Positions 1 through 64,000 of a stretch of 64,000 nt of DNA are shown here, piece by piece. The stretch's first letter is position 1, and the number at the start of each line of letters is the position of its first letter. The stretch is from NCBI GenBank assembly GCA_030054195.1, contig JASGCJ010000001.1:92159-156158 (forward strand), written 5' to 3'. The notes beneath the pieces were generated by a model. It saw only the letters and a program-made list of their open reading frames with translations. It was not told the DNA's origin and did not search any database. Source of the stretch: Minisyncoccota bacterium (GTDB lineage Bacteria > Verrucomicrobiota > Verrucomicrobiia > Methylacidiphilales > Verrucolacustridaceae). The position numbers and the translations under genes are program-made.

Positions 1-1
1 T

Positions 2-934
2 GAAAATCTTCCCATCGAATCCCTCCGGCTTCTCGCCTCCCTCAAGCCCGTCTACCCCGATCCCTCCATCCTCCATATCTGCCAACACCGCGAGCGGGAA
101 CGCGACTTCCTCAAAACCTCGGGCTTTCCATCACCACGCTATTCCGTCGTAACCTCCGCTTCCGATCTCGCCACAGCCATGAAAACATTTTCCGGCAAAA
201 CCCGACTTAAATCCTCTGCTTTCGGATACGACGGAAAGGGACAACTCTCTCTCGAGCCCTCAACGGACTCCACAAAAGCCTGGCAGAAAATCCAAGTTCC
301 CCGCGCCATTCTCGAGGAGCATGTTCCCTTTGTCCGCGAACTCTCTGCAATCATCGCCCGCGATTCAGCAGGCCACACCGTATCCTACTTTCCATTCGAA
401 AATCGTCATCAGGATGGAATCCTCGAACGAACTCTATTTCCCGCCCGAATTCCAGATCAGACCGCCAACCGGGCCACTCAACTAGCCGAACAAATTGCAA
501 AAAAACTGAATCTTGTAGGCCTTCTCACGGTCGAACTGTTTGAACTTTCTGACGGAGGACTATGGGTCAACGAACTCGCTCCCCGTGTCCACAATTCAGG
601 CCATCTGACCGCCGAAGCCTGCCCCACAAGCCAGTTTGAACAGCAGATCCGCGCCATCTGCGGACTTCCCCTAGGGACGGTTTCGCCCATTGGTCCCGCT
701 GCCATGTTCAACCTTTTGGGGGACCTCTGGAATAACGGTGAGCCCGATTGGGCTCCACTCCTTGCCCTCCCAGCCGCCTCACTCCATCTGTACGGCAAAG
801 CCGAGGCCCGACCTGGCCGAAAAATGGGTCATCTTACAATCCGTGCGCCTGATCTAGATCAAGCCATCCAGCTGGGATTGAGTGCCCTGAACCCAATTCG
901 CGAAAAAGCCAAGCTTCCCCCTCTTTTACCCTGA
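2..934 (+). CDS. purK: 5-(carboxyamino)imidazole ribonucleotide synthase, 5'-truncated
   Basis: ATP-grasp ligase that uses ATP and bicarbonate to carboxylate AIR to N5-CAIR in purine synthesis. The reading frame is open to the left window edge, so about 60-70 N-terminal residues are missing; 310 residues are visible. Visible landmarks are the ENLP stretch at the very start, the glycine-rich ATP-grasp loop GYDGKGQ near 229-249, and the NELAPRVHNSGH motif near 571-603 that lines the metal/ATP site in PurK. The ATG at 179 is internal and is not the real start. purN lies close by on the other strand, but purE is not in the window. Confidence 0.93.
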   Translation, partial: ENLPIESLRLLASLKPVYPDPSILHICQHRERERDFLKTSGFPSPRYSVVTSASDLATAMKTFSGKTRLKSSAFGYDGKGQLSLEPSTDSTKAWQKIQVPRAILEEHVPFVRELSAIIARDSAGHTVSYFPFENRHQDGILERTLFPARIPDQTANRATQLAEQIAKKLNLVGLLTVELFELSDGGLWVNELAPRVHNSGHLTAEACPTSQFEQQIRAICGLPLGTVSPIGPAAMFNLLGDLWNNGEPDWAPLLALPAASLHLYGKAEARPGRKMGHLTIRAPDLDQAIQLGLSALNPIREKAKLPPLLP

Positions 935-992
935 CTCTGGGCTAAAAAAGTCTCCTCGAATTCTTTCCAACTTTCCGTACTCTTTGAATCAT

Positions 993-1064
993 TGCCGGCT
1001 GGTGCAATGGTAGCACACCAGACTTTGGATCTGGCTGTTCCTGGTTCGAGTCCAGGGCCGGCAG
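993..1064 (+). tRNA. tRNA-Gln (anticodon TTG)
   Basis: Cloverleaf read by eye. The acceptor stem is TGCCGGC (993-999) paired with GCCGGCA (1057-1063), with G1064 as discriminator. The anticodon arm is CCAGA-CTTTGGA-TCTGG with TTG at 1025-1027. The T arm is CCTGG-TTCGAGT-CCAGG. No encoded CCA follows. It lies in the gap between purK and purN. Confidence 0.95.
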
Positions 1065-1154
1065 CTTCTTTGGTGGAAAGCAGGAGGATGAGATGGAAGG
1101 TCTCTTGGATCAAAAAGTCTAAGCCTTCTTCCAGCCTAAACCTTCCACCTTACA

Positions 1155-1766
1155 CTATTTCTTCCTAGGATCCTTGAGCCACGGAATCCGCCCCTCCGCC
1201 AGATCCCTCACCACCTCCGGTAGTAAACAGTGCTCCGCCTTCTGAATTCTGCCATGCAACGTCTCCGCACTATCTCCAACTTCCACAGGAACGCGGATCT
1301 GCCGTATCACAGATCCTCCATCTACCACCTCGTTCACCCAGTGCACGGTACAACCCGTTTCCTTCACCCCCGCCTTCCAAGCCTGCTCCCAGGCTCTCAA
1401 ACCCGGAAACGCAGGAAGCAAAGAAGGATGAATATTAATCATCGCACCACCAAAGCGGCTCAAAAGAGGCCTCTTCACCACACGCATGTATCCTGCCAAA
1501 ATCAAAAGTTCTACCCCCGACTTCACCATCTGTTCCGCCAACCCCTCCTCAATCTCTTCCTCAAGTTTCGTTCGATATTTTCCATTCGGACAAACCAACG
1601 TGGGGATTTCCCTATTTTTCGCTTCTTCCAAAATCTTCGCGTCCGCCTGATCGCTCCCCACCACGACAAACTCCGCCGCAACCTTCCCCTCCGCCACCGC
1701 CGCCGCCAAAGCAACGAAGTTACTACCCCGCCCCGATCCCAGCACCCCCAGCTTGAGTCTCTTCAC
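1155..1766 (-). CDS. purN: Phosphoribosylglycinamide formyltransferase (GART)
   Basis: Transfers a formyl group from 10-formyl-THF to GAR in purine synthesis. The 203-residue length fits the family. The N-terminal GVLGSGRGSNF loop binds the substrate phosphate. NIHPSLLPAFPG carries the catalytic Asn and His, and GCTVHWVNEVVDGG carries the conserved Asp. The start codon overlaps the stop of the upstream heptose adenylyltransferase gene by 4 bp (1763-1766), so the two are probably translationally coupled even though the pathways are unrelated. Confidence 0.95.
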   Translation of the reverse strand: MKRLKLGVLGSGRGSNFVALAAAVAEGKVAAEFVVVGSDQADAKILEEAKNREIPTLVCPNGKYRTKLEEEIEEGLAEQMVKSGVELLILAGYMRVVKRPLLSRFGGAMINIHPSLLPAFPGLRAWEQAWKAGVKETGCTVHWVNEVVDGGSVIRQIRVPVEVGDSAETLHGRIQKAEHCLLPEVVRDLAEGRIPWLKDPRKK

Positions 1767-2236
1767 GCCTTCAGTTTCTGCAATACGGCTGTCGTCGAAC
1801 GACCTGGCGTCAACGGCAATACTTCAACTTTACCCCCGCCTCTCTTGACCACCCCCACTTCATCCTGATCCAACTGCTCCTCCCTATAATCTCCCCCTTT
1901 CACATAAATATCCGGTCCAACGCCCTCCAGAAATCTCGTCGCACGTTTCTCAGGAAAAATCACCACTGCATCCACACAGCCCAGGGCCGCCACCACTTCC
2001 GCCCTTTCGACCTCCCCGTTGATGGGTCGACCGTCTCCCTTCAACTCCCCCACGCTCTTGTCTCCGTTCACTCCCACCACCAAAACATCTCCTCGCCTCC
2101 TCGCCTCTTGAAGAAAACGCACATGCCCTACATGCAGGAGATCAAAACATCCATTGGTCGCTACGACTCGACGCCCGGCTTTTCGCTCACCCTCTCTCCA
2201 TGGCGAAAGTTTCTCCCAACTAAGAATCAATCCCAT
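1763..2236 (-). CDS. rfaE2: D-glycero-beta-D-manno-heptose 1-phosphate adenylyltransferase (HldE C-terminal domain type)
   Basis: Nucleotidyltransferase that activates heptose-1-P to ADP-heptose for LPS core. The N-terminal TNGCFDLLHVGHVRFL contains the HxGH motif of the cytidylyltransferase-like fold, and the C-terminal GRSTTAVLQKLK is typical of HldE. It is the stand-alone adenylyltransferase half (157 aa); the kinase half is not adjacent. The start is placed at MGLILSW; the frame extends another 13 codons upstream (to 2275) without family-like sequence. It overlaps purN by 4 bp. Confidence 0.9.
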   Translation of the reverse strand: MGLILSWEKLSPWREGERKAGRRVVATNGCFDLLHVGHVRFLQEARRRGDVLVVGVNGDKSVGELKGDGRPINGEVERAEVVAALGCVDAVVIFPEKRATRFLEGVGPDIYVKGGDYREEQLDQDEVGVVKRGGGKVEVLPLTPGRSTTAVLQKLKA

Positions 2237-2303
2237 ATGCACACATCTTGACCCGCCCTTTAGGACTCGCAACATCTAATCAGAAAGGCTTTTGTGCAAC
2301 TTT

Positions 2304-2576
2304 ATGGATTTTGACTGGTCCGCATACTCGTCTCCAGCCATCTCACCGCAAGAGGTGCAGGAAAGTTTTGAAGATCCTTTCTGCCTTCGCATTCTTCCCA
2401 GTAACGGCCCGCTTGCCGAACACTCTCGCTTTCTCTGCCTTGGAAAAAGCCTCTCGGGCAAATCCCTCTTCTCTCTCTACAGCTCCGATGGACGCCACAT
2501 GCGCCCCATCGCCAGTCGAACCATGACGCAACACGAAACCTACTTCTACGATCGCAAAGCCAAGGAATCCCTATGA
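2304..2576 (+). CDS. BrnT-like (DUF497) putative toxin
   Basis: About 90 residues starting MDFDWS. The pattern FEDPF...EHSRFLCLGKS..GKSLFSLY...G...RPIASRTMTQHE..FY matches the BrnT/DUF497 ribonuclease-like fold, in which the xISAR and E...Y region near the C-terminus is characteristic. The next gene starts inside its stop codon (ATGA at 2573) and encodes a ribbon-helix-helix protein, which is the normal toxin-antitoxin order for brnTA. Toxicity is inferred from family and context only. Confidence 0.75.
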   Translation: MDFDWSAYSSPAISPQEVQESFEDPFCLRILPSNGPLAEHSRFLCLGKSLSGKSLFSLYSSDGRHMRPIASRTMTQHETYFYDRKAKESL

Positions 2577-2854
2577 GCGACCTAATTCAAATTCGCCATT
2601 GGGAGGAAATCCCCTTCTTTCCCAACCCAAAAGAGGAAGCCAACTACTGGGCCAACCATCAGCTAGACCCAGCTCTCCTCGCCGCGTCTCTGTCTCGTAC
2701 CGAGGGTCAAGAGTCCACATCGATTACCCTTCGTATGGATCCGCGGATGCTCAGTCGCCTCAAACGCCTCGCGGCTCGCCGATACCTTAACTATCAGTCC
2801 ATGATCAAACAGTGGCTGGCCGAGCGAATGGAAAAGGAAAATCCCGAAACCTAG
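2573..2854 (+). CDS. BrnA/CopG-like ribbon-helix-helix antitoxin
   Basis: 93 residues. The C-terminal half (SITLRMDPRMLSRLKRLAA followed by YLNYQSMIKQWLAERM) is a CopG/Arc-type ribbon-helix-helix: a beta strand for DNA contact and two helices for dimerisation. The N-terminal half with its conserved aromatic residues (HWEEIPFF, EANYWANHQLD) would contact the toxin, as in BrnA. It overlaps the putative toxin gene by 4 bp, so it is coupled to it. It probably neutralises the upstream product and represses the pair. Confidence 0.75.
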   Translation: MSDLIQIRHWEEIPFFPNPKEEANYWANHQLDPALLAASLSRTEGQESTSITLRMDPRMLSRLKRLAARRYLNYQSMIKQWLAERMEKENPET

Positions 2855-2856
2855 TC

Positions 2857-3270
2857 TTAGGCCACACGTAGCTCTGTAATCCCACCCATCTCAAAAAGAA
2901 GCTCGTACATTTCTGCCAACCCATCCGAAAATTCCTCCGCCACCGAGCTGACGCACTGACTCACCGCAGCAAAACCCTGCAACTCGCCCGTCGAATCATA
3001 GTAAGGGATAAAATCAATCCTCCACCTCTCTCCGCCTTTTTTCCCTTCTCCCATCGTCTGACACCCGTTCCCGGACTCCAAACACTTCAATACCTTAATG
3101 GCCTCCCGACGCGCCATTTTAGCTCCCTGCCATAAAATATTTACAGGAGCGCCTACTATGGCCCTGGACATCCCACCTTCCCAACAGATCTTTAACTCAC
3201 GATCCAAAATGGCCACCGCATGACCCGACTTCCGCAAAGCCCCAACTAGCAGTTCCTGAATAGTACTCAT
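2857..3270 (-). CDS. Small PAS-like protein of unknown function
   Basis: 137 residues, no signal peptide or membrane segment. The order LKSGHAVAILDRELKICWEGG ... RWRIDFIPYYDSTGELQGFAAVSQC resembles a PAS fold: an 'inner thought' strand, then the helical linker, then the strands ending GxxxGxxxxxxD. No output domain is attached. It is convergent with the antitoxin gene (2-bp gap). A ligand or partner cannot be named from the sequence. Confidence 0.5.
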   Translation of the reverse strand: MSTIQELLVGALRKSGHAVAILDRELKICWEGGMSRAIVGAPVNILWQGAKMARREAIKVLKCLESGNGCQTMGEGKKGGERWRIDFIPYYDSTGELQGFAAVSQCVSSVAEEFSDGLAEMYELLFEMGGITELRVA

Positions 3271-3442
3271 TTGGAAACTTACTTATAATTTGCTTACCAC
3301 TGTTTAATGCAAATACAATTTTATGCTTATTAATAAAATTTAAGTCATTAAAGGAAAGCTTTTTATATATGAGTTTTGATTGTAGGTGAAATAGAGGAAC
3401 CTACTCCTTTCGTTTTATTGCAAAAACTTCTACTCTTTTCAC

Positions 3443-4897
3443 ATGTCTCCTAGCTCAGACTCAAATTCCTTAAGCTGGAAATTGCCACATGCCCGCCGCA
3501 CCAAGCTCATTGCTACTCTCGGCCCCAAACACACCGAATCCAATGCCCTGTCTCAACTGATCGATGGAGGAGCTGAAATATTTCGCCTCAACATGTCGCA
3601 CGCCACTCACGACTTTGTTCGCCAAGTGACCCCAAAACTTCGTTCCCTAGCCGCAAATCGGGGTCAGGAAATCGCCATCCTTCTCGATACCCAGGGTCCA
3701 GCTATTCGGACTGGAACAATCGGCCAACCTCGCCAACTCGCAGTCGGCGATTCTTTGATCCTCTCAATCGATCCCAAAGCTCCTTCACCCGCCATCCCTG
3801 TCAACTATCCCGACCTCATTCACGACCTCCAACCTGGCCAAAAACTCCTCGTCGATAATGGAGTCATTCATCTTCAAGTGGTAAAAAAGGACACAACCTC
3901 GCTCCACTGCCGTGTACTCACTCCTGGCACCTTGGGCGATCGCCGTCACATCAATCTGCCTGGAATCCGCGTGAATCTTCCTGCCATCACTTCAAAAGAT
4001 GCTGCCGACCTACTCGTGGGCCTCGAAGCAGGGATCGACTGGGTCGCTCTCTCTTTCGTTCGAGACCCTGAAGACGTCATTGCCCTTCGCAATTTTCTAG
4101 ACCAACACAAAGCCCAAGACGTGAAAATTATTGCCAAGATCGAAGACCAACTCGCCGTCAAAAATATTCTCGGCATTATCTCCGCGGCAGACGCCATCAT
4201 GGTCGCCCGGGGAGACCTCGGAGTGGAGTGCCCATACGAGGAACTCCCCATCATTCAACGCAAAATTGTGAAACAGTGCATTGGATCAATGAAGCCCGTC
4301 ATTGTCGCCACTCACATGTTGGAGAGCATGATCACCAATCCCCTCCCGACGCGCGCCGAGATCACCGATGTGGCTAATGCCGTTTTCGAAGGCGCCGATG
4401 CCATCATGCTTTCCGGAGAAACCGCCACAGGCCAATACCCACGCGCCTGCCTCGAAGTCCTCGATCGCGTCGCTCGCCGCATCGAACGCTCTGGCTCCAT
4501 TGGATACCAAAAAGAGATCCATACCGAGGGCGAGGCGGACGGAATCGTCTCATCGGGCGTTCACCTCGCCAATGAACTGGGCGCCCAAGGTATCCTTCTT
4601 TTCACCCGCACGGGCAGGATGGCTCGTGTGGCCGCCGCCCTCCGACCCCGCGTTTCCCCCATCTACGCTTTTACTCTCACTACCACCCTCGCTCGCCAAC
4701 TGGCTTTACACTATGGCGTGCGCGCCCGGTGCCTCCCCTTCGATCGTCCTGAGCGCGAAACGGTCATCCACGAGGCCATTGCCGACCTTCTGCTAAAAGG
4801 CCTCGTCCACTCGCACGCTCCACTCGTGATTATCAATACCTCGATCGTCGGCGATAAAACTTTCCGTACCGTCCAAGCCCGTACCGCCCAGGTCTGA
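3443..4897 (+). CDS. pyk: Pyruvate kinase
   Basis: Converts PEP and ADP to pyruvate and ATP, the last glycolytic step. The 484-residue length is normal. GGAEIFRLNMSHA near the N-terminus, the catalytic AKIEDQLAVKN and GDLGVECPYE motifs, and VIVATHMLESM..PLPTRAEITDVANAV..GADAIMLSGETATG are all present, so the active-site K, E and D and the metal ligands look intact. The C-terminal allosteric domain is complete. The start is the ATG at 3443; the 170-bp gap upstream is AT-rich and probably holds the promoter. Confidence 0.96.
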   Translation: MSPSSDSNSLSWKLPHARRTKLIATLGPKHTESNALSQLIDGGAEIFRLNMSHATHDFVRQVTPKLRSLAANRGQEIAILLDTQGPAIRTGTIGQPRQLAVGDSLILSIDPKAPSPAIPVNYPDLIHDLQPGQKLLVDNGVIHLQVVKKDTTSLHCRVLTPGTLGDRRHINLPGIRVNLPAITSKDAADLLVGLEAGIDWVALSFVRDPEDVIALRNFLDQHKAQDVKIIAKIEDQLAVKNILGIISAADAIMVARGDLGVECPYEELPIIQRKIVKQCIGSMKPVIVATHMLESMITNPLPTRAEITDVANAVFEGADAIMLSGETATGQYPRACLEVLDRVARRIERSGSIGYQKEIHTEGEADGIVSSGVHLANELGAQGILLFTRTGRMARVAAALRPRVSPIYAFTLTTTLARQLALHYGVRARCLPFDRPERETVIHEAIADLLLKGLVHSHAPLVIINTSIVGDKTFRTVQARTAQV

Positions 4898-4917
4898 ATC
4901 GATCGAGAAGCCACTCC

Positions 4918-5409
4918 TTGTTCTCTCCTGTCCACATCCCGGTCGGAATGTTTCTTGCTTCATCGATTTCTGGAGGCCCCGTGTCTGCTCTCTGCCTCGG
5001 TGTCGCGAGTCATCTCGCCCTCGACGCCATTCCCCACGGCGACGCGGGAATCGGACACTGGGTCCATTCTTCTCCAAATCACGTCACCAAACTTAAACGC
5101 CTCCTCCCGATGGTTTTTGCCGATCAGATCCTCGGTGCCGGAGTTTTTTTTCTTCTTCTCTCATCTCCCTTTCTTGCCTCCACCTCTTTCTGGACTCTTT
5201 TCGGAGGCGCCTTCGGCTCAATTCTGCCCGACTACCTAACAGGAATCCGGGATCTTCTTACTAAACCGCCAAAATGGCTCGAATCGATCCACCGCCTCCA
5301 CCAAAAATGCCACTACCGTGGAAAAGAACCCTTCACCATCCTCACCGGCCTGATCTTTCAATCTCTCCTTGTGGGACTTTTCATTCTCATTTCATTTCGA
5401 GTCATCTGA
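4918..5409 (+). CDS. Predicted integral membrane protein
   Basis: 163 residues with a TTG start at 4918, 20 bp after pyk on the same strand, so possibly co-transcribed with it. It has three or four hydrophobic segments (residues about 8-35, 65-85, 90-105 and 140-162). The early HLALDAIPHGD stretch resembles the conserved His/Asp patch of YdjM-type membrane-bound putative metal hydrolases, but the match is too short to assign a function. Confidence 0.55.
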   Translation: MFSPVHIPVGMFLASSISGGPVSALCLGVASHLALDAIPHGDAGIGHWVHSSPNHVTKLKRLLPMVFADQILGAGVFFLLLSSPFLASTSFWTLFGGAFGSILPDYLTGIRDLLTKPPKWLESIHRLHQKCHYRGKEPFTILTGLIFQSLLVGLFILISFRVI

Positions 5410-5421
5410 ATCCATATGTAG

Positions 5422-5503
5422 GGCGGGCATCTTGCCCGCCATCAGGCCTTAAACCCCATTCTCTAAAAACCGAAAGGGCGCGGCCCCTTTCGGAACCGCG
5501 CCC
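5422..5503. terminator. Two GC-rich hairpins between convergent genes
   Basis: The first hairpin pairs GGCGGGC (5422-5428) with GCCCGCC (5434-5440). The second pairs GGGCGCGG (5476-5483) with CCGCGCCC (5496-5503), with short A and T runs on either side. They lie between the rightward membrane-protein gene and the leftward groEL, so a bidirectional terminator is plausible. The first hairpin also resembles dispersed intergenic repeats. Confidence 0.45.
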
Positions 5504-5555
5504 CTTTGGGCTCCCCACGGGGGACTTACCCCGGGGGAAAATCATTACGAATGGA

Positions 5556-7187
5556 TTAGTAGTCCATTCCTCCGCCATGACCGCCACCTGCGGGTGCTGG
5601 TGCCTTTTCCTTCTCAGGCAACTCCGTCACCACCGCTTCGGTGGTCAGGAGCAATCCTGCGATGGAACTGGCGTTCTGCAGGGCAGAACGGGTGACCTTG
5701 GTCGGATCCACAACGCCGGCCTTCAACAGGTCGACGTATTCGCCGGTGGCCACATTGTAGCCCTCAGCACCTTTCCGACTTTTCACCTCTTGCACCACGA
5801 TCGAGCCTTCGACTCCGGCGTTATCCGCCAAAGTGCGCAAAGGCTGCTCCACTGCGCGACGGATGATCTCCGCGCCAATGGCCTGATCGCCCTTGAGCTT
5901 CAGCCCTTCGATGGCTTTCTGTCCGCGGATTAGGGCCACGCCCCCTCCGGGGACGATGCCTTCTTCAACGGCCGCACGGGTTGCGTGCAACGCGTCTTCC
6001 ACGCGGGCTTTCTTCTCCTTCATCTCGGTCTCGGTCGCAGCGCCGACATTGATGACGGCGACTCCGCCCGCGAGTTTCGCGAGACGTTCCTGGAGCTTCT
6101 CCTTGTCGTAATCCGAGGTGGTCTCCTCGATCTGTTTCTTGATCTGGGAAACACGGCCTTGGATGTCGGAGCTCTTCCCCGCACCTTCAATCAGGGTGGT
6201 GTTCTCCTTGTCCACAACCGCGCGCTTCACCTTGCCGAGGTCGTCCAACGTGACGTTCTCGAGTTTGATCCCGAGATCTTCGCTCAGCATCTTGCCACCG
6301 GTGAGGATCGCAATGTCCTCGAGCATCGCCTTGCGACGATCTCCGAATCCAGGTGCCTTCACCGCGCAAACCTGCAGCGTGCCACGCAATTTGTTCACCA
6401 CCAGAGTGGCCAGGGCTTCCCCTTCCACCTCTTCAGCGATGACCAAGAGCGGCTTGCCCGACTTGGCGACTTTCTCCAGCAAAGGAAGCATATCCTTCAA
6501 GCTCGAGATCTTTTTCTCGTGAATCAACAGATAGGCGTTCTCCAGAACGGCTTCCTGATCTTCCTGATTTGTCACGAAGTAAGGAGAGAGATAGCCCTTA
6601 TCGAACTGCATCCCCTCGACGACTTCGAGCGAGGTTTCGATCGACTTGGCTTCTTCCACCGTCACCGTGCCGTCTTTGCCCACCTTGTCCAAAGCGTCGG
6701 CGATGATTTCACCGATCGTCTTGTCCCAGTTGGCGGAGACGGTCGCGACTTGGCGGATGTCTTCCTTGTCCTTCACCTTTTTGCTGATCGAGGCTAGTTC
6801 TTCCACGATCGCTTCGACCGCACGGTCGATGCCACGCTTCAGCTCGGTCGGATTCGCACCGGCGGTCACATTCTTCAGACCCTCCCGGTAGATCGATTCC
6901 GCCAAAACTGTGGCGGTGGTGGTGCCGTCTCCCGCGATGTCGCTCGTTTTGCTGGCGACTTCACGGACCAGTTGGGCACCGATATTCTCATAAGGATCCT
7001 CGAGCTCGATTTCCTTCGCAACGGTCACACCGTCTTTGGTGATCGTCGGAGAACCGAACTTTTTATCGAGAACCACATTGCGACCTGCCGGTCCGAGTGT
7101 CGCTTTCACGGCTTTGGAGAGTTTCTCCACACCGCGCAAAAGCGCATGTCGGGCGGCCTCGTCAAACAACAGTTGCTTGGCTGCCAT
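5556..7187 (-). CDS. groEL: Chaperonin GroEL (Hsp60)
   Basis: Cytosolic ATP-driven folding chamber that works with GroES. 543 residues, full length. It shows ATLGPAGRN near residue 30, the ATPase loop [11 protein letters not shown] near residue 86, the hinge regions, and a Gly-rich tail ending GGGMDY. The start is 15 bp after the groES stop, with the order dnaK-groES-groEL on the minus strand. No CIRCE element was seen upstream of groES or dnaK. Confidence 0.98.
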
Positions 7188-7202
7188 AATTCATTTCCTC
7201 CT

Positions 7203-7499
7203 TTAGCTCACCACGCCGAGGATGTCGTCCTCGCGCATGATCAGCATTTTTTCACCATCCAAGGTGATTTCTGTCCCGCCGTATTTACTAAACAGGACTT
7301 TGTCCCCTTTTTTTACTTCCATCGGGACCAGTTTGCCCGCTTCGTCCCGTTTACCGGGTCCGACTTGGACGACTTTGCCCTCTTGGGGTTTCTCTTTGGC
7401 GGTATCAGGGATGATAATCCCGCCTTTCTTAACTTCCTGCTCCTCGAGCGGATGCACTAGCACCCGATCGCCGAGAGGACGGATATTCACGTTTGCCAT
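7203..7499 (-). CDS. groES: Co-chaperonin GroES (Hsp10)
   Basis: 98 residues starting [15 protein letters not shown], the standard GroES N-terminus. The mobile loop [20 protein letters not shown] and the C-terminal DILGVV are intact. The frame stays open to 7577, but the ATG at 7499 gives the family-typical start with a purine-rich AGGAG just upstream. It is followed 15 bp later by groEL and preceded by dnaK (74-bp gap). Confidence 0.97.
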
Positions 7500-7573
7500 A
7501 AGGTTCGTGAGCTCCTTTCTTTGGGTTGAGGTTTCTTGTTTGAAGGATGGGTACGACCCCCGCGGGCCGCCGG

Positions 7574-9541
7574 TCAACTCGGCTTCTTGCCGCCCTTCTT
7601 GTCTTTGTCGACCATCTCGAATTCGGCATCGATCACGTCACTCCCGTCCTTTTTCGGACGGTCGCCTTGATCAGCCGATCCCGATTCTCCCGCTTGTGAA
7701 GTTGTTTCTTTTCCAGCCGCAGCTTTTTCCGAAGCCTGACGATACAGATCTGTGCTCACCGCCTGAACCAACGTGTTCAGCTTCTCGGCTGTATCCTTGA
7801 TCGCCGCTTCATCATCCTTTTTCACGGCTTCCTTGACCGCATTCGCCGCGTCCTCGATCTCCTTCTTCTTTGCGGCATCCAGCTTGTCGCCCATCTCTTT
7901 CATCATTTTTTCTGCGGCAAAGGCAGTGTTCTCAGCCTGGTTCCGAGACTCGATCTTCTCCTTCGCCTTCAAATCCTCTGCTTCGTGCTCTTTGGCCTCT
8001 CGAGTCAATTTCTCGACCTCTTCCTTGGAAAGACCGCTCGAGCCGGTGATCGAAATCTTCTGCTCCTTCCCCGAACCAAGATCCTTGGCCGAAACCTGAA
8101 GGATGCCGTTCGTATCGATGTCAAAGGTCACCTCAATCTGCGGCGTCCCACGCGGAGCAGGCGGAATTCCATCCAGATGGAACGTCCCTAATCTCTTGTT
8201 GTCGCGAGCAAGCGGACGCTCCCCCTGCAAAATCACAATCTCCACCCCCGGCTGGTTGTCCGAATAGGTGCTGAATACATTCGTCTTTTTTGTAGGAACG
8301 GTCGTGTTCTTGGGAATCATCGGGGTGGCCACACCGCCGGCCGTCTCGATCGCCAAGGTTAATGGAGTCACGTCCAGCAATAGCACGTCCTGAACGTCCC
8401 CCTTCAACACTCCGCCTTGAATCGCGGCACCGATGGCCACGACTTCGTCCGGATTCACACCCTTGTGAGGCTCCTTGCCGATCAGCTTCCGAGCCGTCTC
8501 GATGATCGAGGGCATCCGGGTCATTCCTCCGACCAAAACCAGTTCGTCGATCTCCTTCGAGGACAATCCCGCATCCTTCAAGCAGGCATTGACCGGACCA
8601 ATCGTCCGCTCCCGCAATTTGTCCGTCAGCTGCTCCAGTTTCGCTCGGGTCAGCTTCTTCGCGATGTGCTTCGGGCCCGAGGCATCTGCTGTAACGAATG
8701 GAAGATTAATCTCGTACTCTTGGGCCGAGGAGAGCGCGATCTTCGCCTTTTCCGCTTCTTCCCGAATTCTCTGTAACGCATCCGGTTGCCCGTGCACATC
8801 GATTCCGGAGTCAGCTTTAAATTCCGCAATGATCCAATCCATCACCGCCATATCCCAATCATCTCCACCCAAATGGGTATCCCCATTCGTCGCCTTCACT
8901 TCAAAGAGTCCGTCTCCAATGTCCAAAACAGAAATATCAAACGTGCCGCCACCCAAATCATAAACGGCAATTTTCTCGTCCTTCTTCTTGTCCAAGCCGT
9001 ACGCCAAGGAAGCCGCCGTCGGCTCGTTGATGATTCGGAGAACTTCCAAACCCGCAATCTTCCCTGCGTCCTTCGTGGCCTGCCGCTGACTGTCGTTGAA
9101 GTAAGCAGGCACCGTGATCACCGCCTGCGAAATCTTTTCCCCCAACTTCGATTCCGCATCCGCTTTTAACTTAGCCAAAATAAAGGACGAAACCTCCTCA
9201 GGCGAAAATGTCTTCTTCTCTCCTTTGACCTCCACCTCGACATGAGCATCTCCGTTTTTCGCTGCGACCACCTTGTAGGGAAGTCGCTTCACCTCTTCCT
9301 GAACCTCGATAAATTTGCGTCCAATCAAACGTTTCACCGAGAAAATCGTGTTCTTCGGATTCGTCACGGCTTGCCGCTTTGCCGCCTGACCCACCACTCG
9401 CTCCCCACCCTTCGTAAACGCCACGATCGAAGGCGTTGTCCGCGCACCCTCCGAATTCTCCAAAACCACAGGCTGCCCCGCATCCATAACGGACATGCAG
9501 GAGTTAGTTGTTCCTAAATCAATTCCTAATATTTTTGCCAT
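7574..9541 (-). CDS. dnaK: Chaperone DnaK (Hsp70)
   Basis: 655 residues. The nucleotide-binding domain carries [13 protein letters not shown] at the N-terminus, [19 protein letters not shown], and [13 protein letters not shown] with [10 protein letters not shown]. The substrate-binding domain starts near residue 390 ([11 protein letters not shown]), followed by a helical lid and a charged tail. grpE and dnaJ are not adjacent; instead groES-groEL follows in the same direction. Two related inverted repeats lie 90-140 bp upstream of the start. Confidence 0.98.
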
Positions 9542-9631
9542 ATAGTATCCTTTCTTGCACCTTCTATGCCAATTTCTTGTATTTGTAAGTCATTGTAAAT
9601 TAACACTTATATTTTTGGCTATTCCATAATT

Positions 9632-9681
9632 TGAGACATTTTGTCGCACTTCTATTTTTAGGTTTGTGACATTTTGTCACA
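9632..9681. promoter_or_regulatory. Paired inverted repeats upstream of dnaK
   Basis: TGTGACATTTTGTCACA (9665-9681) is a 7-bp inverted repeat with a 3-bp spacer. TGAGACATTTTGTCGCA (9632-9648) is an imperfect second copy. Their centres are 33 bp apart, about three helical turns, which would put both on the same DNA face. They lie between the ORF6N gene stop and the dnaK start. A dimeric repressor acting on dnaK is the simplest reading; the protein is not identified. Confidence 0.5.
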
Positions 9682-9764
9682 CTTTGTATACGAGCTACTT
9701 GAATCGGTTTTTTCAATGGAAGTAAGGAATTATGCTCCCTTTCCTTTTCGACGCAACTTCCGCG

Positions 9765-10298
9765 CTAACCAACCGCAGCTAAAATCGATTCGCCAAACCC
9801 AATTTTTCTTTTGGACTCCGCCTCCCCCGCAATCATCTGCTGGATTGCCTGAAAAACCGCTCTGAACTGCTCATCATACTTTTCCTCCATATCGGCAATC
9901 TTTCGAGCCAACTCCCGGTTCGAATCCATCAACCTCCGGAGCTGCACAAACGTCCGCATGATGGCTATGTTCACTTTTACCGCTCGATCCGATCGTAACA
10001 CACTTGAAAGCATCGCCACCCCCTGCTCCGTGAAAGCCATGCTCGCATAGCGAGTACCACCCCACTGTAAACTTGAGGTGCCAATTTGGCACCTCAAGAT
10101 TGCAACCTCTTGATTGCTAAGTAGAAAAACAAAGTCGTTCGGGAATCTTTCGATGTTTCGGTTGACCGCCCGCTTCAAGAACTTCGTTTCCACTCCGTAA
10201 AGCTGTGCCAAGTCTGCATCCAGCATCACCCTTTCGCCTCGCACCGATCGGACCAACCCGGCCAGCGCCTCTACCCCATTTTCAACCAACGTACTCAT
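9765..10298 (-). CDS. ORF6N-domain DNA-binding protein
   Basis: 177 residues. The first 90 residues (VRGERVMLDADLAQLYGVETKFLKRAVNRN...FPNDFVFLLSNQE, then RYASMAFTEQGVAMLSSVL) are a textbook ORF6N domain, common in phage antirepressors and in solitary chromosomal genes. The rest is a charged helical, probably coiled-coil tail. Its role is unknown; the family is often left behind by mobile elements, and many genomes carry it as a stand-alone regulator. It runs towards dnaK, with a 223-bp gap holding the paired inverted repeats. Confidence 0.85.
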   Translation of the reverse strand: MSTLVENGVEALAGLVRSVRGERVMLDADLAQLYGVETKFLKRAVNRNIERFPNDFVFLLSNQEVAILRCQIGTSSLQWGGTRYASMAFTEQGVAMLSSVLRSDRAVKVNIAIMRTFVQLRRLMDSNRELARKIADMEEKYDEQFRAVFQAIQQMIAGEAESKRKIGFGESILAAVG

Positions 10299-10380
10299 AC
10301 ATGATTAAACTGCCCAAAACCTAAAAGGGTTCGTCGATTTCTAACTTTTTTACGTTCCCACATTCACACCTTCGCACATT

Positions 10381-10432
10381 CAAACCCTCCCACGCTCAGC
10401 GAGATTTACCGAGACTGAGCGGAGGAGGGCCG
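10381..10432. repeat. Intergenic hairpin repeat, copy D
   Basis: Shares the frame AAACCCTCC ... GGAGGGCC with copies at 12753, 16278 and 17573. The inner part pairs GCTCAG with CTGAGC. It lies between the ORF6N gene and lpxK and reads as a REP-like palindromic unit. Confidence 0.5.
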
Positions 10433-10476
10433 CATTCCGAATCGCAAAATCAAGTTACCCGCCCCAATCTCCAATC

Positions 10477-11643
10477 ATGGCCTTGAAAGCTCTCGAACCC
10501 CTCGAACAGTTTGCGACTGACGTGATCTTGGATCGTGCCGCGGGTCGTCGAGCCTCCCTCCTCAAGCCTTTCCTTCTACTACTCGGGACTGTCTACGCAG
10601 GCATCATGCGCGTTCGCGCCCGCTTCTACCAAGACGCCATCCTTCGCCGCTACTCCGTTGGAGTTATGGTCATCAGCGTCGGCAACCTCACTGTCGGAGG
10701 TACAGGGAAAACACCCGTCGTCGAAAAACTCGCCCGATCCCTCCAGGAAGCGGGCCGACGCGTCGCCATCCTCAGTCGCGGATATAAAAGTGTCCCCAAA
10801 CCCCTCCTCACACGCTTGGCCGACAAGTTCCTCCCCGGCCGTACTCCCTCCCCCCCCCGCGTTGTCTCCGACGGAAAATCGGTTCTTCTCGATTCCGCTC
10901 AATCCGGCGACGAACCCTTCATGCTCGCACGCAACCTTCCAGGCGTCGCCGTACTCGTCGACTCCGACCGAGTTAAATCTGCCCGTCACGCCATTCGCCA
11001 CTACCAAGCCGATACCCTCCTTCTCGACGACGGTTTTCAGTACCTCCGCCTCGGCGACCGCTTCAACCTTCTCCTCGTCGACCGCCAAAACCCCTTCGGC
11101 AACCAACACGTCCTCCCCCGCGGCGTTCTTCGCGAACCCCCCGATGCCCTCCGCCGAGCCGATCTCATTCTCCTCACCAAATGTTCAGGGAAAGACCACG
11201 CCGAGGTGGAGAAAAAGATCCGCCGCCACAACCGACACGCCCCCATCCACCCCTGTAGCCATCACCCCCTCCACTTGGAAGATCTCATCACCGGAGAAAA
11301 AAAACCTCTATCCTACCTCCAAGGCCTCCGTGTCGGCGCCGTTGCGGGAATCGCCGTGCCGGAAAGCTTCTTCGAAGGCCTGATCAAACTGGGCGCCGAA
11401 ATTGTTTACCAACGCTCCTTTGCCGATCACCACCGCTTCATGGCCCCCGAGGTCGAAAACGCCCTCACCCGCACCCGAGCCCGACGCGGACTCGCTCTCA
11501 TCACCACCGAAAAAGATTCCGTCCGGTTTCCCCCATTCCCACCCCGAGACATTCCCGTTCTCTTTCTTCGCGTCGAAATCTCCCTTCTCGACGAATCCCA
11601 ATCCTTCGAACAGGTCGTCCGCCAAGCCCTCGGCATCCGCTAA
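10477..11643 (+). CDS. lpxK: Tetraacyldisaccharide 4'-kinase
   Basis: Phosphorylates the 4' position of the lipid A disaccharide at the inner membrane. 388 residues. An N-terminal hydrophobic anchor (about residues 30-45) is followed by the P-loop SVGNLTVGGTGKTP (about residues 67-80), LLLDDGFQY and the C-terminal TTEKDSVRF motif, all typical of LpxK. It shows that the organism makes lipid A. The next gene starts 24 bp downstream. Confidence 0.94.
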   Translation: MALKALEPLEQFATDVILDRAAGRRASLLKPFLLLLGTVYAGIMRVRARFYQDAILRRYSVGVMVISVGNLTVGGTGKTPVVEKLARSLQEAGRRVAILSRGYKSVPKPLLTRLADKFLPGRTPSPPRVVSDGKSVLLDSAQSGDEPFMLARNLPGVAVLVDSDRVKSARHAIRHYQADTLLLDDGFQYLRLGDRFNLLLVDRQNPFGNQHVLPRGVLREPPDALRRADLILLTKCSGKDHAEVEKKIRRHNRHAPIHPCSHHPLHLEDLITGEKKPLSYLQGLRVGAVAGIAVPESFFEGLIKLGAEIVYQRSFADHHRFMAPEVENALTRTRARRGLALITTEKDSVRFPPFPPRDIPVLFLRVEISLLDESQSFEQVVRQALGIR

Positions 11644-11667
11644 CTCCAACTGACGAACGCTCACCCC

Positions 11668-12099
11668 ATGAATAGACCCATCCCAAAATTTATCTCCATC
11701 ATGGCCGTCTTCCTTGGAGTCATCGATCTGCTGCGAGGTTTCATGCACACGGTCGTTCTTCCCTACTCCGCCACCCACATCGCGTGCCTCGATCTCTCGG
11801 GTCCCACTGCTCCCGATCTGCTTCGGCTTCTCGGTCTTTTCGGCATCTCCAACTACATCACCGGCGCCACCCTCATTCTCACCGGCCTATACTCCCGCCC
11901 GATTGCCCTCGTCCTTCTTGGCCTGATTCCTGCTTTTTACGGCCTGGGCCTCCTCACGATCCATGCAGCCATAAATCCTTATCCCCCCTCCACTGCCCAA
12001 TGGGGTGGCCGCCCATTTATGATGATCAATCTCTCCCTCTACATTCTGACTTTCCTCGCTGGCATGTTCGTCCTGCGACACCGAAAAACAAAACCCTGA
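11668..12099 (+). CDS. Predicted four-helix membrane protein
   Basis: 143 residues with four hydrophobic segments (about 8-28, 48-75, 77-100 and 115-138) and a short basic tail. The start is 24 bp after lpxK on the same strand, so they may share a transcript. No family is recognised with confidence, and no catalytic motif is visible. Confidence 0.6.
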   Translation: MNRPIPKFISIMAVFLGVIDLLRGFMHTVVLPYSATHIACLDLSGPTAPDLLRLLGLFGISNYITGATLILTGLYSRPIALVLLGLIPAFYGLGLLTIHAAINPYPPSTAQWGGRPFMMINLSLYILTFLAGMFVLRHRKTKP

Positions 12100-12108
12100 A
12101 TCCAATCA

Positions 12109-12708
12109 CTACTCTCTGACGAAGCTCACCCGCCAAGCGTGGGCCCCGTCCGGCCGCACTCGATCCCAGTAACGGCACCGCACTGAATCCTCCACTCTCC
12201 ATCCCGCACCAAAACTCCCCGTAATTTCCGACAAACTCAGCCTCCTCGGTCCGGGTTGCCGTGTTTCCAACTCACTGAACGAAAGAATGTGCAACCTCCC
12301 CCCGGGGCTCAGCACCGCCTCCAATCCCCGAATATATTCCTTCCTCTCCTCATCCGAAAAAGTGTGAAACAACGCGCAGTCGAGCACTGTCCTCACCTTC
12401 AGCCCGCTCTCCACCAAGCGCAGGGCGTCGGCCAAAACAAATTCTGGCGACTGTTTCAGCCCTGCCTGCTCCGTTTTTTTGCGGGCCCGTTCCAACGCCT
12501 CAGGCACCGCATCCAGCCCCTTCACCACTAACCCGCGCCGAGCTAGCTCGATCGTATTATCTCCCGTGCCACAACCCAGATCGAGTACAGGCGATTCAAA
12601 TTTCCAATTTTCGAGCAGCTGGATCACTTCCGGTTGCGGCCGATCGATCTGCCAAGGGGGAATCCCCTCCGCATACATCCCCGCAAAGTCGTGCCCTCCG
12701 TCGCTCAT
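12109..12708 (-). CDS. Class I SAM-dependent methyltransferase
   Basis: 199 residues. The glycine-rich SAM loop VLDLGCGTGDNTIELARRG (about residues 40-58), the acidic strand end VKGLDAVPEALERAR and the later LSPGGRLHILSFSE strand define a Rossmann-like methyltransferase. The N-terminal GIPPWQIDRPQPEV resembles TPMT- and TehB-type enzymes. The substrate is unknown. It is convergent with the preceding membrane-protein gene (9-bp gap). Confidence 0.85.
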   Translation of the reverse strand: MSDGGHDFAGMYAEGIPPWQIDRPQPEVIQLLENWKFESPVLDLGCGTGDNTIELARRGLVVKGLDAVPEALERARKKTEQAGLKQSPEFVLADALRLVESGLKVRTVLDCALFHTFSDEERKEYIRGLEAVLSPGGRLHILSFSELETRQPGPRRLSLSEITGSFGAGWRVEDSVRCRYWDRVRPDGAHAWRVSFVRE

Positions 12709-12752
12709 CGTCTAAACCTAAATCCCATCCGCCTACTCTCAACCTAAACCTC

Positions 12753-12800
12753 TAAACCCTCCATAGTCCCGCAACCGCGGGACGACGGAGGGCCCCCTTA
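12753..12800. repeat. Intergenic hairpin repeat, copy A
   Basis: The outer stem CCCTCC (12757-12762) pairs with GGAGGG (12787-12792). A perfect inner stem GTCCCGC (12766-12772) pairs with GCGGGAC (12777-12783) around an AACC loop. The same outer frame recurs at 10381, 16278 and 17573. Confidence 0.6.
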
Positions 12801-12811
12801 ACCCCTTCCCG

Positions 12812-14089
12812 CTACCCCCTCACCACCGCCAACTCTCTCCACGAAGTGGTGTAACTGGGAGATTTTCGACCACTTCGCATCCTCCAGGCACCCCCCAGCC
12901 TCCGGTTCCCCATACTCCCCCGCGTAATCACCGGGTTCTTCCTGTCCCCAAGCCTCCGATTGATCCCATCCACGATCTTATCAATGTCCACTCTCGGCTC
13001 CTCCCTTACTCCCTCAAATGCCAACACTGGTTGATACGCACCCGACCCGACCAATCCTCCTAACATCACCCCCACTTTCTTGTACTTGTACCCCGAACGA
13101 TAAATCCTCGTCAGCAGCTTCCCCGCAATCCCCATCAACTCGCCCGTCCCATTCGTCGGCTGATCCAGATTCACTCCCGCTCCCGGACAGTACTGCGGCT
13201 CCCCCTTCCGAAAATAGTTGGTCTGCAAAAACACATCCACCCGCATCGCCCACAGATTGAACCTCCTCACCTTCTCGCTCGCCCGCGCCACATGATTCGC
13301 CAATGCCTCCTCCAAATCTTCCAACGCTTCGACCGGAGCCCCAAACGATCGACTCGCCATCACTCCCTTCCGATCCGGCGGCATCTCCTCCAGCTCGAGA
13401 CACCTCGTCCCGTTCATCTCCCTCAACATCCGCTCCCCCACCACTCCCAAACTCTTTCTGATCTTCACCGGATCCGCTTTCTTAAACTCCAACGCCGTCG
13501 TGATCCCCAACCCCGCCAACCGCCGAGCCAGATTCTTCCCCACACCCCACAACCCGTCACACGCCACCCCGGCCATCAACTCCTCGGCTTCCTCCTTCAT
13601 CTCAAACACGCCCCCGGTCTTTTCCCGGTTCTTCTTAGCGTGACGATTCGCCAGCTTGGCCAACATCTTCGTCTCCCCAATCCCGATACACACCGGAATC
13701 CCCGTCCACCGCAACACCTTCGCCCTCAACCTCCTCGCCTCCTCCGCCCCAAATCCCTCTCCCAACTCCAAAAATGCTTCGTCGATCGAGTACACCTCCA
13801 TCACTCCCACCTCGTCTCTCAGAATCGACATCACCCGGGCCGACATATCCCCATACAACGTGTAATTGGAACTAAACACCCTCACCCCGTGTTTTCGAAT
13901 CACCTCCTTCTGCTCATGCAACGGTGCCCCCATCGGAATTCCAATCACCTTCGCCTCTTCACTTCGCGAAATAATACACCCGTCGTTGTTCGACAGAACG
14001 ACCACCGGCACCCCGATCAGCGACGGATCAAACACCCGCTCACACGAGCAGAAGAAATTATTACAATCCACCAACGCCAACCTACTCAT
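12812..14089 (-). CDS. umuC: Y-family DNA polymerase, UmuC type
   Basis: Translesion polymerase catalytic subunit. It starts MSRLALVDCNNFFCSCERVF with the metal-binding Asp of motif I. VVLSNNDGCIISRSEEAK and SIDEAFLELGEGF (second acidic cluster) follow, then the helix-hairpin-helix region GVGKNLARRLAGLGI. 425 residues, normal for UmuC. The ATG at 14089 is chosen because upstream codons lack homology and run into umuD. It follows umuD by 5 bp. No LexA-type palindrome was recognised upstream of the pair. Confidence 0.93.
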   Translation of the reverse strand: MSRLALVDCNNFFCSCERVFDPSLIGVPVVVLSNNDGCIISRSEEAKVIGIPMGAPLHEQKEVIRKHGVRVFSSNYTLYGDMSARVMSILRDEVGVMEVYSIDEAFLELGEGFGAEEARRLRAKVLRWTGIPVCIGIGETKMLAKLANRHAKKNREKTGGVFEMKEEAEELMAGVACDGLWGVGKNLARRLAGLGITTALEFKKADPVKIRKSLGVVGERMLREMNGTRCLELEEMPPDRKGVMASRSFGAPVEALEDLEEALANHVARASEKVRRFNLWAMRVDVFLQTNYFRKGEPQYCPGAGVNLDQPTNGTGELMGIAGKLLTRIYRSGYKYKKVGVMLGGLVGSGAYQPVLAFEGVREEPRVDIDKIVDGINRRLGDRKNPVITRGSMGNRRLGGAWRMRSGRKSPSYTTSWRELAVVRG

Positions 14090-14094
14090 ACGCG

Positions 14095-14523
14095 TTACCT
14101 CGCCTGGTGAATCACAAACGCCACCACGCCCCACACCACCAACTCCTGATCCCCCGAAACCTCGATCCTTGGAAACTTCTCATTCGCCGCTTCCAGAAAA
14201 ACCTTCCCGTCCGTCGTGCGAAATCTCTTCACGGTGAACTCCCCATCGATCATCGCCACCACAATCTTCCGGTCGGTCGGCGTCAGCGACCGATCCACCA
14301 CTAGAATGTCCCCCGTATGAATCCCCGCATCCCGCATCGAATCCCCTTTCACCCGCACGAAAAACGTCGAGGCCGGATTACGGATCAGCTCCTCATTCAG
14401 ATCGAGCGACCTCTCCATATGGTCATCCGCCGGCGACGGAAACCCCGCCTGCACCTTGGCCGAGAAGAGCGGAAGCTTTAGGGACTTTCGTTTCGCAAAA
14501 GGAATGGGGGCTTCAACTTCCAC
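14095..14523 (-). CDS. umuD: UmuD-type S24 peptidase, polymerase V accessory
   Basis: 142 residues. AGFPSPADDHMERSLDLNEELI holds the self-cleavage region. The catalytic Ser is in VKGDSMRDAGIHTGD and the Lys in FTVKRF, as in the LexA/UmuD family. The first possible start is the GTG at 14523 (a stop codon lies just upstream), with GAGGA immediately before it. Forms an operon with umuC. Confidence 0.92.
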   Translation of the reverse strand: MEVEAPIPFAKRKSLKLPLFSAKVQAGFPSPADDHMERSLDLNEELIRNPASTFFVRVKGDSMRDAGIHTGDILVVDRSLTPTDRKIVVAMIDGEFTVKRFRTTDGKVFLEAANEKFPRIEVSGDQELVVWGVVAFVIHQAR

Positions 14524-14645
14524 TCCTCATCTTGGAACTACCCGTGCCTGCCCGACCAGCCTCATTTCAAACTCTTCGCATAAAATATTACCCCACTTTC
14601 GCAACGTTTGCGGGACTAGACTCCTAAGTCTATTTTTCTGCCACC

Positions 14646-14966
14646 ATGAAATCAGATCCCTCCTCACAATCCCAACTCGTCGGAGAGTGGATCGGGAATT
14701 ACCGGGGTCACTTTGAAGAGGTAATCCGGATCGATCTCATCAACGGAAAGTGGATCGCCACTAAAATCACAGGCGATGAAAACGTCCCCGCCGGCGAGAT
14801 CACTTGGCGTGTTGACCCCACCACCTGCACCGGCGAAGGACAGATTGCTGGCCAAGGATTCCTTCAGCCCCGCTTCATTCCGGGTCACCTCGAGATTTTA
14901 TCCTCGGATCGAATCGTCTTTCATTGGCAAGACCTAGGCCAAGTCGAGTACCGCAGGGACGATTAA
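14646..14966 (+). CDS. Hypothetical cytosolic protein
   Basis: 106 residues with no signal peptide or membrane segment. It is acidic and rich in beta-strand patterns (VGEWIGNYRGHFEEVIRI, GEITWRVD, GQVEYRRDD), suggesting a small beta-barrel. No family is recognised. Its last four bases overlap the 3' end of the convergent ADP-ribosylglycohydrolase-family gene. Confidence 0.5.
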   Translation: MKSDPSSQSQLVGEWIGNYRGHFEEVIRIDLINGKWIATKITGDENVPAGEITWRVDPTTCTGEGQIAGQGFLQPRFIPGHLEILSSDRIVFHWQDLGQVEYRRDD

Positions 14967-15949
14967 GCAGAAACCTTTTCCAAATCAGGAGGTGGCACCA
15001 GCAAACCATCCGACCAAGCCTTCGGAACCCCACAGGCCAAACCCAAAATCCCCCCGACTACGACCCCACGATGACAACTATCCCCGCCCACATTTGCGTT
15101 CGCAACGATTCCCCCGACAAAGTCATTCTCATACTTCCAGGCCAGATAAAGGGACGCAGGCATCGCTTCCGCGATATAACACGCCGTACTAAATCTCTCC
15201 CCCACCACATGCTCATCCGGCTGCTTAGCCCATCCCTCCGCCTTCTTCCCCGAAATCCAATCCCCCGCCTCCTTTGTGATCGCCTCCCGCACACTCACCC
15301 CCTCCCGGATCGTCCAACACACACGCACGAACGTATCCGCCGCCCGTAGAACATTCGGATGCGCATGCGTACTCCCCACATGCTCCTTCACCACTGCCCG
15401 CAACCTCCCCAACGGAAGATCACTACACGCTGCCATCAGCGCAGGCACATGCGCCAACCCCCCAATATGCTCATCCCGGATGCCACACTTCGCCAGCGGC
15501 TTCCCTTGCGCGTACCTCGTAAAGAATCCACGGTGAGACTCCTCCACATACGTGTCCCGATGCTGACTTGGCTTCAGCATGAAATCCGCATAATGCTGCA
15601 ACCAGCCTTCAGACGAATACCCACCACGGGACCGGATCCAACCGTACAGTTCCCGCGCCAACTGCAGATTAAGAGTATTCTCCCCCGCTTTTAAAAACTG
15701 ATGGTAATGAACTCCACGCTGCCCCCAATACTGAGCCTGATCGTGAAGAATTTCCCCCTTCTCATTCAGCGGAGTGTATTTCGAGCGCCATAGAATGCTG
15801 TCGGCATGCGGATTTTTGGGTGCCAGATACCGCTCCACTTTCCCGTAATCCCGCATCAGAGCCGCACGATCATAATACCAGTGGACAGGCATGGCCAAAG
15901 CGTCCGCACACAACGCCCCCACAAAACCATCCAAGAAATGCTTCGCCAT
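14963..15949 (-). CDS. ADP-ribosylglycohydrolase-family protein, cytosolic
   Basis: 328 residues with no signal peptide. The N-terminal DGFVGALCADALAMPVHWYYD and the C-terminal NANVGGDSCHRGVVVGGILGLACG match the two metal-binding segments of the DraG/ARH fold. The Gly-Gly-Asp-Ser near the C-terminus supplies the acidic ligand. The substrate (ADP-ribosyl-protein or another ribosyl conjugate) cannot be read from sequence. It follows a small membrane-protein gene by 10 bp. A secreted family member sits at 46166-48358. Confidence 0.85.
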   Translation of the reverse strand: MAKHFLDGFVGALCADALAMPVHWYYDRAALMRDYGKVERYLAPKNPHADSILWRSKYTPLNEKGEILHDQAQYWGQRGVHYHQFLKAGENTLNLQLARELYGWIRSRGGYSSEGWLQHYADFMLKPSQHRDTYVEESHRGFFTRYAQGKPLAKCGIRDEHIGGLAHVPALMAACSDLPLGRLRAVVKEHVGSTHAHPNVLRAADTFVRVCWTIREGVSVREAITKEAGDWISGKKAEGWAKQPDEHVVGERFSTACYIAEAMPASLYLAWKYENDFVGGIVANANVGGDSCHRGVVVGGILGLACGVPKAWSDGLLVPPPDLEKVSA

Positions 15950-15958
15950 CGCCCGGGG

Positions 15959-16231
15959 CTACTGGGTGCGCAAAATCAGGTAGAACGCCAAACTCACCAT
16001 CGAGACAAAGGAAATGGCCGCCGCCACCCACAAGAATATTTGGAGGTGTGTGATCGACCCCTTCCCCATTTTTTCCTCCAGATCTTTGATCCCGCCCCGA
16101 AAGTAAACGAGGATAAAGAAAAGAAAGCCGATCCAGAGAAACAGGATGAGAAAGGGCAGATTTTCAATCAAGTCACGCAATCCAGGAACATATCCAGGCA
16201 ACTCGCGCAATCGGCTAACCAGAAAATCCAC
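15959..16231 (-). CDS. Small two-helix membrane protein
   Basis: 90 residues with hydrophobic segments at about residues 22-42 and 65-86, separated by a charged stretch (RGGIKDLEEKMGKGS). It lies 10 bp upstream of the ADP-ribosylglycohydrolase-family gene on the same strand. No family is recognised. Confidence 0.5.
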   Translation of the reverse strand: MDFLVSRLRELPGYVPGLRDLIENLPFLILFLWIGFLFFILVYFRGGIKDLEEKMGKGSITHLQIFLWVAAAISFVSMVSLAFYLILRTQ

Positions 16232-16277
16232 TCCTTTAACTCTACGATCTCAGCCAGCAAAATCAAACTTTCCACTT

Positions 16278-16334
16278 TAAACCCTCCATAGCTCCGCCCG
16301 AGTCGGCGAGGTTCAGAGCGACGGAGGGCCCCTT
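16278..16334. repeat. Intergenic hairpin repeat, copy B
   Basis: The outer stem CCCTCC (16282-16287) pairs with GGAGGG (16323-16328), with inner GCTC/GAGC-like pairing. It overlaps the last codons of the photolyase N-domain gene, so it may also serve as that gene's terminator. Confidence 0.5.
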
Positions 16335-16743
16335 AACTCCACTCCCTCCCCAAATCCTTCCAAAACGGCGTGAACCGCTTCACCGGATATCCCTCCGGCA
16401 CGGTCACCATCCCCTCCGCCGGCACAACCTTCACCTCTACCTTCTGCCTCAACCTTTCCACCATCTCCCGCCATCTCGGCGAAGGCGACTCCGTCACTGC
16501 CAACTTCTCCACCCCCTGTTCCTTCATCCAATCCACCACCTCCTCCACCGTCTCGCCCACCCGCATCTCCTCCGCCGCCTCCACCGCGCACTCATACAGA
16601 AAGAAGATCCGCTTAAAGCTCAGCCCCGCCTTTTCCAGAAACGGCCGATCAAAAACAAACACACTCCGTGCCTCCGGATAATTTCGCAAAGCCGGATCCC
16701 GTTTCGACAACGAATCCCCGTGCAGCCACACCCCCGTCTTCAT
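16333..16743 (-). CDS. Stand-alone photolyase N-terminal (antenna/Rossmann-like) domain
   Basis: 136 residues. VWLHGDSLSKRDPALRNYPEARSVFVFD and the AAEEMRVGETVEEVVDWMKEQGVEKLAVTESPSP region have the pattern of the alpha/beta domain that opens DNA photolyases and cryptochromes. The FAD-binding half is missing from this gene and is encoded just upstream by a separate gene whose stop overlaps this start by 4 bp. The two products probably assemble into one photolyase/cryptochrome-like protein, with the genes in the reverse of the usual domain order. The fold is read from pattern only. Confidence 0.65.
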   Translation of the reverse strand: MKTGVWLHGDSLSKRDPALRNYPEARSVFVFDRPFLEKAGLSFKRIFFLYECAVEAAEEMRVGETVEEVVDWMKEQGVEKLAVTESPSPRWREMVERLRQKVEVKVVPAEGMVTVPEGYPVKRFTPFWKDLGREWS

Positions 16744-17528
16744 TTTGAGAATAGCCTCCGCTCCAGCTCCGGATAGGTCGCGTCAAACGGACACTTCGCT
16801 GTGCACCGCTCACACCACTCCTTCCCCCCGTTCTCCTGGATATTCTCGCGGTTGAACAGATAGGCCCGGTGACTGAAGGTCGAGGCCACCCACTGCCACG
16901 ACAACGCATTGCTCGCCGGATCCCCATCCAGCAGATGGCGATAAAAGAACCGCTCCCCCGCCTTCCAACCCAACTTTCGGAAATGCACCACAAACGAGGC
17001 AAACCACATCCGCGCGTGATTATGGATATAACCCGTCTCCACCAGCTCCCGCACCGTCTCATCCATGCAAACCAATCCCGTTCGCCCCTCCACAATCTCG
17101 GCTGGCAACTCCTCCTCCGCTCCATTCCCCAGGGGAACCTTAGGCGCCTCGCGATCCTCATAAATCCCGTCTCCCCACAAACCGTATAAGTGCCGCCAAA
17201 ACTGGCGCCACCCCAACTCCTGCCAGAACTTGATCGCGTCGTAGCTTTTCCCGAGCCGTTTCTGCACACTCTCCGCCACCTCCCGGATCCCCAAGACCCC
17301 ATGCCGGATATAAAACGACAGACGGGAAACATTTCCCTTCAGATTATTTCTAGTGCCGGCATATCCCTGAACTCGAAACCTCTCCAACGCCTCCAATCCC
17401 GCCGTCCTGCCTCCCACGTAGCCCGACTCCCTCGCCTCTTCCATTTCCTCGTAATACATCCCCACCATCGCCTTCGCTAAACAACGTGCCTGTTCTTCTC
17501 GGGACCCCGTAAATTTAGGCAGAATCAT
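16740..17528 (-). CDS. Photolyase/cryptochrome FAD-binding domain, stand-alone
   Basis: 262 residues. It matches the helical FAD-binding domain: GGRTAGLEALERF, NLKGNVSRLSFYIRHGVLGIREV, ELGWRQFWRHLYGLWG, CMDETVRELVETGYIHNHARMWFASFVVHF and ASNALSWQWVASTFSHRAYLFN. The Asn-His-Ala-Arg-Met and Trp-Gln-Trp motifs line FAD in known photolyases. The usual N-terminal alpha/beta domain is absent here and follows as the next gene. Cysteines in EWCERCTAKCPFDA near the C-terminus are notable. The product may be a light-dependent repair enzyme or a blue-light sensor. Confidence 0.85.
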   Translation of the reverse strand: MILPKFTGSREEQARCLAKAMVGMYYEEMEEARESGYVGGRTAGLEALERFRVQGYAGTRNNLKGNVSRLSFYIRHGVLGIREVAESVQKRLGKSYDAIKFWQELGWRQFWRHLYGLWGDGIYEDREAPKVPLGNGAEEELPAEIVEGRTGLVCMDETVRELVETGYIHNHARMWFASFVVHFRKLGWKAGERFFYRHLLDGDPASNALSWQWVASTFSHRAYLFNRENIQENGGKEWCERCTAKCPFDATYPELERRLFSK

Positions 17529-17572
17529 CTGCTGACCTTACCACAACCCCTTCAACTTACCGCCTTCCACCT

Positions 17573-17622
17573 TAAACCCTCCAAAGCTCCTCCGCGAAGC
17601 GGGTTAGGAGCGACGGAGGGCC
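17573..17622. repeat. Intergenic hairpin repeat, copy C
   Basis: AAACCCTCC at the left and CGACGGAGGGCC at the right pair as in copies A, B and D. The inner part pairs GCTCC with GGAGC. It is the last copy before the accessory region. Confidence 0.5.
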
Positions 17623-17903
17623 ACCTGTCCCCCCTCTCGCCTTTCACCTAGAATCGAATTCCGCCGCGTAAGCGTCAATACCACTCGTCGTGGAGCGACT
17701 TGCCAGATTGCGCGGGTGCGTCAGCACCCAAGTAATCCAACCCGGAGGGGATCCCGCAAAGGTCGGGGTAGATATTAGGGGGCCAATTCCGGCGCAAAGC
17801 GCAAATTTTTCCCCATCATAGAATGACATTTAAGAATGGGAAGGGGCAGGTCAAAGGGGGCCAATCAAACCCACGGTAAGTTGTTTTTCTTATCAAAAAG
17901 TGG
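17623..17903. other. Non-coding gap at the core/island boundary
   Basis: No convincing gene. A short minus-strand open frame (17644-17829) has no family-like sequence and no good start. A small hairpin GGGTGC-GTCA-GCACCC occurs near 17713. The right end abuts the first tRNA-like attachment repeat. Confidence 0.5.
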
Positions 17904-17930
17904 TGCGGCTGGAGGGAATCGAACCCTCGT
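17904..17930 (-). repeat. tRNA 3'-end-like attachment repeat, copy 1
   Basis: On the minus strand this reads as the T arm GAGGG-TTCGATT-CCCTC followed by an acceptor strand and, in the three bases further left, CCA. Upstream on the minus strand there is no matching 5' acceptor GCGGCTG, so it is a 3' fragment and not a full tRNA. The identical 27 bp recurs at 24014 and 55105 in the same orientation. I interpret it as the displaced original 3' end at the left boundary of an integrated island. Confidence 0.7.
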
Positions 17931-18123
17931 AGAGTAAGCATTGCAAACCACTGATTTACAGGCCTTTTTTTCTCGATTCACGCTCTTTTTAAAAAGGCTG
18001 GTTGCAATGATGTTGTAACTTTTTTTATTTGAACTGCAAAATCATAGCAGTTTTTATGGAGTTTGATTCTCTGGAAATGACCTTGATCCGCCTCCATTCA
18101 AGACTAGGATATTATTTGTGAAG

Positions 18124-18429
18124 ATGTTTTCTCATCTCTGCCTTGGATTGGCTCTGATTGGTTTTACATTTACAACCATGGCTGAAAGCCATGGTTTAAT
18201 TGATTGTTCCCATCATCACGCGGATGCCTCGAGTCACGAGAAGCCTCAAAAACAAGATTTTCCCACCAAACATCTAGACTGCAGCTGTTTTTCGGCCTCC
18301 GTGATCCTGACTCAAACTCACGTGCCTTTTTCCGGTTCCTTCCGATCGGACGAAGCTCTTGCTTGGAAAGAGAAATTCTGGCCAAAAATTGTTTTTTCTC
18401 CTGACCTCCAACCTCCCCGCCTGAGTTAA
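18124..18429 (+). CDS. Small exported His/Cys-rich protein at the head of the metal-efflux operon
   Basis: About 101 residues. The N-terminus MFSHLCLGLALIGFTFTTMA looks like a signal peptide. The mature part has DCSHHHADASSHEKP and LDCSCFSAS, clusters of His and Cys that could bind metal. It lies 114 bp upstream of the TolC-type gene on the same strand. A GTG start two codons earlier (18118) is also possible. A periplasmic metal-binding helper for the efflux pump is plausible but unproven. Confidence 0.5.
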   Translation: MFSHLCLGLALIGFTFTTMAESHGLIDCSHHHADASSHEKPQKQDFPTKHLDCSCFSASVILTQTHVPFSGSFRSDEALAWKEKFWPKIVFSPDLQPPRLS

Positions 18430-18543
18430 GAATCCTAAGCTACTCCGTAGCTTAGCTGGGTAGTTCATTCCGGTTGTCACCGGAATTTCGATGATCGTCA
18501 ACCCTTCCGGCATAAAAACCGGAACCCAATCAGGTTCTAGGCA

Positions 18544-19908
18544 ATGAAGATTTTTTTCAGGACAGTCAGTTTGTTAGATTTGGACTGGATATTTTCCAAT
18601 CCAACGAGGCTTATTTGCCTCGTGGTCCTGTTTCAGATGCGGGCCTCGGCTACCCCAGAGATCTCTGCACCCGCCTCCTACCCACTGCCAATCGAGGAAT
18701 TGGTAACGGAAGCACTTAACAACAATCTGGAACTTCGCTCTTACGAGGCTGAGCTGGGTGTGGCCCGCGGGGAACGTCGACAAGCAGGAATGTGGAAAAA
18801 TCCTGAGTTCGAAGGGAATTACGCCTATCGAAGAGTCTCGGATGCGCAGGAACTCCTTACCGGTGAAGGCGTCAGCCGAGGCCTTGCGATTGTCCAGACT
18901 TTTGAATTTCCTGGCAAAGGATCGCTACGAAAGGCAATCGCTAACCAGAACATCCGGTTGGCTGAGTTGGGCGTGCAACAGTTCCGTCAAGCCCTCGCCG
19001 GACAAGTTCGCAGTCTGGGCATTCAGTGGATTTTGGTTCGGGAGAATGCTAATGCCACCGCCGAATTGAGCGAGCGCAGCCAAGCTCTCCTGCAGCTACT
19101 GGAGGCACGCCCCATCGCCGGCCCCACCAAACTCCTGGAATTCCGGGCCATCCAAGGAAGTCTGACCGATTTACACTTCACCGCTCGGGAACTGAAACAA
19201 AAGCAGGAAGAAATCAGAATACAACTGAACAGTCTCTTAGGGCGCCCCGACAAAGAGGAAATCCGGCTTGATCAGGGTGTAGGAACTCCTGCTTTTCCGG
19301 TGGGAGACATACCCAATATGCTCCGATCTGGGGAGGAAAACAACCTACAGCTCCGAATCCGTCATCTGGAGCTGGAGCGTGCCGCCAAGGCAGTGAACGC
19401 CTCTGAGTTGGAAATGGCTCCGGATTTCAAGGTGGGGCCGTACTTTAGCCAAGAAACTGCAGGTGAGGATGCCCTCAATATGGGCATGGTCTTGGCGATG
19501 TCTTTACCTCTTTGGAACTGGAACCAGGGAGGAATCGACACAGCCAAAGCTCGCCAAGAAAAAGCCTACTGGCTTAAGCAGGATGCCGCCCGTCAGGTTC
19601 GCATGGTAATTTACCAAAGAATTCGAGCCTATACCTTGGCTCTTGAACATCTACAGGCCACGCCAGCACGGGACATCAATATGTTGTCCCAATCTGCAGG
19701 CTTGGCGGATCGTCAGTACCGTACCGGGGCAGTGGGAATCCAACTTCTTCTTGAAATGCAGCGCCAATTTCTTGCTGCTCTTCGGACTCGAAACCAGAGC
19801 CTGTTGGAAGCTTGGCAAAGTTGGCTGGACCTCGATCTTCTAACTGCGGGCGGATGCTTGCCCACACGGCAAGCTCAGAGCGTAAGCACAGCGGGGACAA
19901 ATCCATGA
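18544..19908 (+). CDS. TolC-family outer-membrane efflux protein (CzcC-like)
   Basis: 454 residues. A hydrophobic leader (residues about 20-37) is followed by paired helical repeats with the family pattern: YPLPIEELVTEALNNNLELRSYEAELGVARGERRQAG in repeat 1 and NNLQLRIRHLELERAAKAVNASELEMAPDFKVGP in repeat 2. It forms the outer-membrane duct of a tripartite pump with the next two genes. Its stop overlaps the adaptor start by 4 bp. It lies in the left-most island, between attachment repeats 1 and 2. Confidence 0.88.
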   Translation: MKIFFRTVSLLDLDWIFSNPTRLICLVVLFQMRASATPEISAPASYPLPIEELVTEALNNNLELRSYEAELGVARGERRQAGMWKNPEFEGNYAYRRVSDAQELLTGEGVSRGLAIVQTFEFPGKGSLRKAIANQNIRLAELGVQQFRQALAGQVRSLGIQWILVRENANATAELSERSQALLQLLEARPIAGPTKLLEFRAIQGSLTDLHFTARELKQKQEEIRIQLNSLLGRPDKEEIRLDQGVGTPAFPVGDIPNMLRSGEENNLQLRIRHLELERAAKAVNASELEMAPDFKVGPYFSQETAGEDALNMGMVLAMSLPLWNWNQGGIDTAKARQEKAYWLKQDAARQVRMVIYQRIRAYTLALEHLQATPARDINMLSQSAGLADRQYRTGAVGIQLLLEMQRQFLAALRTRNQSLLEAWQSWLDLDLLTAGGCLPTRQAQSVSTAGTNP

Positions 19909-20756
19909 CGAATTGGAGATCTATCCTATTTTATCGATGCTTCGTGCCTGGATTCGCTTTGCTCATGGCTTCCTGCAGCCCCTCGTCCCAGAATCAGGAA
20001 AAGGAAAAACTAGATTCGAATACTTCTGCGAAAGAAGTGACCGAAGCCAAAGCTGAAACTCCGGTTGATCCCCATGAGCACGAAGCAGACAAAGAAGATC
20101 ATTGTGATGGCAAGGAAGAATCTCTCACCCTAACGCCTGAAGAAACACTTGCCCTGGCCCCGGAATCAAATCCAGTTGTAAAACACGAGTTCGTGCAAAC
20201 AGCTTCTTTTTCTGGGCAGATTTATCGTGGCGCCGGAGAGGCAAGCCTGCGACATGGTCGAGAAAGACAAGGTTCTGCTTACGCCAGTTGCCTATTAGCT
20301 GCAGAGGCAGCTGAATCAGTCGCAAATAATGTCGAAGCACAGTTTTACCGACCTCCCCCATCCACAGATCAATTCACAGGATCCCTTCTCAGAAAAGAGG
20401 ATGAGGAGTCCGGATGGCGAGCCGGCCAACGAGAACTTCTTTGGGAAATTAAGGATCCAGCGCTTTCCCTTCAGGTGGGGGACATTGTCACAGGTTCTGT
20501 CACTCTCAATGGTCAGCCCCGCATGGCACTAGCAGTCCCCAACGATGCTGTCCTAACCACAGCTACGGGTCCGGTGGTTTATTTGCATCAGGAAAATTAC
20601 TGGTTGCGAAGAATAGTTAAAATTGGTGCTCAGGATCGAGGTTGGACCGAGATTTTGGAAGGCCTTCAGGAAGCTGATGAGGTTGCGATTCGGTCCGTGG
20701 ATGCTCTCTATTTGCTTGAGAGGAAAAAAGAAGGTGGTGGAGGCCACTGCCACTAA
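19905..20756 (+). CDS. Short RND periplasmic adaptor lipoprotein (CzcB-like), apparently lacking hairpin
   Basis: 283 residues, against roughly 380-520 for typical CzcB adaptors. The lipobox region GFALLMASC puts Cys at about residue 22. A His/Asp/Glu-rich linker (VDPHEHEADKEDHCDGKEE) follows. The C-terminal half has the beta-barrel and membrane-proximal pattern (DPALSLQVGDIVTGSVTLNG, VPNDAVL, GLQEADEVAI). The segment where the lipoyl halves and the alpha-helical hairpin should be is only about 70 residues with no hairpin-like repeats. It ends GGGGHCH, a possible metal ligand cluster. No frameshift was seen; the frame is intact and coupled on both sides. Confidence 0.75.
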   Translation: MTNWRSILFYRCFVPGFALLMASCSPSSQNQEKEKLDSNTSAKEVTEAKAETPVDPHEHEADKEDHCDGKEESLTLTPEETLALAPESNPVVKHEFVQTASFSGQIYRGAGEASLRHGRERQGSAYASCLLAAEAAESVANNVEAQFYRPPPSTDQFTGSLLRKEDEESGWRAGQRELLWEIKDPALSLQVGDIVTGSVTLNGQPRMALAVPNDAVLTTATGPVVYLHQENYWLRRIVKIGAQDRGWTEILEGLQEADEVAIRSVDALYLLERKKEGGGGHCH

Positions 20757-23700
20757 ATGAAATCCCTTTTATCTTTCTGCGTGGATCACGCCCGCGGCGT
20801 GATTCTGGTATTAGTGGCTACAGTTCTCGTAGGTCTCTACTCCTTTACCCGACTGCCCGTTGATGCCGTGCCAGATATTTCCCCTGTTCAGGTTCAGGTC
20901 AACACCCTGGTAAAGGGATTGGCGCCGGAGGAAGTAGAAAAACAAGTAACCTTCCCCCTCGAGACTGAATTAGCCGGAGTTCCTGGCATGGAGGAGATTC
21001 GCTCACTCTCAAAGTTTGGTCTTTCCCAGATCACCTTAATTTTTCGGGATGGCACCGATTTATTCCGAGCCAGACAAATGATTTCGGAAAAGATCCAAGC
21101 TGCCACACCCTCCCTGCCATCCGATGTGGCTCCGCGCTTGGCCCCAATGGTAACGGGACTTGGAGAAATTATTTTTTATACTGTCGACTTTAAAGCAGGT
21201 GCCCAGAGCCCGGATATACCCAACGACCGATCGGAACAGCTCATGGAACTAAAGCGCATCCACGATCTTTTGATCAAGCCGAGGCTCCGCTCCGTTCCGG
21301 GGGTTGCAGAAATCAACACGATAGGCGGAAAAGAAAGGCAATTGCTTGTCCTAGCTTCACCAGAAAAGCTAGCTGGAGCAGGCCTTTCTTTTCGAGAAAT
21401 CCGTGACGTGGTAGCCGAAAACACGGAAAATGCAGGCGGAGGGATTCTCTCTTTGGGCGGTGAGCAGGTTAATGTCCGTGCCAACACTCGGGTAAACCAG
21501 CCTGAAGAGGTTGCCACTCTTGCAGTGAAGACAGGACCAGGAGCCACTGCCTTACGGCTATCCGAAGTGGCAGAGGTGCAGACGGGTTCATCTGTCCGCG
21601 TTGGGGCTGCAACATGGAACGGCCGGGAGGCCCTCCTTGGAACCGTCATGATGCTTGCTGGCGAGAATCCCAGGGTCGTTGCTCGAAACGTCGAGGCCCA
21701 AATCCTGGAAATCTCCACCTCCCTACCGCCTGGCGTGGAAATTCGCATACTATCTAGCCGCGCTGATTTGGTGGACCGCACGATTGCTACAGTCCGCAAT
21801 AATCTCACCGAAGGCGCTGTCATTGTTGTTGTAGTTCTACTCCTTCTATTGGGAAATTTACGAGCTGCTCTGATTGTTTCCCTGTCGATCCCCCTTTCCT
21901 TCCTTCTGGCCGTGACAGGAATGGTTCCGAGTCGCATTTCAGGCAACCTAATGAGCCTAGGCGCGGTTGATTTTGGACTGATCGTGGATGCATCTGTGGT
22001 GATGGTGGAGAATATTGTTCGCCGTCTTCGCGAAAATCAGAAAAAGAAGGGGCATCCCTTGGCCGAAACAGAGAAGAACCAGGTGATTCTTAGCGCCGCC
22101 CAGGAGGTGGCTTCCCCCATGTGCTTTGGAGTCATGATTGTAACGATTGTTTATGTACCGATTCTCGCCTTAGGCGGCATCGAAGGGAAAATGTTCCATC
22201 CAATGGCCCTGACGGTGATGCTCGCCTTATTAGGCTCCCTTTTAGTTGGCTTACTAGGAATGCCGGCACTTTGTCGTTTCGCGCTAAAAGATTTTTCCCA
22301 CGACCACGATCCCCATTGGCTCCGCTCGATCCAGAATGCTCATCGACGTTTGTACGAGCAGGCCATGAAAAAGCGCCGGATGTTTGTAGGATGGACAGCG
22401 GGAGTGTTTCTTTTTTCCATGGGGATCCTAGTGTGGATGGATAAAGAGTTTCTGCCTCGGCTTGATGAGGGCGCCATCACCGCACATATGATCCGGGCTG
22501 CTGGAGTTTCTCTGGATCAGGCCTTAACCATGCAGCAGAAGTCTGAAAAAGTGATTCTCGAAAACATCCCGGAGGTCGCCCAGATTTACTCCAAAATTGG
22601 GACCGACGAGGCAGCCACAGATCCTATGGGGGTCAATATCGCTGATTCTTTCTTGATCCTTAAGCCTCGCTCCAAATGGAAGGGCCACAACAACCAGAAC
22701 GACCTAACCCAGCGCATATCCGAACTTCTGCAAAAAACGATTCCGGGACAGTCCTACATTTTTTCCCAACCGATTGAGATGCGTTTTAACGAGATCCTTG
22801 AGGGAACTCGGGCCGACATAGCCGTAAAGATTTTTGGAGACGACTTCTCTGAGTTGGAGAGAATTGGCAACGAAATTAGAGAGTTTTTAGAAAAGATCCC
22901 CGGCACGGCGGAAGTCGAGTTCGACACCTTGGGAAAGGCTCCCGTCTTGGAAATTAAGCCGGACCGGCAGGCCTTGTTGGCCTATGACGTGCATGCTCGG
23001 GAAATTAATGATGTGATCGCCACTGCCCTGGCTGGAAGCGATGTCGGCACAGTGATTCGGGGCAATCAACGAATTCCCGTGGTGGTCCGTCTGCCTGAAC
23101 ATATTCGGAATGACCTGACTCAGATCCGCCGCCTACCGGTTCCCACGGAAGACGGCGGGACTGTCCCCCTCGAAAAAATCGCAACTTTTAAAGTAAGTGA
23201 TCAAGTGAACGCGATTTCGCGGGAGACCGGACAGAGGCGAGTTGCACTCATGGTCAGTCTTAAGGGAGGAAGTGCCAGCGATTGGATTAGCACGGCGCAG
23301 ACGAAACTCTCCAAAATTGACCTCCCGAAGGGATATAGAGTCGAGATGGGTGGTCAATTTAAACACTACCAAGAAGCAACTCAGCGCCTGCGAGTTGTGG
23401 TCCCGATGACTTTAATTCTCATCCTCATGCTTCTTTTTGCAGCTCTCAAAAGCTTGCGCCATGCTCTGTTGGTGCTGCTCTGCGTTCCCACAGCGGTGAC
23501 TGGGGGAGTTTTGGCTTTGGCCCTTAGGGGAATGCCTCTGACGATCTCCGCTGTAGTAGGATTTTTAGCCCTTTCGGGAATCGCTGTCCTTAACGGGGTG
23601 ATGTTGATCACCTATATACAGCAACTTCGTCGGCAGGGGGTTCCATTAGAACAGGCTGTCCGGGAGGGAACTTTCACTCGGCTTCAGCCAAAAATCATGA

Positions 23701-23888
23701 CTGCGTCCGTGGCCGCTGCGGGTTTTATTCCGATGGCAATTTCAACAGGGGCGGGGGCTGAGGTTCAGCGTCCTCTAGCGACTGTCGTGATTGGAGGAAT
23801 TATTACATCAACATTTTTAACTCTAGTCCTATTGCCGGTTTTGTTCCTTTGGATCGAGAACTCAACGAGAGCTAAAACCACCCGCTGA
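20757..23888 (+). CDS. Heavy-metal efflux RND pump (CzcA family)
   Basis: 1043 residues, inner-membrane proton-driven exporter. TM1 is near residues 12-30, the large periplasmic loop has RLPVDAVPDISPVQVQVNT, and the TM4 motif GAVDFGLIVDASVVMVEN (about residues 400-418) has the DFG...D pattern of divalent-metal (Zn/Co/Cd) HME-RND pumps. A second bundle of membrane helices starts near residue 870. The ATG follows the adaptor stop directly (TAAATG). With the TolC and adaptor genes it makes a full efflux operon; the ion is inferred only. Confidence 0.93.
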   Translation: MKSLLSFCVDHARGVILVLVATVLVGLYSFTRLPVDAVPDISPVQVQVNTLVKGLAPEEVEKQVTFPLETELAGVPGMEEIRSLSKFGLSQITLIFRDGTDLFRARQMISEKIQAATPSLPSDVAPRLAPMVTGLGEIIFYTVDFKAGAQSPDIPNDRSEQLMELKRIHDLLIKPRLRSVPGVAEINTIGGKERQLLVLASPEKLAGAGLSFREIRDVVAENTENAGGGILSLGGEQVNVRANTRVNQPEEVATLAVKTGPGATALRLSEVAEVQTGSSVRVGAATWNGREALLGTVMMLAGENPRVVARNVEAQILEISTSLPPGVEIRILSSRADLVDRTIATVRNNLTEGAVIVVVVLLLLLGNLRAALIVSLSIPLSFLLAVTGMVPSRISGNLMSLGAVDFGLIVDASVVMVENIVRRLRENQKKKGHPLAETEKNQVILSAAQEVASPMCFGVMIVTIVYVPILALGGIEGKMFHPMALTVMLALLGSLLVGLLGMPALCRFALKDFSHDHDPHWLRSIQNAHRRLYEQAMKKRRMFVGWTAGVFLFSMGILVWMDKEFLPRLDEGAITAHMIRAAGVSLDQALTMQQKSEKVILENIPEVAQIYSKIGTDEAATDPMGVNIADSFLILKPRSKWKGHNNQNDLTQRISELLQKTIPGQSYIFSQPIEMRFNEILEGTRADIAVKIFGDDFSELERIGNEIREFLEKIPGTAEVEFDTLGKAPVLEIKPDRQALLAYDVHAREINDVIATALAGSDVGTVIRGNQRIPVVVRLPEHIRNDLTQIRRLPVPTEDGGTVPLEKIATFKVSDQVNAISRETGQRRVALMVSLKGGSASDWISTAQTKLSKIDLPKGYRVEMGGQFKHYQEATQRLRVVVPMTLILILMLLFAALKSLRHALLVLLCVPTAVTGGVLALALRGMPLTISAVVGFLALSGIAVLNGVMLITYIQQLRRQGVPLEQAVREGTFTRLQPKIMTASVAAAGFIPMAISTGAGAEVQRPLATVVIGGIITSTFLTLVLLPVLFLWIENSTRAKTTR

Positions 23889-24013
23889 TCATCTGTCGGG
23901 AATCGAACTCAAAAATCGAAACTTTTTGGGGGACTTTGTTGTAAAAAAGTGTTGTAAATCGAATGAATTCCCCGGATTTTTCTTCTGCAAGTTGCTAACT
24001 TGTAGATATTTGG

Positions 24014-24040
24014 TGCGGCTGGAGGGAATCGAACCCTCGT
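24014..24040 (-). repeat. tRNA 3'-end-like attachment repeat, copy 2
   Basis: Identical over 27 bp to 17904-17930, and over 30 bp if the three bases to the left (CCA on the minus strand) are counted. The integrase gene starts 115 bp to the right. Between them lie short direct repeats (TGGCACTTTTTGGCACTTTT near 24060, GTAGCACTGGTAGCAC near 24126) that could be recombinase arm sites. Confidence 0.7.
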
Positions 24041-24154
24041 CATTTTTACACAGTGAAAAATGGCACTTTTTGGCACTTTTTCGAAAATCCTACAGAGAGG
24101 ACCACTTTTTAAGGTGGTTGAAAAGTAGCACTGGTAGCACTACTTTTAAAACCC

Positions 24155-25204
24155 GTGGCATCCCTGCATCAAAGACCTCGAAGTCCGTTCTGGTGGCTTA
24201 AATTTACGGACAAAAAAGGGGTCAAAAGATTCCGCAGTACCGGCTTTCGGACCGATTCCGCACTCGAAACCAGCAAAGCCAAATCCCTCAAAGCAGAGGC
24301 CGAAGTCGGCGAAGTGGTAGTTGCTGAACAGGCCCAAAAATCGGACGGCTGGAATTGGGTCGAAAAAACTTTTGCTCTGGAAATTATCAACCCACTCAGT
24401 CGTCAGGCCACTATCGACCGTTGGCGTAGGGTCGAAGTTTTTCTCCTCCAAAAGAAGATCCACTCTCCTACTCATGTTCATCCCGATCTCCTGGCCGAAT
24501 ACATCTCCTGGCGTACCTCGACGCCACGCCGTTCGGGTAAGAAAGCCTCCCGGAACACGGCCATCTACGAGATGCGAGTTTTTATCCGAGTGATGCGTCA
24601 TGCCGTTCGCCGACGATTGATCCAGTACAACCCGCTGGAGGGCGTCAAACTGGCCAAGACTCCACCCAAAGTGAAACCCGCCATGACGAATGAGGAGATT
24701 GAAATCATACGCCAAGCCCTTCCTGAGCAACCCGCCTGGATGACGATCGCCTTTGAGATCGCACTGGCGACGGGATGCAGACTCAGGGAAACCTCCATTC
24801 CTCTCAAATGCATCGATTTTTTGAGGGGCCGCATCACTTTCCCCGCTCCCAAGGGCGGTGAGGGAAAATCATTTACCATTCCCATGCCCACGACTCTTCG
24901 CCTTTTATTGGAATCACTCCGAAACAAGAAAGTCACGTGTGAGATTCCGAAGATGGCCAGCAAGGAGTTTGGCCGGGATTTTCTCCATCGGAAACTTGGT
25001 CTCAAGCATCTTTCCTTTCACTGTCTTCGAGTTACCAAGGTTTCGCGAATGCTTCTCGAAGGGGTTCCCTTGAACTTCGCAATGAGGCTCGTGAACCACT
25101 CGGACGAACTGGTTCATCGGATATATCAACGGCACGAGGTGTCCGACCTTGAGGTTTATCGAGATGCAGGAATTTCCGGCGCCAAATCTGATAGTCAGAC
25201 ATAA
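24155..25204 (+). CDS. Tyrosine recombinase / integrase
   Basis: 349 residues, GTG start at 24155. The C-terminal catalytic domain shows Arg-209 (TGCRLRE), His-289 and Arg-292 (FHCLRVT), His-315 (VNHSDE) and Tyr-324 (HRIYQRH), the complete phage-integrase set. The N-terminal region has an arm-binding-like start (SPFWWLKFTDKKGVKRFRSTGF) and a SAM-like core-binding domain. It sits immediately right of attachment repeat 2 and faces away from it, so it probably inserted the element that runs to repeat 3. Confidence 0.92.
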   Translation: MASLHQRPRSPFWWLKFTDKKGVKRFRSTGFRTDSALETSKAKSLKAEAEVGEVVVAEQAQKSDGWNWVEKTFALEIINPLSRQATIDRWRRVEVFLLQKKIHSPTHVHPDLLAEYISWRTSTPRRSGKKASRNTAIYEMRVFIRVMRHAVRRRLIQYNPLEGVKLAKTPPKVKPAMTNEEIEIIRQALPEQPAWMTIAFEIALATGCRLRETSIPLKCIDFLRGRITFPAPKGGEGKSFTIPMPTTLRLLLESLRNKKVTCEIPKMASKEFGRDFLHRKLGLKHLSFHCLRVTKVSRMLLEGVPLNFAMRLVNHSDELVHRIYQRHEVSDLEVYRDAGISGAKSDSQT

Positions 25205-25393
25205 AGACCAGTCCATCCAACAAAGGAAAACCCGGCTTCCTCGCTATTTGCTTCGCCTTAAAGATCCCGATCCCAAGATTTCCAGCAAAGACCGTTAGGG
25301 TCATCGGTTTTTCAACGTCCTCCATTACCGAACCCTTTTTAGAAATTCAGGAATGCTTATTCTCATCACTTTGAGTTTCTTCCCGTAAGCATA

Positions 25394-25426
25394 TTGACAT
25401 TATAATAGATGCATGCATTATGTCAA
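25394..25426. promoter_or_regulatory. Inverted repeat in front of the XRE gene
   Basis: TTGACAT (25394-25400) and ATGTCAA (25420-25426) form an inverted repeat centred on the palindrome TGCATGCA (25410-25417). It ends 3 bp before the preferred ATG at 25430. A likely autoregulatory operator of the HTH protein that follows. Confidence 0.5.
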
Positions 25427-25429
25427 GAG

Positions 25430-26005
25430 ATGAGTAGCAAAACCTGCCGTCCCACTCGGCTTCCGGCCAAAATCCACCCCCTCCATAACGTCCGCCAAAT
25501 CACGGGGTTCACTCAGGAGCAGTTCGCCCAAAGGATCGGCATTTCCACCCCTCTCCTCAGAAATATCGAGCTTGGTCAGCGCCCGATCACCTCAAGAGCT
25601 GCCAGAGCCATCTACCTCCTTACTGGGATCGATCCCGCCTCTTGGACGAAAAAGACCCCCTTTTCAACGCTAGGCAGGAAGTTTGATTCCGAGACATACG
25701 ACCTCTGGAAGATGGTTAGCCAGGACGAAAACGAGGCGGCGCCCAAAAGGGTCACTGGTCGCCGAGTTAAGGCATTGGAACTGATTGGCCAAGCCATGGC
25801 TAGAGGCGAAAAGGGTATCGTATGGGAGGAAGACTTTCGCCAGTTCTTGGCCGAAGTGGTCAAACGATACAACCTAGAAGCCCCCCTTCAGGAAATTAAA
25901 CGCGAACTCGAGCAACGCGGTGAAGTTTGGCCCCAGGAAGCCTTTTCCGCTCCCAAAGAAGTGGCCAAACGTGCTACTGCAGCCGCAGCGATGCTTAAGC
26001 TTTAG
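25430..26005 (+). CDS. XRE-family helix-turn-helix protein
   Basis: 191 residues from ATG 25430; an in-frame ATG at 25409 would lie inside the upstream inverted repeat and is less likely. Residues about 20-68 (LHNVRQITGFTQEQFAQRIGIS followed by LLRNIELGQRPITSRAARAIYLLTG) are a Cro/C1-type HTH. The remaining 120 residues are charged and helical with no known domain. It lies between the integrase and two arrays of about 11-bp repeats, which start 12 bp after its stop and may be its binding region. Confidence 0.8.
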   Translation: MSSKTCRPTRLPAKIHPLHNVRQITGFTQEQFAQRIGISTPLLRNIELGQRPITSRAARAIYLLTGIDPASWTKKTPFSTLGRKFDSETYDLWKMVSQDENEAAPKRVTGRRVKALELIGQAMARGEKGIVWEEDFRQFLAEVVKRYNLEAPLQEIKRELEQRGEVWPQEAFSAPKEVAKRATAAAAMLKL

Positions 26006-26016
26006 AATTAATTCGA

Positions 26017-26162
26017 ATTTCGGGCTATTTTCGACCCCTTTTCGGGGTAATTTCAGCCTATTTTAAGGGTATTTTCGGGGTATTTAATTTTAGTTCTCGG
26101 TCATATTCCCGGTCAGGCTCCCGGTAGATTCTCGGTATTTTCTCGGTCAAGTTCTCGGCCTG
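26017..26162. repeat. Degenerate 11-bp tandem array 1
   Basis: About thirteen consecutive units of 11 bp (occasionally 12). Examples: TTTTCGGGGTA (26039, 26072), TTTTAAGGGTA (26061), TTCTCGGTCAT (26094), TTCTCGGTATT (26129), TTCTCGGTCAA (26140). The common core is TTYTCGG, repeating once per helical turn. The unit length is not a multiple of three and no frame is open, so this is not coding. Located directly after the XRE gene. Confidence 0.75.
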
Positions 26163-26223
26163 GAATGCCCTCTTTTGCCCCAAACCCCGCTTTCACACCC
26201 CTTAAAACCCCGTTCTGGTTAAG

Positions 26224-26419
26224 TTATGGCGTTGTTTCGCGTTGTTTTTTTAAGTTTATGGATTGTTTAGCGTTGTTTGTGGATTGACCGTGGTTTGACA
26301 TGGATTGACTGTGGTGTTGTTTCGCCATTGAACATGGTCTGACAGCGAATTAACCATGGATGACACTGGTGGCTCATGGCGTTGAGCATAGCACTGACGG
26401 CCTATTGAGCGTGGTTAAG
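26224..26419. repeat. Degenerate 10-12-bp tandem array 2
   Basis: About eighteen consecutive units of 10-12 bp ending mostly in TTG or CTG. Examples: TTATGGCGTTG (26224), TTTATGGATTG (26255), TTTGTGGATTG (26276), ACCGTGGTTTG (26287), ACATGGATTG (26298), AACATGGTCTG (26331), TCATGGCGTTG (26374). The rough consensus is ACNTGGNNTTG. It differs in sequence from array 1 but keeps nearly the same period. It ends 29 bp before the GH38 stop. Confidence 0.7.
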
Positions 26420-26447
26420 GGCGATCGAATAGCCTCTTTGCCGAATT

Positions 26448-28922
26448 TTAAAGTATGGCTTTCTGAGCCTCATCGCAAAGGCTCCCATTCTCAAATGCAT
26501 AAGGGGCGAGAGCAAAGCTGCCAACCTTGTGGTTGAGGCAAGAGACGACTGCCGACTGGGTTTGTCCCGTGGGATTGAAGAGCCGGAAGATCCAGCCTTT
26601 GTCGGCGGGGTCGCGTCGCAGGGAGCTAAGAAGCACCTTCGAGTTATCCAATACCAAAGAAGGGAGAGGGAGAACACCGTTGCCGGACGGGAACGCCTGC
26701 AGAGAATACGGAAGCTGGTTGCGCTCGAGCGCCAATCGGTCTGCTGACAAAAGTAGGCTTTCCCGATCACCGGGAATCATCCAAAACTGGAAGATCCGCT
26801 CACCTTGGTCCATGCGAGGGACAAAGCGGTCGGTCGGGATGTAGCGCAAATCTTCCCAAGCATGAGCACTGTAGGCAGGCGATCTCTGGAGGGTCAGGCG
26901 GATCGAGTTGCCCAGACAATCCCCACCATAGGTTCCGTTATTGATGAGAAGAACTCCGTGGCGGTCTCCACCGAACCCGCCGCACCACTGCTGAAACGCA
27001 CATTCGTCTCCATCCGTCGGCAGATCATGCACGCCGAAGAGCGTCTGCCCTCGAAAGTCGATGACGGGCGTTCGCAAGTTCGTGGACCATTTGGCCGCCC
27101 GATCCTTTTCATTCCAAAGCATCCGGATTTCGACGCCGACGGCAGATCCGGTTTTCGGAATCGAATACAGAATCTGTGCCCGTGAGTTCTGCCACCCGCA
27201 GAGTGCCTCGACGACCGTGCGCACCGGACCATCCTCAACCACCCGAACGGCGCCCAGTTTTCCCGTGCCATCGGGTCCCACCACTCCGGCAAAGCTTCCT
27301 GCTTCGGCCTCGGCCAATGCGGCAAACCTGCCCTCGACTGTGCCGAGGGTTGTGAGCTTGCCGACCCAGGAATCCGCCACGTCCCGCACGACTTCCAGCC
27401 CGCATCCCTCCGGCCCGAGGTATTCGCGGCCATGATCCTTAAGGGAAAGCATTCGCCCGCTCCGCCTGCAAATCGCGACCTCGAGCGTGCCAGTTGCGAC
27501 CTTAAAAATATTGTCGTCACCGGAAAAAGCCGGGGCGGGTTTCTTGGGCAATTCTCGCAGCCGCAGGTCAAACCGGCTGATCGCCGAGGCGGCAAGGCAT
27601 CCGCGGAACACGACATGCTTGCGCCAGTCCAACGGCATGTTGCTTGCCTCCTTTTCGACCTGCGAGGGGACGGGGGTTCCGGTGCGCATGTCGGTGATGG
27701 CCACATCGAAGAATGTCCCGTTCCAATTCTGATTTTCCATCTGGAACTCGACATCGATTTCAGCCTCCCATTCATAGGGGTGCGGGTTGAAGACGAACAC
27801 CGGGTATGTTCCCTCATTGGCCAATGGTTGGCCGGAAAGCAGGGAAAAAAACGACCGTGCCGCCACCCGTGCCACGATCTCCCGCCCATGACCCAAAAGC
27901 CGCAGAGCCGCTTCCTCCGCCGCCTGGATGGAGGATCCCGGCAGGATGTCGTGGAACTCGGAGATCAACAGGTCCCGCTCCGCGTCCCGCAAGGCGTTCG
28001 CCGGATAGTCAACGAACCCGTTGACAGCAGCCGCAGCCGCCATTTTCTCGGCCCTGAACAACTCGTTTTCAAGCGCGCGGTGCCCCTGCTTGATCCGCAC
28101 TTGCGAGGTGTAGCAACCAACCGCCCAGCGGTTCAAGTCGTGGGTGACCACCGCCAGAGGCGCCTTCTGCCCGGCCAGGACGGCAAAATAGTCTTCCGGC
28201 GTGGTATGCTGCCACGACCAGGCGCCCAAGGTTCCCTCCGTCGCCCCGAGGTCGGCCAGGTCTTTCCTCGACGGCCCCCCGCCATGGTTGCCGACCCCCC
28301 AGAGGACGCACTCGATCTCGTCACCGCTCCCAGCCAGCCGCTTCTCGATGTATTCCTTCGCCTTGCCAAGCGGCGAATTGTAAAGCTCTGGGATGCGTCG
28401 CACCACCACCCGCGACCCGTCGAATCCTTCCCACTCGAAGACGTTTTTCGGGAGGGGACAAAAGGTGTTGTCGGGACGACAGATCAGATAGGAGTCGTAG
28501 CCGTGTTTGGTGAGAATCTGAACCAGCCCTCGACTATGCCCAAACGAGTCAAAATTGATTGCTGTCGTCGGGCGCACGCCGAACTTTTCCTGAAAATACG
28601 CCTGCCCGCGCTCAATCTGCCGGCACATCGACTCTCCGGACGGCAGGTTGCAATCCGGTTGCAAATACCAGCCGCCCATGATTTGCCAGCGCCCCGCCTT
28701 CACCAGCTTCCGGATGCGGTCAAACAAAGCCGGTTCATACTCCTCTACCCATTCGTAGAGGAGCGCTTCGTTCTGGTTGAAGACGAACCCCTCGGAGCGC
28801 TCGCAGAGATCTGCCGCAGATCGGAAGGTCGCCAGTGCCGCCCCCAGTCCCTCTTCCCACTCCCATAACCACACAGGGTCGAGGTGGGCATGGCACACGA
28901 GAAAGGCTGATCGCGTGGACAC
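26448..28922 (-). CDS. GH38-type alpha-mannosidase
   Basis: 824 residues from a GTG at 28922. HAHLDPVWLWEWEEG near residue 11 is the zinc-binding His/Asp motif, and INFDSFGHSRGLVQ near residue 125 holds the catalytic Asp nucleophile of GH38. The N-terminal alpha/beta barrel, three-helix bundle and C-terminal beta-sandwich regions appear complete. No signal peptide, so it is probably cytosolic and acts on imported oligosaccharides. In-frame ATGs at 28973 and 29012 exist, but the GTG has AGGG upstream and lies downstream of a 14-bp operator that would otherwise overlap the start. Removes terminal alpha-mannose. Confidence 0.9.
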   Translation of the reverse strand: MSTRSAFLVCHAHLDPVWLWEWEEGLGAALATFRSAADLCERSEGFVFNQNEALLYEWVEEYEPALFDRIRKLVKAGRWQIMGGWYLQPDCNLPSGESMCRQIERGQAYFQEKFGVRPTTAINFDSFGHSRGLVQILTKHGYDSYLICRPDNTFCPLPKNVFEWEGFDGSRVVVRRIPELYNSPLGKAKEYIEKRLAGSGDEIECVLWGVGNHGGGPSRKDLADLGATEGTLGAWSWQHTTPEDYFAVLAGQKAPLAVVTHDLNRWAVGCYTSQVRIKQGHRALENELFRAEKMAAAAAVNGFVDYPANALRDAERDLLISEFHDILPGSSIQAAEEAALRLLGHGREIVARVAARSFFSLLSGQPLANEGTYPVFVFNPHPYEWEAEIDVEFQMENQNWNGTFFDVAITDMRTGTPVPSQVEKEASNMPLDWRKHVVFRGCLAASAISRFDLRLRELPKKPAPAFSGDDNIFKVATGTLEVAICRRSGRMLSLKDHGREYLGPEGCGLEVVRDVADSWVGKLTTLGTVEGRFAALAEAEAGSFAGVVGPDGTGKLGAVRVVEDGPVRTVVEALCGWQNSRAQILYSIPKTGSAVGVEIRMLWNEKDRAAKWSTNLRTPVIDFRGQTLFGVHDLPTDGDECAFQQWCGGFGGDRHGVLLINNGTYGGDCLGNSIRLTLQRSPAYSAHAWEDLRYIPTDRFVPRMDQGERIFQFWMIPGDRESLLLSADRLALERNQLPYSLQAFPSGNGVLPLPSLVLDNSKVLLSSLRRDPADKGWIFRLFNPTGQTQSAVVSCLNHKVGSFALAPYAFENGSLCDEAQKAIL

Positions 28923-28972
28923 CCCGATCCCTAAACGCCCTCGTATAACCTTATCCTGAACAACTCCAGACA

Positions 28973-28986
28973 TGTGATTAATCACA
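28973..28986. promoter_or_regulatory. Operator TGTGATTAATCACA upstream of the GH38 gene
   Basis: A perfect 14-bp palindrome of the TGTGA-N4-TCACA family found five times in this locus. It lies 51 bp upstream of the GTG start of the mannosidase. A TTGCAA hexamer nearby on the minus strand could be the -35 of a promoter it overlaps. Confidence 0.65.
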
Positions 28987-29090
28987 CCACAAATGATAAA
29001 CCTTGCAACCACAGAGACTTCGTGATTTGCTAATAGAGTGATTATAGTATACTATACTTTATTACTGGTTTGATGAAGATATCCCCCTAA

Positions 29091-29360
29091 CGCTACACGA
29101 CGGCATGGCGCATAAACTTTGCGGCCTCGACCGCCTTCGCAAGCACGATTGGGTATATCGAACCGACCGATGGAGTCGGGCAGCAAGTGATCCAGCACGG
29201 CCCGCTTTCGAGCAGGACTCACTGGCTCCGAGCTGGAAAGCTTTCGCCCGACTGGAAAATCACCGATTCATTCGATAATCAATTTCACGGATTGATCAGC
29301 AATTTTCATATCTATGATGGTGCAATATCTAAGGAGGAGATCGAGCTGGTTAAGCCTTGA
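29091..29360 (+). pseudogene. Remnant of a LamG (concanavalin-like) domain protein
   Basis: A 90-codon open stretch without a start codon ends in TGA at 29358-29360. Its translation ends FHGLISNFHIYDGAISKEEI, the typical C-terminal strand of LamG/LamG-like jelly-roll domains (G-x-I-x-x-x-x-I-Y-D-x-x-I-S-x-E-E-I). A stop precedes the first codon. It is therefore the 3' relic of a larger surface or glycan-binding protein whose body has been lost, now lying between the mannosidase operator and the LacI-type gene. Confidence 0.6.
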
Positions 29361-29468
29361 ATTCTACATCGCCACCGCTGGACGAACTCCAAAATGGTAC
29401 AAACGAAAAAAGGATCACGGCAAGGTAGCTGGCTGTAGAATAATTCCATTGTCGCTACTTTTAGGTTA

Positions 29469-29485
29469 TGTCACATTTTGTCACA
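29469..29485. promoter_or_regulatory. Tandem half-sites overlapping the LacI-type gene start
   Basis: TGTCACATTTTGTCACA: two direct copies of TGTCACA with 10-bp spacing; the last A is the A of the ATG. Read on the other strand it is TGTGACA twice, the half-site of the locus operator. It would give negative autoregulation by blocking the start region. It also closely resembles the dnaK-upstream site at 9665. Confidence 0.5.
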
Positions 29486-30549
29486 TGAAAAAGCCCCAAT
29501 CGCTTGCGCGGTCACGCCCAAGCCTCCGCTCGATTGCTGATGCCTGCGGCATTTCCTACCAAACAGTTAGCCGGATCATCAACGGGAAGACCGATCGGCA
29601 CACCCCCAAGACAGTAGCCCTCGTCGAGGGGACGGCAGCAAAGATGGGCTACCGGAAAAATCTTCTCGCCCGCGGGATGTTGACCGGCAAATCGATGACC
29701 GTCGGGGTCATGCTCCCCTACTACATCAACCGGGGCTTCAACACCGGGATATTGCAAGGTATCCAGGGCGAGTTGGCGCGCCACGATTACGCGGCGTTGA
29801 TCATTTCCGTGGCCGGAACAAAAGAGGACATCACACATAGCCACCAACTCATTGAGAGGCGAGTGGATGGCGTGGTTTTCCGCCCGCACCCGATGGGCGA
29901 ATCAGATGCCTACCTGCACGAACTGATGCGCCACCATATCCCGATGGTCTCGGTAGTGGATATCGAGCAGAGCCTCAACATCCCACTCGATTTTGTTGGG
30001 GTGGACGAGGAGACGCTCGGGCGGACCGCCGCAGAATATCTCCTTTCTCTCGGGCATCGGCGTCTTGGTTTTACACGCATCGGCGATGCCCGGTTCGACT
30101 TGCCACTCAACGAACGTTACGCCGCTTTCGTGACCGCAGTGGAATCCGCCGGGGGCAAGGTCGTCAGCACGCCGCGCTCACAGTCGGCGGATTTTGATGC
30201 CGCCGCAGTGGAGGGCATGCTCTCAAAACGAAACCGCCCCACAGCGGTTTTTTGCTCTGTTGACGACATCGCGTTCCAAACTATCGAAGTCGCCAAGAAG
30301 CTGGGCCTGTCGGTCCCGGGCGACCTTTCTGTCATCGGAAGCGCCAACTACGAGGCATCGCGGTTCACCTCCCCGACCTTGACGACCTTCGACCTGCAGA
30401 CGGAGGAAATCGGTCGTCAGGCCGCCCAACTCCTACTGCGGCGGATCAGCAGCGGCAATGTCCTACGCTCGACCTCGCGAATCCACGTCGCCCCGGAACA
30501 GATCGTCCGGAATTCTGCATCCCGCATCGGAGATCTCAGCGTCTCTTAG
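29485..30549 (+). CDS. LacI-family transcriptional regulator
   Basis: 354 residues from ATG 29485. The N-terminal SLRSIADACGISYQTVSRIINGK is the LacI-type HTH, followed by the hinge GYRKNLLARGMLTGKS. A periplasmic-binding-like effector domain follows (VGVMLPYYINRGFNTGILQGIQGEL, FVGVDEETLGRTAAEYLLSLGHRRLGF, AVFCSVDDIAF, LTTFDLQTEEIGRQAA). The frame extends to 29314, but only the ATG at 29485 gives a family-like N-terminus. It is the only LacI-type gene seen in the locus and the best candidate to bind the TGTGA-N4-TCACA sites. It overlaps the convergent pseudopilin gene by 4 bp. Confidence 0.92.
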   Translation: MKKPQSLARSRPSLRSIADACGISYQTVSRIINGKTDRHTPKTVALVEGTAAKMGYRKNLLARGMLTGKSMTVGVMLPYYINRGFNTGILQGIQGELARHDYAALIISVAGTKEDITHSHQLIERRVDGVVFRPHPMGESDAYLHELMRHHIPMVSVVDIEQSLNIPLDFVGVDEETLGRTAAEYLLSLGHRRLGFTRIGDARFDLPLNERYAAFVTAVESAGGKVVSTPRSQSADFDAAAVEGMLSKRNRPTAVFCSVDDIAFQTIEVAKKLGLSVPGDLSVIGSANYEASRFTSPTLTTFDLQTEEIGRQAAQLLLRRISSGNVLRSTSRIHVAPEQIVRNSASRIGDLSVS

Positions 30550-31292
30550 TTTCCCAACCAATCTTCTCTCTTGATGTCCTTGAGCTGCTCCTGCCTCATG
30601 GCGACGATGGAGCCATCGGCTTTGAGGAAAAGCCCGGTGCCGTTGTAGGGAAAATCCACATACTGAAGGGCGGCAGCCGAGGACGCGTTCATGTCGGCTT
30701 TCAAATCGACATCCCAATTAATCGGCCACGGGGTGCTCCACCCGTCTTGGCTTGGTCGTTGCTTGCCTTGAAATAAAATATAGGTTTGCGATGGTCGGGC
30801 AACCGCAAGGACCGAGCGGGCTTTTAGTGTGTCATACCTGTTCTCGCTATCATTCCATTTACAAATAGCCAAAGTGGGGGTGTATGTGAGATACGGTGGT
30901 TTCCATTCGCGGCCGGCCGGATTCTTGTAATGCACCCCTGGTGCTACAAGGCCCTGGTGGACGTAAATTGTGGGCGGTCCCAGATAAGCATAATCGGAGC
31001 GCGTCAACTCCGAAGCCCAATGCTCGAGCTGCGTCGAATCAAATTGCGGATAGTTCCAAGGCACCGGATACATGTTGTTGTGATCGCCCGCATAGGAGGC
31101 GAATGCTCGGCCGATCGAACGCATCTGGCCCGTCGCCGCCGCCATGTTTGCATAAGCTCGCGCCTTACTAATCGCAGGAAACGCTAAGGCTGCCAAGAGT
31201 CCGATGATCGCGATCACGACCAGAAGCTCAACCAGCGTGAAACCCCCTTGGCCGTGAAGCCGGGACTGATTGCTGGGCAAGATATGTCGCAA
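30546..31292 (-). CDS. Type II secretion/type IV pilin-like pseudopilin
   Basis: 248 residues, TTG start. GGFTLVELLVVIAIIGLLAALAFPAI (written here in part: G-F-T-L-V-E-L) is the class III signal for prepilin peptidase cleavage and methylation, followed by one membrane helix. The long C-terminal domain ends with a GLFLKADGS motif like the His-X9-Asp-Gly region of PVC-type pseudopilins. Such genes are abundant and often scattered among carbohydrate loci in PVC bacteria. The specific role is unknown. Confidence 0.85.
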   Translation of the reverse strand: MRHILPSNQSRLHGQGGFTLVELLVVIAIIGLLAALAFPAISKARAYANMAAATGQMRSIGRAFASYAGDHNNMYPVPWNYPQFDSTQLEHWASELTRSDYAYLGPPTIYVHQGLVAPGVHYKNPAGREWKPPYLTYTPTLAICKWNDSENRYDTLKARSVLAVARPSQTYILFQGKQRPSQDGWSTPWPINWDVDLKADMNASSAAALQYVDFPYNGTGLFLKADGSIVAMRQEQLKDIKREDWLGN

Positions 31293-31380
31293 TCTATGCT
31301 TAAGAGCTTTTACGATTTTGTGATCTCGAAAGTGCCAGGCAGGCTTCGATTGTTTTGAGGGGAAAAACCTCGCGGTCTCT

Positions 31381-32148
31381 TTAGCTCTGCTTCCGACGCA
31401 TTAATCGAGTCATCACCAACCCACCTAAGCCAAAGCCTAGCAAGGCGCCAGTAGATGGCTCGGGAATCATAGCCGAGACGGCAATTGCATCGACAGTGAC
31501 TCCACCGGTATTATTAAAGCTAAGAGTAAGAAGACCCGCATCGTCCGCGCCGGTCGTGGCTTTGATGACGTAATTCCCGTACTCTGGCACTTGGGCCGCT
31601 TTGGTAACAGTCTGTGCACCAAAGGTGGCCGTCAATGTGGGGGTTGTCCATCGATCGCCCGCGAAGAGGTTAATGGTATATTCCGTGTTCGCTGCAAGAT
31701 TCAAACCTATACTGAAAGGAGTTCCATTATTCCATTCAGAGCGCCAGAACACTCCGCTGGACTGAGAACCAACCCCGGCAGTACTAAATCCAGTAGCTGC
31801 GGCGTCGGTCCAGTTATAATTCTGTGGCCCGTTAGAAAAACCGTTCACAAATTGCCCCGCATACGTCGTGGGTGTAAGAAGAGTTCCACCAGACTTCTGA
31901 ATCACACCCAACACGTTGTTGTATGCTGTACCTTTAATAACGCCGTTTACTGTAGTACCGTAAGCGCTAAAAGCTTGCCAATCGCCGGCTGCGTTGCCCG
32001 CACTGGCCAAGGCGGTGAGGTTATGGTTGCCGATGTCGGACACCGGATTAGCAATCGTGATTGTGACCGCCGCGTTTGCGCTGGCCGCCGCGAGTGCAAC
32101 GATGCCAAGGATTGTTACAATTTGTTTTTTCATAGAGTTTATTTTCAT
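31381..32148 (-). CDS. PEP-CTERM surface protein
   Basis: 255 residues from ATG 32148 (an ATG at 32133 is also possible). Signal peptide: MKKQIVTILGIVALAAASANA. The mature beta-rich domain has discoidin/jelly-roll character. The C-terminus IPEPSTGALLGFGLGGLVMTRLMRRKQS (in part: PEPST, hydrophobic helix, RRK) is a PEP-CTERM sorting signal processed by an exosortase, which is not in this window. A 14-bp operator lies 53 bp upstream of the ATG at 32148, so it belongs to the glycan regulon and may act as a surface or matrix component. Confidence 0.85.
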   Translation of the reverse strand: MKINSMKKQIVTILGIVALAAASANAAVTITIANPVSDIGNHNLTALASAGNAAGDWQAFSAYGTTVNGVIKGTAYNNVLGVIQKSGGTLLTPTTYAGQFVNGFSNGPQNYNWTDAAATGFSTAGVGSQSSGVFWRSEWNNGTPFSIGLNLAANTEYTINLFAGDRWTTPTLTATFGAQTVTKAAQVPEYGNYVIKATTGADDAGLLTLSFNNTGGVTVDAIAVSAMIPEPSTGALLGFGLGGLVMTRLMRRKQS

Positions 32149-32200
32149 AAAGTTTCCGTATGAAGGTTTAGAGTGAACGATGACCAACTGTTGGTCTTGA

Positions 32201-32214
32201 TGTGATTTGTCACA
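32201..32214. promoter_or_regulatory. Operator TGTGATTTGTCACA upstream of the PEP-CTERM gene
   Basis: TGTGA-N4-TCACA family. It lies 53 bp upstream of the preferred start of the PEP-CTERM gene. Confidence 0.6.
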
Positions 32215-32758
32215 CACTAAGCAGGTTTGATTTGTTTTTTTCATATGTGTAATCTCCTTTGCCTAATACAACATAATTCACTTTTGTTAAAAATCAAGGG
32301 GAAATATTTGCATATAACACAATCTTCATGATTTATTTTATAATGGCCATATTTATCTTAAGTTACTGCAGTATAGCATTTTACATAAAGTAAAGTGGCT
32401 TTAGATGTATTTGAGTGAGTTGTGGCACGAAGAAATTTTTTTTCTTTCACGTTAATGAGGCCACCAAGGCGCACAAAGTTCCGAGGAAAAATATTTTCCT
32501 TCTGTGACGTGCCAAGGGGGTTTTCTGGGCTTCATGGTGTGGGTTATCACACGATAGAAGCTGCGGTAAAAAAGATTTTACCTTTCTTTGACTGAACTTC
32601 GGTGGGTCGCCCCTCGACGGGCCAAGTGAGTTTCTACTTCGCACTCCCCTCACCGGCACGAACCTGCGGGTCTGATGGTGGGAAAGTCGCGAGTCTCCTG
32701 GGGTTATTGGGATGAGACGAGGTAGTGGAAGAACTCTATCTTTTCCGACAGATTCAAA
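32215..32758. other. AT-rich non-coding gap
   Basis: About 540 bp with no supportable gene. The part near 32260-32400 is strongly AT-rich and probably contains the PEP-CTERM promoter. A weak operator-like sequence TGTGGGTTATCACA is at 32538-32551 (one half-site mismatch). Confidence 0.4.
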
Positions 32759-35700
32759 TCATGGATTCACGGTCACCCGGTAAAAGCCAGAGTCCGCCGA
32801 AGACGAATGGGTAAACTCCAGAATTGTTCCGGTGGTGCCCGTTTGCGGCGAGCCGATGTTCTCAAACGACCCGCCGGACAATGTCGGAGAATATTGGAGT
32901 CGATAGGTATGCCCCGTGTTGGATTCGATACGGACGGTGAAGTTGTTGCCCGACCTTGAAACAGAGGCCACGCGGACTGCGCTCGAGTCAAGAACCACCC
33001 CGTTGTTCTGGAAACCGGGCGGTGGGGTGAACGTGCCAGCGGTGATGACGTCCAGCGTGCCATTATTCACAAACGAGGAACTGGTTCCCGAGATACGGGC
33101 GCCGTTGCTGAGAATGACGAGGCCGTTGTTGGTGATGCCTCCGTTGACCACAAATATGCCGCCGCTGAATTCGGCAACCCCCCCGCTTGCCACGGTGAGA
33201 TCTCCTCCGATAGTCCCGCTGCCAATCAACCGCCCGCCAGCCTGTACCGTGAGATTGCCAGTAATCGAGCCGTCGAGTTGCAGGGTGCCCGCGTTGATCG
33301 TTGTCGCTCCGGTGTAGGTGTTGTTGCCGGCGAGGGTCAGCGTGCCCAAGCCGGATTTGGTTAGGCCGCCTGTCTTCGCAGTGCCCACCCGCAGAGCATT
33401 CGCGAAGGTCACGTCCTGCCCATTGGTGTCAATGGTGCCTGCGCTGGCGTCTGCCAACTGCAAGCGGCCGGATGTGGTGTAGTCGTAGGTGTTATTGGCC
33501 GTGAATTGCAGCCCACCCCCCTGCAGAATGATACTATTGGCAAGTGTCGACGGGTTGCCCAACGGCCCGCTTGTTCCTGGGTTTTCCGCAACATTGAGCT
33601 GGATCAAGCCACCTGTCACCATTGTGGTGCCCGTGTAGGTGTTGTAACCCGAGAGCACGGCTGTGCCGGCAGTGCTCTTGATCAGCCCTGCCGGGGCCCA
33701 AAGGTGGTTGGTCAGTACGGCCGTCGAGGTCTCCGTGCCACTTTGAATATCGAAATTGCCCCCTGTATAATTAACCACGCCGTTTTGCAGTGTGCCGCCC
33801 TGGAGCGAAATTGGAAAGATGGCGGGGTAGTTGCCGGTGACTGCGTAATTGCCAGTACCAACCCCTCCGAGGTCCAGCGTACCGCCGGCCTTGATATTTA
33901 CCACGCTGGTGCCTGGCACCAAGTTGTTGGCGTAAAATGAAGCCCACCGGGTAATGGCCAGCGTACCCGCGTTGATTGTTGTCGCTCCGGTGTAGGTGTT
34001 GTATCCCGAGAGCACGGCTGTGCCGGCAGTGCTCTTGATCAGCCCTGCCGAGCCGGTAAAGCTGGCATTGTAATTCTGCATGCCTGTCTGAATATCAAAA
34101 TTACCCGAATTTAAGGTGACCGTGCCAGCAGCCAGATTACCACCCTGGAACGAAATAGGATTCGTGATGCTCGCGCCTCCGAGGTTCAGCGTACCTCCGA
34201 CGAGATTTACCGTGCCGCCGCCGGCAAGCGCAGCCGACCCGGTAATGGCCAACGTGCCCGCGTTGACCGTTGTCGCCCCGGTGTAGGTGTTGCTGCCGGA
34301 AAGGGTCAGGGTGCCGGATCCAGACTGGGTGAGGCTGCCGTTCCCGCTCATCGCACCGCTAATCGTCGTGTTACCCGAGCCGGCCACGGTGAGGAGGTAG
34401 CCGCCATTGTTGACGATGCCGGTTCCGACGGTGAGCATGTTGCTGGAGTTATTGTTCCAGGACTGGGCCGCTCCCAGAGTGACCGGGGCTGAAATGGTAT
34501 TAGCTCCTGAGCCGGCGTTGACCGTGATGCCGCCGCCGTTGATTTGCAGAGTTCCTCCAGCGCCCGCGCCGATGCTCGACCCGGCGGTATTGGAGCTGCC
34601 GGTACCGACAAAGGTCAGGCCGTTTATGGCAAATGCCTGATCCAGTGTGGTGGTGAGGTTGCTCGCCGAGGTTGCCGTCATGAAAACGTTGCTCCCCAAG
34701 CTGGGCAATTCCAACCTGTTGGCGGTTCCGGCAGCTTCGCTGGTGAAATTCGTATCCAGCGTCCCGCTATTCTGTGATTTCCAGCTCCCGTCGATGCTGC
34801 CCTGCCAATAAAAGGGGAGAATGGTCGCACCAGCCTCAAACGAAAGAATGACCGCCGTGTCCGTGGAGGTGGCAAGGCTCGTGTGATAAGGGTTACCCCC
34901 GATGATGAAGTTCTTTGTAGCAAAGTTGAATTTGGCTGCGCCGCCCAGACCGCTTGCCGCAGTAATCAGAGTGTAAGTCTTCGTGCTGTCCGAGGGCGCG
35001 GCCAGGAAGTTCGCGACAATCGTGGGGAGGGCGTTCGTGTCGATGGAGGCAGTGCCGGAGATGGCCAGCCTGTCGCTCGTCTGGGTGGTCGAGGCAACAT
35101 CAAACGTCAGAGTCGGAGATGCCCCGGATTGTGCCGAAAGCGATGCCCAGCCAACGTTCAACGTGCTGGTGTATCCATCGGCCATAGTGAGATTGGCACC
35201 AAGCCACAGCAACAGGCCGTTCAGCGCGTTCGTGGTGCCGTTGGCGTTCTGGGCGATGGCAACGGTGGCGCCAGGGAAAACCCGAGTATCGCCGTGGTTA
35301 CCGCCGTTGCCCAGCTTCAGCGAACCGGCTTTGACCGCGGTTATGCCCGAATGGGTGTTGCTGCCGGTGAGAGTCAGCGTGCCGGCGCCGGTTTTGTTAA
35401 GACCGCCAGAGCCACTAATTACCGAAGCAATTTCCGCATCGGCATTCACGTTAAAGCCGGCGATGCCGGGGTTGGCGGGCAGGGCAAGCGTGCCGCCCGT
35501 GAGCTTGTAGCCGGCGGCGTCAAAGATAAGCGCCATCAAACTGTCGGGCAGCGTCTGCGTGCCGGAGACCGTGACCATGCCCACGCCCGTTGCGCCGAAT
35601 ACCGCATCGGCACCGGAAGACCAGACCGCCCCACCCCAGTTGGTGGAGGTGGTGTTCCAAAGAAAATCCCCGGAGCCGTTATTCCATGCGAACGCGGAGT

Positions 35701-36907
35701 TCTTATTGACCACAAACGGCTGGGGAATGGAGGTCCGCTCGTTGCCCGATGCGTCGCGGGCGATCGCGGTGACGCCTCTGCCGCCCCACGGTCGGACTGC
35801 GTAAACCGACATGGCCCCACCTTTATTGACGGTTCCTAGCTTAAAGGCGCCATCATATACATCCGCGGACGTCCAATCCGGAAACACCGCCGAATTCACC
35901 GAGACCCTGAACTCGATCATCTGGGAGGCGGAGAAAAGCGGACCGCCCACGGGCGTTACCGTTACCGCGGGGTTGTAGGTGGCGAATCCCCGGTAGAGGT
36001 TGGCCACATCCGCATCCATCAGCCAGCAGGCGGTGGTTTTGTCGCCCGAATAAGTAGCATAAGGGTAAACCGATCCGGATAAACCACTGCTGACTGTCGG
36101 CTCGGTCGCTAGCCAGCCGTTGGACTGTGTTAGATCCAGCAGCGTCACCGGACCGGAGAGCGGCGTCGCCCCGGCAGGATAACGCGCCCGGATGGCATGA
36201 TCAAAAAAGGTAAAGAATACGCCGTCAACATTTCCCTCGGCGTGCCCGGTATTGTGCTCAACGGCAAGGGCGCAGAGCCCTCCACTGGGGCGGTTTGCCT
36301 TGAACTTGTCAATGATCCCCGTGCGGCCTTCTGGGAGATCAAATTGACCGCCTACGCCAATGGACGGTGTCTTCAGAGCAGCTGGAGACAGAGCGCCTGG
36401 AACATAATACGCTCCCTTGTTCATGATATAGGCAATCACTCGCTCTGGTATCTTGGTATTGATTCCATAGGCCATCTGACCGCCACCCGACCACCCAGCG
36501 AGAACAAAAGGCAGATGCGCGACTTCAGGATGCCCGCTGGCCGTTGCATACCAGGCGAGATCCGCTAGGAGCATCGGCACTTCCGCATTCACATCATTAA
36601 CTGATTGGCAAATGTATAGAGAAGTGCCCATCAAGGCAAAATCATGCGCACGTGCCAATGCCTGCCAGTCCGTCTCCTCGGTCCTTCCGCGCTGATCTCC
36701 ATTGGCGCCGTTACCGAGAACAATAACGCCTCTGATGACGGACACGTTCTTCGGAATCCACAAGCGGGTGTCATGGACATACCCGCGATAAGACGGCTTT
36801 AACGGCGCGTCATAATACGTCCCCTGGGCGCGGGCCAGCCCGCTCAATCCGATAAAAACCAGGGCGATCAGCCCGATCCTGAAATAGTAACAGAAAAATC
36901 TGTTCAT
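32759..36907 (-). CDS. Secreted alpha/beta-hydrolase fused to autotransporter-type beta-strand repeats
   Basis: 1382 residues. A signal peptide (FRIGLIALVFIGLSGLARAQ) precedes an alpha/beta-hydrolase-like domain (residues about 30-280) with the nucleophile elbow LAGWSGGGQMAYG. From about residue 400 there is a long passenger of PATR-type repeats (GTLTLTGSNTYTGATTVNAG and close variants), some near-identical at DNA level (33633-33693 and 33990-34050 differ at one base). There is no C-terminal beta-barrel or PEP-CTERM tail; the end (HTYRLQYSP...GFYRVTVNP) is a small beta domain seen on PVC exoproteins. The start has GGAG upstream. An esterase role on acyl groups is plausible. Last gene of the GH127 operon. 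Confidence 0.8.
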   Translation of the reverse strand: MNRFFCYYFRIGLIALVFIGLSGLARAQGTYYDAPLKPSYRGYVHDTRLWIPKNVSVIRGVIVLGNGANGDQRGRTEETDWQALARAHDFALMGTSLYICQSVNDVNAEVPMLLADLAWYATASGHPEVAHLPFVLAGWSGGGQMAYGINTKIPERVIAYIMNKGAYYVPGALSPAALKTPSIGVGGQFDLPEGRTGIIDKFKANRPSGGLCALAVEHNTGHAEGNVDGVFFTFFDHAIRARYPAGATPLSGPVTLLDLTQSNGWLATEPTVSSGLSGSVYPYATYSGDKTTACWLMDADVANLYRGFATYNPAVTVTPVGGPLFSASQMIEFRVSVNSAVFPDWTSADVYDGAFKLGTVNKGGAMSVYAVRPWGGRGVTAIARDASGNERTSIPQPFVVNKNSAFAWNNGSGDFLWNTTSTNWGGAVWSSGADAVFGATGVGMVTVSGTQTLPDSLMALIFDAAGYKLTGGTLALPANPGIAGFNVNADAEIASVISGSGGLNKTGAGTLTLTGSNTHSGITAVKAGSLKLGNGGNHGDTRVFPGATVAIAQNANGTTNALNGLLLWLGANLTMADGYTSTLNVGWASLSAQSGASPTLTFDVASTTQTSDRLAISGTASIDTNALPTIVANFLAAPSDSTKTYTLITAASGLGGAAKFNFATKNFIIGGNPYHTSLATSTDTAVILSFEAGATILPFYWQGSIDGSWKSQNSGTLDTNFTSEAAGTANRLELPSLGSNVFMTATSASNLTTTLDQAFAINGLTFVGTGSSNTAGSSIGAGAGGTLQINGGGITVNAGSGANTISAPVTLGAAQSWNNNSSNMLTVGTGIVNNGGYLLTVAGSGNTTISGAMSGNGSLTQSGSGTLTLSGSNTYTGATTVNAGTLAITGSAALAGGGTVNLVGGTLNLGGASITNPISFQGGNLAAGTVTLNSGNFDIQTGMQNYNASFTGSAGLIKSTAGTAVLSGYNTYTGATTINAGTLAITRWASFYANNLVPGTSVVNIKAGGTLDLGGVGTGNYAVTGNYPAIFPISLQGGTLQNGVVNYTGGNFDIQSGTETSTAVLTNHLWAPAGLIKSTAGTAVLSGYNTYTGTTMVTGGLIQLNVAENPGTSGPLGNPSTLANSIILQGGGLQFTANNTYDYTTSGRLQLADASAGTIDTNGQDVTFANALRVGTAKTGGLTKSGLGTLTLAGNNTYTGATTINAGTLQLDGSITGNLTVQAGGRLIGSGTIGGDLTVASGGVAEFSGGIFVVNGGITNNGLVILSNGARISGTSSSFVNNGTLDVITAGTFTPPPGFQNNGVVLDSSAVRVASVSRSGNNFTVRIESNTGHTYRLQYSPTLSGGSFENIGSPQTGTTGTILEFTHSSSADSGFYRVTVNP

Positions 36908-36957
36908 ACTATTCTCCGAATATTAAGTTTGTCTCATTGGGTTAAGAGATTCATTTC

Positions 36958-38814
36958 TCATAGTAAAGTGAACGGCGAGGCGGGCAGGCCTTCCTGGTTC
37001 GCGAGATTCACCTCAAGCTTTTCTTTCCCTTGGTCAGCTTCGGAGCCATAGCGTACCGCAATCGGTTTTTGAACACCCCCGGCCCTAAGCCGGAGCGCAG
37101 ACCCCTGGATGGTGGCCACGGCCTCGGTGAATTTCTTCCCGTCGCCGCTCAAGAAAAACCCGCGCAGCGGCCCGCCCCCCAGCGCCGTGAGGCTGCCGGT
37201 AGCGTGAGAGAATTCCAGCACGGCGGCATCCCCATCCACCGACCAGGATTTCACCTGCGGTCCGCTCCACTCCAGGTTCTTTTCGCCATAGATGTTGGCG
37301 CGGGCGGCGAGCGCCATGCGGTGCGCAATCGGTATTTTGCTGCGCGGGTGGATAGGATTATCTTTGGGGTCGAAGTCGCGCGGCAGGTCGATCGTGACCG
37401 CGAGATACATGTTCGGGTTGTTGGCGGCAATCCAGCGCTGGGCGTCACGGAAATCATGCCAGTCGGCCTCCTGAAAGCGGGTTAACTGTGCGAAAAAAAA
37501 GGGCAGCGACGGATTACCCCAAACCTGCCGCCAGCCCTCGACCATAGCGGGAAAGAGCCGCTTCTGTTCCGCCGCCCTTCCCGCGTTCGCCTCGCCTTGA
37601 TACCAGAGGAAGCCCTTGACTGCGAAGGGGGCGATGGTCTGGATCATGTGTAGGTAGAGATAGGAGGCGGTGTTACGTCGGTTCCATTCATTTTTATTGG
37701 GCTGATCGAGGTTCTGAGCTTTGAAGGCCTCCCAGTCGGGGAAGCCCAGTGCCAGCGTCCCAGGCGAGCACCAGGTCTCTGTAATCGTACCGCCAAAACT
37801 ACAGTTAATGATGCCGACAGGAATGCCTTCACTCTTCTGGATTTCCCGCCCGAAAAACCAGGCTACCGCGCTCATCTCCGCAGCCGAGTTGCGGTTCGAG
37901 GGTGCCCAGTTGCTACCCATCGGCGCAGCGGAGTTTTCGAGAAAGCGACTGACGGTGAAAAGTCGCAACGCCTCAGCATGGGGTTCCGCCAAGGCCGCTG
38001 GCCCGCCCTCCACGCAGGCGACCTGCATTTCCATGTTGGATTGCCCTGAAGCAAACCAGACATCACCAACGAGCACATCGTTGATTTCCCTTCGGAAACC
38101 ATCGGAAGCGCTGATCACGAGCTTGGCGGGAGTTGAAGATACATTCTGTGCATCGAGCAGAAGCTTCCATTTCCCCTCCTGAACGACGGTTTCGTAACTC
38201 TTGCCGGCGAGTTCGACCTTCACCTTGTCGTTGTCTCGGCCGAGGCCCCAGACCGGGATCGGGGTGTCGCGCTGCAAAACCATATGTTCGGAGAAGACAT
38301 CCGGCAGAATGGTATGGAAACGCGGGGAGCCGCTCACCGTGCATTCGCCGATGACAAAATCAACGTCCTCCTCGACCACGAGGCGGAAGTCGTGAGCGTT
38401 GGCGCGGTTGCGAAAGCCCGCGTCCGGGACTTGCCACTTCACCTCTTTCCAGCCGCCGCTCCCGCTGGTTTGAATTGCCTCGGTTTTCTTGAAGACCGCA
38501 CCGTCAGCGGGATCGTATTCCAAGTGGAGTTTCACTGCCGCCTGATCCAGGTAATGAATGACGACCTCGACGCTTTGCGCGTTGCCGTTTTTAAGCTCAG
38601 GCCGTAGCACGCCAAAATAGAAGTAGCGTGCCGCTTTCTGGTTTTTGTATCGCGCGCTCCGCCAGGTATTGCGGCCTTCGACCTGCCCGGCCGGGTTAAC
38701 GTTCGCATCCCAGGCGCGCAATGTCAGCTCAGTGGAAGGAGGGGCTTCAGGGCTGGCGCAGGCGGGAGCGAGCAGGATCGCCCCGATTAAGAACAGGACG
38801 GAAAAAATGCGCAT
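36958..38814 (-). CDS. Sialate O-acetylesterase-family protein (SGNH/SASA)
   Basis: 618 residues. Signal peptide: MRIFSVLFLIGAILLAPACA, with a possible lipobox Cys. An N-terminal beta-domain (residues about 20-130) is followed by the SGNH region: VWFASGQSNMEMQV carries the nucleophile Ser, INCSFGGTITETW block II, and WYQGEANAG block III with the conserved Asn. The C-terminal His region is in DNPIHPRSK. The start ATG overlaps the GH127 stop (TAATG), so translation is coupled. It removes O-acetyl groups from glycans in the periplasm or outside. Confidence 0.87.
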   Translation of the reverse strand: MRIFSVLFLIGAILLAPACASPEAPPSTELTLRAWDANVNPAGQVEGRNTWRSARYKNQKAARYFYFGVLRPELKNGNAQSVEVVIHYLDQAAVKLHLEYDPADGAVFKKTEAIQTSGSGGWKEVKWQVPDAGFRNRANAHDFRLVVEEDVDFVIGECTVSGSPRFHTILPDVFSEHMVLQRDTPIPVWGLGRDNDKVKVELAGKSYETVVQEGKWKLLLDAQNVSSTPAKLVISASDGFRREINDVLVGDVWFASGQSNMEMQVACVEGGPAALAEPHAEALRLFTVSRFLENSAAPMGSNWAPSNRNSAAEMSAVAWFFGREIQKSEGIPVGIINCSFGGTITETWCSPGTLALGFPDWEAFKAQNLDQPNKNEWNRRNTASYLYLHMIQTIAPFAVKGFLWYQGEANAGRAAEQKRLFPAMVEGWRQVWGNPSLPFFFAQLTRFQEADWHDFRDAQRWIAANNPNMYLAVTIDLPRDFDPKDNPIHPRSKIPIAHRMALAARANIYGEKNLEWSGPQVKSWSVDGDAAVLEFSHATGSLTALGGGPLRGFFLSGDGKKFTEAVATIQGSALRLRAGGVQKPIAVRYGSEADQGKEKLEVNLANQEGLPASPFTLL

Positions 38815-41783
38815 TATTTCGCGAACGCCTCCAATTCGGCGCACGACGAGAATGCTCCCAACGGGTTGATGCCACTGGCTGGCTGGCCGATCACCCGCAC
38901 GCCGATGGCTTTAACGGGTTTCGCCAATTTGCAGTTGAACTCCTGTCCCGGCGTCAGCCCTCCATTATCCGCAGCCGTGGTCTTGGGATAGTCGCTCAGC
39001 TCACCGACGGTTTCCCACGGCGCGTCTTTGGTAAGCTGAATCTGGACTCTTGGTTTGCCGGCGAGGGTATCAAACCATCCTCCATCAGGAAAATTCTTGC
39101 CGTGCGCAAAAACAATCCGGCTCACAGTCGCTGGCTTTGGCATGGTGACGGCATACCAGTCGTCGGGCTCGCGGGCGCTGGTTGGCTCGAAGGTCACGAC
39201 GAAGCTCGCCACGTTGTCGTCGATGATTGAACCCTCCGCATTCCCCTTGCGTGAACGGCTTTCGACACCTCCAGAAAGCAGATTGGTGTCCGTCTCGTTC
39301 GAGATTTCACCGGCCGCTCCGGGGGCGGCTTTGCGACCAAACGCCTGTAGCTCCGCGCAGGAAGAGAAGGCCCCCTGCGGATTTGACCCACTCGCCGGTT
39401 TGCCGATCACCCGCACCGCAATGGCTTGCACGGGTTTCTCCACTTTGCAGGTGAACTTTGGGTTACCCTCACCCAGGCCGCCGTTGTCTGTCGCGGTGGT
39501 CTTGGGATAGTCGCTCAGCTCACCGACGGTTTCCCAGGCGCGACCCTTTTTAGTCTGAACCTGCACTTTCGGTTTTCCAGCGCTGGTGTCGAACCATCCA
39601 CCGTCGTGTAAAGTCTCGCCGTGCATAAATACCACCTGCTCAATCGTAGCCGGTGCAGACATTTTGACTGCATACCAGTCCTCCTCAGGCTTAGAGCCGT
39701 CAAAAGTGACCACAAAGGTTTCCATGTCATCATTGATCGAACCCCCTACGTTCCCCTTCCGTGAACAGCTTTCGACACCTCCGAGCAGCAGATTGTTCCC
39801 GGAGCCCACCCCCTTCGGCAACCAGACCTTGAAATTATTGGTGCCGGGTTGTCCAAACGCACCAAGACCGCCCGCATCGGCATACGGTGCAAGCCGGATC
39901 TCCATCGGCGAACCCGTCTTGGCCGTTGCGGTGTCTTGGCGATGGATGGCATTCATATGGAATACCTGAGCGTGAGGCCAGCTGCTGAAGCCTTCCGGGG
40001 CCGGCTCCGGCTTGATCGCCAGCGCAGACAGCTCAGAATTGCCGATACCCACCGCGCTGATCGGCAAGCCTTCCGCTCCCAGCAAAAACTCATCGGCGGC
40101 CAACACCAATGGCCCGTACATCACGGCGATTTTCCCTTCGTTCAAATGGTCACCTACAATGACCCGCGGCTCCAACTTGTAATTCAGCTCCACCTTGTCG
40201 CCCTTGGCCCAGACTCGTTTGATTGCCGCATAGCCGTCACTACCCACCTTCGCCTCCACCGGTTTGCCGTTGAGCTTCACCGCCGATTCACGGCACCAGG
40301 CCGGGATACGCGCCTTGAGAACGAACGGTTCCTTTGATTCTGTATCCACCGTGATCACGATTTTGCTGTCGCTGGGATAAACCGTTTCGGTGGTCAGCAT
40401 GACCGGCGTGCCGTCACGCAAGGTCAATTTGGCGGTCCCGGGAGAGTAGAGATTGAGCACCACGCCATCGGCATCGACACTTTCGGCAAACGTCGGGATC
40501 AGGGCGACACCGCGCGGGCCGCTGGAGAGGCAGCAACACCCATCAAGAGTGCAGGTGTATGGTTTCTTGCCCTGCATCTGCACGTAATAGCCCCAAGCCG
40601 AGCCATCGGGCTTCTGGGCACCAAACAACTGATTGAGCACCACCCGTTCGAGCTGCTCGGCATACTTGGCCTCACCCGTCAGCCGCAGGAGCTGCGCATT
40701 GAACTGAAGCCACGTGGTGGTGACGCAGGTCTCACTGATACGAGCGAAGTTGGGCAGTTCAAAGTCACCGCGAAAGACCTCACAGACACTCGCTCCGCCG
40801 GTCAGGTAGAGCCGCTTGTCAACGATATCCTGCCAAGCGTTGCGGCAGGCTTCCAGCAGCTTGGGATCATCTCCAGTCGTCCGATACATTTCCAGAATGC
40901 CGTTGAGACAGGAGAGCATTTCGTAGGCCTTGCCGTTGCCGACCTCGTTCACCCCCTTGCCGGCGAGCAGTGTGGAAACAATCTTTGGCCCGTTCGGCTG
41001 TTCATAGGCCCTGAGCAGGTATTTTGCAAAATCTAGGTAGCGCTGCTCGCCCGTCAGTCGGTACATCAGCACCATCGGCTCCAGCACGCTGCCCGGCGCC
41101 ATGCCCTTGTGAAAGTTAGGTGAAACAATAATGTCCCGCTTGCCCGGCTCGTCGCCGAACGTATTGCAGAGCAGGTCCGCCATCTTCTTACAGACCGGCA
41201 TCGGCGCGAGGTTGCCGGTGTAGCGCATGTAGGTGAGCAGCCCGATGAGATTGTATTTGTGAGCCCAGACATCCCACTCCGTCCAACGATCCTTATCGAG
41301 ATATGTGCCGAGATAACCATCCTCAAGTTGGCACTTCATCAGTTCGGCGACGGTGGAATCGAGTTTCTCGCGCAGTGCCGGATCGCCGGTGTTGACCCAG
41401 GCCAGTGTGGCGGCATGCAGCCATTTGCCGATATGCTCTCCGTCCCACGTCTGGCGGCCCGGCCGTTTGCGGTAGCCTTCCAGCAGGCGGTCCGTGTCAA
41501 TCTTCACCAGCCGGTTTGCCTCGTTTTTCGCAATCCGTGATCCGATCATGCCAGAGGCGGAGAGTTGTACGCGGTCGGGAATCTGGAAATCCTGCACATC
41601 CCTCACGGCACACGGGATTTTATCCGGCACTGGCGTGATTGGATCAGCAGCCATAGCGTAGAATCCCGCAAGCGGCACCGCAATGAGGCCAAGGCCGGCA
41701 GAGAGGAGGGACCCTCCGAAATAGGCTTTCCGGACTTGGGTAGATTGTTTGGGAGAGATCATCTTAGGTTTGAGAAAGATCAT
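38814..41783 (-). CDS. GH127-type beta-L-arabinofuranosidase with two discoidin-like modules
   Basis: 989 residues. After an N-terminal hydrophobic leader, residues about 60-620 match GH127 (old DUF1680): DTDRLLEGYRKRPGRQTWDGEHIGKWLHA (in part), EDGYLGTY, ETCVTTTWLQFNAQLLRLTGE, and the Cys cluster TLDGCCCLSSGPRG containing the zinc ligands and Cys nucleophile. The C-terminus has two tandem copies of a module of about 145 residues (39795-39340 and 39290-38814). Landmarks are DWYAV, HDGGWFDTSAGKPKVQ, VGELSDYPKTTA and GAFSSCAELQAF. Start 41783, or ATG 41762. First gene of an operon with an operator 15 bp upstream. Confidence 0.87.
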   Translation of the reverse strand: MIFLKPKMISPKQSTQVRKAYFGGSLLSAGLGLIAVPLAGFYAMAADPITPVPDKIPCAVRDVQDFQIPDRVQLSASGMIGSRIAKNEANRLVKIDTDRLLEGYRKRPGRQTWDGEHIGKWLHAATLAWVNTGDPALREKLDSTVAELMKCQLEDGYLGTYLDKDRWTEWDVWAHKYNLIGLLTYMRYTGNLAPMPVCKKMADLLCNTFGDEPGKRDIIVSPNFHKGMAPGSVLEPMVLMYRLTGEQRYLDFAKYLLRAYEQPNGPKIVSTLLAGKGVNEVGNGKAYEMLSCLNGILEMYRTTGDDPKLLEACRNAWQDIVDKRLYLTGGASVCEVFRGDFELPNFARISETCVTTTWLQFNAQLLRLTGEAKYAEQLERVVLNQLFGAQKPDGSAWGYYVQMQGKKPYTCTLDGCCCLSSGPRGVALIPTFAESVDADGVVLNLYSPGTAKLTLRDGTPVMLTTETVYPSDSKIVITVDTESKEPFVLKARIPAWCRESAVKLNGKPVEAKVGSDGYAAIKRVWAKGDKVELNYKLEPRVIVGDHLNEGKIAVMYGPLVLAADEFLLGAEGLPISAVGIGNSELSALAIKPEPAPEGFSSWPHAQVFHMNAIHRQDTATAKTGSPMEIRLAPYADAGGLGAFGQPGTNNFKVWLPKGVGSGNNLLLGGVESCSRKGNVGGSINDDMETFVVTFDGSKPEEDWYAVKMSAPATIEQVVFMHGETLHDGGWFDTSAGKPKVQVQTKKGRAWETVGELSDYPKTTATDNGGLGEGNPKFTCKVEKPVQAIAVRVIGKPASGSNPQGAFSSCAELQAFGRKAAPGAAGEISNETDTNLLSGGVESRSRKGNAEGSIIDDNVASFVVTFEPTSAREPDDWYAVTMPKPATVSRIVFAHGKNFPDGGWFDTLAGKPRVQIQLTKDAPWETVGELSDYPKTTAADNGGLTPGQEFNCKLAKPVKAIGVRVIGQPASGINPLGAFSSCAELEAFAK

Positions 41784-41798
41784 CTTTGGTCATTATAA

Positions 41799-41812
41799 TG
41801 TGATTTATCACA
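41799..41812. promoter_or_regulatory. Operator TGTGATTTATCACA upstream of the GH127 gene
   Basis: TGTGAT...ATCACA palindrome, same family as 28973, 32201, 48492 and 54360. It lies 15 bp upstream of the GH127 operon. Confidence 0.65.
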
Positions 41813-42160
41813 TTTGTCAAAGAATTTTGGTCCTTTAACCTGAATTCTGCAGCTGAGAGAGGATAAATCTGCCGCCAGATTCCGATAGGGTTGCATTTGA
41901 TGAGGGCACAAAAAGAATTGTGCGCTACCCGCAGCCTGAAGAGCTTTTGGTATTTCCAAGCTTGAGGGACCGTGTGCTCAGGCATGAGCAACGATGGATT
42001 AACTCCTTATGGGGGGGCTCGTACCGTGCAGCCCATTGGCGGCTAGAAAAGGGTTCCCCAGCACCCGTACCGGTTTGATGCATTAACGGGATAGCCCCGA
42101 GCTGGCGTTGATGCTCACACTGCTGGTACCCGTTGCCGGCGGTGGATGCCGCGATGGCAC
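41813..42160. other. Non-coding gap between two operons
   Basis: About 350 bp. Short open frames on both strands have no family-like sequence. Nothing beyond the operator at its left edge was recognised. Confidence 0.4.
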
Positions 42161-43564
42161 TCATCGGGAGAGGATCTTGTTCGTCTCACCGCTTTCCCCG
42201 CTCTTGAGGCTGGAATTTATTTCCTCCTCCCATGTGCTGAATAGCGATCTGAATTCCTTAAGCTTCGCGGCCTCCAGCCTAGCCAGATTACGCTCCTCAC
42301 CGATGTCATTCTTCAAGTTGTAGAGCGCCTCATCGTATTTCTCCGAGAACTTGCCTGTGTCGAGACGCTCATAGGTGCGCAGGTATTTCCAGTCGCCTTT
42401 ACGGACGGCAGATTGCCGAATGAAGTATTCGTTCTTGGAAACATTCACCATGCGACGCCGCCAATAATCAGACCGCCCTGGCGAGAGTTGGGCGTTGCCG
42501 GTCAGAGCGGGCATGAGGTCAACGCCATCGAAGGGGGCGTTCGGTGGCAGTTGCGCGCCGCCCGCTGCTGCCATGGTGGCGGTGAGGTCCATGGCGATCA
42601 CCGGCCTCGAGAAGACCTTCCCGGCAGCCAGCACCCCGGGCCAGCGCAGAATGAGTGGAACACGAATGCCTCCCTCCAACAATTCCTGCTTCGCGCCCCG
42701 CAAGGGGAGATTCCGGCCGATCACCGGCTCGGCCCCGTTGTCGCTCGTCAAAATTACCAGGGTTTTCTCCGCAAGCCCCTGCTCCTGCAGAGCCTGGAGA
42801 ACGCGCCCAATTTCGCGATCAAGGCGCTCCACCATCTTGATATACGTCGGGCGATTCTCCGCCTTCTTTTTGTCCCGGGGCGGGTCGAAGGGAATATCCG
42901 GGTCCTGAATCGGATCGTGCGGTGCCTGAAAAGTCAGGTAGATGAAAAACGGTTTCGTCTTGTGACCTTTGATGAAACGGATCGCCTCGTCGGCGAAAAT
43001 CGTGTCCGACCACGTGCCGTTGCGGTCAAGAAGCGGCTTACCATCTTCGAACAGATCCAGCTCGCCATTGGCGACATGCTTGTGGGTGTAGTAGTCGTGG
43101 TTGATATGGATCCCAACCCATTTGTCGAAGCCGTAATCGTTGGCAGGGCGGCGGTGGGTATTGGCGACATTCCACTTCCCGAAACAGCCCGTGGTGTAGC
43201 CGGCCTGCTTGAGCATCTGGCCGATTGTGGGATGCTTTTTCGGGTCGAGGTCAATCGCCCCCTCGCCGAAGTAATCCTCGAAGGTCAACCCAAAGCGGTG
43301 CGGATAGCGTCCGGTCAGGATCGCGGTACGGGAAGGCGAACAGACCGGGAACGCCGCGTAGCCATCGGTGCAGCGCACGCCCTGTGTGGCGAGCTTGTCC
43401 ATGTTTGGCGTCTTGATGTCCGGAGCACCGTAGCAGCTCACGTCACCGTAGCCGAGGTCGTCGGCAAGAATGAAGACGATGTTGGGAGGAGCAGCATGAA
43501 GCATAGCCGGCAGCAAGAGCAGCAGGACGGCGCGGAGGAGGAATTTTGCTAGAGAATGGTTCAT
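42161..43564 (-). CDS. S1-family sulfatase
   Basis: 467 residues. Signal peptide: residues 1-24 (LRAVLLLLLPAMLHA). NIVFILADDLGYGD carries the metal-binding Asp pair (about 35-36). CSPSRTAILTGRYPHRFG is the Cys-type sulfatase signature in which Cys-75 becomes formylglycine. ILTSDNGAEP and RGAKQELLEGGIRVP are later S1 motifs. It removes sulfate esters from a polysaccharide or oligosaccharide in the periplasm. The maturing enzyme must be encoded elsewhere. An ATG at 43582 is an alternative start. Third gene of the 48358-42161 operon. Confidence 0.92.
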   Translation of the reverse strand: MNHSLAKFLLRAVLLLLLPAMLHAAPPNIVFILADDLGYGDVSCYGAPDIKTPNMDKLATQGVRCTDGYAAFPVCSPSRTAILTGRYPHRFGLTFEDYFGEGAIDLDPKKHPTIGQMLKQAGYTTGCFGKWNVANTHRRPANDYGFDKWVGIHINHDYYTHKHVANGELDLFEDGKPLLDRNGTWSDTIFADEAIRFIKGHKTKPFFIYLTFQAPHDPIQDPDIPFDPPRDKKKAENRPTYIKMVERLDREIGRVLQALQEQGLAEKTLVILTSDNGAEPVIGRNLPLRGAKQELLEGGIRVPLILRWPGVLAAGKVFSRPVIAMDLTATMAAAGGAQLPPNAPFDGVDLMPALTGNAQLSPGRSDYWRRRMVNVSKNEYFIRQSAVRKGDWKYLRTYERLDTGKFSEKYDEALYNLKNDIGEERNLARLEAAKLKEFRSLFSTWEEEINSSLKSGESGETNKILSR

Positions 43565-43584
43565 GCCTTCAACACGTTTCATGG

Positions 43585-43660
43585 AGACGTTGTCACCGCA
43601 TACCAATCCTGCTCCTGCTTGGTGCCATGGGACGGATGGGTGATTTTAGAACAGAAAAGA
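43585..43660 (-). pseudogene. Relic of the locus discoidin-like module
   Basis: On the minus strand, just upstream of the sulfatase, the translation HGTKQEQDWYAVTTS aligns with the DWYAV segment of the three intact modules (for example KPEEDWYAVKMS in the GH127 protein). Stops and frame breaks surround it, so it is a fragment of a lost domain. About 15-20 residues only. Confidence 0.4.
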
Positions 43661-43690
43661 CGCGGTGGAGTGTTTGTATCGCGCCATCGC

Positions 43691-46153
43691 CTACGGCTTT
43701 CCTGTTGAACTGGCGTCTGCGAAAACCTGCAACGATGCCAGGCGTATTTTCCCATCCTTGCCGGGCCGGGTCACGGCCAGCTTTACATACCGCGCAGGTG
43801 TCGGGGGGAGCGGCACATCGTACCAGGCGCGTGCATTGCCATCTGCGGAAACCCGTCCAGCCTTCTCAAAGGCGACCCCGTCCAGGCTGACATAGATTTC
43901 CGCTTCGGTCGGGTTGAGCGCCCCCTCTGAAAAGAGCCCCGCGTTTTCCATGGCGAAACGGTTGATCGTTTTTACCACGCCAAGATCTACGGTCAGCGTG
44001 CTTCCCGAAGGGGCAATCCAGAGCGTGCGAGGGTTGCGGTCAACCGCGTTGGACGGACTGCTTCCCGGTGCCGTCGCGCTGGCAGTGGCATCTTTTCCTT
44101 CGGCCAACGACACTTCATCATAGAACCTGACTTGCGAATCCGTGAAATGAAAAGGGTGGTTGATGAAAGGCGGCTCGATTGTTTTCGCATAGAAGCTGAT
44201 CGGGCCTTGGAACGAATCCTTCACTTCAAGCCAGTTGAATTTACCATTGCCAGTGCCGCTGCCGAAGTAGCCGAAGAGTTGTATGTTAGCCCCTCCTTCG
44301 CAGAGGATATTGGCGCTGTGCCCCACATCGTGCATCGTCTGCCAAAATTCGGCGTGCTGCATGCCGCCGCCGTCGGCCAGAAAACGAAATTGAATGTCGG
44401 GGGCGAATGCGCAAGCCCCCCACACCTTTTCGCCATTCGAGCTCCCGAACTGATAGGCCGTGCAGGTCTTTATCCAGAATGACTCCAAGGCCTTGTCCCA
44501 CGACTCGCTTTTAAAGGATGTAGCCAACCATGATTCTAACCAAGGTCCGTAGGAGAAACAGATGTGTTCGAGTACACCGTTTTTCGATCCGCCGCCAACT
44601 GAGATCCCGTTAAAAAATGTCGTACCCCAAAGACCTCGTACGAGATGGTTGTCGCAGGGCGCCGAAGCAAAATCGATTCCGTAACAGGCGTTGACGAGCA
44701 TCATATCGACCACGTAGACATTCGATCCCGCCCCGCGGATGCTGTACGGATACTTCACCAGCTGGTTGAACTCTGCCACCTGCTCTGGATAAGCGATCGA
44801 AAACCCACGGATGCCGGCATTTGCCGATAACGTGATCAGCGCGGCATCCGTTTCCGGCTGGAGACTGTCTTTTCCGCAGTATCCGGCAAGGGTCGTGCAT
44901 CCTATTCCATCACGGATCTTTCCCGTTCCCATCGCCCCGCGCAGTTCCACTCCGGGCGGGACCGTGAGCGGACGGGTGATCCTATATTTGCCCTGTGGAA
45001 GATACACAGTCCCACCGCCGTGCTTGGCCGCCGCCGAGAGTGCATTCACGATCGCATCGGTATCGTCCACTTTCCCATCACCGGCTGCATTGAAGGGCGC
45101 GGAGGTTACATTCACGAATGATGCGGGATCGGTCTTGGCCGGCCGGGGCGTTCTAGCGAACTTATAGGAGTGTCCCTCGGCCTCCGGCACGTTATCAACA
45201 TTCGCATAATGCATTCTGAAATACCACGGCCCATTTGAGATTTCGGTGCGCAAAGATGGAAATCCGGAGACCACGCCTCCGAAGCCGTTCACCGGATTAT
45301 CAAACTTCGGATTACGCTTGATCAGCACCGGGATTTTCGAGCCTGCTGCGGAAAACCTCGTAATGGCGAGCCCGTCGATCCGCCCGAGCTCAAGGCCTGT
45401 ACAATTCTCCGCGACATACGCGTTAAGTGCCGCTTTTTCTTCCGGCGTCATGGCGGTTCCGGTGAGCGCCTGCGCCGCGCTGATCCAGATTGCCGGAGAG
45501 AAGACCACATCATGCATCCAAGCGAACTCCGTGCTTTCGATCCCGCGTATGCCTGAGGCAAGTGCCGTTCCACGGATATTTGCAAAGTAAGTCGCATTGA
45601 ACATCCGCGGCTCAATGCCGCAGAAGCTGTTGAACAGCGTGACGTTTTTCACCGTTGCAATATTACCGCCGATGGTCACTGAGTAGGGAACAACCGCGTC
45701 CGGCTTTTGCTCTGGGTAGAATATGCTGAGGCCGATAACGCCCGTCTCGGGATCCACCGCGTTGAGCAAGGCAGGCTTGCCGGTTTCCCCCCGGCCGTAG
45801 TAGGCGAGCAGAAGCGTTTCTGCTGCGCCTCCGCCAGCACCGGCGAGGCTCACGCCGTAACCGAGGCGAAGGCTGCCGTTGAGGCGGTATTTGCCTGCAG
45901 GGAGATAGACGACCCCGCCGTTGAGCGCCGCAACTGCATCGAGAGCCTGCTGGATGGCGGCGGTCGCATCCTTGGCTCCCGTTCGATCCGCGTTATAAGG
46001 AGCCTCGGTGACAACGGCTGACGCGACTAACGTATCCTCTCCTGTATCGATGAACGTCGGCGCGAGCCTGTCGGCAGCAAAACCGCCTCCGACACCCAGA
46101 AACACCAGGACTAGACAAACCACTAGACCTAAATGCGGTCTAATTTTCATCAT
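43691..46153 (-). CDS. Secreted pectate-lyase-superfamily (parallel beta-helix) protein with discoidin C-terminus
   Basis: 820 residues. Signal peptide: HLGLVVCLVLVFLGVGGGFAA. Two beta-helix halves each begin with the 'pectate lyase 3' pattern: YNADRTGAKDATAAIQQALD...GGVVYLPAGKYRLNG (about residue 52) and NAAGDGKVDDTDAIVNAL...GGTVYLPQGKYRIT (about residue 352). The last about 140 residues are an F5/8 type C-like module (SNAVDRNPRTLWIAP, TPARYVKLAVTRPG). It could be a lyase or a GH28/GH55-like hydrolase; the catalytic residues cannot be assigned. Starts 12 bp after the upstream gene. Confidence 0.78.
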   Translation of the reverse strand: MMKIRPHLGLVVCLVLVFLGVGGGFAADRLAPTFIDTGEDTLVASAVVTEAPYNADRTGAKDATAAIQQALDAVAALNGGVVYLPAGKYRLNGSLRLGYGVSLAGAGGGAAETLLLAYYGRGETGKPALLNAVDPETGVIGLSIFYPEQKPDAVVPYSVTIGGNIATVKNVTLFNSFCGIEPRMFNATYFANIRGTALASGIRGIESTEFAWMHDVVFSPAIWISAAQALTGTAMTPEEKAALNAYVAENCTGLELGRIDGLAITRFSAAGSKIPVLIKRNPKFDNPVNGFGGVVSGFPSLRTEISNGPWYFRMHYANVDNVPEAEGHSYKFARTPRPAKTDPASFVNVTSAPFNAAGDGKVDDTDAIVNALSAAAKHGGGTVYLPQGKYRITRPLTVPPGVELRGAMGTGKIRDGIGCTTLAGYCGKDSLQPETDAALITLSANAGIRGFSIAYPEQVAEFNQLVKYPYSIRGAGSNVYVVDMMLVNACYGIDFASAPCDNHLVRGLWGTTFFNGISVGGGSKNGVLEHICFSYGPWLESWLATSFKSESWDKALESFWIKTCTAYQFGSSNGEKVWGACAFAPDIQFRFLADGGGMQHAEFWQTMHDVGHSANILCEGGANIQLFGYFGSGTGNGKFNWLEVKDSFQGPISFYAKTIEPPFINHPFHFTDSQVRFYDEVSLAEGKDATASATAPGSSPSNAVDRNPRTLWIAPSGSTLTVDLGVVKTINRFAMENAGLFSEGALNPTEAEIYVSLDGVAFEKAGRVSADGNARAWYDVPLPPTPARYVKLAVTRPGKDGKIRLASLQVFADASSTGKP

Positions 46154-46165
46154 AAAATCCAGTAG

Positions 46166-48358
46166 TTAGAACGCCTGCAACTCCGCGCACGAGGAGAACG
46201 CCGCCAGCGGATTTAACCCACTCGCCGGTTTGCCGGTCACCCGCAGCCCGAATACTTTCACGGGTTTCGCCAATTCACAAGTGAACGCCTGTCCGTTTGT
46301 CATCCCGCCCTTGTCCTCAGACGCGACCATCTGCCCCGTCACCGGATTCATAACCTGTGGCCCACCGGTCTGGACGCCATTCGTCCAGGCTGTGGTTTTG
46401 GGATAATCGCTGAGTTCACCCACGGTTTTCCAGTCCCCGTCCTTGGTTAGTTGCACCTGCACTTTCGGCTTTCCGTCGCTGGTATCGAACCAGCCACCAT
46501 CGGGACAAGTCTTGCCATGGCCGAAGACCACGGTGCGGATCGTGACCGCTTCGTCCAGCGATACCGCATACCAATCCTCCTTGGCGGGTAGACCGTCATA
46601 AGTGACAACAAAAGTGTCGAAATTGCCGTCATTGATGGAGCCCTTATGATCTCCCTGACGTGAACGAGTTTCCTTACCCACCTTGCACAGGTTAACACCA
46701 CGGCCGATAACCACATTTTGCCAGCCTGCATACTCATCGCTCCATCCCAATGCTTGGTTCCACAACTCCAGCTTGACACTTTTCCCAGCGTAGGGAGTTA
46801 GGTCCACCTCAACATCCATCCACCCGGTCGGCGCAGTTTTCGCGTCAACGGTCTTCCTCAAAAGCTCTTTCCCGTTCAGCTTGACTAGCAAATCCCAGTC
46901 AGCGTTCGGATTATGGCCGACGGCAAAGTTGAGAAAACTTTTGCCGGCAGGCAGGGTCAGTTTTTTGTAAAGAATACAGGGAGTGTATTCGTTTAGCGGA
47001 TGCGTCTGTAAAACGTTTTCCCGGTCCATATACCGCTTTGCTAGATCCACATAATGGAGGCAATCCTTGACCTTCCAGCCCGGGGCGAAGTATTCGATGG
47101 GCCCAATCATCTGATCTATTTCCTTCTCGGAATACTTCATCCCCGTAATCGGACGCGGATTCGGCGATTGTTCGAGCGGTCCCGGCTGGGCGACTTGTAC
47201 GGGAATAACAAACTCCTCCAGCCCGTTCGCGCCTTGCACGATCCGACCGCCGTATTTGACGACGACAAGGCGGGCGAGCTTTTCATGCACCCGCAGCATC
47301 TCCTGCCAGTCATAGGTGGAGGCAGCAAACCGGCGCTTCTCATCCAGTCCCGATTTAAAGCGCTCCGGCACGGCCGTGAAACCGAGGATAGCGCCCAGCA
47401 CCCCGGCAGCACTGGAGGGGTTGCAATCGCTGTCCTGGCCGCAGCGGGTGGCGATCACAATGGTCTTTTCGAAATCCTTTTCGCCATAGAGCAGCCCCAT
47501 GAGCATGAAGGCATCGTTGAGTTTGACTTCGATGGTTTTCTCCTTCAAGCCATCGTGGTGGCTGTATTGCTCATTCTTGTGATACTTCTCCTCCACCAAC
47601 TCCCAGGTCTTCTGCCAGTTCACCTTATCCTGCCGCCACCAACCGAGCACGTCGCGGACCATTTCCGCATACTGGGACTGCTCCGGAATGCATTTCAGTC
47701 CAGCTTCGATGACCTTGATCAAATCCTGTTCGAAATAGGCCTCCGCATACATACCACCGAGAAACTGCCCCGCGTACACGCCATCACCATAGTTCATCAT
47801 GTGCCCGAACTTATCGTCGAGCGCGATCACGCTGTTAGGAAGGCCTGGGGAGATAAGACCCGCGAAGTCCGACTCGATCCGGAAATCAAGCAAATCCTCA
47901 CCTATCGCACACTTGGGATGGCCTGAATCTGGCGGCATAATACCGCAGCGGACATTGTTACGTCCAATGAAGTTGGCACAGAAGAGACTAAATTTGGTGT
48001 TGGCAAAATCCATTCCCGCCTGCTTGGCGGAAACGTCCAAACCGTGCAGTTCCAATGTTCTGACGAATCCCTGCTCAACATAGCAATCGTCGTTCTCGTA
48101 CTGGTTGACCATCTTCGGGTCCCACGGTGGCAGCTCCGATTCCTTCATGATCCGCCCGCAAACTTTCAGCTCGGTCGGGGTGCCCCAGCCCACGCCTGCC
48201 ATCTTCCCGATCCAAGCGCCCTTCAAGTGGTCGCGGAAGTCATTAATCGACAGCTTGCGCTCTTCCTTCGCCTGCGCGCAAAGCGCCAGCCCTGAAAAAA
48301 CTATGAGGCCCAATATAAATTTCTTCATCCCGGTCTTCGTTTGCTGAATTGTTTTCAT
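46166..48358 (-). CDS. Secreted ADP-ribosylglycohydrolase-family enzyme with discoidin-like module
   Basis: 730 residues. Signal peptide: KKFILGLIVFSGLALCAQA. Residues about 40-400 match the DraG/ARH fold: DHLKGAWIGKMAGVGWGTPTE, VNQYENDDCYVEQGF and ATRCGQDSDCNPSSAAGVLGAILG, the last holding the metal-binding Asp residues. A beta-rich linker follows. The C-terminal 150 residues are the same module found twice in the GH127 protein (KEDWYAV, DGGWFDTSDGKPKVQVQ, VGELSDYPKTTA, GLNPLAAFSSCAELQAF). The start has a strong AAGGAG seven bases upstream. Export and the operon with pectinase-like and sulfatase genes suggest a glycan (furanoside?) substrate rather than protein ADP-ribose. Confidence 0.85.
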   Translation of the reverse strand: MKTIQQTKTGMKKFILGLIVFSGLALCAQAKEERKLSINDFRDHLKGAWIGKMAGVGWGTPTELKVCGRIMKESELPPWDPKMVNQYENDDCYVEQGFVRTLELHGLDVSAKQAGMDFANTKFSLFCANFIGRNNVRCGIMPPDSGHPKCAIGEDLLDFRIESDFAGLISPGLPNSVIALDDKFGHMMNYGDGVYAGQFLGGMYAEAYFEQDLIKVIEAGLKCIPEQSQYAEMVRDVLGWWRQDKVNWQKTWELVEEKYHKNEQYSHHDGLKEKTIEVKLNDAFMLMGLLYGEKDFEKTIVIATRCGQDSDCNPSSAAGVLGAILGFTAVPERFKSGLDEKRRFAASTYDWQEMLRVHEKLARLVVVKYGGRIVQGANGLEEFVIPVQVAQPGPLEQSPNPRPITGMKYSEKEIDQMIGPIEYFAPGWKVKDCLHYVDLAKRYMDRENVLQTHPLNEYTPCILYKKLTLPAGKSFLNFAVGHNPNADWDLLVKLNGKELLRKTVDAKTAPTGWMDVEVDLTPYAGKSVKLELWNQALGWSDEYAGWQNVVIGRGVNLCKVGKETRSRQGDHKGSINDGNFDTFVVTYDGLPAKEDWYAVSLDEAVTIRTVVFGHGKTCPDGGWFDTSDGKPKVQVQLTKDGDWKTVGELSDYPKTTAWTNGVQTGGPQVMNPVTGQMVASEDKGGMTNGQAFTCELAKPVKVFGLRVTGKPASGLNPLAAFSSCAELQAF

Positions 48359-48491
48359 ATTGTCTCCTTCATAATTGCTTTCTCAGCTTCCATCACTCTA
48401 CCCGGATTTATGCCATTGTATGCCAGCCGAAGCCTCAAACTTCGAGCTTTTGACAATCCGTGTTGATTTTTGGTAAGCGCATGTACATAAA

Positions 48492-48505
48492 TGTGAATTG
48501 TCACA
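48492..48505. promoter_or_regulatory. Operator TGTGAATTGTCACA between divergent genes
   Basis: TGTGA-N4-TCACA family. It lies in the gap between the leftward ADP-ribosylglycohydrolase/lyase/sulfatase operon and the rightward symporter gene and could control both. Confidence 0.65.
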
Positions 48506-48560
48506 CTCGTCAAGAAGATTTGCGCCTTCAGATCCCAATTCACTTACCCATCATAAACTC

Positions 48561-49961
48561 ATGCATCACTCCAGCACCGAAGGCCAGCCCACCAAAGTTT
48601 CCGTCCGGACAAAGTTCACCTGGGGCGTTGGGGGGATCGCCGATTGCATGCTTTCGTATGGGGTATCGACCCTGGTGATGCCGATATACAACATCGGCTA
48701 CGGGATCAGCGCGTTCTGGCTGGGGGTGGCCATTTCCGTCCCGCGCCTAGCGGACGCCTTCATTGATCCGGCCATCGGAAATTTTTCCGACAATTTGCGG
48801 ACGAAGTGGGGTCGGCGGCGGCCTCTAATCTTAATCGGGGCAGTGGTCTCCTCCATTGTTTTTTCCCTGATGTGGCTGCCGCCTTTCCATGATAAATCAA
48901 TGATCCTGTGGTATTTCGCGTTCATGATGCTGCTGAGCACGCTGAGCATGACACTATTCTCCATCCCCTACACCGCGATGGGGTATGAGTTTACTTCGGA
49001 CTATGACGAAAAGACGCGCGTTCTTTCCTGGCGGTTTTATATCAGCCTTCTTGCGGGCATCAGCGTGCAGTGGCTCTACCCGCTTGTGCTACTACCGGTC
49101 TTTGGCGGCACTGAAGCGCAAGGCATTCGTTATATCGGACCGTTGATTGCGTTGATTTGCCTGGCGGCGGCGGCCTCCCCGGCTCTGTTCTGCCATGAGG
49201 CGTTCGAGCACAAATTCCAGCCGAAAGTCCGGATCCGGGATGGGGTGCGGACCGCGATCACCAATCGTCCTTTCATGATCCTGATGGGCGCATTTCTCAT
49301 CATTCTGATCAGCCAGTGGACCACGGGAAGCCTCACGACTTACATCAACATTTTTTATGTCTTTCAGGGAGACAAGCTAGCGGCCGCGTCTTTTGGCGGG
49401 ATTTTCGGCACGGTGCTGGTCGTGGCCGCATTCGTCTCCATGATGCTGATCAATTTCATCTCACGGAAAGCGGGAAAGAAAACGGCCATCCTCACCGGCC
49501 TTTCCCTGGCATTTCTCGGCAATCTGAGTTTGTCCGTCACGATCCAACAGCACTATCCCTATCTCCAGTTGATTTCCGGGGCGCTGATTGGTTTGGGGCT
49601 TCAGGGATGCTGGCTGATGATCAGCAGCATGACGGCGGACACTTGCGACGCCAGCGAGCTTAAAACCGGATTGCGTGAGGAAGGGATGTTTGGCGCCGCG
49701 AGTGCTTTCATCTACAAAATTGCCTTGGCTGGCACCGCCGTCGCGGCCGGAGCCATTATCAAGCTGGCAGGCTACGTTGAGGGAGTAACACCCGGACTGG
49801 ATGTCACGGAACGGATGAAGGTGCTGCTCATCGCCATCCAGTGCGTGGGGCTCGCCACTGCGTTTGGCATCCTCCTGTTTTATCCGCTTACGCGCAAAAG
49901 CATGGAGGCGATCCAAGAGGAATTAAAGAAGAAGAAGGCCACGGCTCAGGAAGCATCCTAG
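48561..49961 (+). CDS. GPH-type sugar:cation symporter (MFS superfamily)
   Basis: 466 residues from ATG 48561. Twelve hydrophobic segments. The N-terminal FTWGVGGIADCMLSYGV and VPRLADAFIDPAIGNFSDN..TKWGRRRP are the GPH (glycoside-pentoside-hexuronide) family signatures. The upstream TTG at 48498 lies inside the operator and is not a likely start. It imports oligosaccharides or monosaccharides released by the secreted enzymes of the locus. A basic cytosolic tail ends the protein. Confidence 0.9.
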   Translation: MHHSSTEGQPTKVSVRTKFTWGVGGIADCMLSYGVSTLVMPIYNIGYGISAFWLGVAISVPRLADAFIDPAIGNFSDNLRTKWGRRRPLILIGAVVSSIVFSLMWLPPFHDKSMILWYFAFMMLLSTLSMTLFSIPYTAMGYEFTSDYDEKTRVLSWRFYISLLAGISVQWLYPLVLLPVFGGTEAQGIRYIGPLIALICLAAAASPALFCHEAFEHKFQPKVRIRDGVRTAITNRPFMILMGAFLIILISQWTTGSLTTYINIFYVFQGDKLAAASFGGIFGTVLVVAAFVSMMLINFISRKAGKKTAILTGLSLAFLGNLSLSVTIQQHYPYLQLISGALIGLGLQGCWLMISSMTADTCDASELKTGLREEGMFGAASAFIYKIALAGTAVAAGAIIKLAGYVEGVTPGLDVTERMKVLLIAIQCVGLATAFGILLFYPLTRKSMEAIQEELKKKKATAQEAS

Positions 49962-50040
49962 AGGCCACCGAAAGAAGGGGTGGCGCTTGTTTCAGAAATC
50001 CTAACAAAGCGGCCATCGGATCCATCCCACTCTCCCTTTT

Positions 50041-50967
50041 TTATTTCCTGTTTTTTAGAAGCTTCTCAATTTCCCTTCGCGTCGGAACCGAGGTTTGTGC
50101 GCCCAGGCGTGTCACGGAAATGGCAGCGGCGGCGTTCGCGAAACGGACGGCGTCTTCCAGAGACTTGCCCTCAACCAGGGCAACGGCCAGAGCGCCATTG
50201 AAAGTGTCCCCTGCAGCGGTGGTGTCCACCGCTTTCACTTTGAAGCCCGGGACCAGTTTCCTCACCCCGCCACCCGCTACAAAAGCTCCCCTTGAACCCA
50301 GCGTGATGATCACCGTCTTGACGCCCCGCGCGAGCAGTTTGTCGGCGGCTTTCGATGCGGCAGCATCGCTGTTAATCTTAATACCGGTCAGCAGTTCGGC
50401 CTCGGTCTCGTTCGGCGTGATCATAGAAATCTTTTTCAATAGTGTAGAGGGCAGTGCTCTAGCAGGAGCAGGATTAAGGATAACGTCTACTCCAGCTTGG
50501 GTCGCTAGATCAGCTGCAGCCTGAATAGTATTCAGCGGAGTTTCCAACTGCATGACCAGCAGACCAGATCCTGCAAAGATTTTTTTCGCCTTGCCTACAT
50601 CCGCCGGGGAAAGCTCGCCATTCGCACCGCTAGCCACGGCAATGCTGTTCTCGCCATCTTTGGCCACAAAAATCAGAGCCACGCCGGACGGCTGGGAATC
50701 GTCGCGCGAAACATGGTCCGTGCAGATCCCCTCCTTTTTAAATCCCGCCACCGCCTGGTCTCCGAACATATCTCGGCCAACCTTGGCGATGAAGTTGACA
50801 TCTCCCCCCGCCCTGGCCGCAGCGACGGCCTGATTCGCGCCTTTACCGCCAGCGGCGGTGGCAAACTCGCCCCCGAGGATTGTTTCGCCCGGGCGCGGAA
50901 TGCGATCGAGCCTGATGATCATGTCGGTGTTGGAACTACCGACAACAATGATGGAGGGTTGGGACAT
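50041..50967 (-). CDS. rbsK: Ribokinase-type sugar kinase
   Basis: 308 residues, PfkB family. VVGSSNTDMIIRLDRIPRPGETILG at the N-terminus, TAAGGKGANQAVAAARAGG, VDVILNPAPAR, and AVDTTAAGDTFNGALAVAL, where the Asp of the GDTF motif is the catalytic base. These are ribokinase hallmarks. It starts 8 bp after the GRP-type transporter gene, so transport and phosphorylation of a pentose are probably linked. Confidence 0.93.
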   Translation of the reverse strand: MSQPSIIVVGSSNTDMIIRLDRIPRPGETILGGEFATAAGGKGANQAVAAARAGGDVNFIAKVGRDMFGDQAVAGFKKEGICTDHVSRDDSQPSGVALIFVAKDGENSIAVASGANGELSPADVGKAKKIFAGSGLLVMQLETPLNTIQAAADLATQAGVDVILNPAPARALPSTLLKKISMITPNETEAELLTGIKINSDAAASKAADKLLARGVKTVIITLGSRGAFVAGGGVRKLVPGFKVKAVDTTAAGDTFNGALAVALVEGKSLEDAVRFANAAAAISVTRLGAQTSVPTRREIEKLLKNRK

Positions 50968-50975
50968 TTTTTTGT

Positions 50976-51986
50976 TTAGGATTTGGAGGCGATCAAGATA
51001 GCAAGTCCGATAATGTAGAATAAGAACATGGCGCCCAGAAGGCGGTTTGTCCCTTTCGGTGCGCCCTTAAATTCCTTCCATATAAACACGCCCCATAACG
51101 CACCGATCATCGTCGCACCCTGACCGAGGCCGTAAGAAAGTGCTCCTCCAGCCTTGGTGCTGGCGATAATGCTCAAGGCCATGCCGGTGTTCCAAATCAT
51201 GCCGCCGAGAATGCCCACGAAATGCAAGCGCGCGTTCCCTTTCGTGAAGTAGTCGCCAAAGGGCACGGGAGCGCCCGTGAAAGGCTTGACCATCATGATG
51301 CTGTTCCAGAGGAAGTTCGAAATCAGCAATCCTGTGCTGAACAGGACGACGGCTGTGTAGGGGCTGAGTTTCCCGGCTTCGAGCACATTCGTGACGGGGT
51401 CGATTTGCCCCATCGCCGCGACGACGTATTTGTAGAAAAAGCCCATCAGCAAGCCAGCCGCGATGGATATAACGATACCTTTGACCGGCGTCTTCTTGTC
51501 GCCGCTGGAGAGGCGTTTGTACGCAATGGCATCGAGAAGGATCGCTATCATAATGGCCACGACGCCCGCACCGAGCATCGGCGCATTTCCTTCCTTGTTG
51601 GACAGGTAGGTAGTGATGACTCCAAGACATAGGGCCAGTCCGACCCCCACCGGAAAGGCCACGGCCATTCCGGCAATGTCAATCGCCGCTACCAGCAGGA
51701 TATTCGAAAGGTTGAAGATCACGCCGCTGATGAACGCCGAGCCAAGCCATTTGGCGTCCGCCTGCTGAAGGTCAGCAAGGAAGCTGCGCCCGCCGGTGCC
51801 GGTGCTCCCTAACGTGAAAGCAAGCAAGAGTGCGAGCAGGAAGACGCCGATAGCGTAGTCCCAGTAGAATAGTTGGAAGCGCCATTCTTTGCTGGCCAGT
51901 TTCTGGGTGTTTGCCCATGAGCCCCAGCACAACATGGTGATGACGCACAAGGCGACGGCAACGGGGTAGGATTCGATGATGAACAT
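50976..51986 (-). CDS. GRP/RhaT-type sugar transporter
   Basis: 336 residues with ten hydrophobic segments. MLCWGSWANTQKLASKEWRFQLFYWDYAIG at the N-terminus and GGMIWNTGMALSIIASTKAGGALSYGLGQGATMIGALWGVFIWKEFKG (read in parts) near the C-terminus are the motifs of the glucose/ribose porter (GRP) branch of the DMT superfamily. It lies between the large putative glycosidase gene and the kinase gene, all on the minus strand. Probably imports the monosaccharide that the kinase phosphorylates. Confidence 0.85.
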   Translation of the reverse strand: MFIIESYPVAVALCVITMLCWGSWANTQKLASKEWRFQLFYWDYAIGVFLLALLLAFTLGSTGTGGRSFLADLQQADAKWLGSAFISGVIFNLSNILLVAAIDIAGMAVAFPVGVGLALCLGVITTYLSNKEGNAPMLGAGVVAIMIAILLDAIAYKRLSSGDKKTPVKGIVISIAAGLLMGFFYKYVVAAMGQIDPVTNVLEAGKLSPYTAVVLFSTGLLISNFLWNSIMMVKPFTGAPVPFGDYFTKGNARLHFVGILGGMIWNTGMALSIIASTKAGGALSYGLGQGATMIGALWGVFIWKEFKGAPKGTNRLLGAMFLFYIIGLAILIASKS

Positions 51987-52136
51987 AGTGGTTAGTGGTC
52001 CTTTTTGGTTTTTATTGATGTTTCTATGAAGGTTATTTTTTCTTGAGTGATGGGTTGGTTTCCATTTTTTGTTTTCAGCCGGCGTTCCGTAGCGGAAACG
52101 TCCGGCAAACCAAAGCGGGAGCTTGCGTGAGTGGTC

Positions 52137-54341
52137 TCATGGTACTTGGATCATGATCGCGCTGAGCCCAGGAATTTCCACTTCGAGAAATCCATTTTGA
52201 AGCGGCACATTCGCCGTATCCCCGCCGGACGGACGCCGGTTGATGCAGGCTTCCTTTTTATCGCCCAGCTCCAAGCGAATACGCTGGGGATGATCCAGAA
52301 AATTCACGAGGAAATGGGCTTCGTTCCCTTGCGGGCTCTTCCAGCGTGACGTCATTACGCCAAGCACCGGCAGCGGCCTGCCCCAACGCAATACGAGCGA
52401 AACAGGTTCTGCGCCCTCAAACTTCCTGGGGGTCAGCATACGACCACCATAGAGATAGGGTTTGCCTGCCCCTCGGCGCCAGGCATTCAGATGTTTAATG
52501 AAATCGAGGTGTAGTTTCTGCGGCGGCGCAGCCACTTCCCATTTTGTGCACCACGACCAATGAATCTCCCCGTGATCCTTCAAAACAACCGTGAGCAAAT
52601 CACCGGCGATGAATGAGTGTGCCAGCCGGAATGCCAAGTTCCATGGGCTCGACTTTTCATCAATCGGCACCAGCGCCTCAACCTGATTGCCCATGAAATT
52701 GCAGCCATATTCATGAAATAGATAGGAGTAGGCTGGCACCGGTTTGCCCATGCAATAGCCCATGTGAAACCGGAGATCGTTGATTGGCAGATCTTGCAGG
52801 AATGGCTCCGCCGCAGCCGCTTCACAGCCGAGGACGGTATTGGGATTCCCCGATTTCTTGAGGCCGGATCGGACGTGCGCGAGTAGCCGCAGCATCGCCT
52901 GAGGTCCCCACGCGCCCGGCCCGGCCGGATGCCCGTGCGTCTTGTCGTGGCATTGATAAGCCGCGCCCCCAAGGTTCTGATCGAAAAGCTGAATATAGTC
53001 CACGCCAGCCGATGCGATCTTCACCGCCTCGCCAACCATCACGTCATGCGCAAAATTCGTCGCGACACAAATGTCATACCCCAATCGGATGCCCTCGCCA
53101 TTGCAGATTTTACAACTGTATTCGCCCTGCGGTCCGCGGCACATGTGCCGGATAAGATTGTCCCGTTCGAGCTCCGCCGTGCGGTTGTATTTTCCATCGC
53201 CTGTGTCGGCGGTGTTCGTCCATGCCGTGCCGGAACAATAGAGCCCGAGCAGATGGTTGCGGGCGCGCAGTCGCGAACCGAACTCCTTCAACCCCGCTTC
53301 GCCGCCCAGCGGCGGCCAGACATACGGTGGTGCCCACGGCGCAGTCCCCTCCCAGTGCATGAGCAACACCATCAGGCGGGAATCCAAATCCTGGCCGAGC
53401 TTTTCCAGCGCCGGCAAAGCTCGCACAAAAGGGAAAAATTCGTTCGGGCTGGTCATGCCGGAATGGTGCCCCTGCCCCGTGACCGGATAGGTTACGAAAA
53501 TCGGCGAGTCCTCGATCCACGAAGGCAAGTCGTTGCGCTCGGTGATGCGGATGGCGGTGTTGACGCCCTCAACCCAATTCCGATAGCGATCCGCTGCTGC
53601 GTGCCAGTCGCCCTCCAAGACCGCCAGCACAAGGGGATAGGCCAGGGTGTGTTTTCCGGCAGCCGCAGCGTCCAGATAGACTTTCTGAATCAGCTGCACG
53701 CCAGCCACATCACGGCGATATTCGATTTCTTTCGTGGTGTGTTTTGGGTCATGCGAGCCAAAATAGAGGACGCTGCCGCCGCTCTCGTAGGCCATGAATT
53801 GAAAAGCGGCCCCTCCGGGATAATACCCGCACCAACCTGGATTGGGATACTCGATCTCCTGATAAGGAAGATGTGATTTTTCCCGCTGCTCGAGATCTTC
53901 GATCAACACTCCCTCCAGGGCCGGCCAGAAAATGCGGCCGTCGCCGCCAGTCGCCACCAAATTATTAGGAACCACCACCCGCGGAAACTCCATCCATTCC
54001 AAATACCCGGCCCGTCCGTGTTCCACTTCCGCACTCCAGATACTCTCATTGGAATCATCGCCCACCGTGATCTTGACCATCACCCGCACCTGTGAAGCTG
54101 CCCACCCATCGAACACGATCCCCAACTCCCCCGGTCGCGCCAAAAACTCCGGCGCCGAAAAATCCAAAGAACTCATCCGCTCTGCCTTCCCGTCCAAATC
54201 CCGAAAATTTAGCTCAAAAAGCGGACGCCTTTCCCCGGCAGCAATAAAATTCCTATCTCGGAACAGAATTCCTGTCAGCCCGCCCGTTCGACTATCGAAA
54301 TCAAGAGACAAGCCCGTCTTTCCTAGGCGGATGTTCTTCAT
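52137..54341 (-). CDS. Large putative glycosidase (DUF6259-like)
   Basis: 734 residues with no signal peptide. An N-terminal beta-sandwich (residues about 1-230, LGKTGLSLDFDSRTGGLTGILFRD) leads into a TIM-barrel-like centre with FVTYPVTGQGHHSG, LMVLLMHWEGTAPWAPPYVWPPLGGEAGL and IASAGVDYIQLFDQNLGGAAYQCHD, and a C-terminal beta-domain. The overall plan is like GH36/GH31-type enzymes, and I match it to the DUF6259 group; catalytic residues are not established. Its operator is 19 bp upstream, and the transporter and kinase genes follow. Confidence 0.65.
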   Translation of the reverse strand: MKNIRLGKTGLSLDFDSRTGGLTGILFRDRNFIAAGERRPLFELNFRDLDGKAERMSSLDFSAPEFLARPGELGIVFDGWAASQVRVMVKITVGDDSNESIWSAEVEHGRAGYLEWMEFPRVVVPNNLVATGGDGRIFWPALEGVLIEDLEQREKSHLPYQEIEYPNPGWCGYYPGGAAFQFMAYESGGSVLYFGSHDPKHTTKEIEYRRDVAGVQLIQKVYLDAAAAGKHTLAYPLVLAVLEGDWHAAADRYRNWVEGVNTAIRITERNDLPSWIEDSPIFVTYPVTGQGHHSGMTSPNEFFPFVRALPALEKLGQDLDSRLMVLLMHWEGTAPWAPPYVWPPLGGEAGLKEFGSRLRARNHLLGLYCSGTAWTNTADTGDGKYNRTAELERDNLIRHMCRGPQGEYSCKICNGEGIRLGYDICVATNFAHDVMVGEAVKIASAGVDYIQLFDQNLGGAAYQCHDKTHGHPAGPGAWGPQAMLRLLAHVRSGLKKSGNPNTVLGCEAAAAEPFLQDLPINDLRFHMGYCMGKPVPAYSYLFHEYGCNFMGNQVEALVPIDEKSSPWNLAFRLAHSFIAGDLLTVVLKDHGEIHWSWCTKWEVAAPPQKLHLDFIKHLNAWRRGAGKPYLYGGRMLTPRKFEGAEPVSLVLRWGRPLPVLGVMTSRWKSPQGNEAHFLVNFLDHPQRIRLELGDKKEACINRRPSGGDTANVPLQNGFLEVEIPGLSAIMIQVP

Positions 54342-54359
54342 CTTGATAGGAAGGGATAA

Positions 54360-54373
54360 TGTGACGCGTCACA
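54360..54373. promoter_or_regulatory. Operator TGTGACGCGTCACA upstream of the glycosidase-transporter-kinase operon
   Basis: A perfect 14-bp palindrome of the locus family, 19 bp upstream of the ATG at 54341. Confidence 0.65.
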
Positions 54374-55104
54374 CGTTGCAAGGAGAAACTCGCAGCGTCT
54401 GAGTGCACCCCTTCATGTGCGAAAATACCCTTCCAGGGTAGAGCGTTATGCGAAGTGCTCCGAGGCCCCTTGCCCTCCATCAGCAACCTAGTCAATTCAG
54501 AATGCGGCGTAAGCATGGGGGAGAGAATCACCTTTCAAGCCGCACGGATGCCGATGACGTAGACCACAATCCGATTGATGCTCGCAAAATAGTCCAACGC
54601 GACCCTCACCTTGCCAACCCTTTTGCAAGAATCGATTACACATCCCTTTTAATAGAGCTCAAAGGAAGCTTTTTCAGGGAGAATTCCACTTACGATACCC
54701 CCCAGGGGCCGATTCATGCCAGGAGTTTGAGCGAGACTTTACCGCACCACTGCCCAGTAGTTTACCGAGAACCTGACCGAGAAGGTTTAATAAATGAACC
54801 TGAAATAGAACTTAATTCAGCCGAATTTATTTCTCAAAAAGGGGCTTTGCGAAAAAGCAATTCAGCCCAAACAGTTTGAGGTTTTTTTAGAAAAGAGGCG
54901 CACGTTTTATTTCATCCAATGGATCAAAAAGGAATCGGAAAAAGTGAAAAGGCTGGCCGAATAAAAAAGTGCATCAATCAGACGAAAATCCTCGCGAATC
55001 TTTTCGCGCAAACAGCGGGTTCGATTCCCTCACTCGGAGAATTCAAAAAGGGCCTTCCAGGTAGCACTAACAATTGCTTTCATGTAAGTCGTTGACTAAC
55101 AACA
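54374..55104. other. Non-coding gap at the right end of element 2
   Basis: About 730 bp. One open frame (54448-54879, plus strand, 143 codons) has low-complexity composition, no start signal and no family match, so I do not call it. A T-arm-like sequence GCGGG-TTCGATT-CCCTC occurs at 55015-55031 on the plus strand without a full tRNA around it. Confidence 0.45.
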
Positions 55105-55131
55105 TGCGGCTGGAGGGAATCGAACCCTCGT
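55105..55131 (-). repeat. tRNA 3'-end-like attachment repeat, copy 3
   Basis: Identical over 27 bp to the copies at 17904 and 24014, same orientation; the three bases to the left differ (no CCA). An integrase gene starts 98 bp to the right. Direct repeats TTGTCTAAG near 55202 and 55212 may be arm sites. Confidence 0.7.
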
Positions 55132-55228
55132 TTAGATTCTTCAAGTAGTTCAATCACATCTCCTTCTTATATAACACTATTTTACTTGATTTACTCGATT
55201 TTTTTGTCTAAGTTTTGTCTAAGTAGAT

Positions 55229-56383
55229 ATGGCATCCATTTGGAAACCTAAAGGAACGAAGAACTGGTGCGCCAAATTTCTGGCTCCAGACGGCAAGTAT
55301 CGAAACAAAACCACTGGCACGCCGGACAAGGCAATAGCGATGAAGACCGCCCTAGAACTGGAACTTTTTACCAAACAATCCAACTACGCGGCCAAAGCCA
55401 GAAAGCTCGTTGATACCCTCGTTGAGCTAGGAACTGGCAAGCCAGTCACCCGCTACACTATCAAAAGCTGGCTCGATCAATGGCTCGAAAACAAAGCCCG
55501 CAGCCGAACCAAGTCCACTCACATGGCCTACACCACCACCGTATCGAGTTTTCTTCAGTTCCTCGATGCAGAGGCAGAGAAAAGAGATTTGGAATGGCTT
55601 CAACCCTCAACCATCAACGATTGGCTGAATAGTCTGATGAAGCAGGTGACCCCCAATACCGCAGGAAATCACCTCAAACGCCTTTCCCAAGCCTTCTCGG
55701 AGGCCGTTAAGTTTCGTTATCTAAAAGAAAACCCCTGCTCCCCAATTTCTGCACCTACCGAGTCTCATAAGCCCGAAAAAGAAGTCTTCACTCCAGGACA
55801 AGTGGAGGCTCTTTTAAGGATTGCCGAAAAAGAATGGCAAGGAGTCATTCTTTTAGGTTTCTATTGCGGGTTGCGTCTTGGAGATGCTGTTTCGCTCCGG
55901 TGGAAGGACGTAGACCTAAACACAAACTGGATTTCCATTACCCCAGAGAAAACTCGGCGATTGGAAAAGATGGTGAGAATCCCCATACACCCAGATCTAC
56001 ACGAATACTTGATGTCTCTTGATGGTTCGGATGACCCAGAGGCATTTGTCCACCCCGTTCTCGCCGAAAAGAAAGTACCAGGAAAAAGTGGCCTCTCCCT
56101 TAGCTTTTCTAAGATTGTAACAAGATCAGGGATCAAAAGCCGACTTTTACGCCCCCAGAAGAGCACCGAGGCTCTCACCAGACGCCATAAGGTGCGTTCG
56201 CTGACATTCCACTCTTTACGCCACACAGCAACTAGTTGGCTGGCCAATGAGGGTGTTCCCGATGATGTTCGGATGAAATTAGTCGGTCATAGCGATAAGG
56301 CGGTTCACGCCAAATACTCACACCACGACGAGCGAGCCCTCAGAGAGGCGATTGGAAAGCTCCCAAAGTTAAACATTTCCTGA
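55229..56383 (+). CDS. Tyrosine recombinase / integrase
   Basis: 384 residues, ATG start. Catalytic set: Arg-216 (YCGLRLGD), Lys in TPEKTRR, His-328 and Arg-331 (FHSLRHTA), His-354 (VGHSDK), Tyr-363 (HAKYSHHD). The N-terminal part has the AP2-like start (KGTKNWCAKFLAPDGKYRNKTTG) and a SAM-like core-binding domain. It lies just right of attachment repeat 3, in the same arrangement as the integrase at 24155, but the two proteins are only distantly alike. Confidence 0.93.
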   Translation: MASIWKPKGTKNWCAKFLAPDGKYRNKTTGTPDKAIAMKTALELELFTKQSNYAAKARKLVDTLVELGTGKPVTRYTIKSWLDQWLENKARSRTKSTHMAYTTTVSSFLQFLDAEAEKRDLEWLQPSTINDWLNSLMKQVTPNTAGNHLKRLSQAFSEAVKFRYLKENPCSPISAPTESHKPEKEVFTPGQVEALLRIAEKEWQGVILLGFYCGLRLGDAVSLRWKDVDLNTNWISITPEKTRRLEKMVRIPIHPDLHEYLMSLDGSDDPEAFVHPVLAEKKVPGKSGLSLSFSKIVTRSGIKSRLLRPQKSTEALTRRHKVRSLTFHSLRHTATSWLANEGVPDDVRMKLVGHSDKAVHAKYSHHDERALREAIGKLPKLNIS

Positions 56384-56542
56384 CGCGTTAGTCTTTTTTG
56401 TTAATAACTACGCAGCTCTTCTATCTTTTCCTGCTCTCGTAATTCAAGAGTTATTCGCTCTTATGCGTCTTCTGCCCGACCTTTTCGTCAGTGATTTATG
56501 CCATTCGCTTGATGGCGCATATAGATGAAACAATATGAGTAA

Positions 56543-56827
56543 ATGAATTCACAAAACGCAGCCATACATATTCACAAAAATGAAACTATAACTGAAACTC
56601 TGGGCACTCGCTGGAGGAGCGCTGAACAGATAGCCACGACCTATGGGCGAAGTCGACCTTGGGTATATGCCATCGCAGACCGCTTTAAAATCCGCTCAGT
56701 ATCCCTCGGCGAACCCAATAAGACCGGCGCACGGCTGTTCGATAGTCAGCACCTTGAGGAGATAATCGAAGCACTGGCCGTGGCTCAAAAGGATCTGCCT
56801 CGCATCAATCCACGGAGCAAGAAATGA
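56543..56827 (+). CDS. Small helix-turn-helix protein
   Basis: 94 residues. RWRSAEQIATTYGRSRPWVYAIADRFKIRSVSLG has the pattern of an excisionase/MerR-like winged HTH, followed by LFDSQHLEEIIEALA. Its stop overlaps the helicase start by 4 bp. It could be an excisionase or a replication regulator of the element. Confidence 0.65.
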   Translation: MNSQNAAIHIHKNETITETLGTRWRSAEQIATTYGRSRPWVYAIADRFKIRSVSLGEPNKTGARLFDSQHLEEIIEALAVAQKDLPRINPRSKK

Positions 56828-58425
56828 GCACCCCTGCCCCTCTTTGTAACACGGAACTCGAGAAAAGAATCCTCGCTCCCCACCTTGATGAGTATGTTAA
56901 GGACTACGAAGTTCGATACCCAAATCCGGATCCCACTAGCTTCTTCCATAAAGAGCATCAGGAAATCGCGAGGGCTATAATTTCGGTCAGGGAGTCGAGC
57001 CGCCCTTCTGCTGATCTAGTTGACAGTTGGATTGAGCGGAACACTCGGGCTCGTATCTCAACTTCAAGACAGATACATGAAATCTGCATCAAGCAGACAA
57101 CCCCAGACCTGTACCAATCGGACATCGCTGAGTTGCAGAATTTGGCAGCAATCAGAGATGGCTACGACTCATTGAATGAGACCCTTACTGCTACGGATAA
57201 CCGCACAAAAGCCAGCACTTTAGCCGAACAGCTAAACGAGATTGCCGAGAGAGTTCAATCCTATGAACCCAGAGGAAGAGGCTACCGGACATTGGGCGAA
57301 CTACTTGAAAGAACTAGAAACCCGGAGGATGAATTATTTCTACACCGCTATATTTGCCGAGGGGGAGGCCTTCTATTAATTGGAACTACCGGACAAGGGA
57401 AAAGCTCTCTTATTAATCAGGGTGCCCAGTTTTGGGCGGCCGGAAACGATTTCATGGGCATAAGGCCAGCGAAACCCTTAAAGATCCTTATCTTTAACGG
57501 AGAGAATGACGACGACGATACACAGGATTTCTGCGAGGGAATATCGCAATTTGGATTTACAGAGCAACAACAAGGGGTGGTCAAGGGCAATGTCCATTAT
57601 GCCGAAGCCCGTAGTGTGAGCGGTGATGGATTTGTTGCAGAGCTTAAGAGACTTCTGGCTCAAGGGCGTTACGACCTCGTTATTGTAGACCCAGCCTTTT
57701 CCTTCTTTGGCGGGGCTGCTGCCGATCAGGCAGAAGTAACAGGTTTTCTGCGCAACAAAATCAATCCGCTTCTGGATAAGTTTCGGTGCGGGATAGTCAT
57801 TGTCGCCCACACGGCAAAACCCAAAACCGACTCTCAGACAACCGATGCAGCTTACATGGCCTTCGGGTCAGTCGAGTGGGCAAATTGGGCGCGTGCGATT
57901 CTTAATCTTGAAAGGATCGGCGATGGTGTTTTCAAGCTTCGTGCCTCTAAGCGTGGCGGCCGCTTAAATTGGATCGATGTATCAGGAAATTATACACTCG
58001 AGAGGGGATTGAAGTGGTCTCGAGGCAAGGGCCAGTTCATTTGGGAAGAGGCCGGCGATGGGGAAGTCCAGAAGGCGATTGAGAAAAGGCAGAAAAGAAT
58101 GCCTTCGTGGCAGGAAGCTCTGGGGATTTTCCCTCAATCGCTCGGCGACAGAGACGGGAGACTTACGACCAAAGAAGTTAAGCAGGCCTTTACGAGAACT
58201 GGCTGGGATAAGGACACCTACAAAGAAGTCGTGGATGACCTGCTAGAAAGAGGTGAACTCATAGGACTCCGCACAGGTCGCAGCAATGGCATGGCTTACA
58301 TGCGGGCGAGTTTGCATGAAAATCAGACCAGCACCTCAAATACAGCTTCGGCAATTAAGTTGTCTTCGGCTTGCGCTGGACAACCTGAGACAACTAGTCG
58401 TTTGACCGAGTTGAGCCTTGGCTAG
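56824..58425 (+). CDS. RepA-like AAA/DnaB-type helicase
   Basis: 533 residues. A DnaB-like N-terminal helical region (ELEKRILAPHLDEYV, FFHKEHQEIARAI) precedes a RecA-fold ATPase: Walker A GTTGQGKSS (about residues 188-196) and Walker B YDLVIVDPAFSFFGG, then VIVAHTAKPK and the GSVEWANWARAILNL sensor region. This is the pattern of plasmid RepA hexameric helicases and related proteins on integrative elements. A C-terminal winged-helix-like stretch is possible (TTKEVKQAFTRTGW). Suggests element 3 can replicate or came from a plasmid. Confidence 0.82.
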   Translation: MSTPAPLCNTELEKRILAPHLDEYVKDYEVRYPNPDPTSFFHKEHQEIARAIISVRESSRPSADLVDSWIERNTRARISTSRQIHEICIKQTTPDLYQSDIAELQNLAAIRDGYDSLNETLTATDNRTKASTLAEQLNEIAERVQSYEPRGRGYRTLGELLERTRNPEDELFLHRYICRGGGLLLIGTTGQGKSSLINQGAQFWAAGNDFMGIRPAKPLKILIFNGENDDDDTQDFCEGISQFGFTEQQQGVVKGNVHYAEARSVSGDGFVAELKRLLAQGRYDLVIVDPAFSFFGGAAADQAEVTGFLRNKINPLLDKFRCGIVIVAHTAKPKTDSQTTDAAYMAFGSVEWANWARAILNLERIGDGVFKLRASKRGGRLNWIDVSGNYTLERGLKWSRGKGQFIWEEAGDGEVQKAIEKRQKRMPSWQEALGIFPQSLGDRDGRLTTKEVKQAFTRTGWDKDTYKEVVDDLLERGELIGLRTGRSNGMAYMRASLHENQTSTSNTASAIKLSSACAGQPETTSRLTELSLG

Positions 58426-58536
58426 TAGTCGTCGTCTCCCCTTGTGGGGGACGACTACGGCAACTCGGGGATGGCTTATTGGCTTTCGGTAATTCAAAGG
58501 CCCAGGACAACTACCGGACATCACGGGTTTAATGGT

Positions 58537-58932
58537 ATGACAACTCAAACTCAATCAGCCCGAAACGAAAGAAGAGGTTCGGATGTTTCTGACCGCCTTC
58601 TGGCCTTTACCGCAACCCTGCTCGGCTTGGCTGGATCTCTGCCCGAAGATCGGGCTGGTGGCCATCTAGCTGAGCAACTTCTCAGGTCGGCAACCTGTGC
58701 CTACTTTCGGCATGGGGAGGCTGAAGGCTCACCTTCAGCAAAGGAGTTCTGTGACAAGTTCCGTGCCTGCCTAGCAGAACTTCGAGTCGCCCGCCGTGCG
58801 TTACAGCTTTTGGAGCGGGCTGGGCTGCCCTGCGATGGCCAAGCAGTCCGTACTGCCTTAGAAGAAGTGGACATCTTAGTACGCATCTTCTTCAGTTCGA
58901 TCCGGACACTGGAAACCAAAGCCGCCGCTTAA
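58537..58932 (+). CDS. Four-helix-bundle protein (23S rRNA intervening-protein-like)
   Basis: 131 residues from ATG 58537. SDRLLAFTATLLGLAGSLP, GGHLAEQLLRSATCAYFRHGEAEG, FCDKFRACLAELRVARRALQLLERAG and ALEEVDILVRIFFSSIRTLE form four amphipathic helices typical of the bundle family (IVP/bAvd-like). No reverse transcriptase is nearby, so a DGR role is unlikely. A strong terminator follows 15 bp later. Confidence 0.78.
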   Translation: MTTQTQSARNERRGSDVSDRLLAFTATLLGLAGSLPEDRAGGHLAEQLLRSATCAYFRHGEAEGSPSAKEFCDKFRACLAELRVARRALQLLERAGLPCDGQAVRTALEEVDILVRIFFSSIRTLETKAAA

Positions 58933-58947
58933 CACCAAAACCAAAAC

Positions 58948-58985
58948 AGCCCTCCATCTGTAATTCGGGTGGAGGGCTTTTTATT
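58948..58985 (+). terminator. Rho-independent terminator
   Basis: Stem AGCCCTCCA (58948-58956) pairs perfectly with TGGAGGGCT (58970-58978), followed by TTTTATT. Ends the integrase-helicase-bundle transcript block. Confidence 0.85.
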
Positions 58986-59437
58986 GTCAAAAGCCGCCTC
59001 TCGAGCCGCGGGCCTCGCGCACGCGAATGGGGGGGGGTGTCGAAGTGACAAGGCTTTACGGAAGAAAGTCAGCAGACCCCCTCCGATTGGGTGGTAAAAT
59101 GGCGTCACCCTCCGCGTCGCAGGCCTTTCGGAGTCCTGTTATTCAAAGATTTAATTATATGCCTCTATAATGGTGGCATTGTTTTTCGGAGGAAAAGGAA
59201 CTGCACTTACCAACCAAACGAAGCATCAGACTTTTCTACGGGCTTTTACGAGGCATCCTAATTGCTAAATTCCAGAGACCCCACCCCCACCCACCCCGCT
59301 TTTTCAGCCTGCCGTTTCCAGCGGATAGCTTGATAAAGATTTTCTGGGTTCCCTACCCACCCCCTAAATAAATCTACTACTGTAAATTCGCAAGCCTTTT
59401 TATTTGGATTCTTTTAAGCAGCCCCTAATTATTTTAT
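58986..59437. other. Non-coding gap
   Basis: About 450 bp with no supportable gene. It contains an unusual run of nine G near 59029 and, around 59285, a run of CCCACC repeats. A possible promoter for the next gene is in the AT-rich stretch near 59360-59430. Confidence 0.4.
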
Positions 59438-59956
59438 GTGGCCAGAATTTCAAAAGATCTCTCAAAATATGGTTTTGATTTATTATCAAAAGAGGAACAG
59501 GTCCATTTTTTAACTCTTCAGAAGAAGGCTACAAAGGCCTACGAACTTGTGACCGCTTGCGATTTGGAGTCTGACTTAATTTTACTTAATAAGATTCCTA
59601 AAGACCAATGGGGTGAGCAGGAATGGAAAAGATACCAGGAGTGTGCGTTAAAAAAACCTTCCCAAACTTACGAGGACTATTTCAAAAATAGATTCTTTTA
59701 TTCCAACAAAGACCACAAGACACACTCAGACCCTCTGCCCCTTTCGATGCCTCAAGAAATTAAATCGAAAGAACAGATCTCAGCTAACGAAACCCCCAGC
59801 AAACTTCCACTGATAATCAGTTTATTTGTAGGCCTTGGAGGCGTAATGATCTTGGTAGGTGGAGTTTTCTCAGGATTTAGTTTGGAATTCTTTAAGGCGG
59901 CTCTTCCTCTTGTTTGCATAGGGCTAATTCTTTTTTGTCTTCGGCGACATTTTTAG
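59438..59956 (+). CDS. Hypothetical protein with two C-terminal membrane helices
   Basis: 172 residues, GTG start with no clear ribosome site. The first 115 residues are charged and helical; residues about 122-145 and 150-168 are hydrophobic (LPLIISLFVGLGGVMILVGGV, FFKAALPLVCIGLILFCLRRHF in part). No family is recognised. AT-richer than its neighbours, which suggests a different origin. Confidence 0.5.
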   Translation: MARISKDLSKYGFDLLSKEEQVHFLTLQKKATKAYELVTACDLESDLILLNKIPKDQWGEQEWKRYQECALKKPSQTYEDYFKNRFFYSNKDHKTHSDPLPLSMPQEIKSKEQISANETPSKLPLIISLFVGLGGVMILVGGVFSGFSLEFFKAALPLVCIGLILFCLRRHF

Positions 59957-60431
59957 GATTATTCAAGTCATTCCGCCTACAACTATATTTCAAATTAAAC
60001 TATGACTTAGCTAGCTATTGAGGAATCCCTTCAAAAACTCTTTACCCTTTTCATCCAAACCCTCCAATCGGATTCGGGTTTGGTTTCAGTTATGACCACC
60101 CCAGGCTCAGGCGCCTCGGACCCCGCAGTCGATAGCACATCAAGTTCGTTGGCTGGCTGAGGTTCGGCTTAAGCAACTACCGGAGCTTCAAGCGTAGCTT
60201 TGATAGCAGCCCTGTTCGCCCTGCCATCAGCCAGAAGACTTTTAAGCTCACGGCTTTCTCCGCCCGGCGAGGGTATTCCTCAAAATGACGGACGCGGAGG
60301 GTCTAAGAGTATGGCCATGGAGCGACCCCTAAAGCAGACATGTGTTCAGCCCTACTTACCGGGTCTCACCCCGACCAGCCGGGGAACCTTTACGAACCTG
60401 AAGACCCCGAAACGGACGGGATACTTAAGTC
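59957..60431. other. Mostly non-coding gap with a possible tiny ORF
   Basis: About 475 bp. A 31-codon frame (ATG 60340 to TGA 60433-60435) ends in an ATGA overlap with the next gene, like the other junctions of the following operon, but lacks a ribosome site. A longer frame at 60200-60505 has no coding character. Confidence 0.35.
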
Positions 60432-60626
60432 ATGATGCTGTTTGTGGTTCTCATTGTGACGGCCATAGGTTCTCTTTTGGTAATCGGACTCGGCTTTTGG
60501 GTTGAGGGCTGGCTTCGCAAGAATTACCCCTATCTCGTTGGGGCTAGTTCTCTGCCCGGTCCTGAATCAAGGCCGCGCCCGGTTCTCCGACCAAAGCAGC
60601 CCGAAAACAAGGCTCGACCGAAATGA
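60432..60626 (+). CDS. Small single-span membrane protein
   Basis: 64 residues. MMLFVVLIVTAIGSLLVIGLGFWV is one membrane helix, followed by a short Pro/Arg/Lys-rich cytosolic tail. No family is recognised. First clear member of a run of small genes ending in the serine recombinase at 62914. Confidence 0.5.
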   Translation: MMLFVVLIVTAIGSLLVIGLGFWVEGWLRKNYPYLVGASSLPGPESRPRPVLRPKQPENKARPK

Positions 60627-60659
60627 GCTTACAGAAGCGGACGTCCTTTGTTTAAGGGT

Positions 60660-60842
60660 ATGGATAACCAATCCAAAAGACTGAGCGACCTACTCAAGAA
60701 AGTGGTCCTTAGAGGCAAACAGAAGGACCCCAAGTCCAGGGCAACCCAGCTTTGGCTTCCCGGATTCGACCCTGACGAGCCTGTCGAGTTCCAAGGCCAA
60801 CCTTCCAAATGCCCCGAAGCTTGTGAAGGAGCCGACCGATGA
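60660..60842 (+). CDS. Small hypothetical protein
   Basis: 60 residues from ATG 60660. Charged N-terminal half (KRLSDLLKKVVLRGKQKDP), then TQLWLPGFDPDEPVEFQG. Its stop overlaps the next start by 4 bp. No family is recognised. Confidence 0.45.
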   Translation: MDNQSKRLSDLLKKVVLRGKQKDPKSRATQLWLPGFDPDEPVEFQGQPSKCPEACEGADR

Positions 60843-61213
60843 AGACCAGTCCGGAGACCTTGGCTTGGGTTCTAAGCCTTCTTTCAGGTTTAGCCATTTG
60901 GGCCTACTGCCGGCTGATTGGCTGGTTGATGGCTATCCCATGCCCAAGGCATCCAGAGCCACCTCCTTTGGGCCAAAAGCAAAAGCTGGTTGCCAAGGTC
61001 CCCCAAAGGCCGACCCAACCCAAAAAGGCGGACGCATCCAGTTCAAGGGATATGGGAAAGACCACCTACCACATCCACTGCATGACCCCGATTCCCCGTA
61101 GGGGTCGGGCGGTTCACTTTCACCGGCTAGTGGGATGGACCCGCCTAATCTTCTCACCAAATGGCCCCAGACGCCGGCTACTCCCCAAGGGTCTTTGGAA
61201 GGGTAAGAACTGA
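60839..61213 (+). CDS. Hypothetical membrane-anchored protein
   Basis: 124 residues. The ATG at 60839 has AAGGAG nine bases upstream, which favours it over an overlapping frame at 60823. Residues about 8-32 are a membrane helix (LAWVLSLLSGLAIWAYCRLI); the rest is basic and Pro-rich. No family is recognised. Confidence 0.45.
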   Translation: MKTSPETLAWVLSLLSGLAIWAYCRLIGWLMAIPCPRHPEPPPLGQKQKLVAKVPQRPTQPKKADASSSRDMGKTTYHIHCMTPIPRRGRAVHFHRLVGWTRLIFSPNGPRRRLLPKGLWKGKN

Positions 61214-61221
61214 GGTTTCCT

Positions 61222-61710
61222 ATGATCCTTCGGGTAATTAACGATCACGACTTATTCCCCCAGCTTCAGGATTGGCAAACCCTCCACCGGACTTCCTACC
61301 TGTGCCTTGAGTGCATGTCGGGTCTGGATGCCGCTATGATCCTGATGGAACGACCCCAAGGCCTCTACCTCGCCCCTTGGGAAGCCTTTGTGTCCGTTTC
61401 GAGAAATGGGTACGGATTTAAGGCTGAGGGCTTCGTTCTCTGGCGGGCGGGAGACTGGAACCTTTGGCGCTCGCATAAGGGATTCCCAGCTGCCGACCAT
61501 GAACCATGGGAATGGCCAAGACTCACATTTGGCCAAGGCAGGGGTATGTCCTGGAGCTTCAGCCTCTACTCCATTCGGGAGCTACAGCCCTTCTTGCACT
61601 CGCTCTTCGGGGTCTGGAGTGATCTGCGAAATCTGGCCGAGAACTACATTTCCTCTGCCGCTGGCGATGAGGCTCGCTACCTACAAAGCTTCTTCAAGAG
61701 CAGAAACTAA
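61222..61710 (+). CDS. Hypothetical cytosolic protein
   Basis: 162 residues, ATG with GAGG six bases upstream. Rich in Trp and aromatic residues (LWRAGDWNLWRSHKGF, HEPWEWPRLTFGQGRGMSW). No membrane segment and no recognised family. It lies between membrane-anchored and exported products of the same run. Confidence 0.55.
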   Translation: MILRVINDHDLFPQLQDWQTLHRTSYLCLECMSGLDAAMILMERPQGLYLAPWEAFVSVSRNGYGFKAEGFVLWRAGDWNLWRSHKGFPAADHEPWEWPRLTFGQGRGMSWSFSLYSIRELQPFLHSLFGVWSDLRNLAENYISSAAGDEARYLQSFFKSRN

Positions 61711-61725
61711 GAAAGGAAAGTAAAC

Positions 61726-62328
61726 ATGAACCACAGCAAGTTACTCAAACTAACACTAGATGTCGTTAGCACTCCGATTTGCGGACGCCGGCTGTTAAAG
61801 GCTATGAAGACATTAGCAGTGATAGTGCCAGCCCTAACGTTTGCGATTAATGCAACCGCCGGTGATCGGCCGCCACCTTGGCAGGCTATTGAACCCATGC
61901 GCAAGTATGGCGGAACCCAGCTGGTCAAAGTCAAAGAACGGGACGCAACCCTTGACGAAGTCCGTGCTTATGGGGATCTTGCTCGGCGGGTTCCTGCGCA
62001 CCTTATTTCCGAGGTGTCTTGTTATATGCCTGACTACTTTAAGGAGTTTTTTATTAACGGCAAAAAGATGCCCGGCGCACCATTCCCATCGGCCTACTGC
62101 TGGGATCGATTTTATGCCGACGTTAATGCCGGCAAGAAAGTCCCACTACACATGCGTTACATTGATAACTACAACAAAGCCCAAGAAAAGTTCTTCAAAG
62201 ACAATCCTGGCTCACGGCCAGAACCGATTCCCGAAAAGGATAAATTCGACCAGCAGACTGGGAAGACGAACGCAGGCACCAAAGCTGATACAACCGACAC
62301 GAATACAAAAAAAGAGGAGGTGAAATGA
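61726..62328 (+). CDS. Hypothetical exported protein
   Basis: 200 residues, ATG with AGGAAAG upstream. An internal ATG at 61804 gives a cleaner signal peptide (MKTLAVIVPALTFAINATA). The mature part has two conserved-looking cysteines (SCYMPDYF, AYCWDRFYADVNAGKK) and a charged, Thr/Lys-rich tail. No family is recognised. The next gene starts inside its stop codon with a strong GAGGAGG. Confidence 0.5.
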   Translation: MNHSKLLKLTLDVVSTPICGRRLLKAMKTLAVIVPALTFAINATAGDRPPPWQAIEPMRKYGGTQLVKVKERDATLDEVRAYGDLARRVPAHLISEVSCYMPDYFKEFFINGKKMPGAPFPSAYCWDRFYADVNAGKKVPLHMRYIDNYNKAQEKFFKDNPGSRPEPIPEKDKFDQQTGKTNAGTKADTTDTNTKKEEVK

Positions 62329-62744
62329 GCTGCCTGACTTCTTTCTACCCGCAAACCATCAAAGCCTTCTTGGAAACCCGGCCAGCGTTAGCGGCGGCTC
62401 TAGAAGGGATCGGACTGTTAGTTTTGATTTATTTCGCAGTCGGTTTGCTGATTCTGTGGCGAATTAAGTTCTATCGCCCAAAACCAGCCCGAGCTAAGGA
62501 ACCCCGCACCATAAAATCATTTTTAGGGCTAGGGCTAGGCTTTAGATGCTTCATGGGCGCGATGATTATCTTTGCTCTACTGTCATATCTAGTCGTTTTT
62601 GTAATTATGTCGGTTTTCGTTTGCGACCTAGCTAATCGCCTTTTTACAACCCCATTAGGCCAATTACCTTGGAGGGCATTTTGCATTCTGGCAGTGATCT
62701 TTTTCTTTAGCGTCTTTTGTATTTGGTTGAGCGGGAGAAGATGA
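62325..62744 (+). CDS. Hypothetical multi-span membrane protein
   Basis: 139 residues with three hydrophobic segments (about 20-45, 67-98 and 112-135). The start has GAGGAGG five bases upstream and overlaps the previous stop. No family is recognised. Confidence 0.55.
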   Translation: MSCLTSFYPQTIKAFLETRPALAAALEGIGLLVLIYFAVGLLILWRIKFYRPKPARAKEPRTIKSFLGLGLGFRCFMGAMIIFALLSYLVVFVIMSVFVCDLANRLFTTPLGQLPWRAFCILAVIFFFSVFCIWLSGRR

Positions 62745-62917
62745 TGAGAAGTTTCTTAGCTTTTCTTTACCTTATGTCTGCTAATGGCATGACCTTTGCC
62801 CAAGGGCTGATCAAGCCAATTGATTTCTATCAAGAGGAGGCAGAGGAAGATTCATCATTGGAAGAAATACCACCCCAACTTCCAACTAACGGTGAATCGG
62901 AGTTTGGTCAGCTATGA
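62741..62917 (+). CDS. Small exported peptide
   Basis: 58 residues. MMRSFLAFLYLMSANGMTFAQG looks like a signal peptide, leaving about 36 acidic residues (FYQEEAEEDSSLEEIPP). Overlaps both neighbours by 4 bp. No family is recognised. Confidence 0.45.
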   Translation: MMRSFLAFLYLMSANGMTFAQGLIKPIDFYQEEAEEDSSLEEIPPQLPTNGESEFGQL

Positions 62918-63609
62918 GCACGGCCCTCGAGCTTTTTGATGTTCGGGAACGACTTGCTCCGCCCCCGACAGCCAAGGTGGACGCCCCGCCAAAGACCATG
63001 GTTGCCGTTTATTTACGGGTATCGACGGAAGACCAGAACACGGATCTCCAAAGGTCGGAACTCTTGGCTCAGGCCAATTTCAGGGGCTGGGAACCGATCA
63101 TTTATGAAGACCAAGGTATCTCTGGGGCACACTTCGACAGGCCCGCCCTGAACCGCCTTCTGGCCGATGCAGATGCTGGCAGGGTCAAAGTCATCATGGC
63201 TTGGAAGCTAGATAGGATCGGCCGCTCCACCCAGCACTTAGCTGAAATCATTAATCGGCTTCTTAAGGCGGATGTTGGCCTCGTGGTTCCATCGCAGGGC
63301 ATTGATACCTCGGCCGGCAGCATGAATCCGGCCAGCAAGCTTCAGCTGAATGTTCTGGCCGCAGTCGCTGAATTTGAACGCGACCTCATTCGCGAAAGGA
63401 CGAAGGCCGGAATGAAGGCAGCAAAGGCCAGAGGGGTTAAGTTTGGCCGTGAAACGGTGGTAACCGAAGCCCAGCGAACCCAAGCCCAAGGGATTCTTCG
63501 GCATAATCCGGATACTTCGGTGACCAGCCTGTCGAAGCGTTTGGGTCTGTCATTGGGGACGGCGAGCAGACTAAAAGAACTATTAATCAAAGCCTATTTT
63601 CTTAAATGA
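62914..63609 (+). CDS. Serine recombinase (resolvase/invertase family)
   Basis: 231 residues. AVYLRVSTEDQNTDLQRSEL carries the catalytic Ser-37; YEDQGISGAHFDRPALNRLLADA and AWKLDRIGRSTQHL are the remaining resolvase-core motifs; EFERDLIRERTKAGMKAAKARG is the E helix; the C-terminal DTSVTSLSKRLGLSLGTASRLKELL is the DNA-binding HTH. Length fits small resolvases. Last gene of the coupled run; it may resolve dimers of, or mobilise, element 3. Confidence 0.9.
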   Translation: MSTALELFDVRERLAPPPTAKVDAPPKTMVAVYLRVSTEDQNTDLQRSELLAQANFRGWEPIIYEDQGISGAHFDRPALNRLLADADAGRVKVIMAWKLDRIGRSTQHLAEIINRLLKADVGLVVPSQGIDTSAGSMNPASKLQLNVLAAVAEFERDLIRERTKAGMKAAKARGVKFGRETVVTEAQRTQAQGILRHNPDTSVTSLSKRLGLSLGTASRLKELLIKAYFLK

Positions 63610-64000
63610 TCCACTGCTGCCCAATCGCCGGGGGCCCGTAGGTACTTCCAAAACGTCCAACCGTTACAGGTGCGGCGCTTACAGGCCTTGGCCGCAGCCG
63701 TAGATAGGGATTCATAAACCTTCCCACCAAACCGTACTCTACCGCCTTTGAGCAGCTGAGCCCTTAGCTTCTTGCCCTTAAACCAAGCCCTCAACTTCAT
63801 TCTGCGAAGCTTTGCTTCCCTGCCCTGAGATACGGACTTTGTCGGCTTATCCCCAAAAAGAATGGCTACTTCGTAATTTAGTCGGTCCTTCACATCTCGA
63901 GCAAAGCGGCGGCGAATATCTTCCGATTTTGGAAACTTGCCTTTTTGCTTGTTCCCCTTCGGCTGAACAATTCGAAGAATCAATGACTCAAGTTCCCTTA
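63594..64000 (-). CDS. DUF2924/RAMA-like protein, 5'-incomplete
   Basis: The frame is open to the right window edge; a TTG at 63983 gives 129 residues but the true start may lie outside. RVRFGGKVYESLSTAAAKAC...CNGWTFWKY followed by DWAAVDHLRK matches the C-terminal fold shared by DUF2924 and RAMA domains. DUF2924 genes often neighbour recombinases, as here: its 3' end overlaps the resolvase 3' end by 16 bp. The biochemical role is unknown. Confidence 0.6.
   Translation of the reverse strand, partial: RELESLILRIVQPKGNKQKGKFPKSEDIRRRFARDVKDRLNYEVAILFGDKPTKSVSQGREAKLRRMKLRAWFKGKKLRAQLLKGGRVRFGGKVYESLSTAAAKACKRRTCNGWTFWKYLRAPGDWAAVDHLRK

Follow-up and report, generated by a model that had tools for sequence, protein, structure and literature searches.

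Two adjacent arrays of short, degenerate direct repeats lie directly behind a gene for an XRE-type regulator in the window, the stretch of 64,000 nucleotides that we analysed, and the question is what such arrays do in a mobile element. In most cases, phased repeat arrays are the DNA to which the proteins of a centromere, an origin or a large regulatory complex bind. The original prediction described both arrays as tandem repeats with a period of about 11 bp, placed one unit on each helical turn, and considered them a possible partition, replication or nucleation site of the element. We therefore consider their build, the islands in which they occur and the conservation of their phase, and then the functions that they may serve.

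Build of the arrays and of their host island

The arrays are located within an integrated island, in agreement with the expected association with a mobile element. The 3' end of tRNA-Gly(TCC) forms a 24-bp att core (GCGGCTGGAGGGAATCGAACCCTC), copies of which are found at 17905, 24015 and 55106 of the window and again outside it at G000:C40:162881, in identical orientation throughout. Considering that only the last of these copies belongs to an intact tRNA-Gly gene, the repeated cores represent a stack of integrated elements. The array-bearing island extends from 24015 to 55106 (31 kb), with att cores on the plus strand at its left end (24015-24038) and its right end (55106-55129), the latter being also the left end of the next element. 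Its order is att core, integrase, small divergent ORF, XRE gene, arrays and catabolic cargo. The interval between the att core and the integrase contains the direct repeat TGGCACTTTT (24061-24081, plus strand), which is likely to provide arm-type sites. As had been noted from the sequence, the tyrosine integrase gene (24155-25204, plus strand) is nearby and the arrays follow the XRE gene, which ends at 26005. The small ORF (25032-25325, minus strand) had no Pfam match itself and lies where the relatives have their HTH_17 (excisionase-like) gene. The XRE-type HTH protein of 198 aa is encoded on the plus strand at 25409-26005 (or from 25430), and its homologues are followed by the same arrays. 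The first cargo gene, encoding a GH38 alpha-mannosidase (26448-29012, minus strand), is convergent with the XRE gene. The island 24015-55106 contains no recognised replication gene.

Autocorrelation, periodogram and TRF agree that the two degenerate arrays, at 26010-26165 and 26220-26420, are real. Array 1 (26017-26162) showed an autocorrelation of 0.51 at lag 11, with echoes at lags 22 and 33; its z against dinucleotide shuffles was 5.6, compared with maxima below 3.6 in 99% of the shuffles. Array 2 (26224-26419) gave z values of 3.7, 4.2 and 3.1 at lags 10, 21 and 32, and the window-wide maximum of lags 11 and 22 lies exactly at these arrays. TRF recovered the same stretches, and a sequence-blind scan of the fetched loci for 10-12 bp periodicity returned nine matches, eight of which were the arrays or their relatives. 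Separate periodogram peaks were found at 10.95 bp in 26016-26086 (p 0.003) and at 11.75 bp in 26088-26160 (p 0.003), and array 1 is therefore composite, a TTTTCGGGGTA-like sub-array being followed by a TTCTCGGTCA-like one. Array 1a (26006-26085, plus strand) has about seven units of the TTTTCGGGGTA type with a period of 10.95 bp, and array 1b (26086-26165, plus strand) has six TTCYCGGTnnn units and ends with GGCCTGGAATG. The spacing of the array 1b units is 12, 12, 11, 11, 12 and 10 bp, the first being 11 in several homologues. A C-rich and G-poor spacer (26165-26215, plus strand; C/G 6.0), partly kept in homologues, leads to array 2 (26216-26420, plus strand), which has about 18 units of the RTGGATTGACC or GCGTTGTTT type with a period of about 10.6 bp. 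The periodogram of array 2 on its own was borderline (p 0.05), and that of its homologue in genome G013 was clear (p 0.003).

On the one hand, the periodicity of array 1 is strong and close to the 11 bp that had been proposed for both arrays. On the other hand, that of array 2 is weaker and nearer 10.6 bp. The proposed numbers of about 13 and 18 units are approximate, because the unit lengths vary from 10 to 12 bp, and periods of 10-12 bp correspond to one unit per helical turn. We rejected a structured RNA, as the arrays matched no Rfam family and folded no more strongly than their shuffles.

The island carries a second array-1 copy on the minus strand at 54716-54824, inverted and more diverged, which is located about 280 bp from the right att core and is homologous to the array of G000:C87 together with its downstream DNA. 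Beside it, a fragment resembling a tRNA 3' end (AGCGGGTTCGATTCCCTCACTCGGAGA; 55014-55040, plus strand) suggests a nested or second attachment site. In total, three elements are stacked on one tRNA-Gly(TCC) site: 17905-24015, with a czc-type metal efflux operon (18100-23888); 24015-55106; and 55106 to G000:C40:162881, with an integrase, an AAA_25 protein and a serine recombinase (62914-63609).

Array relatives in the islands of one genus

Searching by DNA similarity and with an HMM built from sequence alone, we found twelve loci with relatives of array 1, spread over six of the 21 genomes that represent the genus; each of these loci matched array 1 with an E of 1e-11 or lower. A seventh genome, G006, has a short piece of array 2 (contig C63). 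Beyond the genus, 41 other genomes of the order gave one marginal match (E 0.009), and no arrays were found in viral contigs. Contig C43, from the same genome as the window, has an array copy with 91% identity. In G013 and G010, XRE homologues with 57-58% identity are directly followed by both arrays; a third XRE homologue, in G019, is truncated by the end of its contig.

Most arrays of the family are located in islands at tRNA-Gly(TCC) or tRNA-Ser(CGA), usually where the cargo borders on an integrase, XRE or primase-helicase module. Where the upstream gene is clear (XRE at three loci, integrase at two, a DUF3987 protein and a response regulator), the array is always 3' of that gene and on the same strand. 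The array of G000:C87 follows a 400-aa integrase at tRNA-Ser(CGA), and the tRNA-Ser island of G010 (contigs C44 and C10, which overlap by 142 bp) has its array about 250 bp past the integrase. G007 (C25, L062 1-12577) has a complete tRNA-Gly island of 12.55 kb with att at 3 and 12554, which contains an integrase, a CHC2 zinc finger, a weak AEP-primase match, DUF3987, the array and a czc operon. In this genome, two array-1-type sets are found on either side of an AT-richer spacer. The array of G007:C14 has a response regulator upstream and an integrase downstream, and those of G010:C19 and G012:C90 adjoin a 5' fragment of tRNA-Arg(CCT). We also considered integrase arm-type sites, which are likewise short direct repeats in att-proximal island DNA. 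However, the arrays of the window are 2 kb from the att core, its integrase has its own repeats at 24061-24081 and the same array family is found with dissimilar integrases, and this candidate was rejected.

Several further observations were made at these loci. The czc operon of G007:C25 is related to that of the window at 18100-23888. In the tRNA-Ser island of G000:C87 (L061 12108-14380), ORFs 3' of the array were judged by eye from their sequence to be QueE- and QueD-like, and they possibly form a 7-deazaguanine DNA modification cluster. The cargo past the array in G010:C10 (L066 433-13356) includes a 1190-aa AAA/REase_MTES_1575 protein and an apparent type I restriction-modification set. 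G010 also has a third array (L008 7770-7925), in which about 15 TTG units (ATTGTTTGGCGTTGTTT) follow one another at 10.2 bp; its other strand is A/C-rich and reminiscent of the R1 parC iterons. Conserved CT-rich and G-poor DNA lies upstream of the arrays of C43 and G007:C14 (L064 180-340 and L063 16745-16890); it is strongly rut-like, with a C/G of 9 in C43, and had no 11-bp period. A short array-2-like stretch is located directly 3' of tRNA-Leu(CAA) in four genomes (L052 2984-3030; L068, L069 and L070) and may be the scar of an old island.

Conservation of phase and breaks of homology at the array edges

Our comparison of homologous islands showed that the length of the arrays, and with it their phase, is kept better than their sequence, as had been suggested from their degeneracy. 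When five homologous pairs were pooled, the arrays had 8 gaps in 551 columns and the flanks 45 in 1049, which is 1.5 versus 4.3 per 100 columns; the Fisher p of 0.002 is indicative, since the pairs share sequences and are not independent. In two of the five pairs the gap rate of the array was indistinguishable from that of the flank, and no single pair was significant alone. The identity of the arrays was usually no higher than that of the flanks. For example, G011 and the window-right sequence showed an array identity of 0.71 with zero gaps and flank identities of 0.79-0.82 with 12 gaps. We used the gap rate in place of gap lengths, and gaps of 11 in the pairwise alignments were discounted as evidence because the alignment of periodic DNA favours them.

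The unit types themselves support selection on phase. TTTTCGGGGTA, ATTAAAGGCC, TTCYCGGTNNN, GTGGATTGACC and ATTGTTTGGC are unrelated and have a common period of 10.2-11.9 bp, which random slippage does not predict. This bears on a reading in which the arrays are neutral tandem-slippage DNA, or merely curved DNA with no dedicated binder. The degeneracy of the repeats and the high curvature in a wedge model (mean rank 4.7 of 24 base relabellings) are consistent with such DNA, but a second curvature model disagrees (mean rank 9.9), several unrelated units at one 10-12 bp period are unlike random slippage, and the array position recurs. Accordingly, we consider this reading very doubtful. Curvature as an explanation was set aside, as it was backed by only one of the two models.

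BLAST of the oriented flanks showed that homology between islands repeatedly stops at the array edges. The island of C87 is chimeric at its array: its integrase side is 92% identical to G010 as far as the array, while on its cargo side the similarity is to G011 (79%) and begins with the array. In other cases the array is shared and the flanks are unrelated, namely C43 and the window (91% over 318 bp) and G010 and G012 (91% over 193 bp). In these comparisons, the array DNA looks like a module that can be exchanged between islands, or like a joint for their recombination. The array could even exist as the site, or as the mere shared homology, for the exchange of integrase modules and cargo. However, recombination needs neither 11-bp phasing nor degeneracy, and therefore the exchange is probably a consequence of the arrays rather than their selected function. 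We consider this explanation improbable.

Candidate binding proteins and function

Considering its position, the XRE protein could be the factor that reads the arrays. Its structure has an HTH and an all-helical C-terminal part, with no solved match beyond the HTH. Among 388 genomes of the phylum, homologues outside the genus showed similarity at the HTH level only, and one 26-residue match was found in a Goldiibacteriota MAG. The promoter or operator region of the XRE gene (25326-25430) has TTGAC...GTCAA ends that are invariant in four homologues, and TTGAC is also the core of array 2. The XRE protein may thus nucleate on array 2 through TTGAC, possibly also on array 1, and segregate or silence the island. 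Array 2 is present at all three XRE loci with downstream DNA, and away from XRE it was found only as the 91% copy in C43 and the short piece in G006:C63. However, the TTGAC ends may be merely the -35 boxes of two divergent promoters, and the palindromes found in the conserved XRE promoter region are missing from the arrays. In addition, there are array-1 loci that lack an XRE gene and instead adjoin the gene for an integrase, a DUF3987 protein or a response regulator, and the XRE protein is therefore not the general partner. The link of the XRE protein to the arrays is partial: both arrays recur beside XRE genes in the two genomes with 57-58% identity homologues, and array 1 elsewhere has other neighbours.

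The period and the number of sites also resemble those of known partition sites (PMC4949242, PMC3098194). The parC of R1 consists of two sets of short direct repeats, with 22 bp per two iterons, beside regulatory genes (PMC4949242). The arrays share with it the tandem iterons of about 11 bp and an A/C-richness of one strand (the minus strand of arrays 2 and 3), but they are far more degenerate, have more units and follow an XRE or integrase gene within an integrated element, and no ParM or ParR was identified. The stbDRs of R388, which are bound by StbA, form two sets around the stbABC promoter, each with five copies of one consensus of 9 bp and a 2-bp spacer, giving an 11-bp period (PMC3098194). 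The arrays likewise form two repeat sets with an 11-bp period, but they have several unit types and no StbA homologue was recognised. With respect to type II partition, the neighbours of the arrays are integrase, XRE and GH38 genes, none of them a Par motor (actin-like or Walker NTPase) or adaptor, and no ParA/ParM-like motor was identified among the profiled ORFs. We conclude that partition or silencing through the XRE protein is possible but unlikely. Of the functions originally suggested, partition is left with no motor or Par adaptor among the profiled ORFs. Replication is possible, but G007 was the only array-bearing island seen with a replication module, and DnaA boxes showed no enrichment.

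The position of the arrays 3' of genes is also what a terminator or insulator at a module border would show. In such a case, array 1 and the spacer would provide Rho-type C-rich sites for rightward transcripts, and the minus strand of array 2 would serve the convergent cargo gene. The convergent GH38 gene indeed has its 3' end at array 2, and an intrinsic terminator is absent. A rut site is a C-rich, G-poor and unstructured transcript with spaced YC. Such a base composition is found in the spacer (plus strand, C/G 6.0) and in array 2 (minus strand, C/G 2.1), and the arrays fold no more strongly than shuffles. It is not found in array 1, whose C/G is near 1 in all copies, so that a Rho rut site as the sole explanation was rejected. 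Moreover, the convergent array-1 loci G010:C19 and G012:C90 have no array 2, and Rho does not require helical-turn phasing. We regard a terminator or insulator as unlikely.

We favour, at a probability of roughly 0.4, the reading that the arrays act in cis to maintain the island, as a helically phased platform for bound proteins that serves as an iteron-like origin or stability site and is swapped between islands as a module. The first part of this reading, a phased multi-site platform that belongs to the islands and is predicted to bind protein, is well supported; the maintenance role is what we infer from it. Proteins on successive units would sit on nearly the same side of the helix, where they could assemble into a multi-protein complex. 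A factor that all these islands share, perhaps encoded by the host, may read array 1 with its TTCYCGGT units, and the neighbouring XRE protein may recognise array 2 with its TTGAC units. The complex would then help to maintain the excised island, its most likely role being that of an iteron-like origin or a stability site. No protein was tied to array 1 in this analysis.

Integrative elements with comparable iteron origins include SaPI and PLE elements as well as SGI1 with its oriV. In SGI1, four oriV iterons of 17 bp are located immediately downstream of rep (PMC7433901). In a similar manner, the array of G007 is directly 3' of a replication module, and an AT-richer spacer lies between its two sets. 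The AT content reaches up to 0.75 in 60 bp. However, a replication module was seen only in G007 among the array-bearing islands, the window island has no recognised replication gene and there is no enrichment of DnaA boxes (1.37 per kb versus 1.14 in the background). Apart from the CHC2, weak AEP and DUF3987 matches of G007, we recognised initiator genes neither in the window island nor at most of the other arrays; such absent genes are weak evidence, because the genomes are incomplete MAGs.

Phased direct-repeat arrays in general are already a known kind of element. For this family, with its restriction so far to one genus, its sharing across integrases and its position at module joints, we found no description in the open-licence papers that were searched. 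As a broader and quite unlikely possibility, the genus-specific arrays could form an exchangeable control locus of tRNA-targeted islands, in which one host factor would read array 1 across unrelated islands and coordinate their maintenance or excision, and the arrays would double as joints for the swapping of integrase modules and cargo. The family itself, found with different integrases, keeping its phase while its sequence drifts and having homology that stops at its edges, would give a handle on the maintenance of small islands and the exchange of their cargo in poorly studied bacteria.
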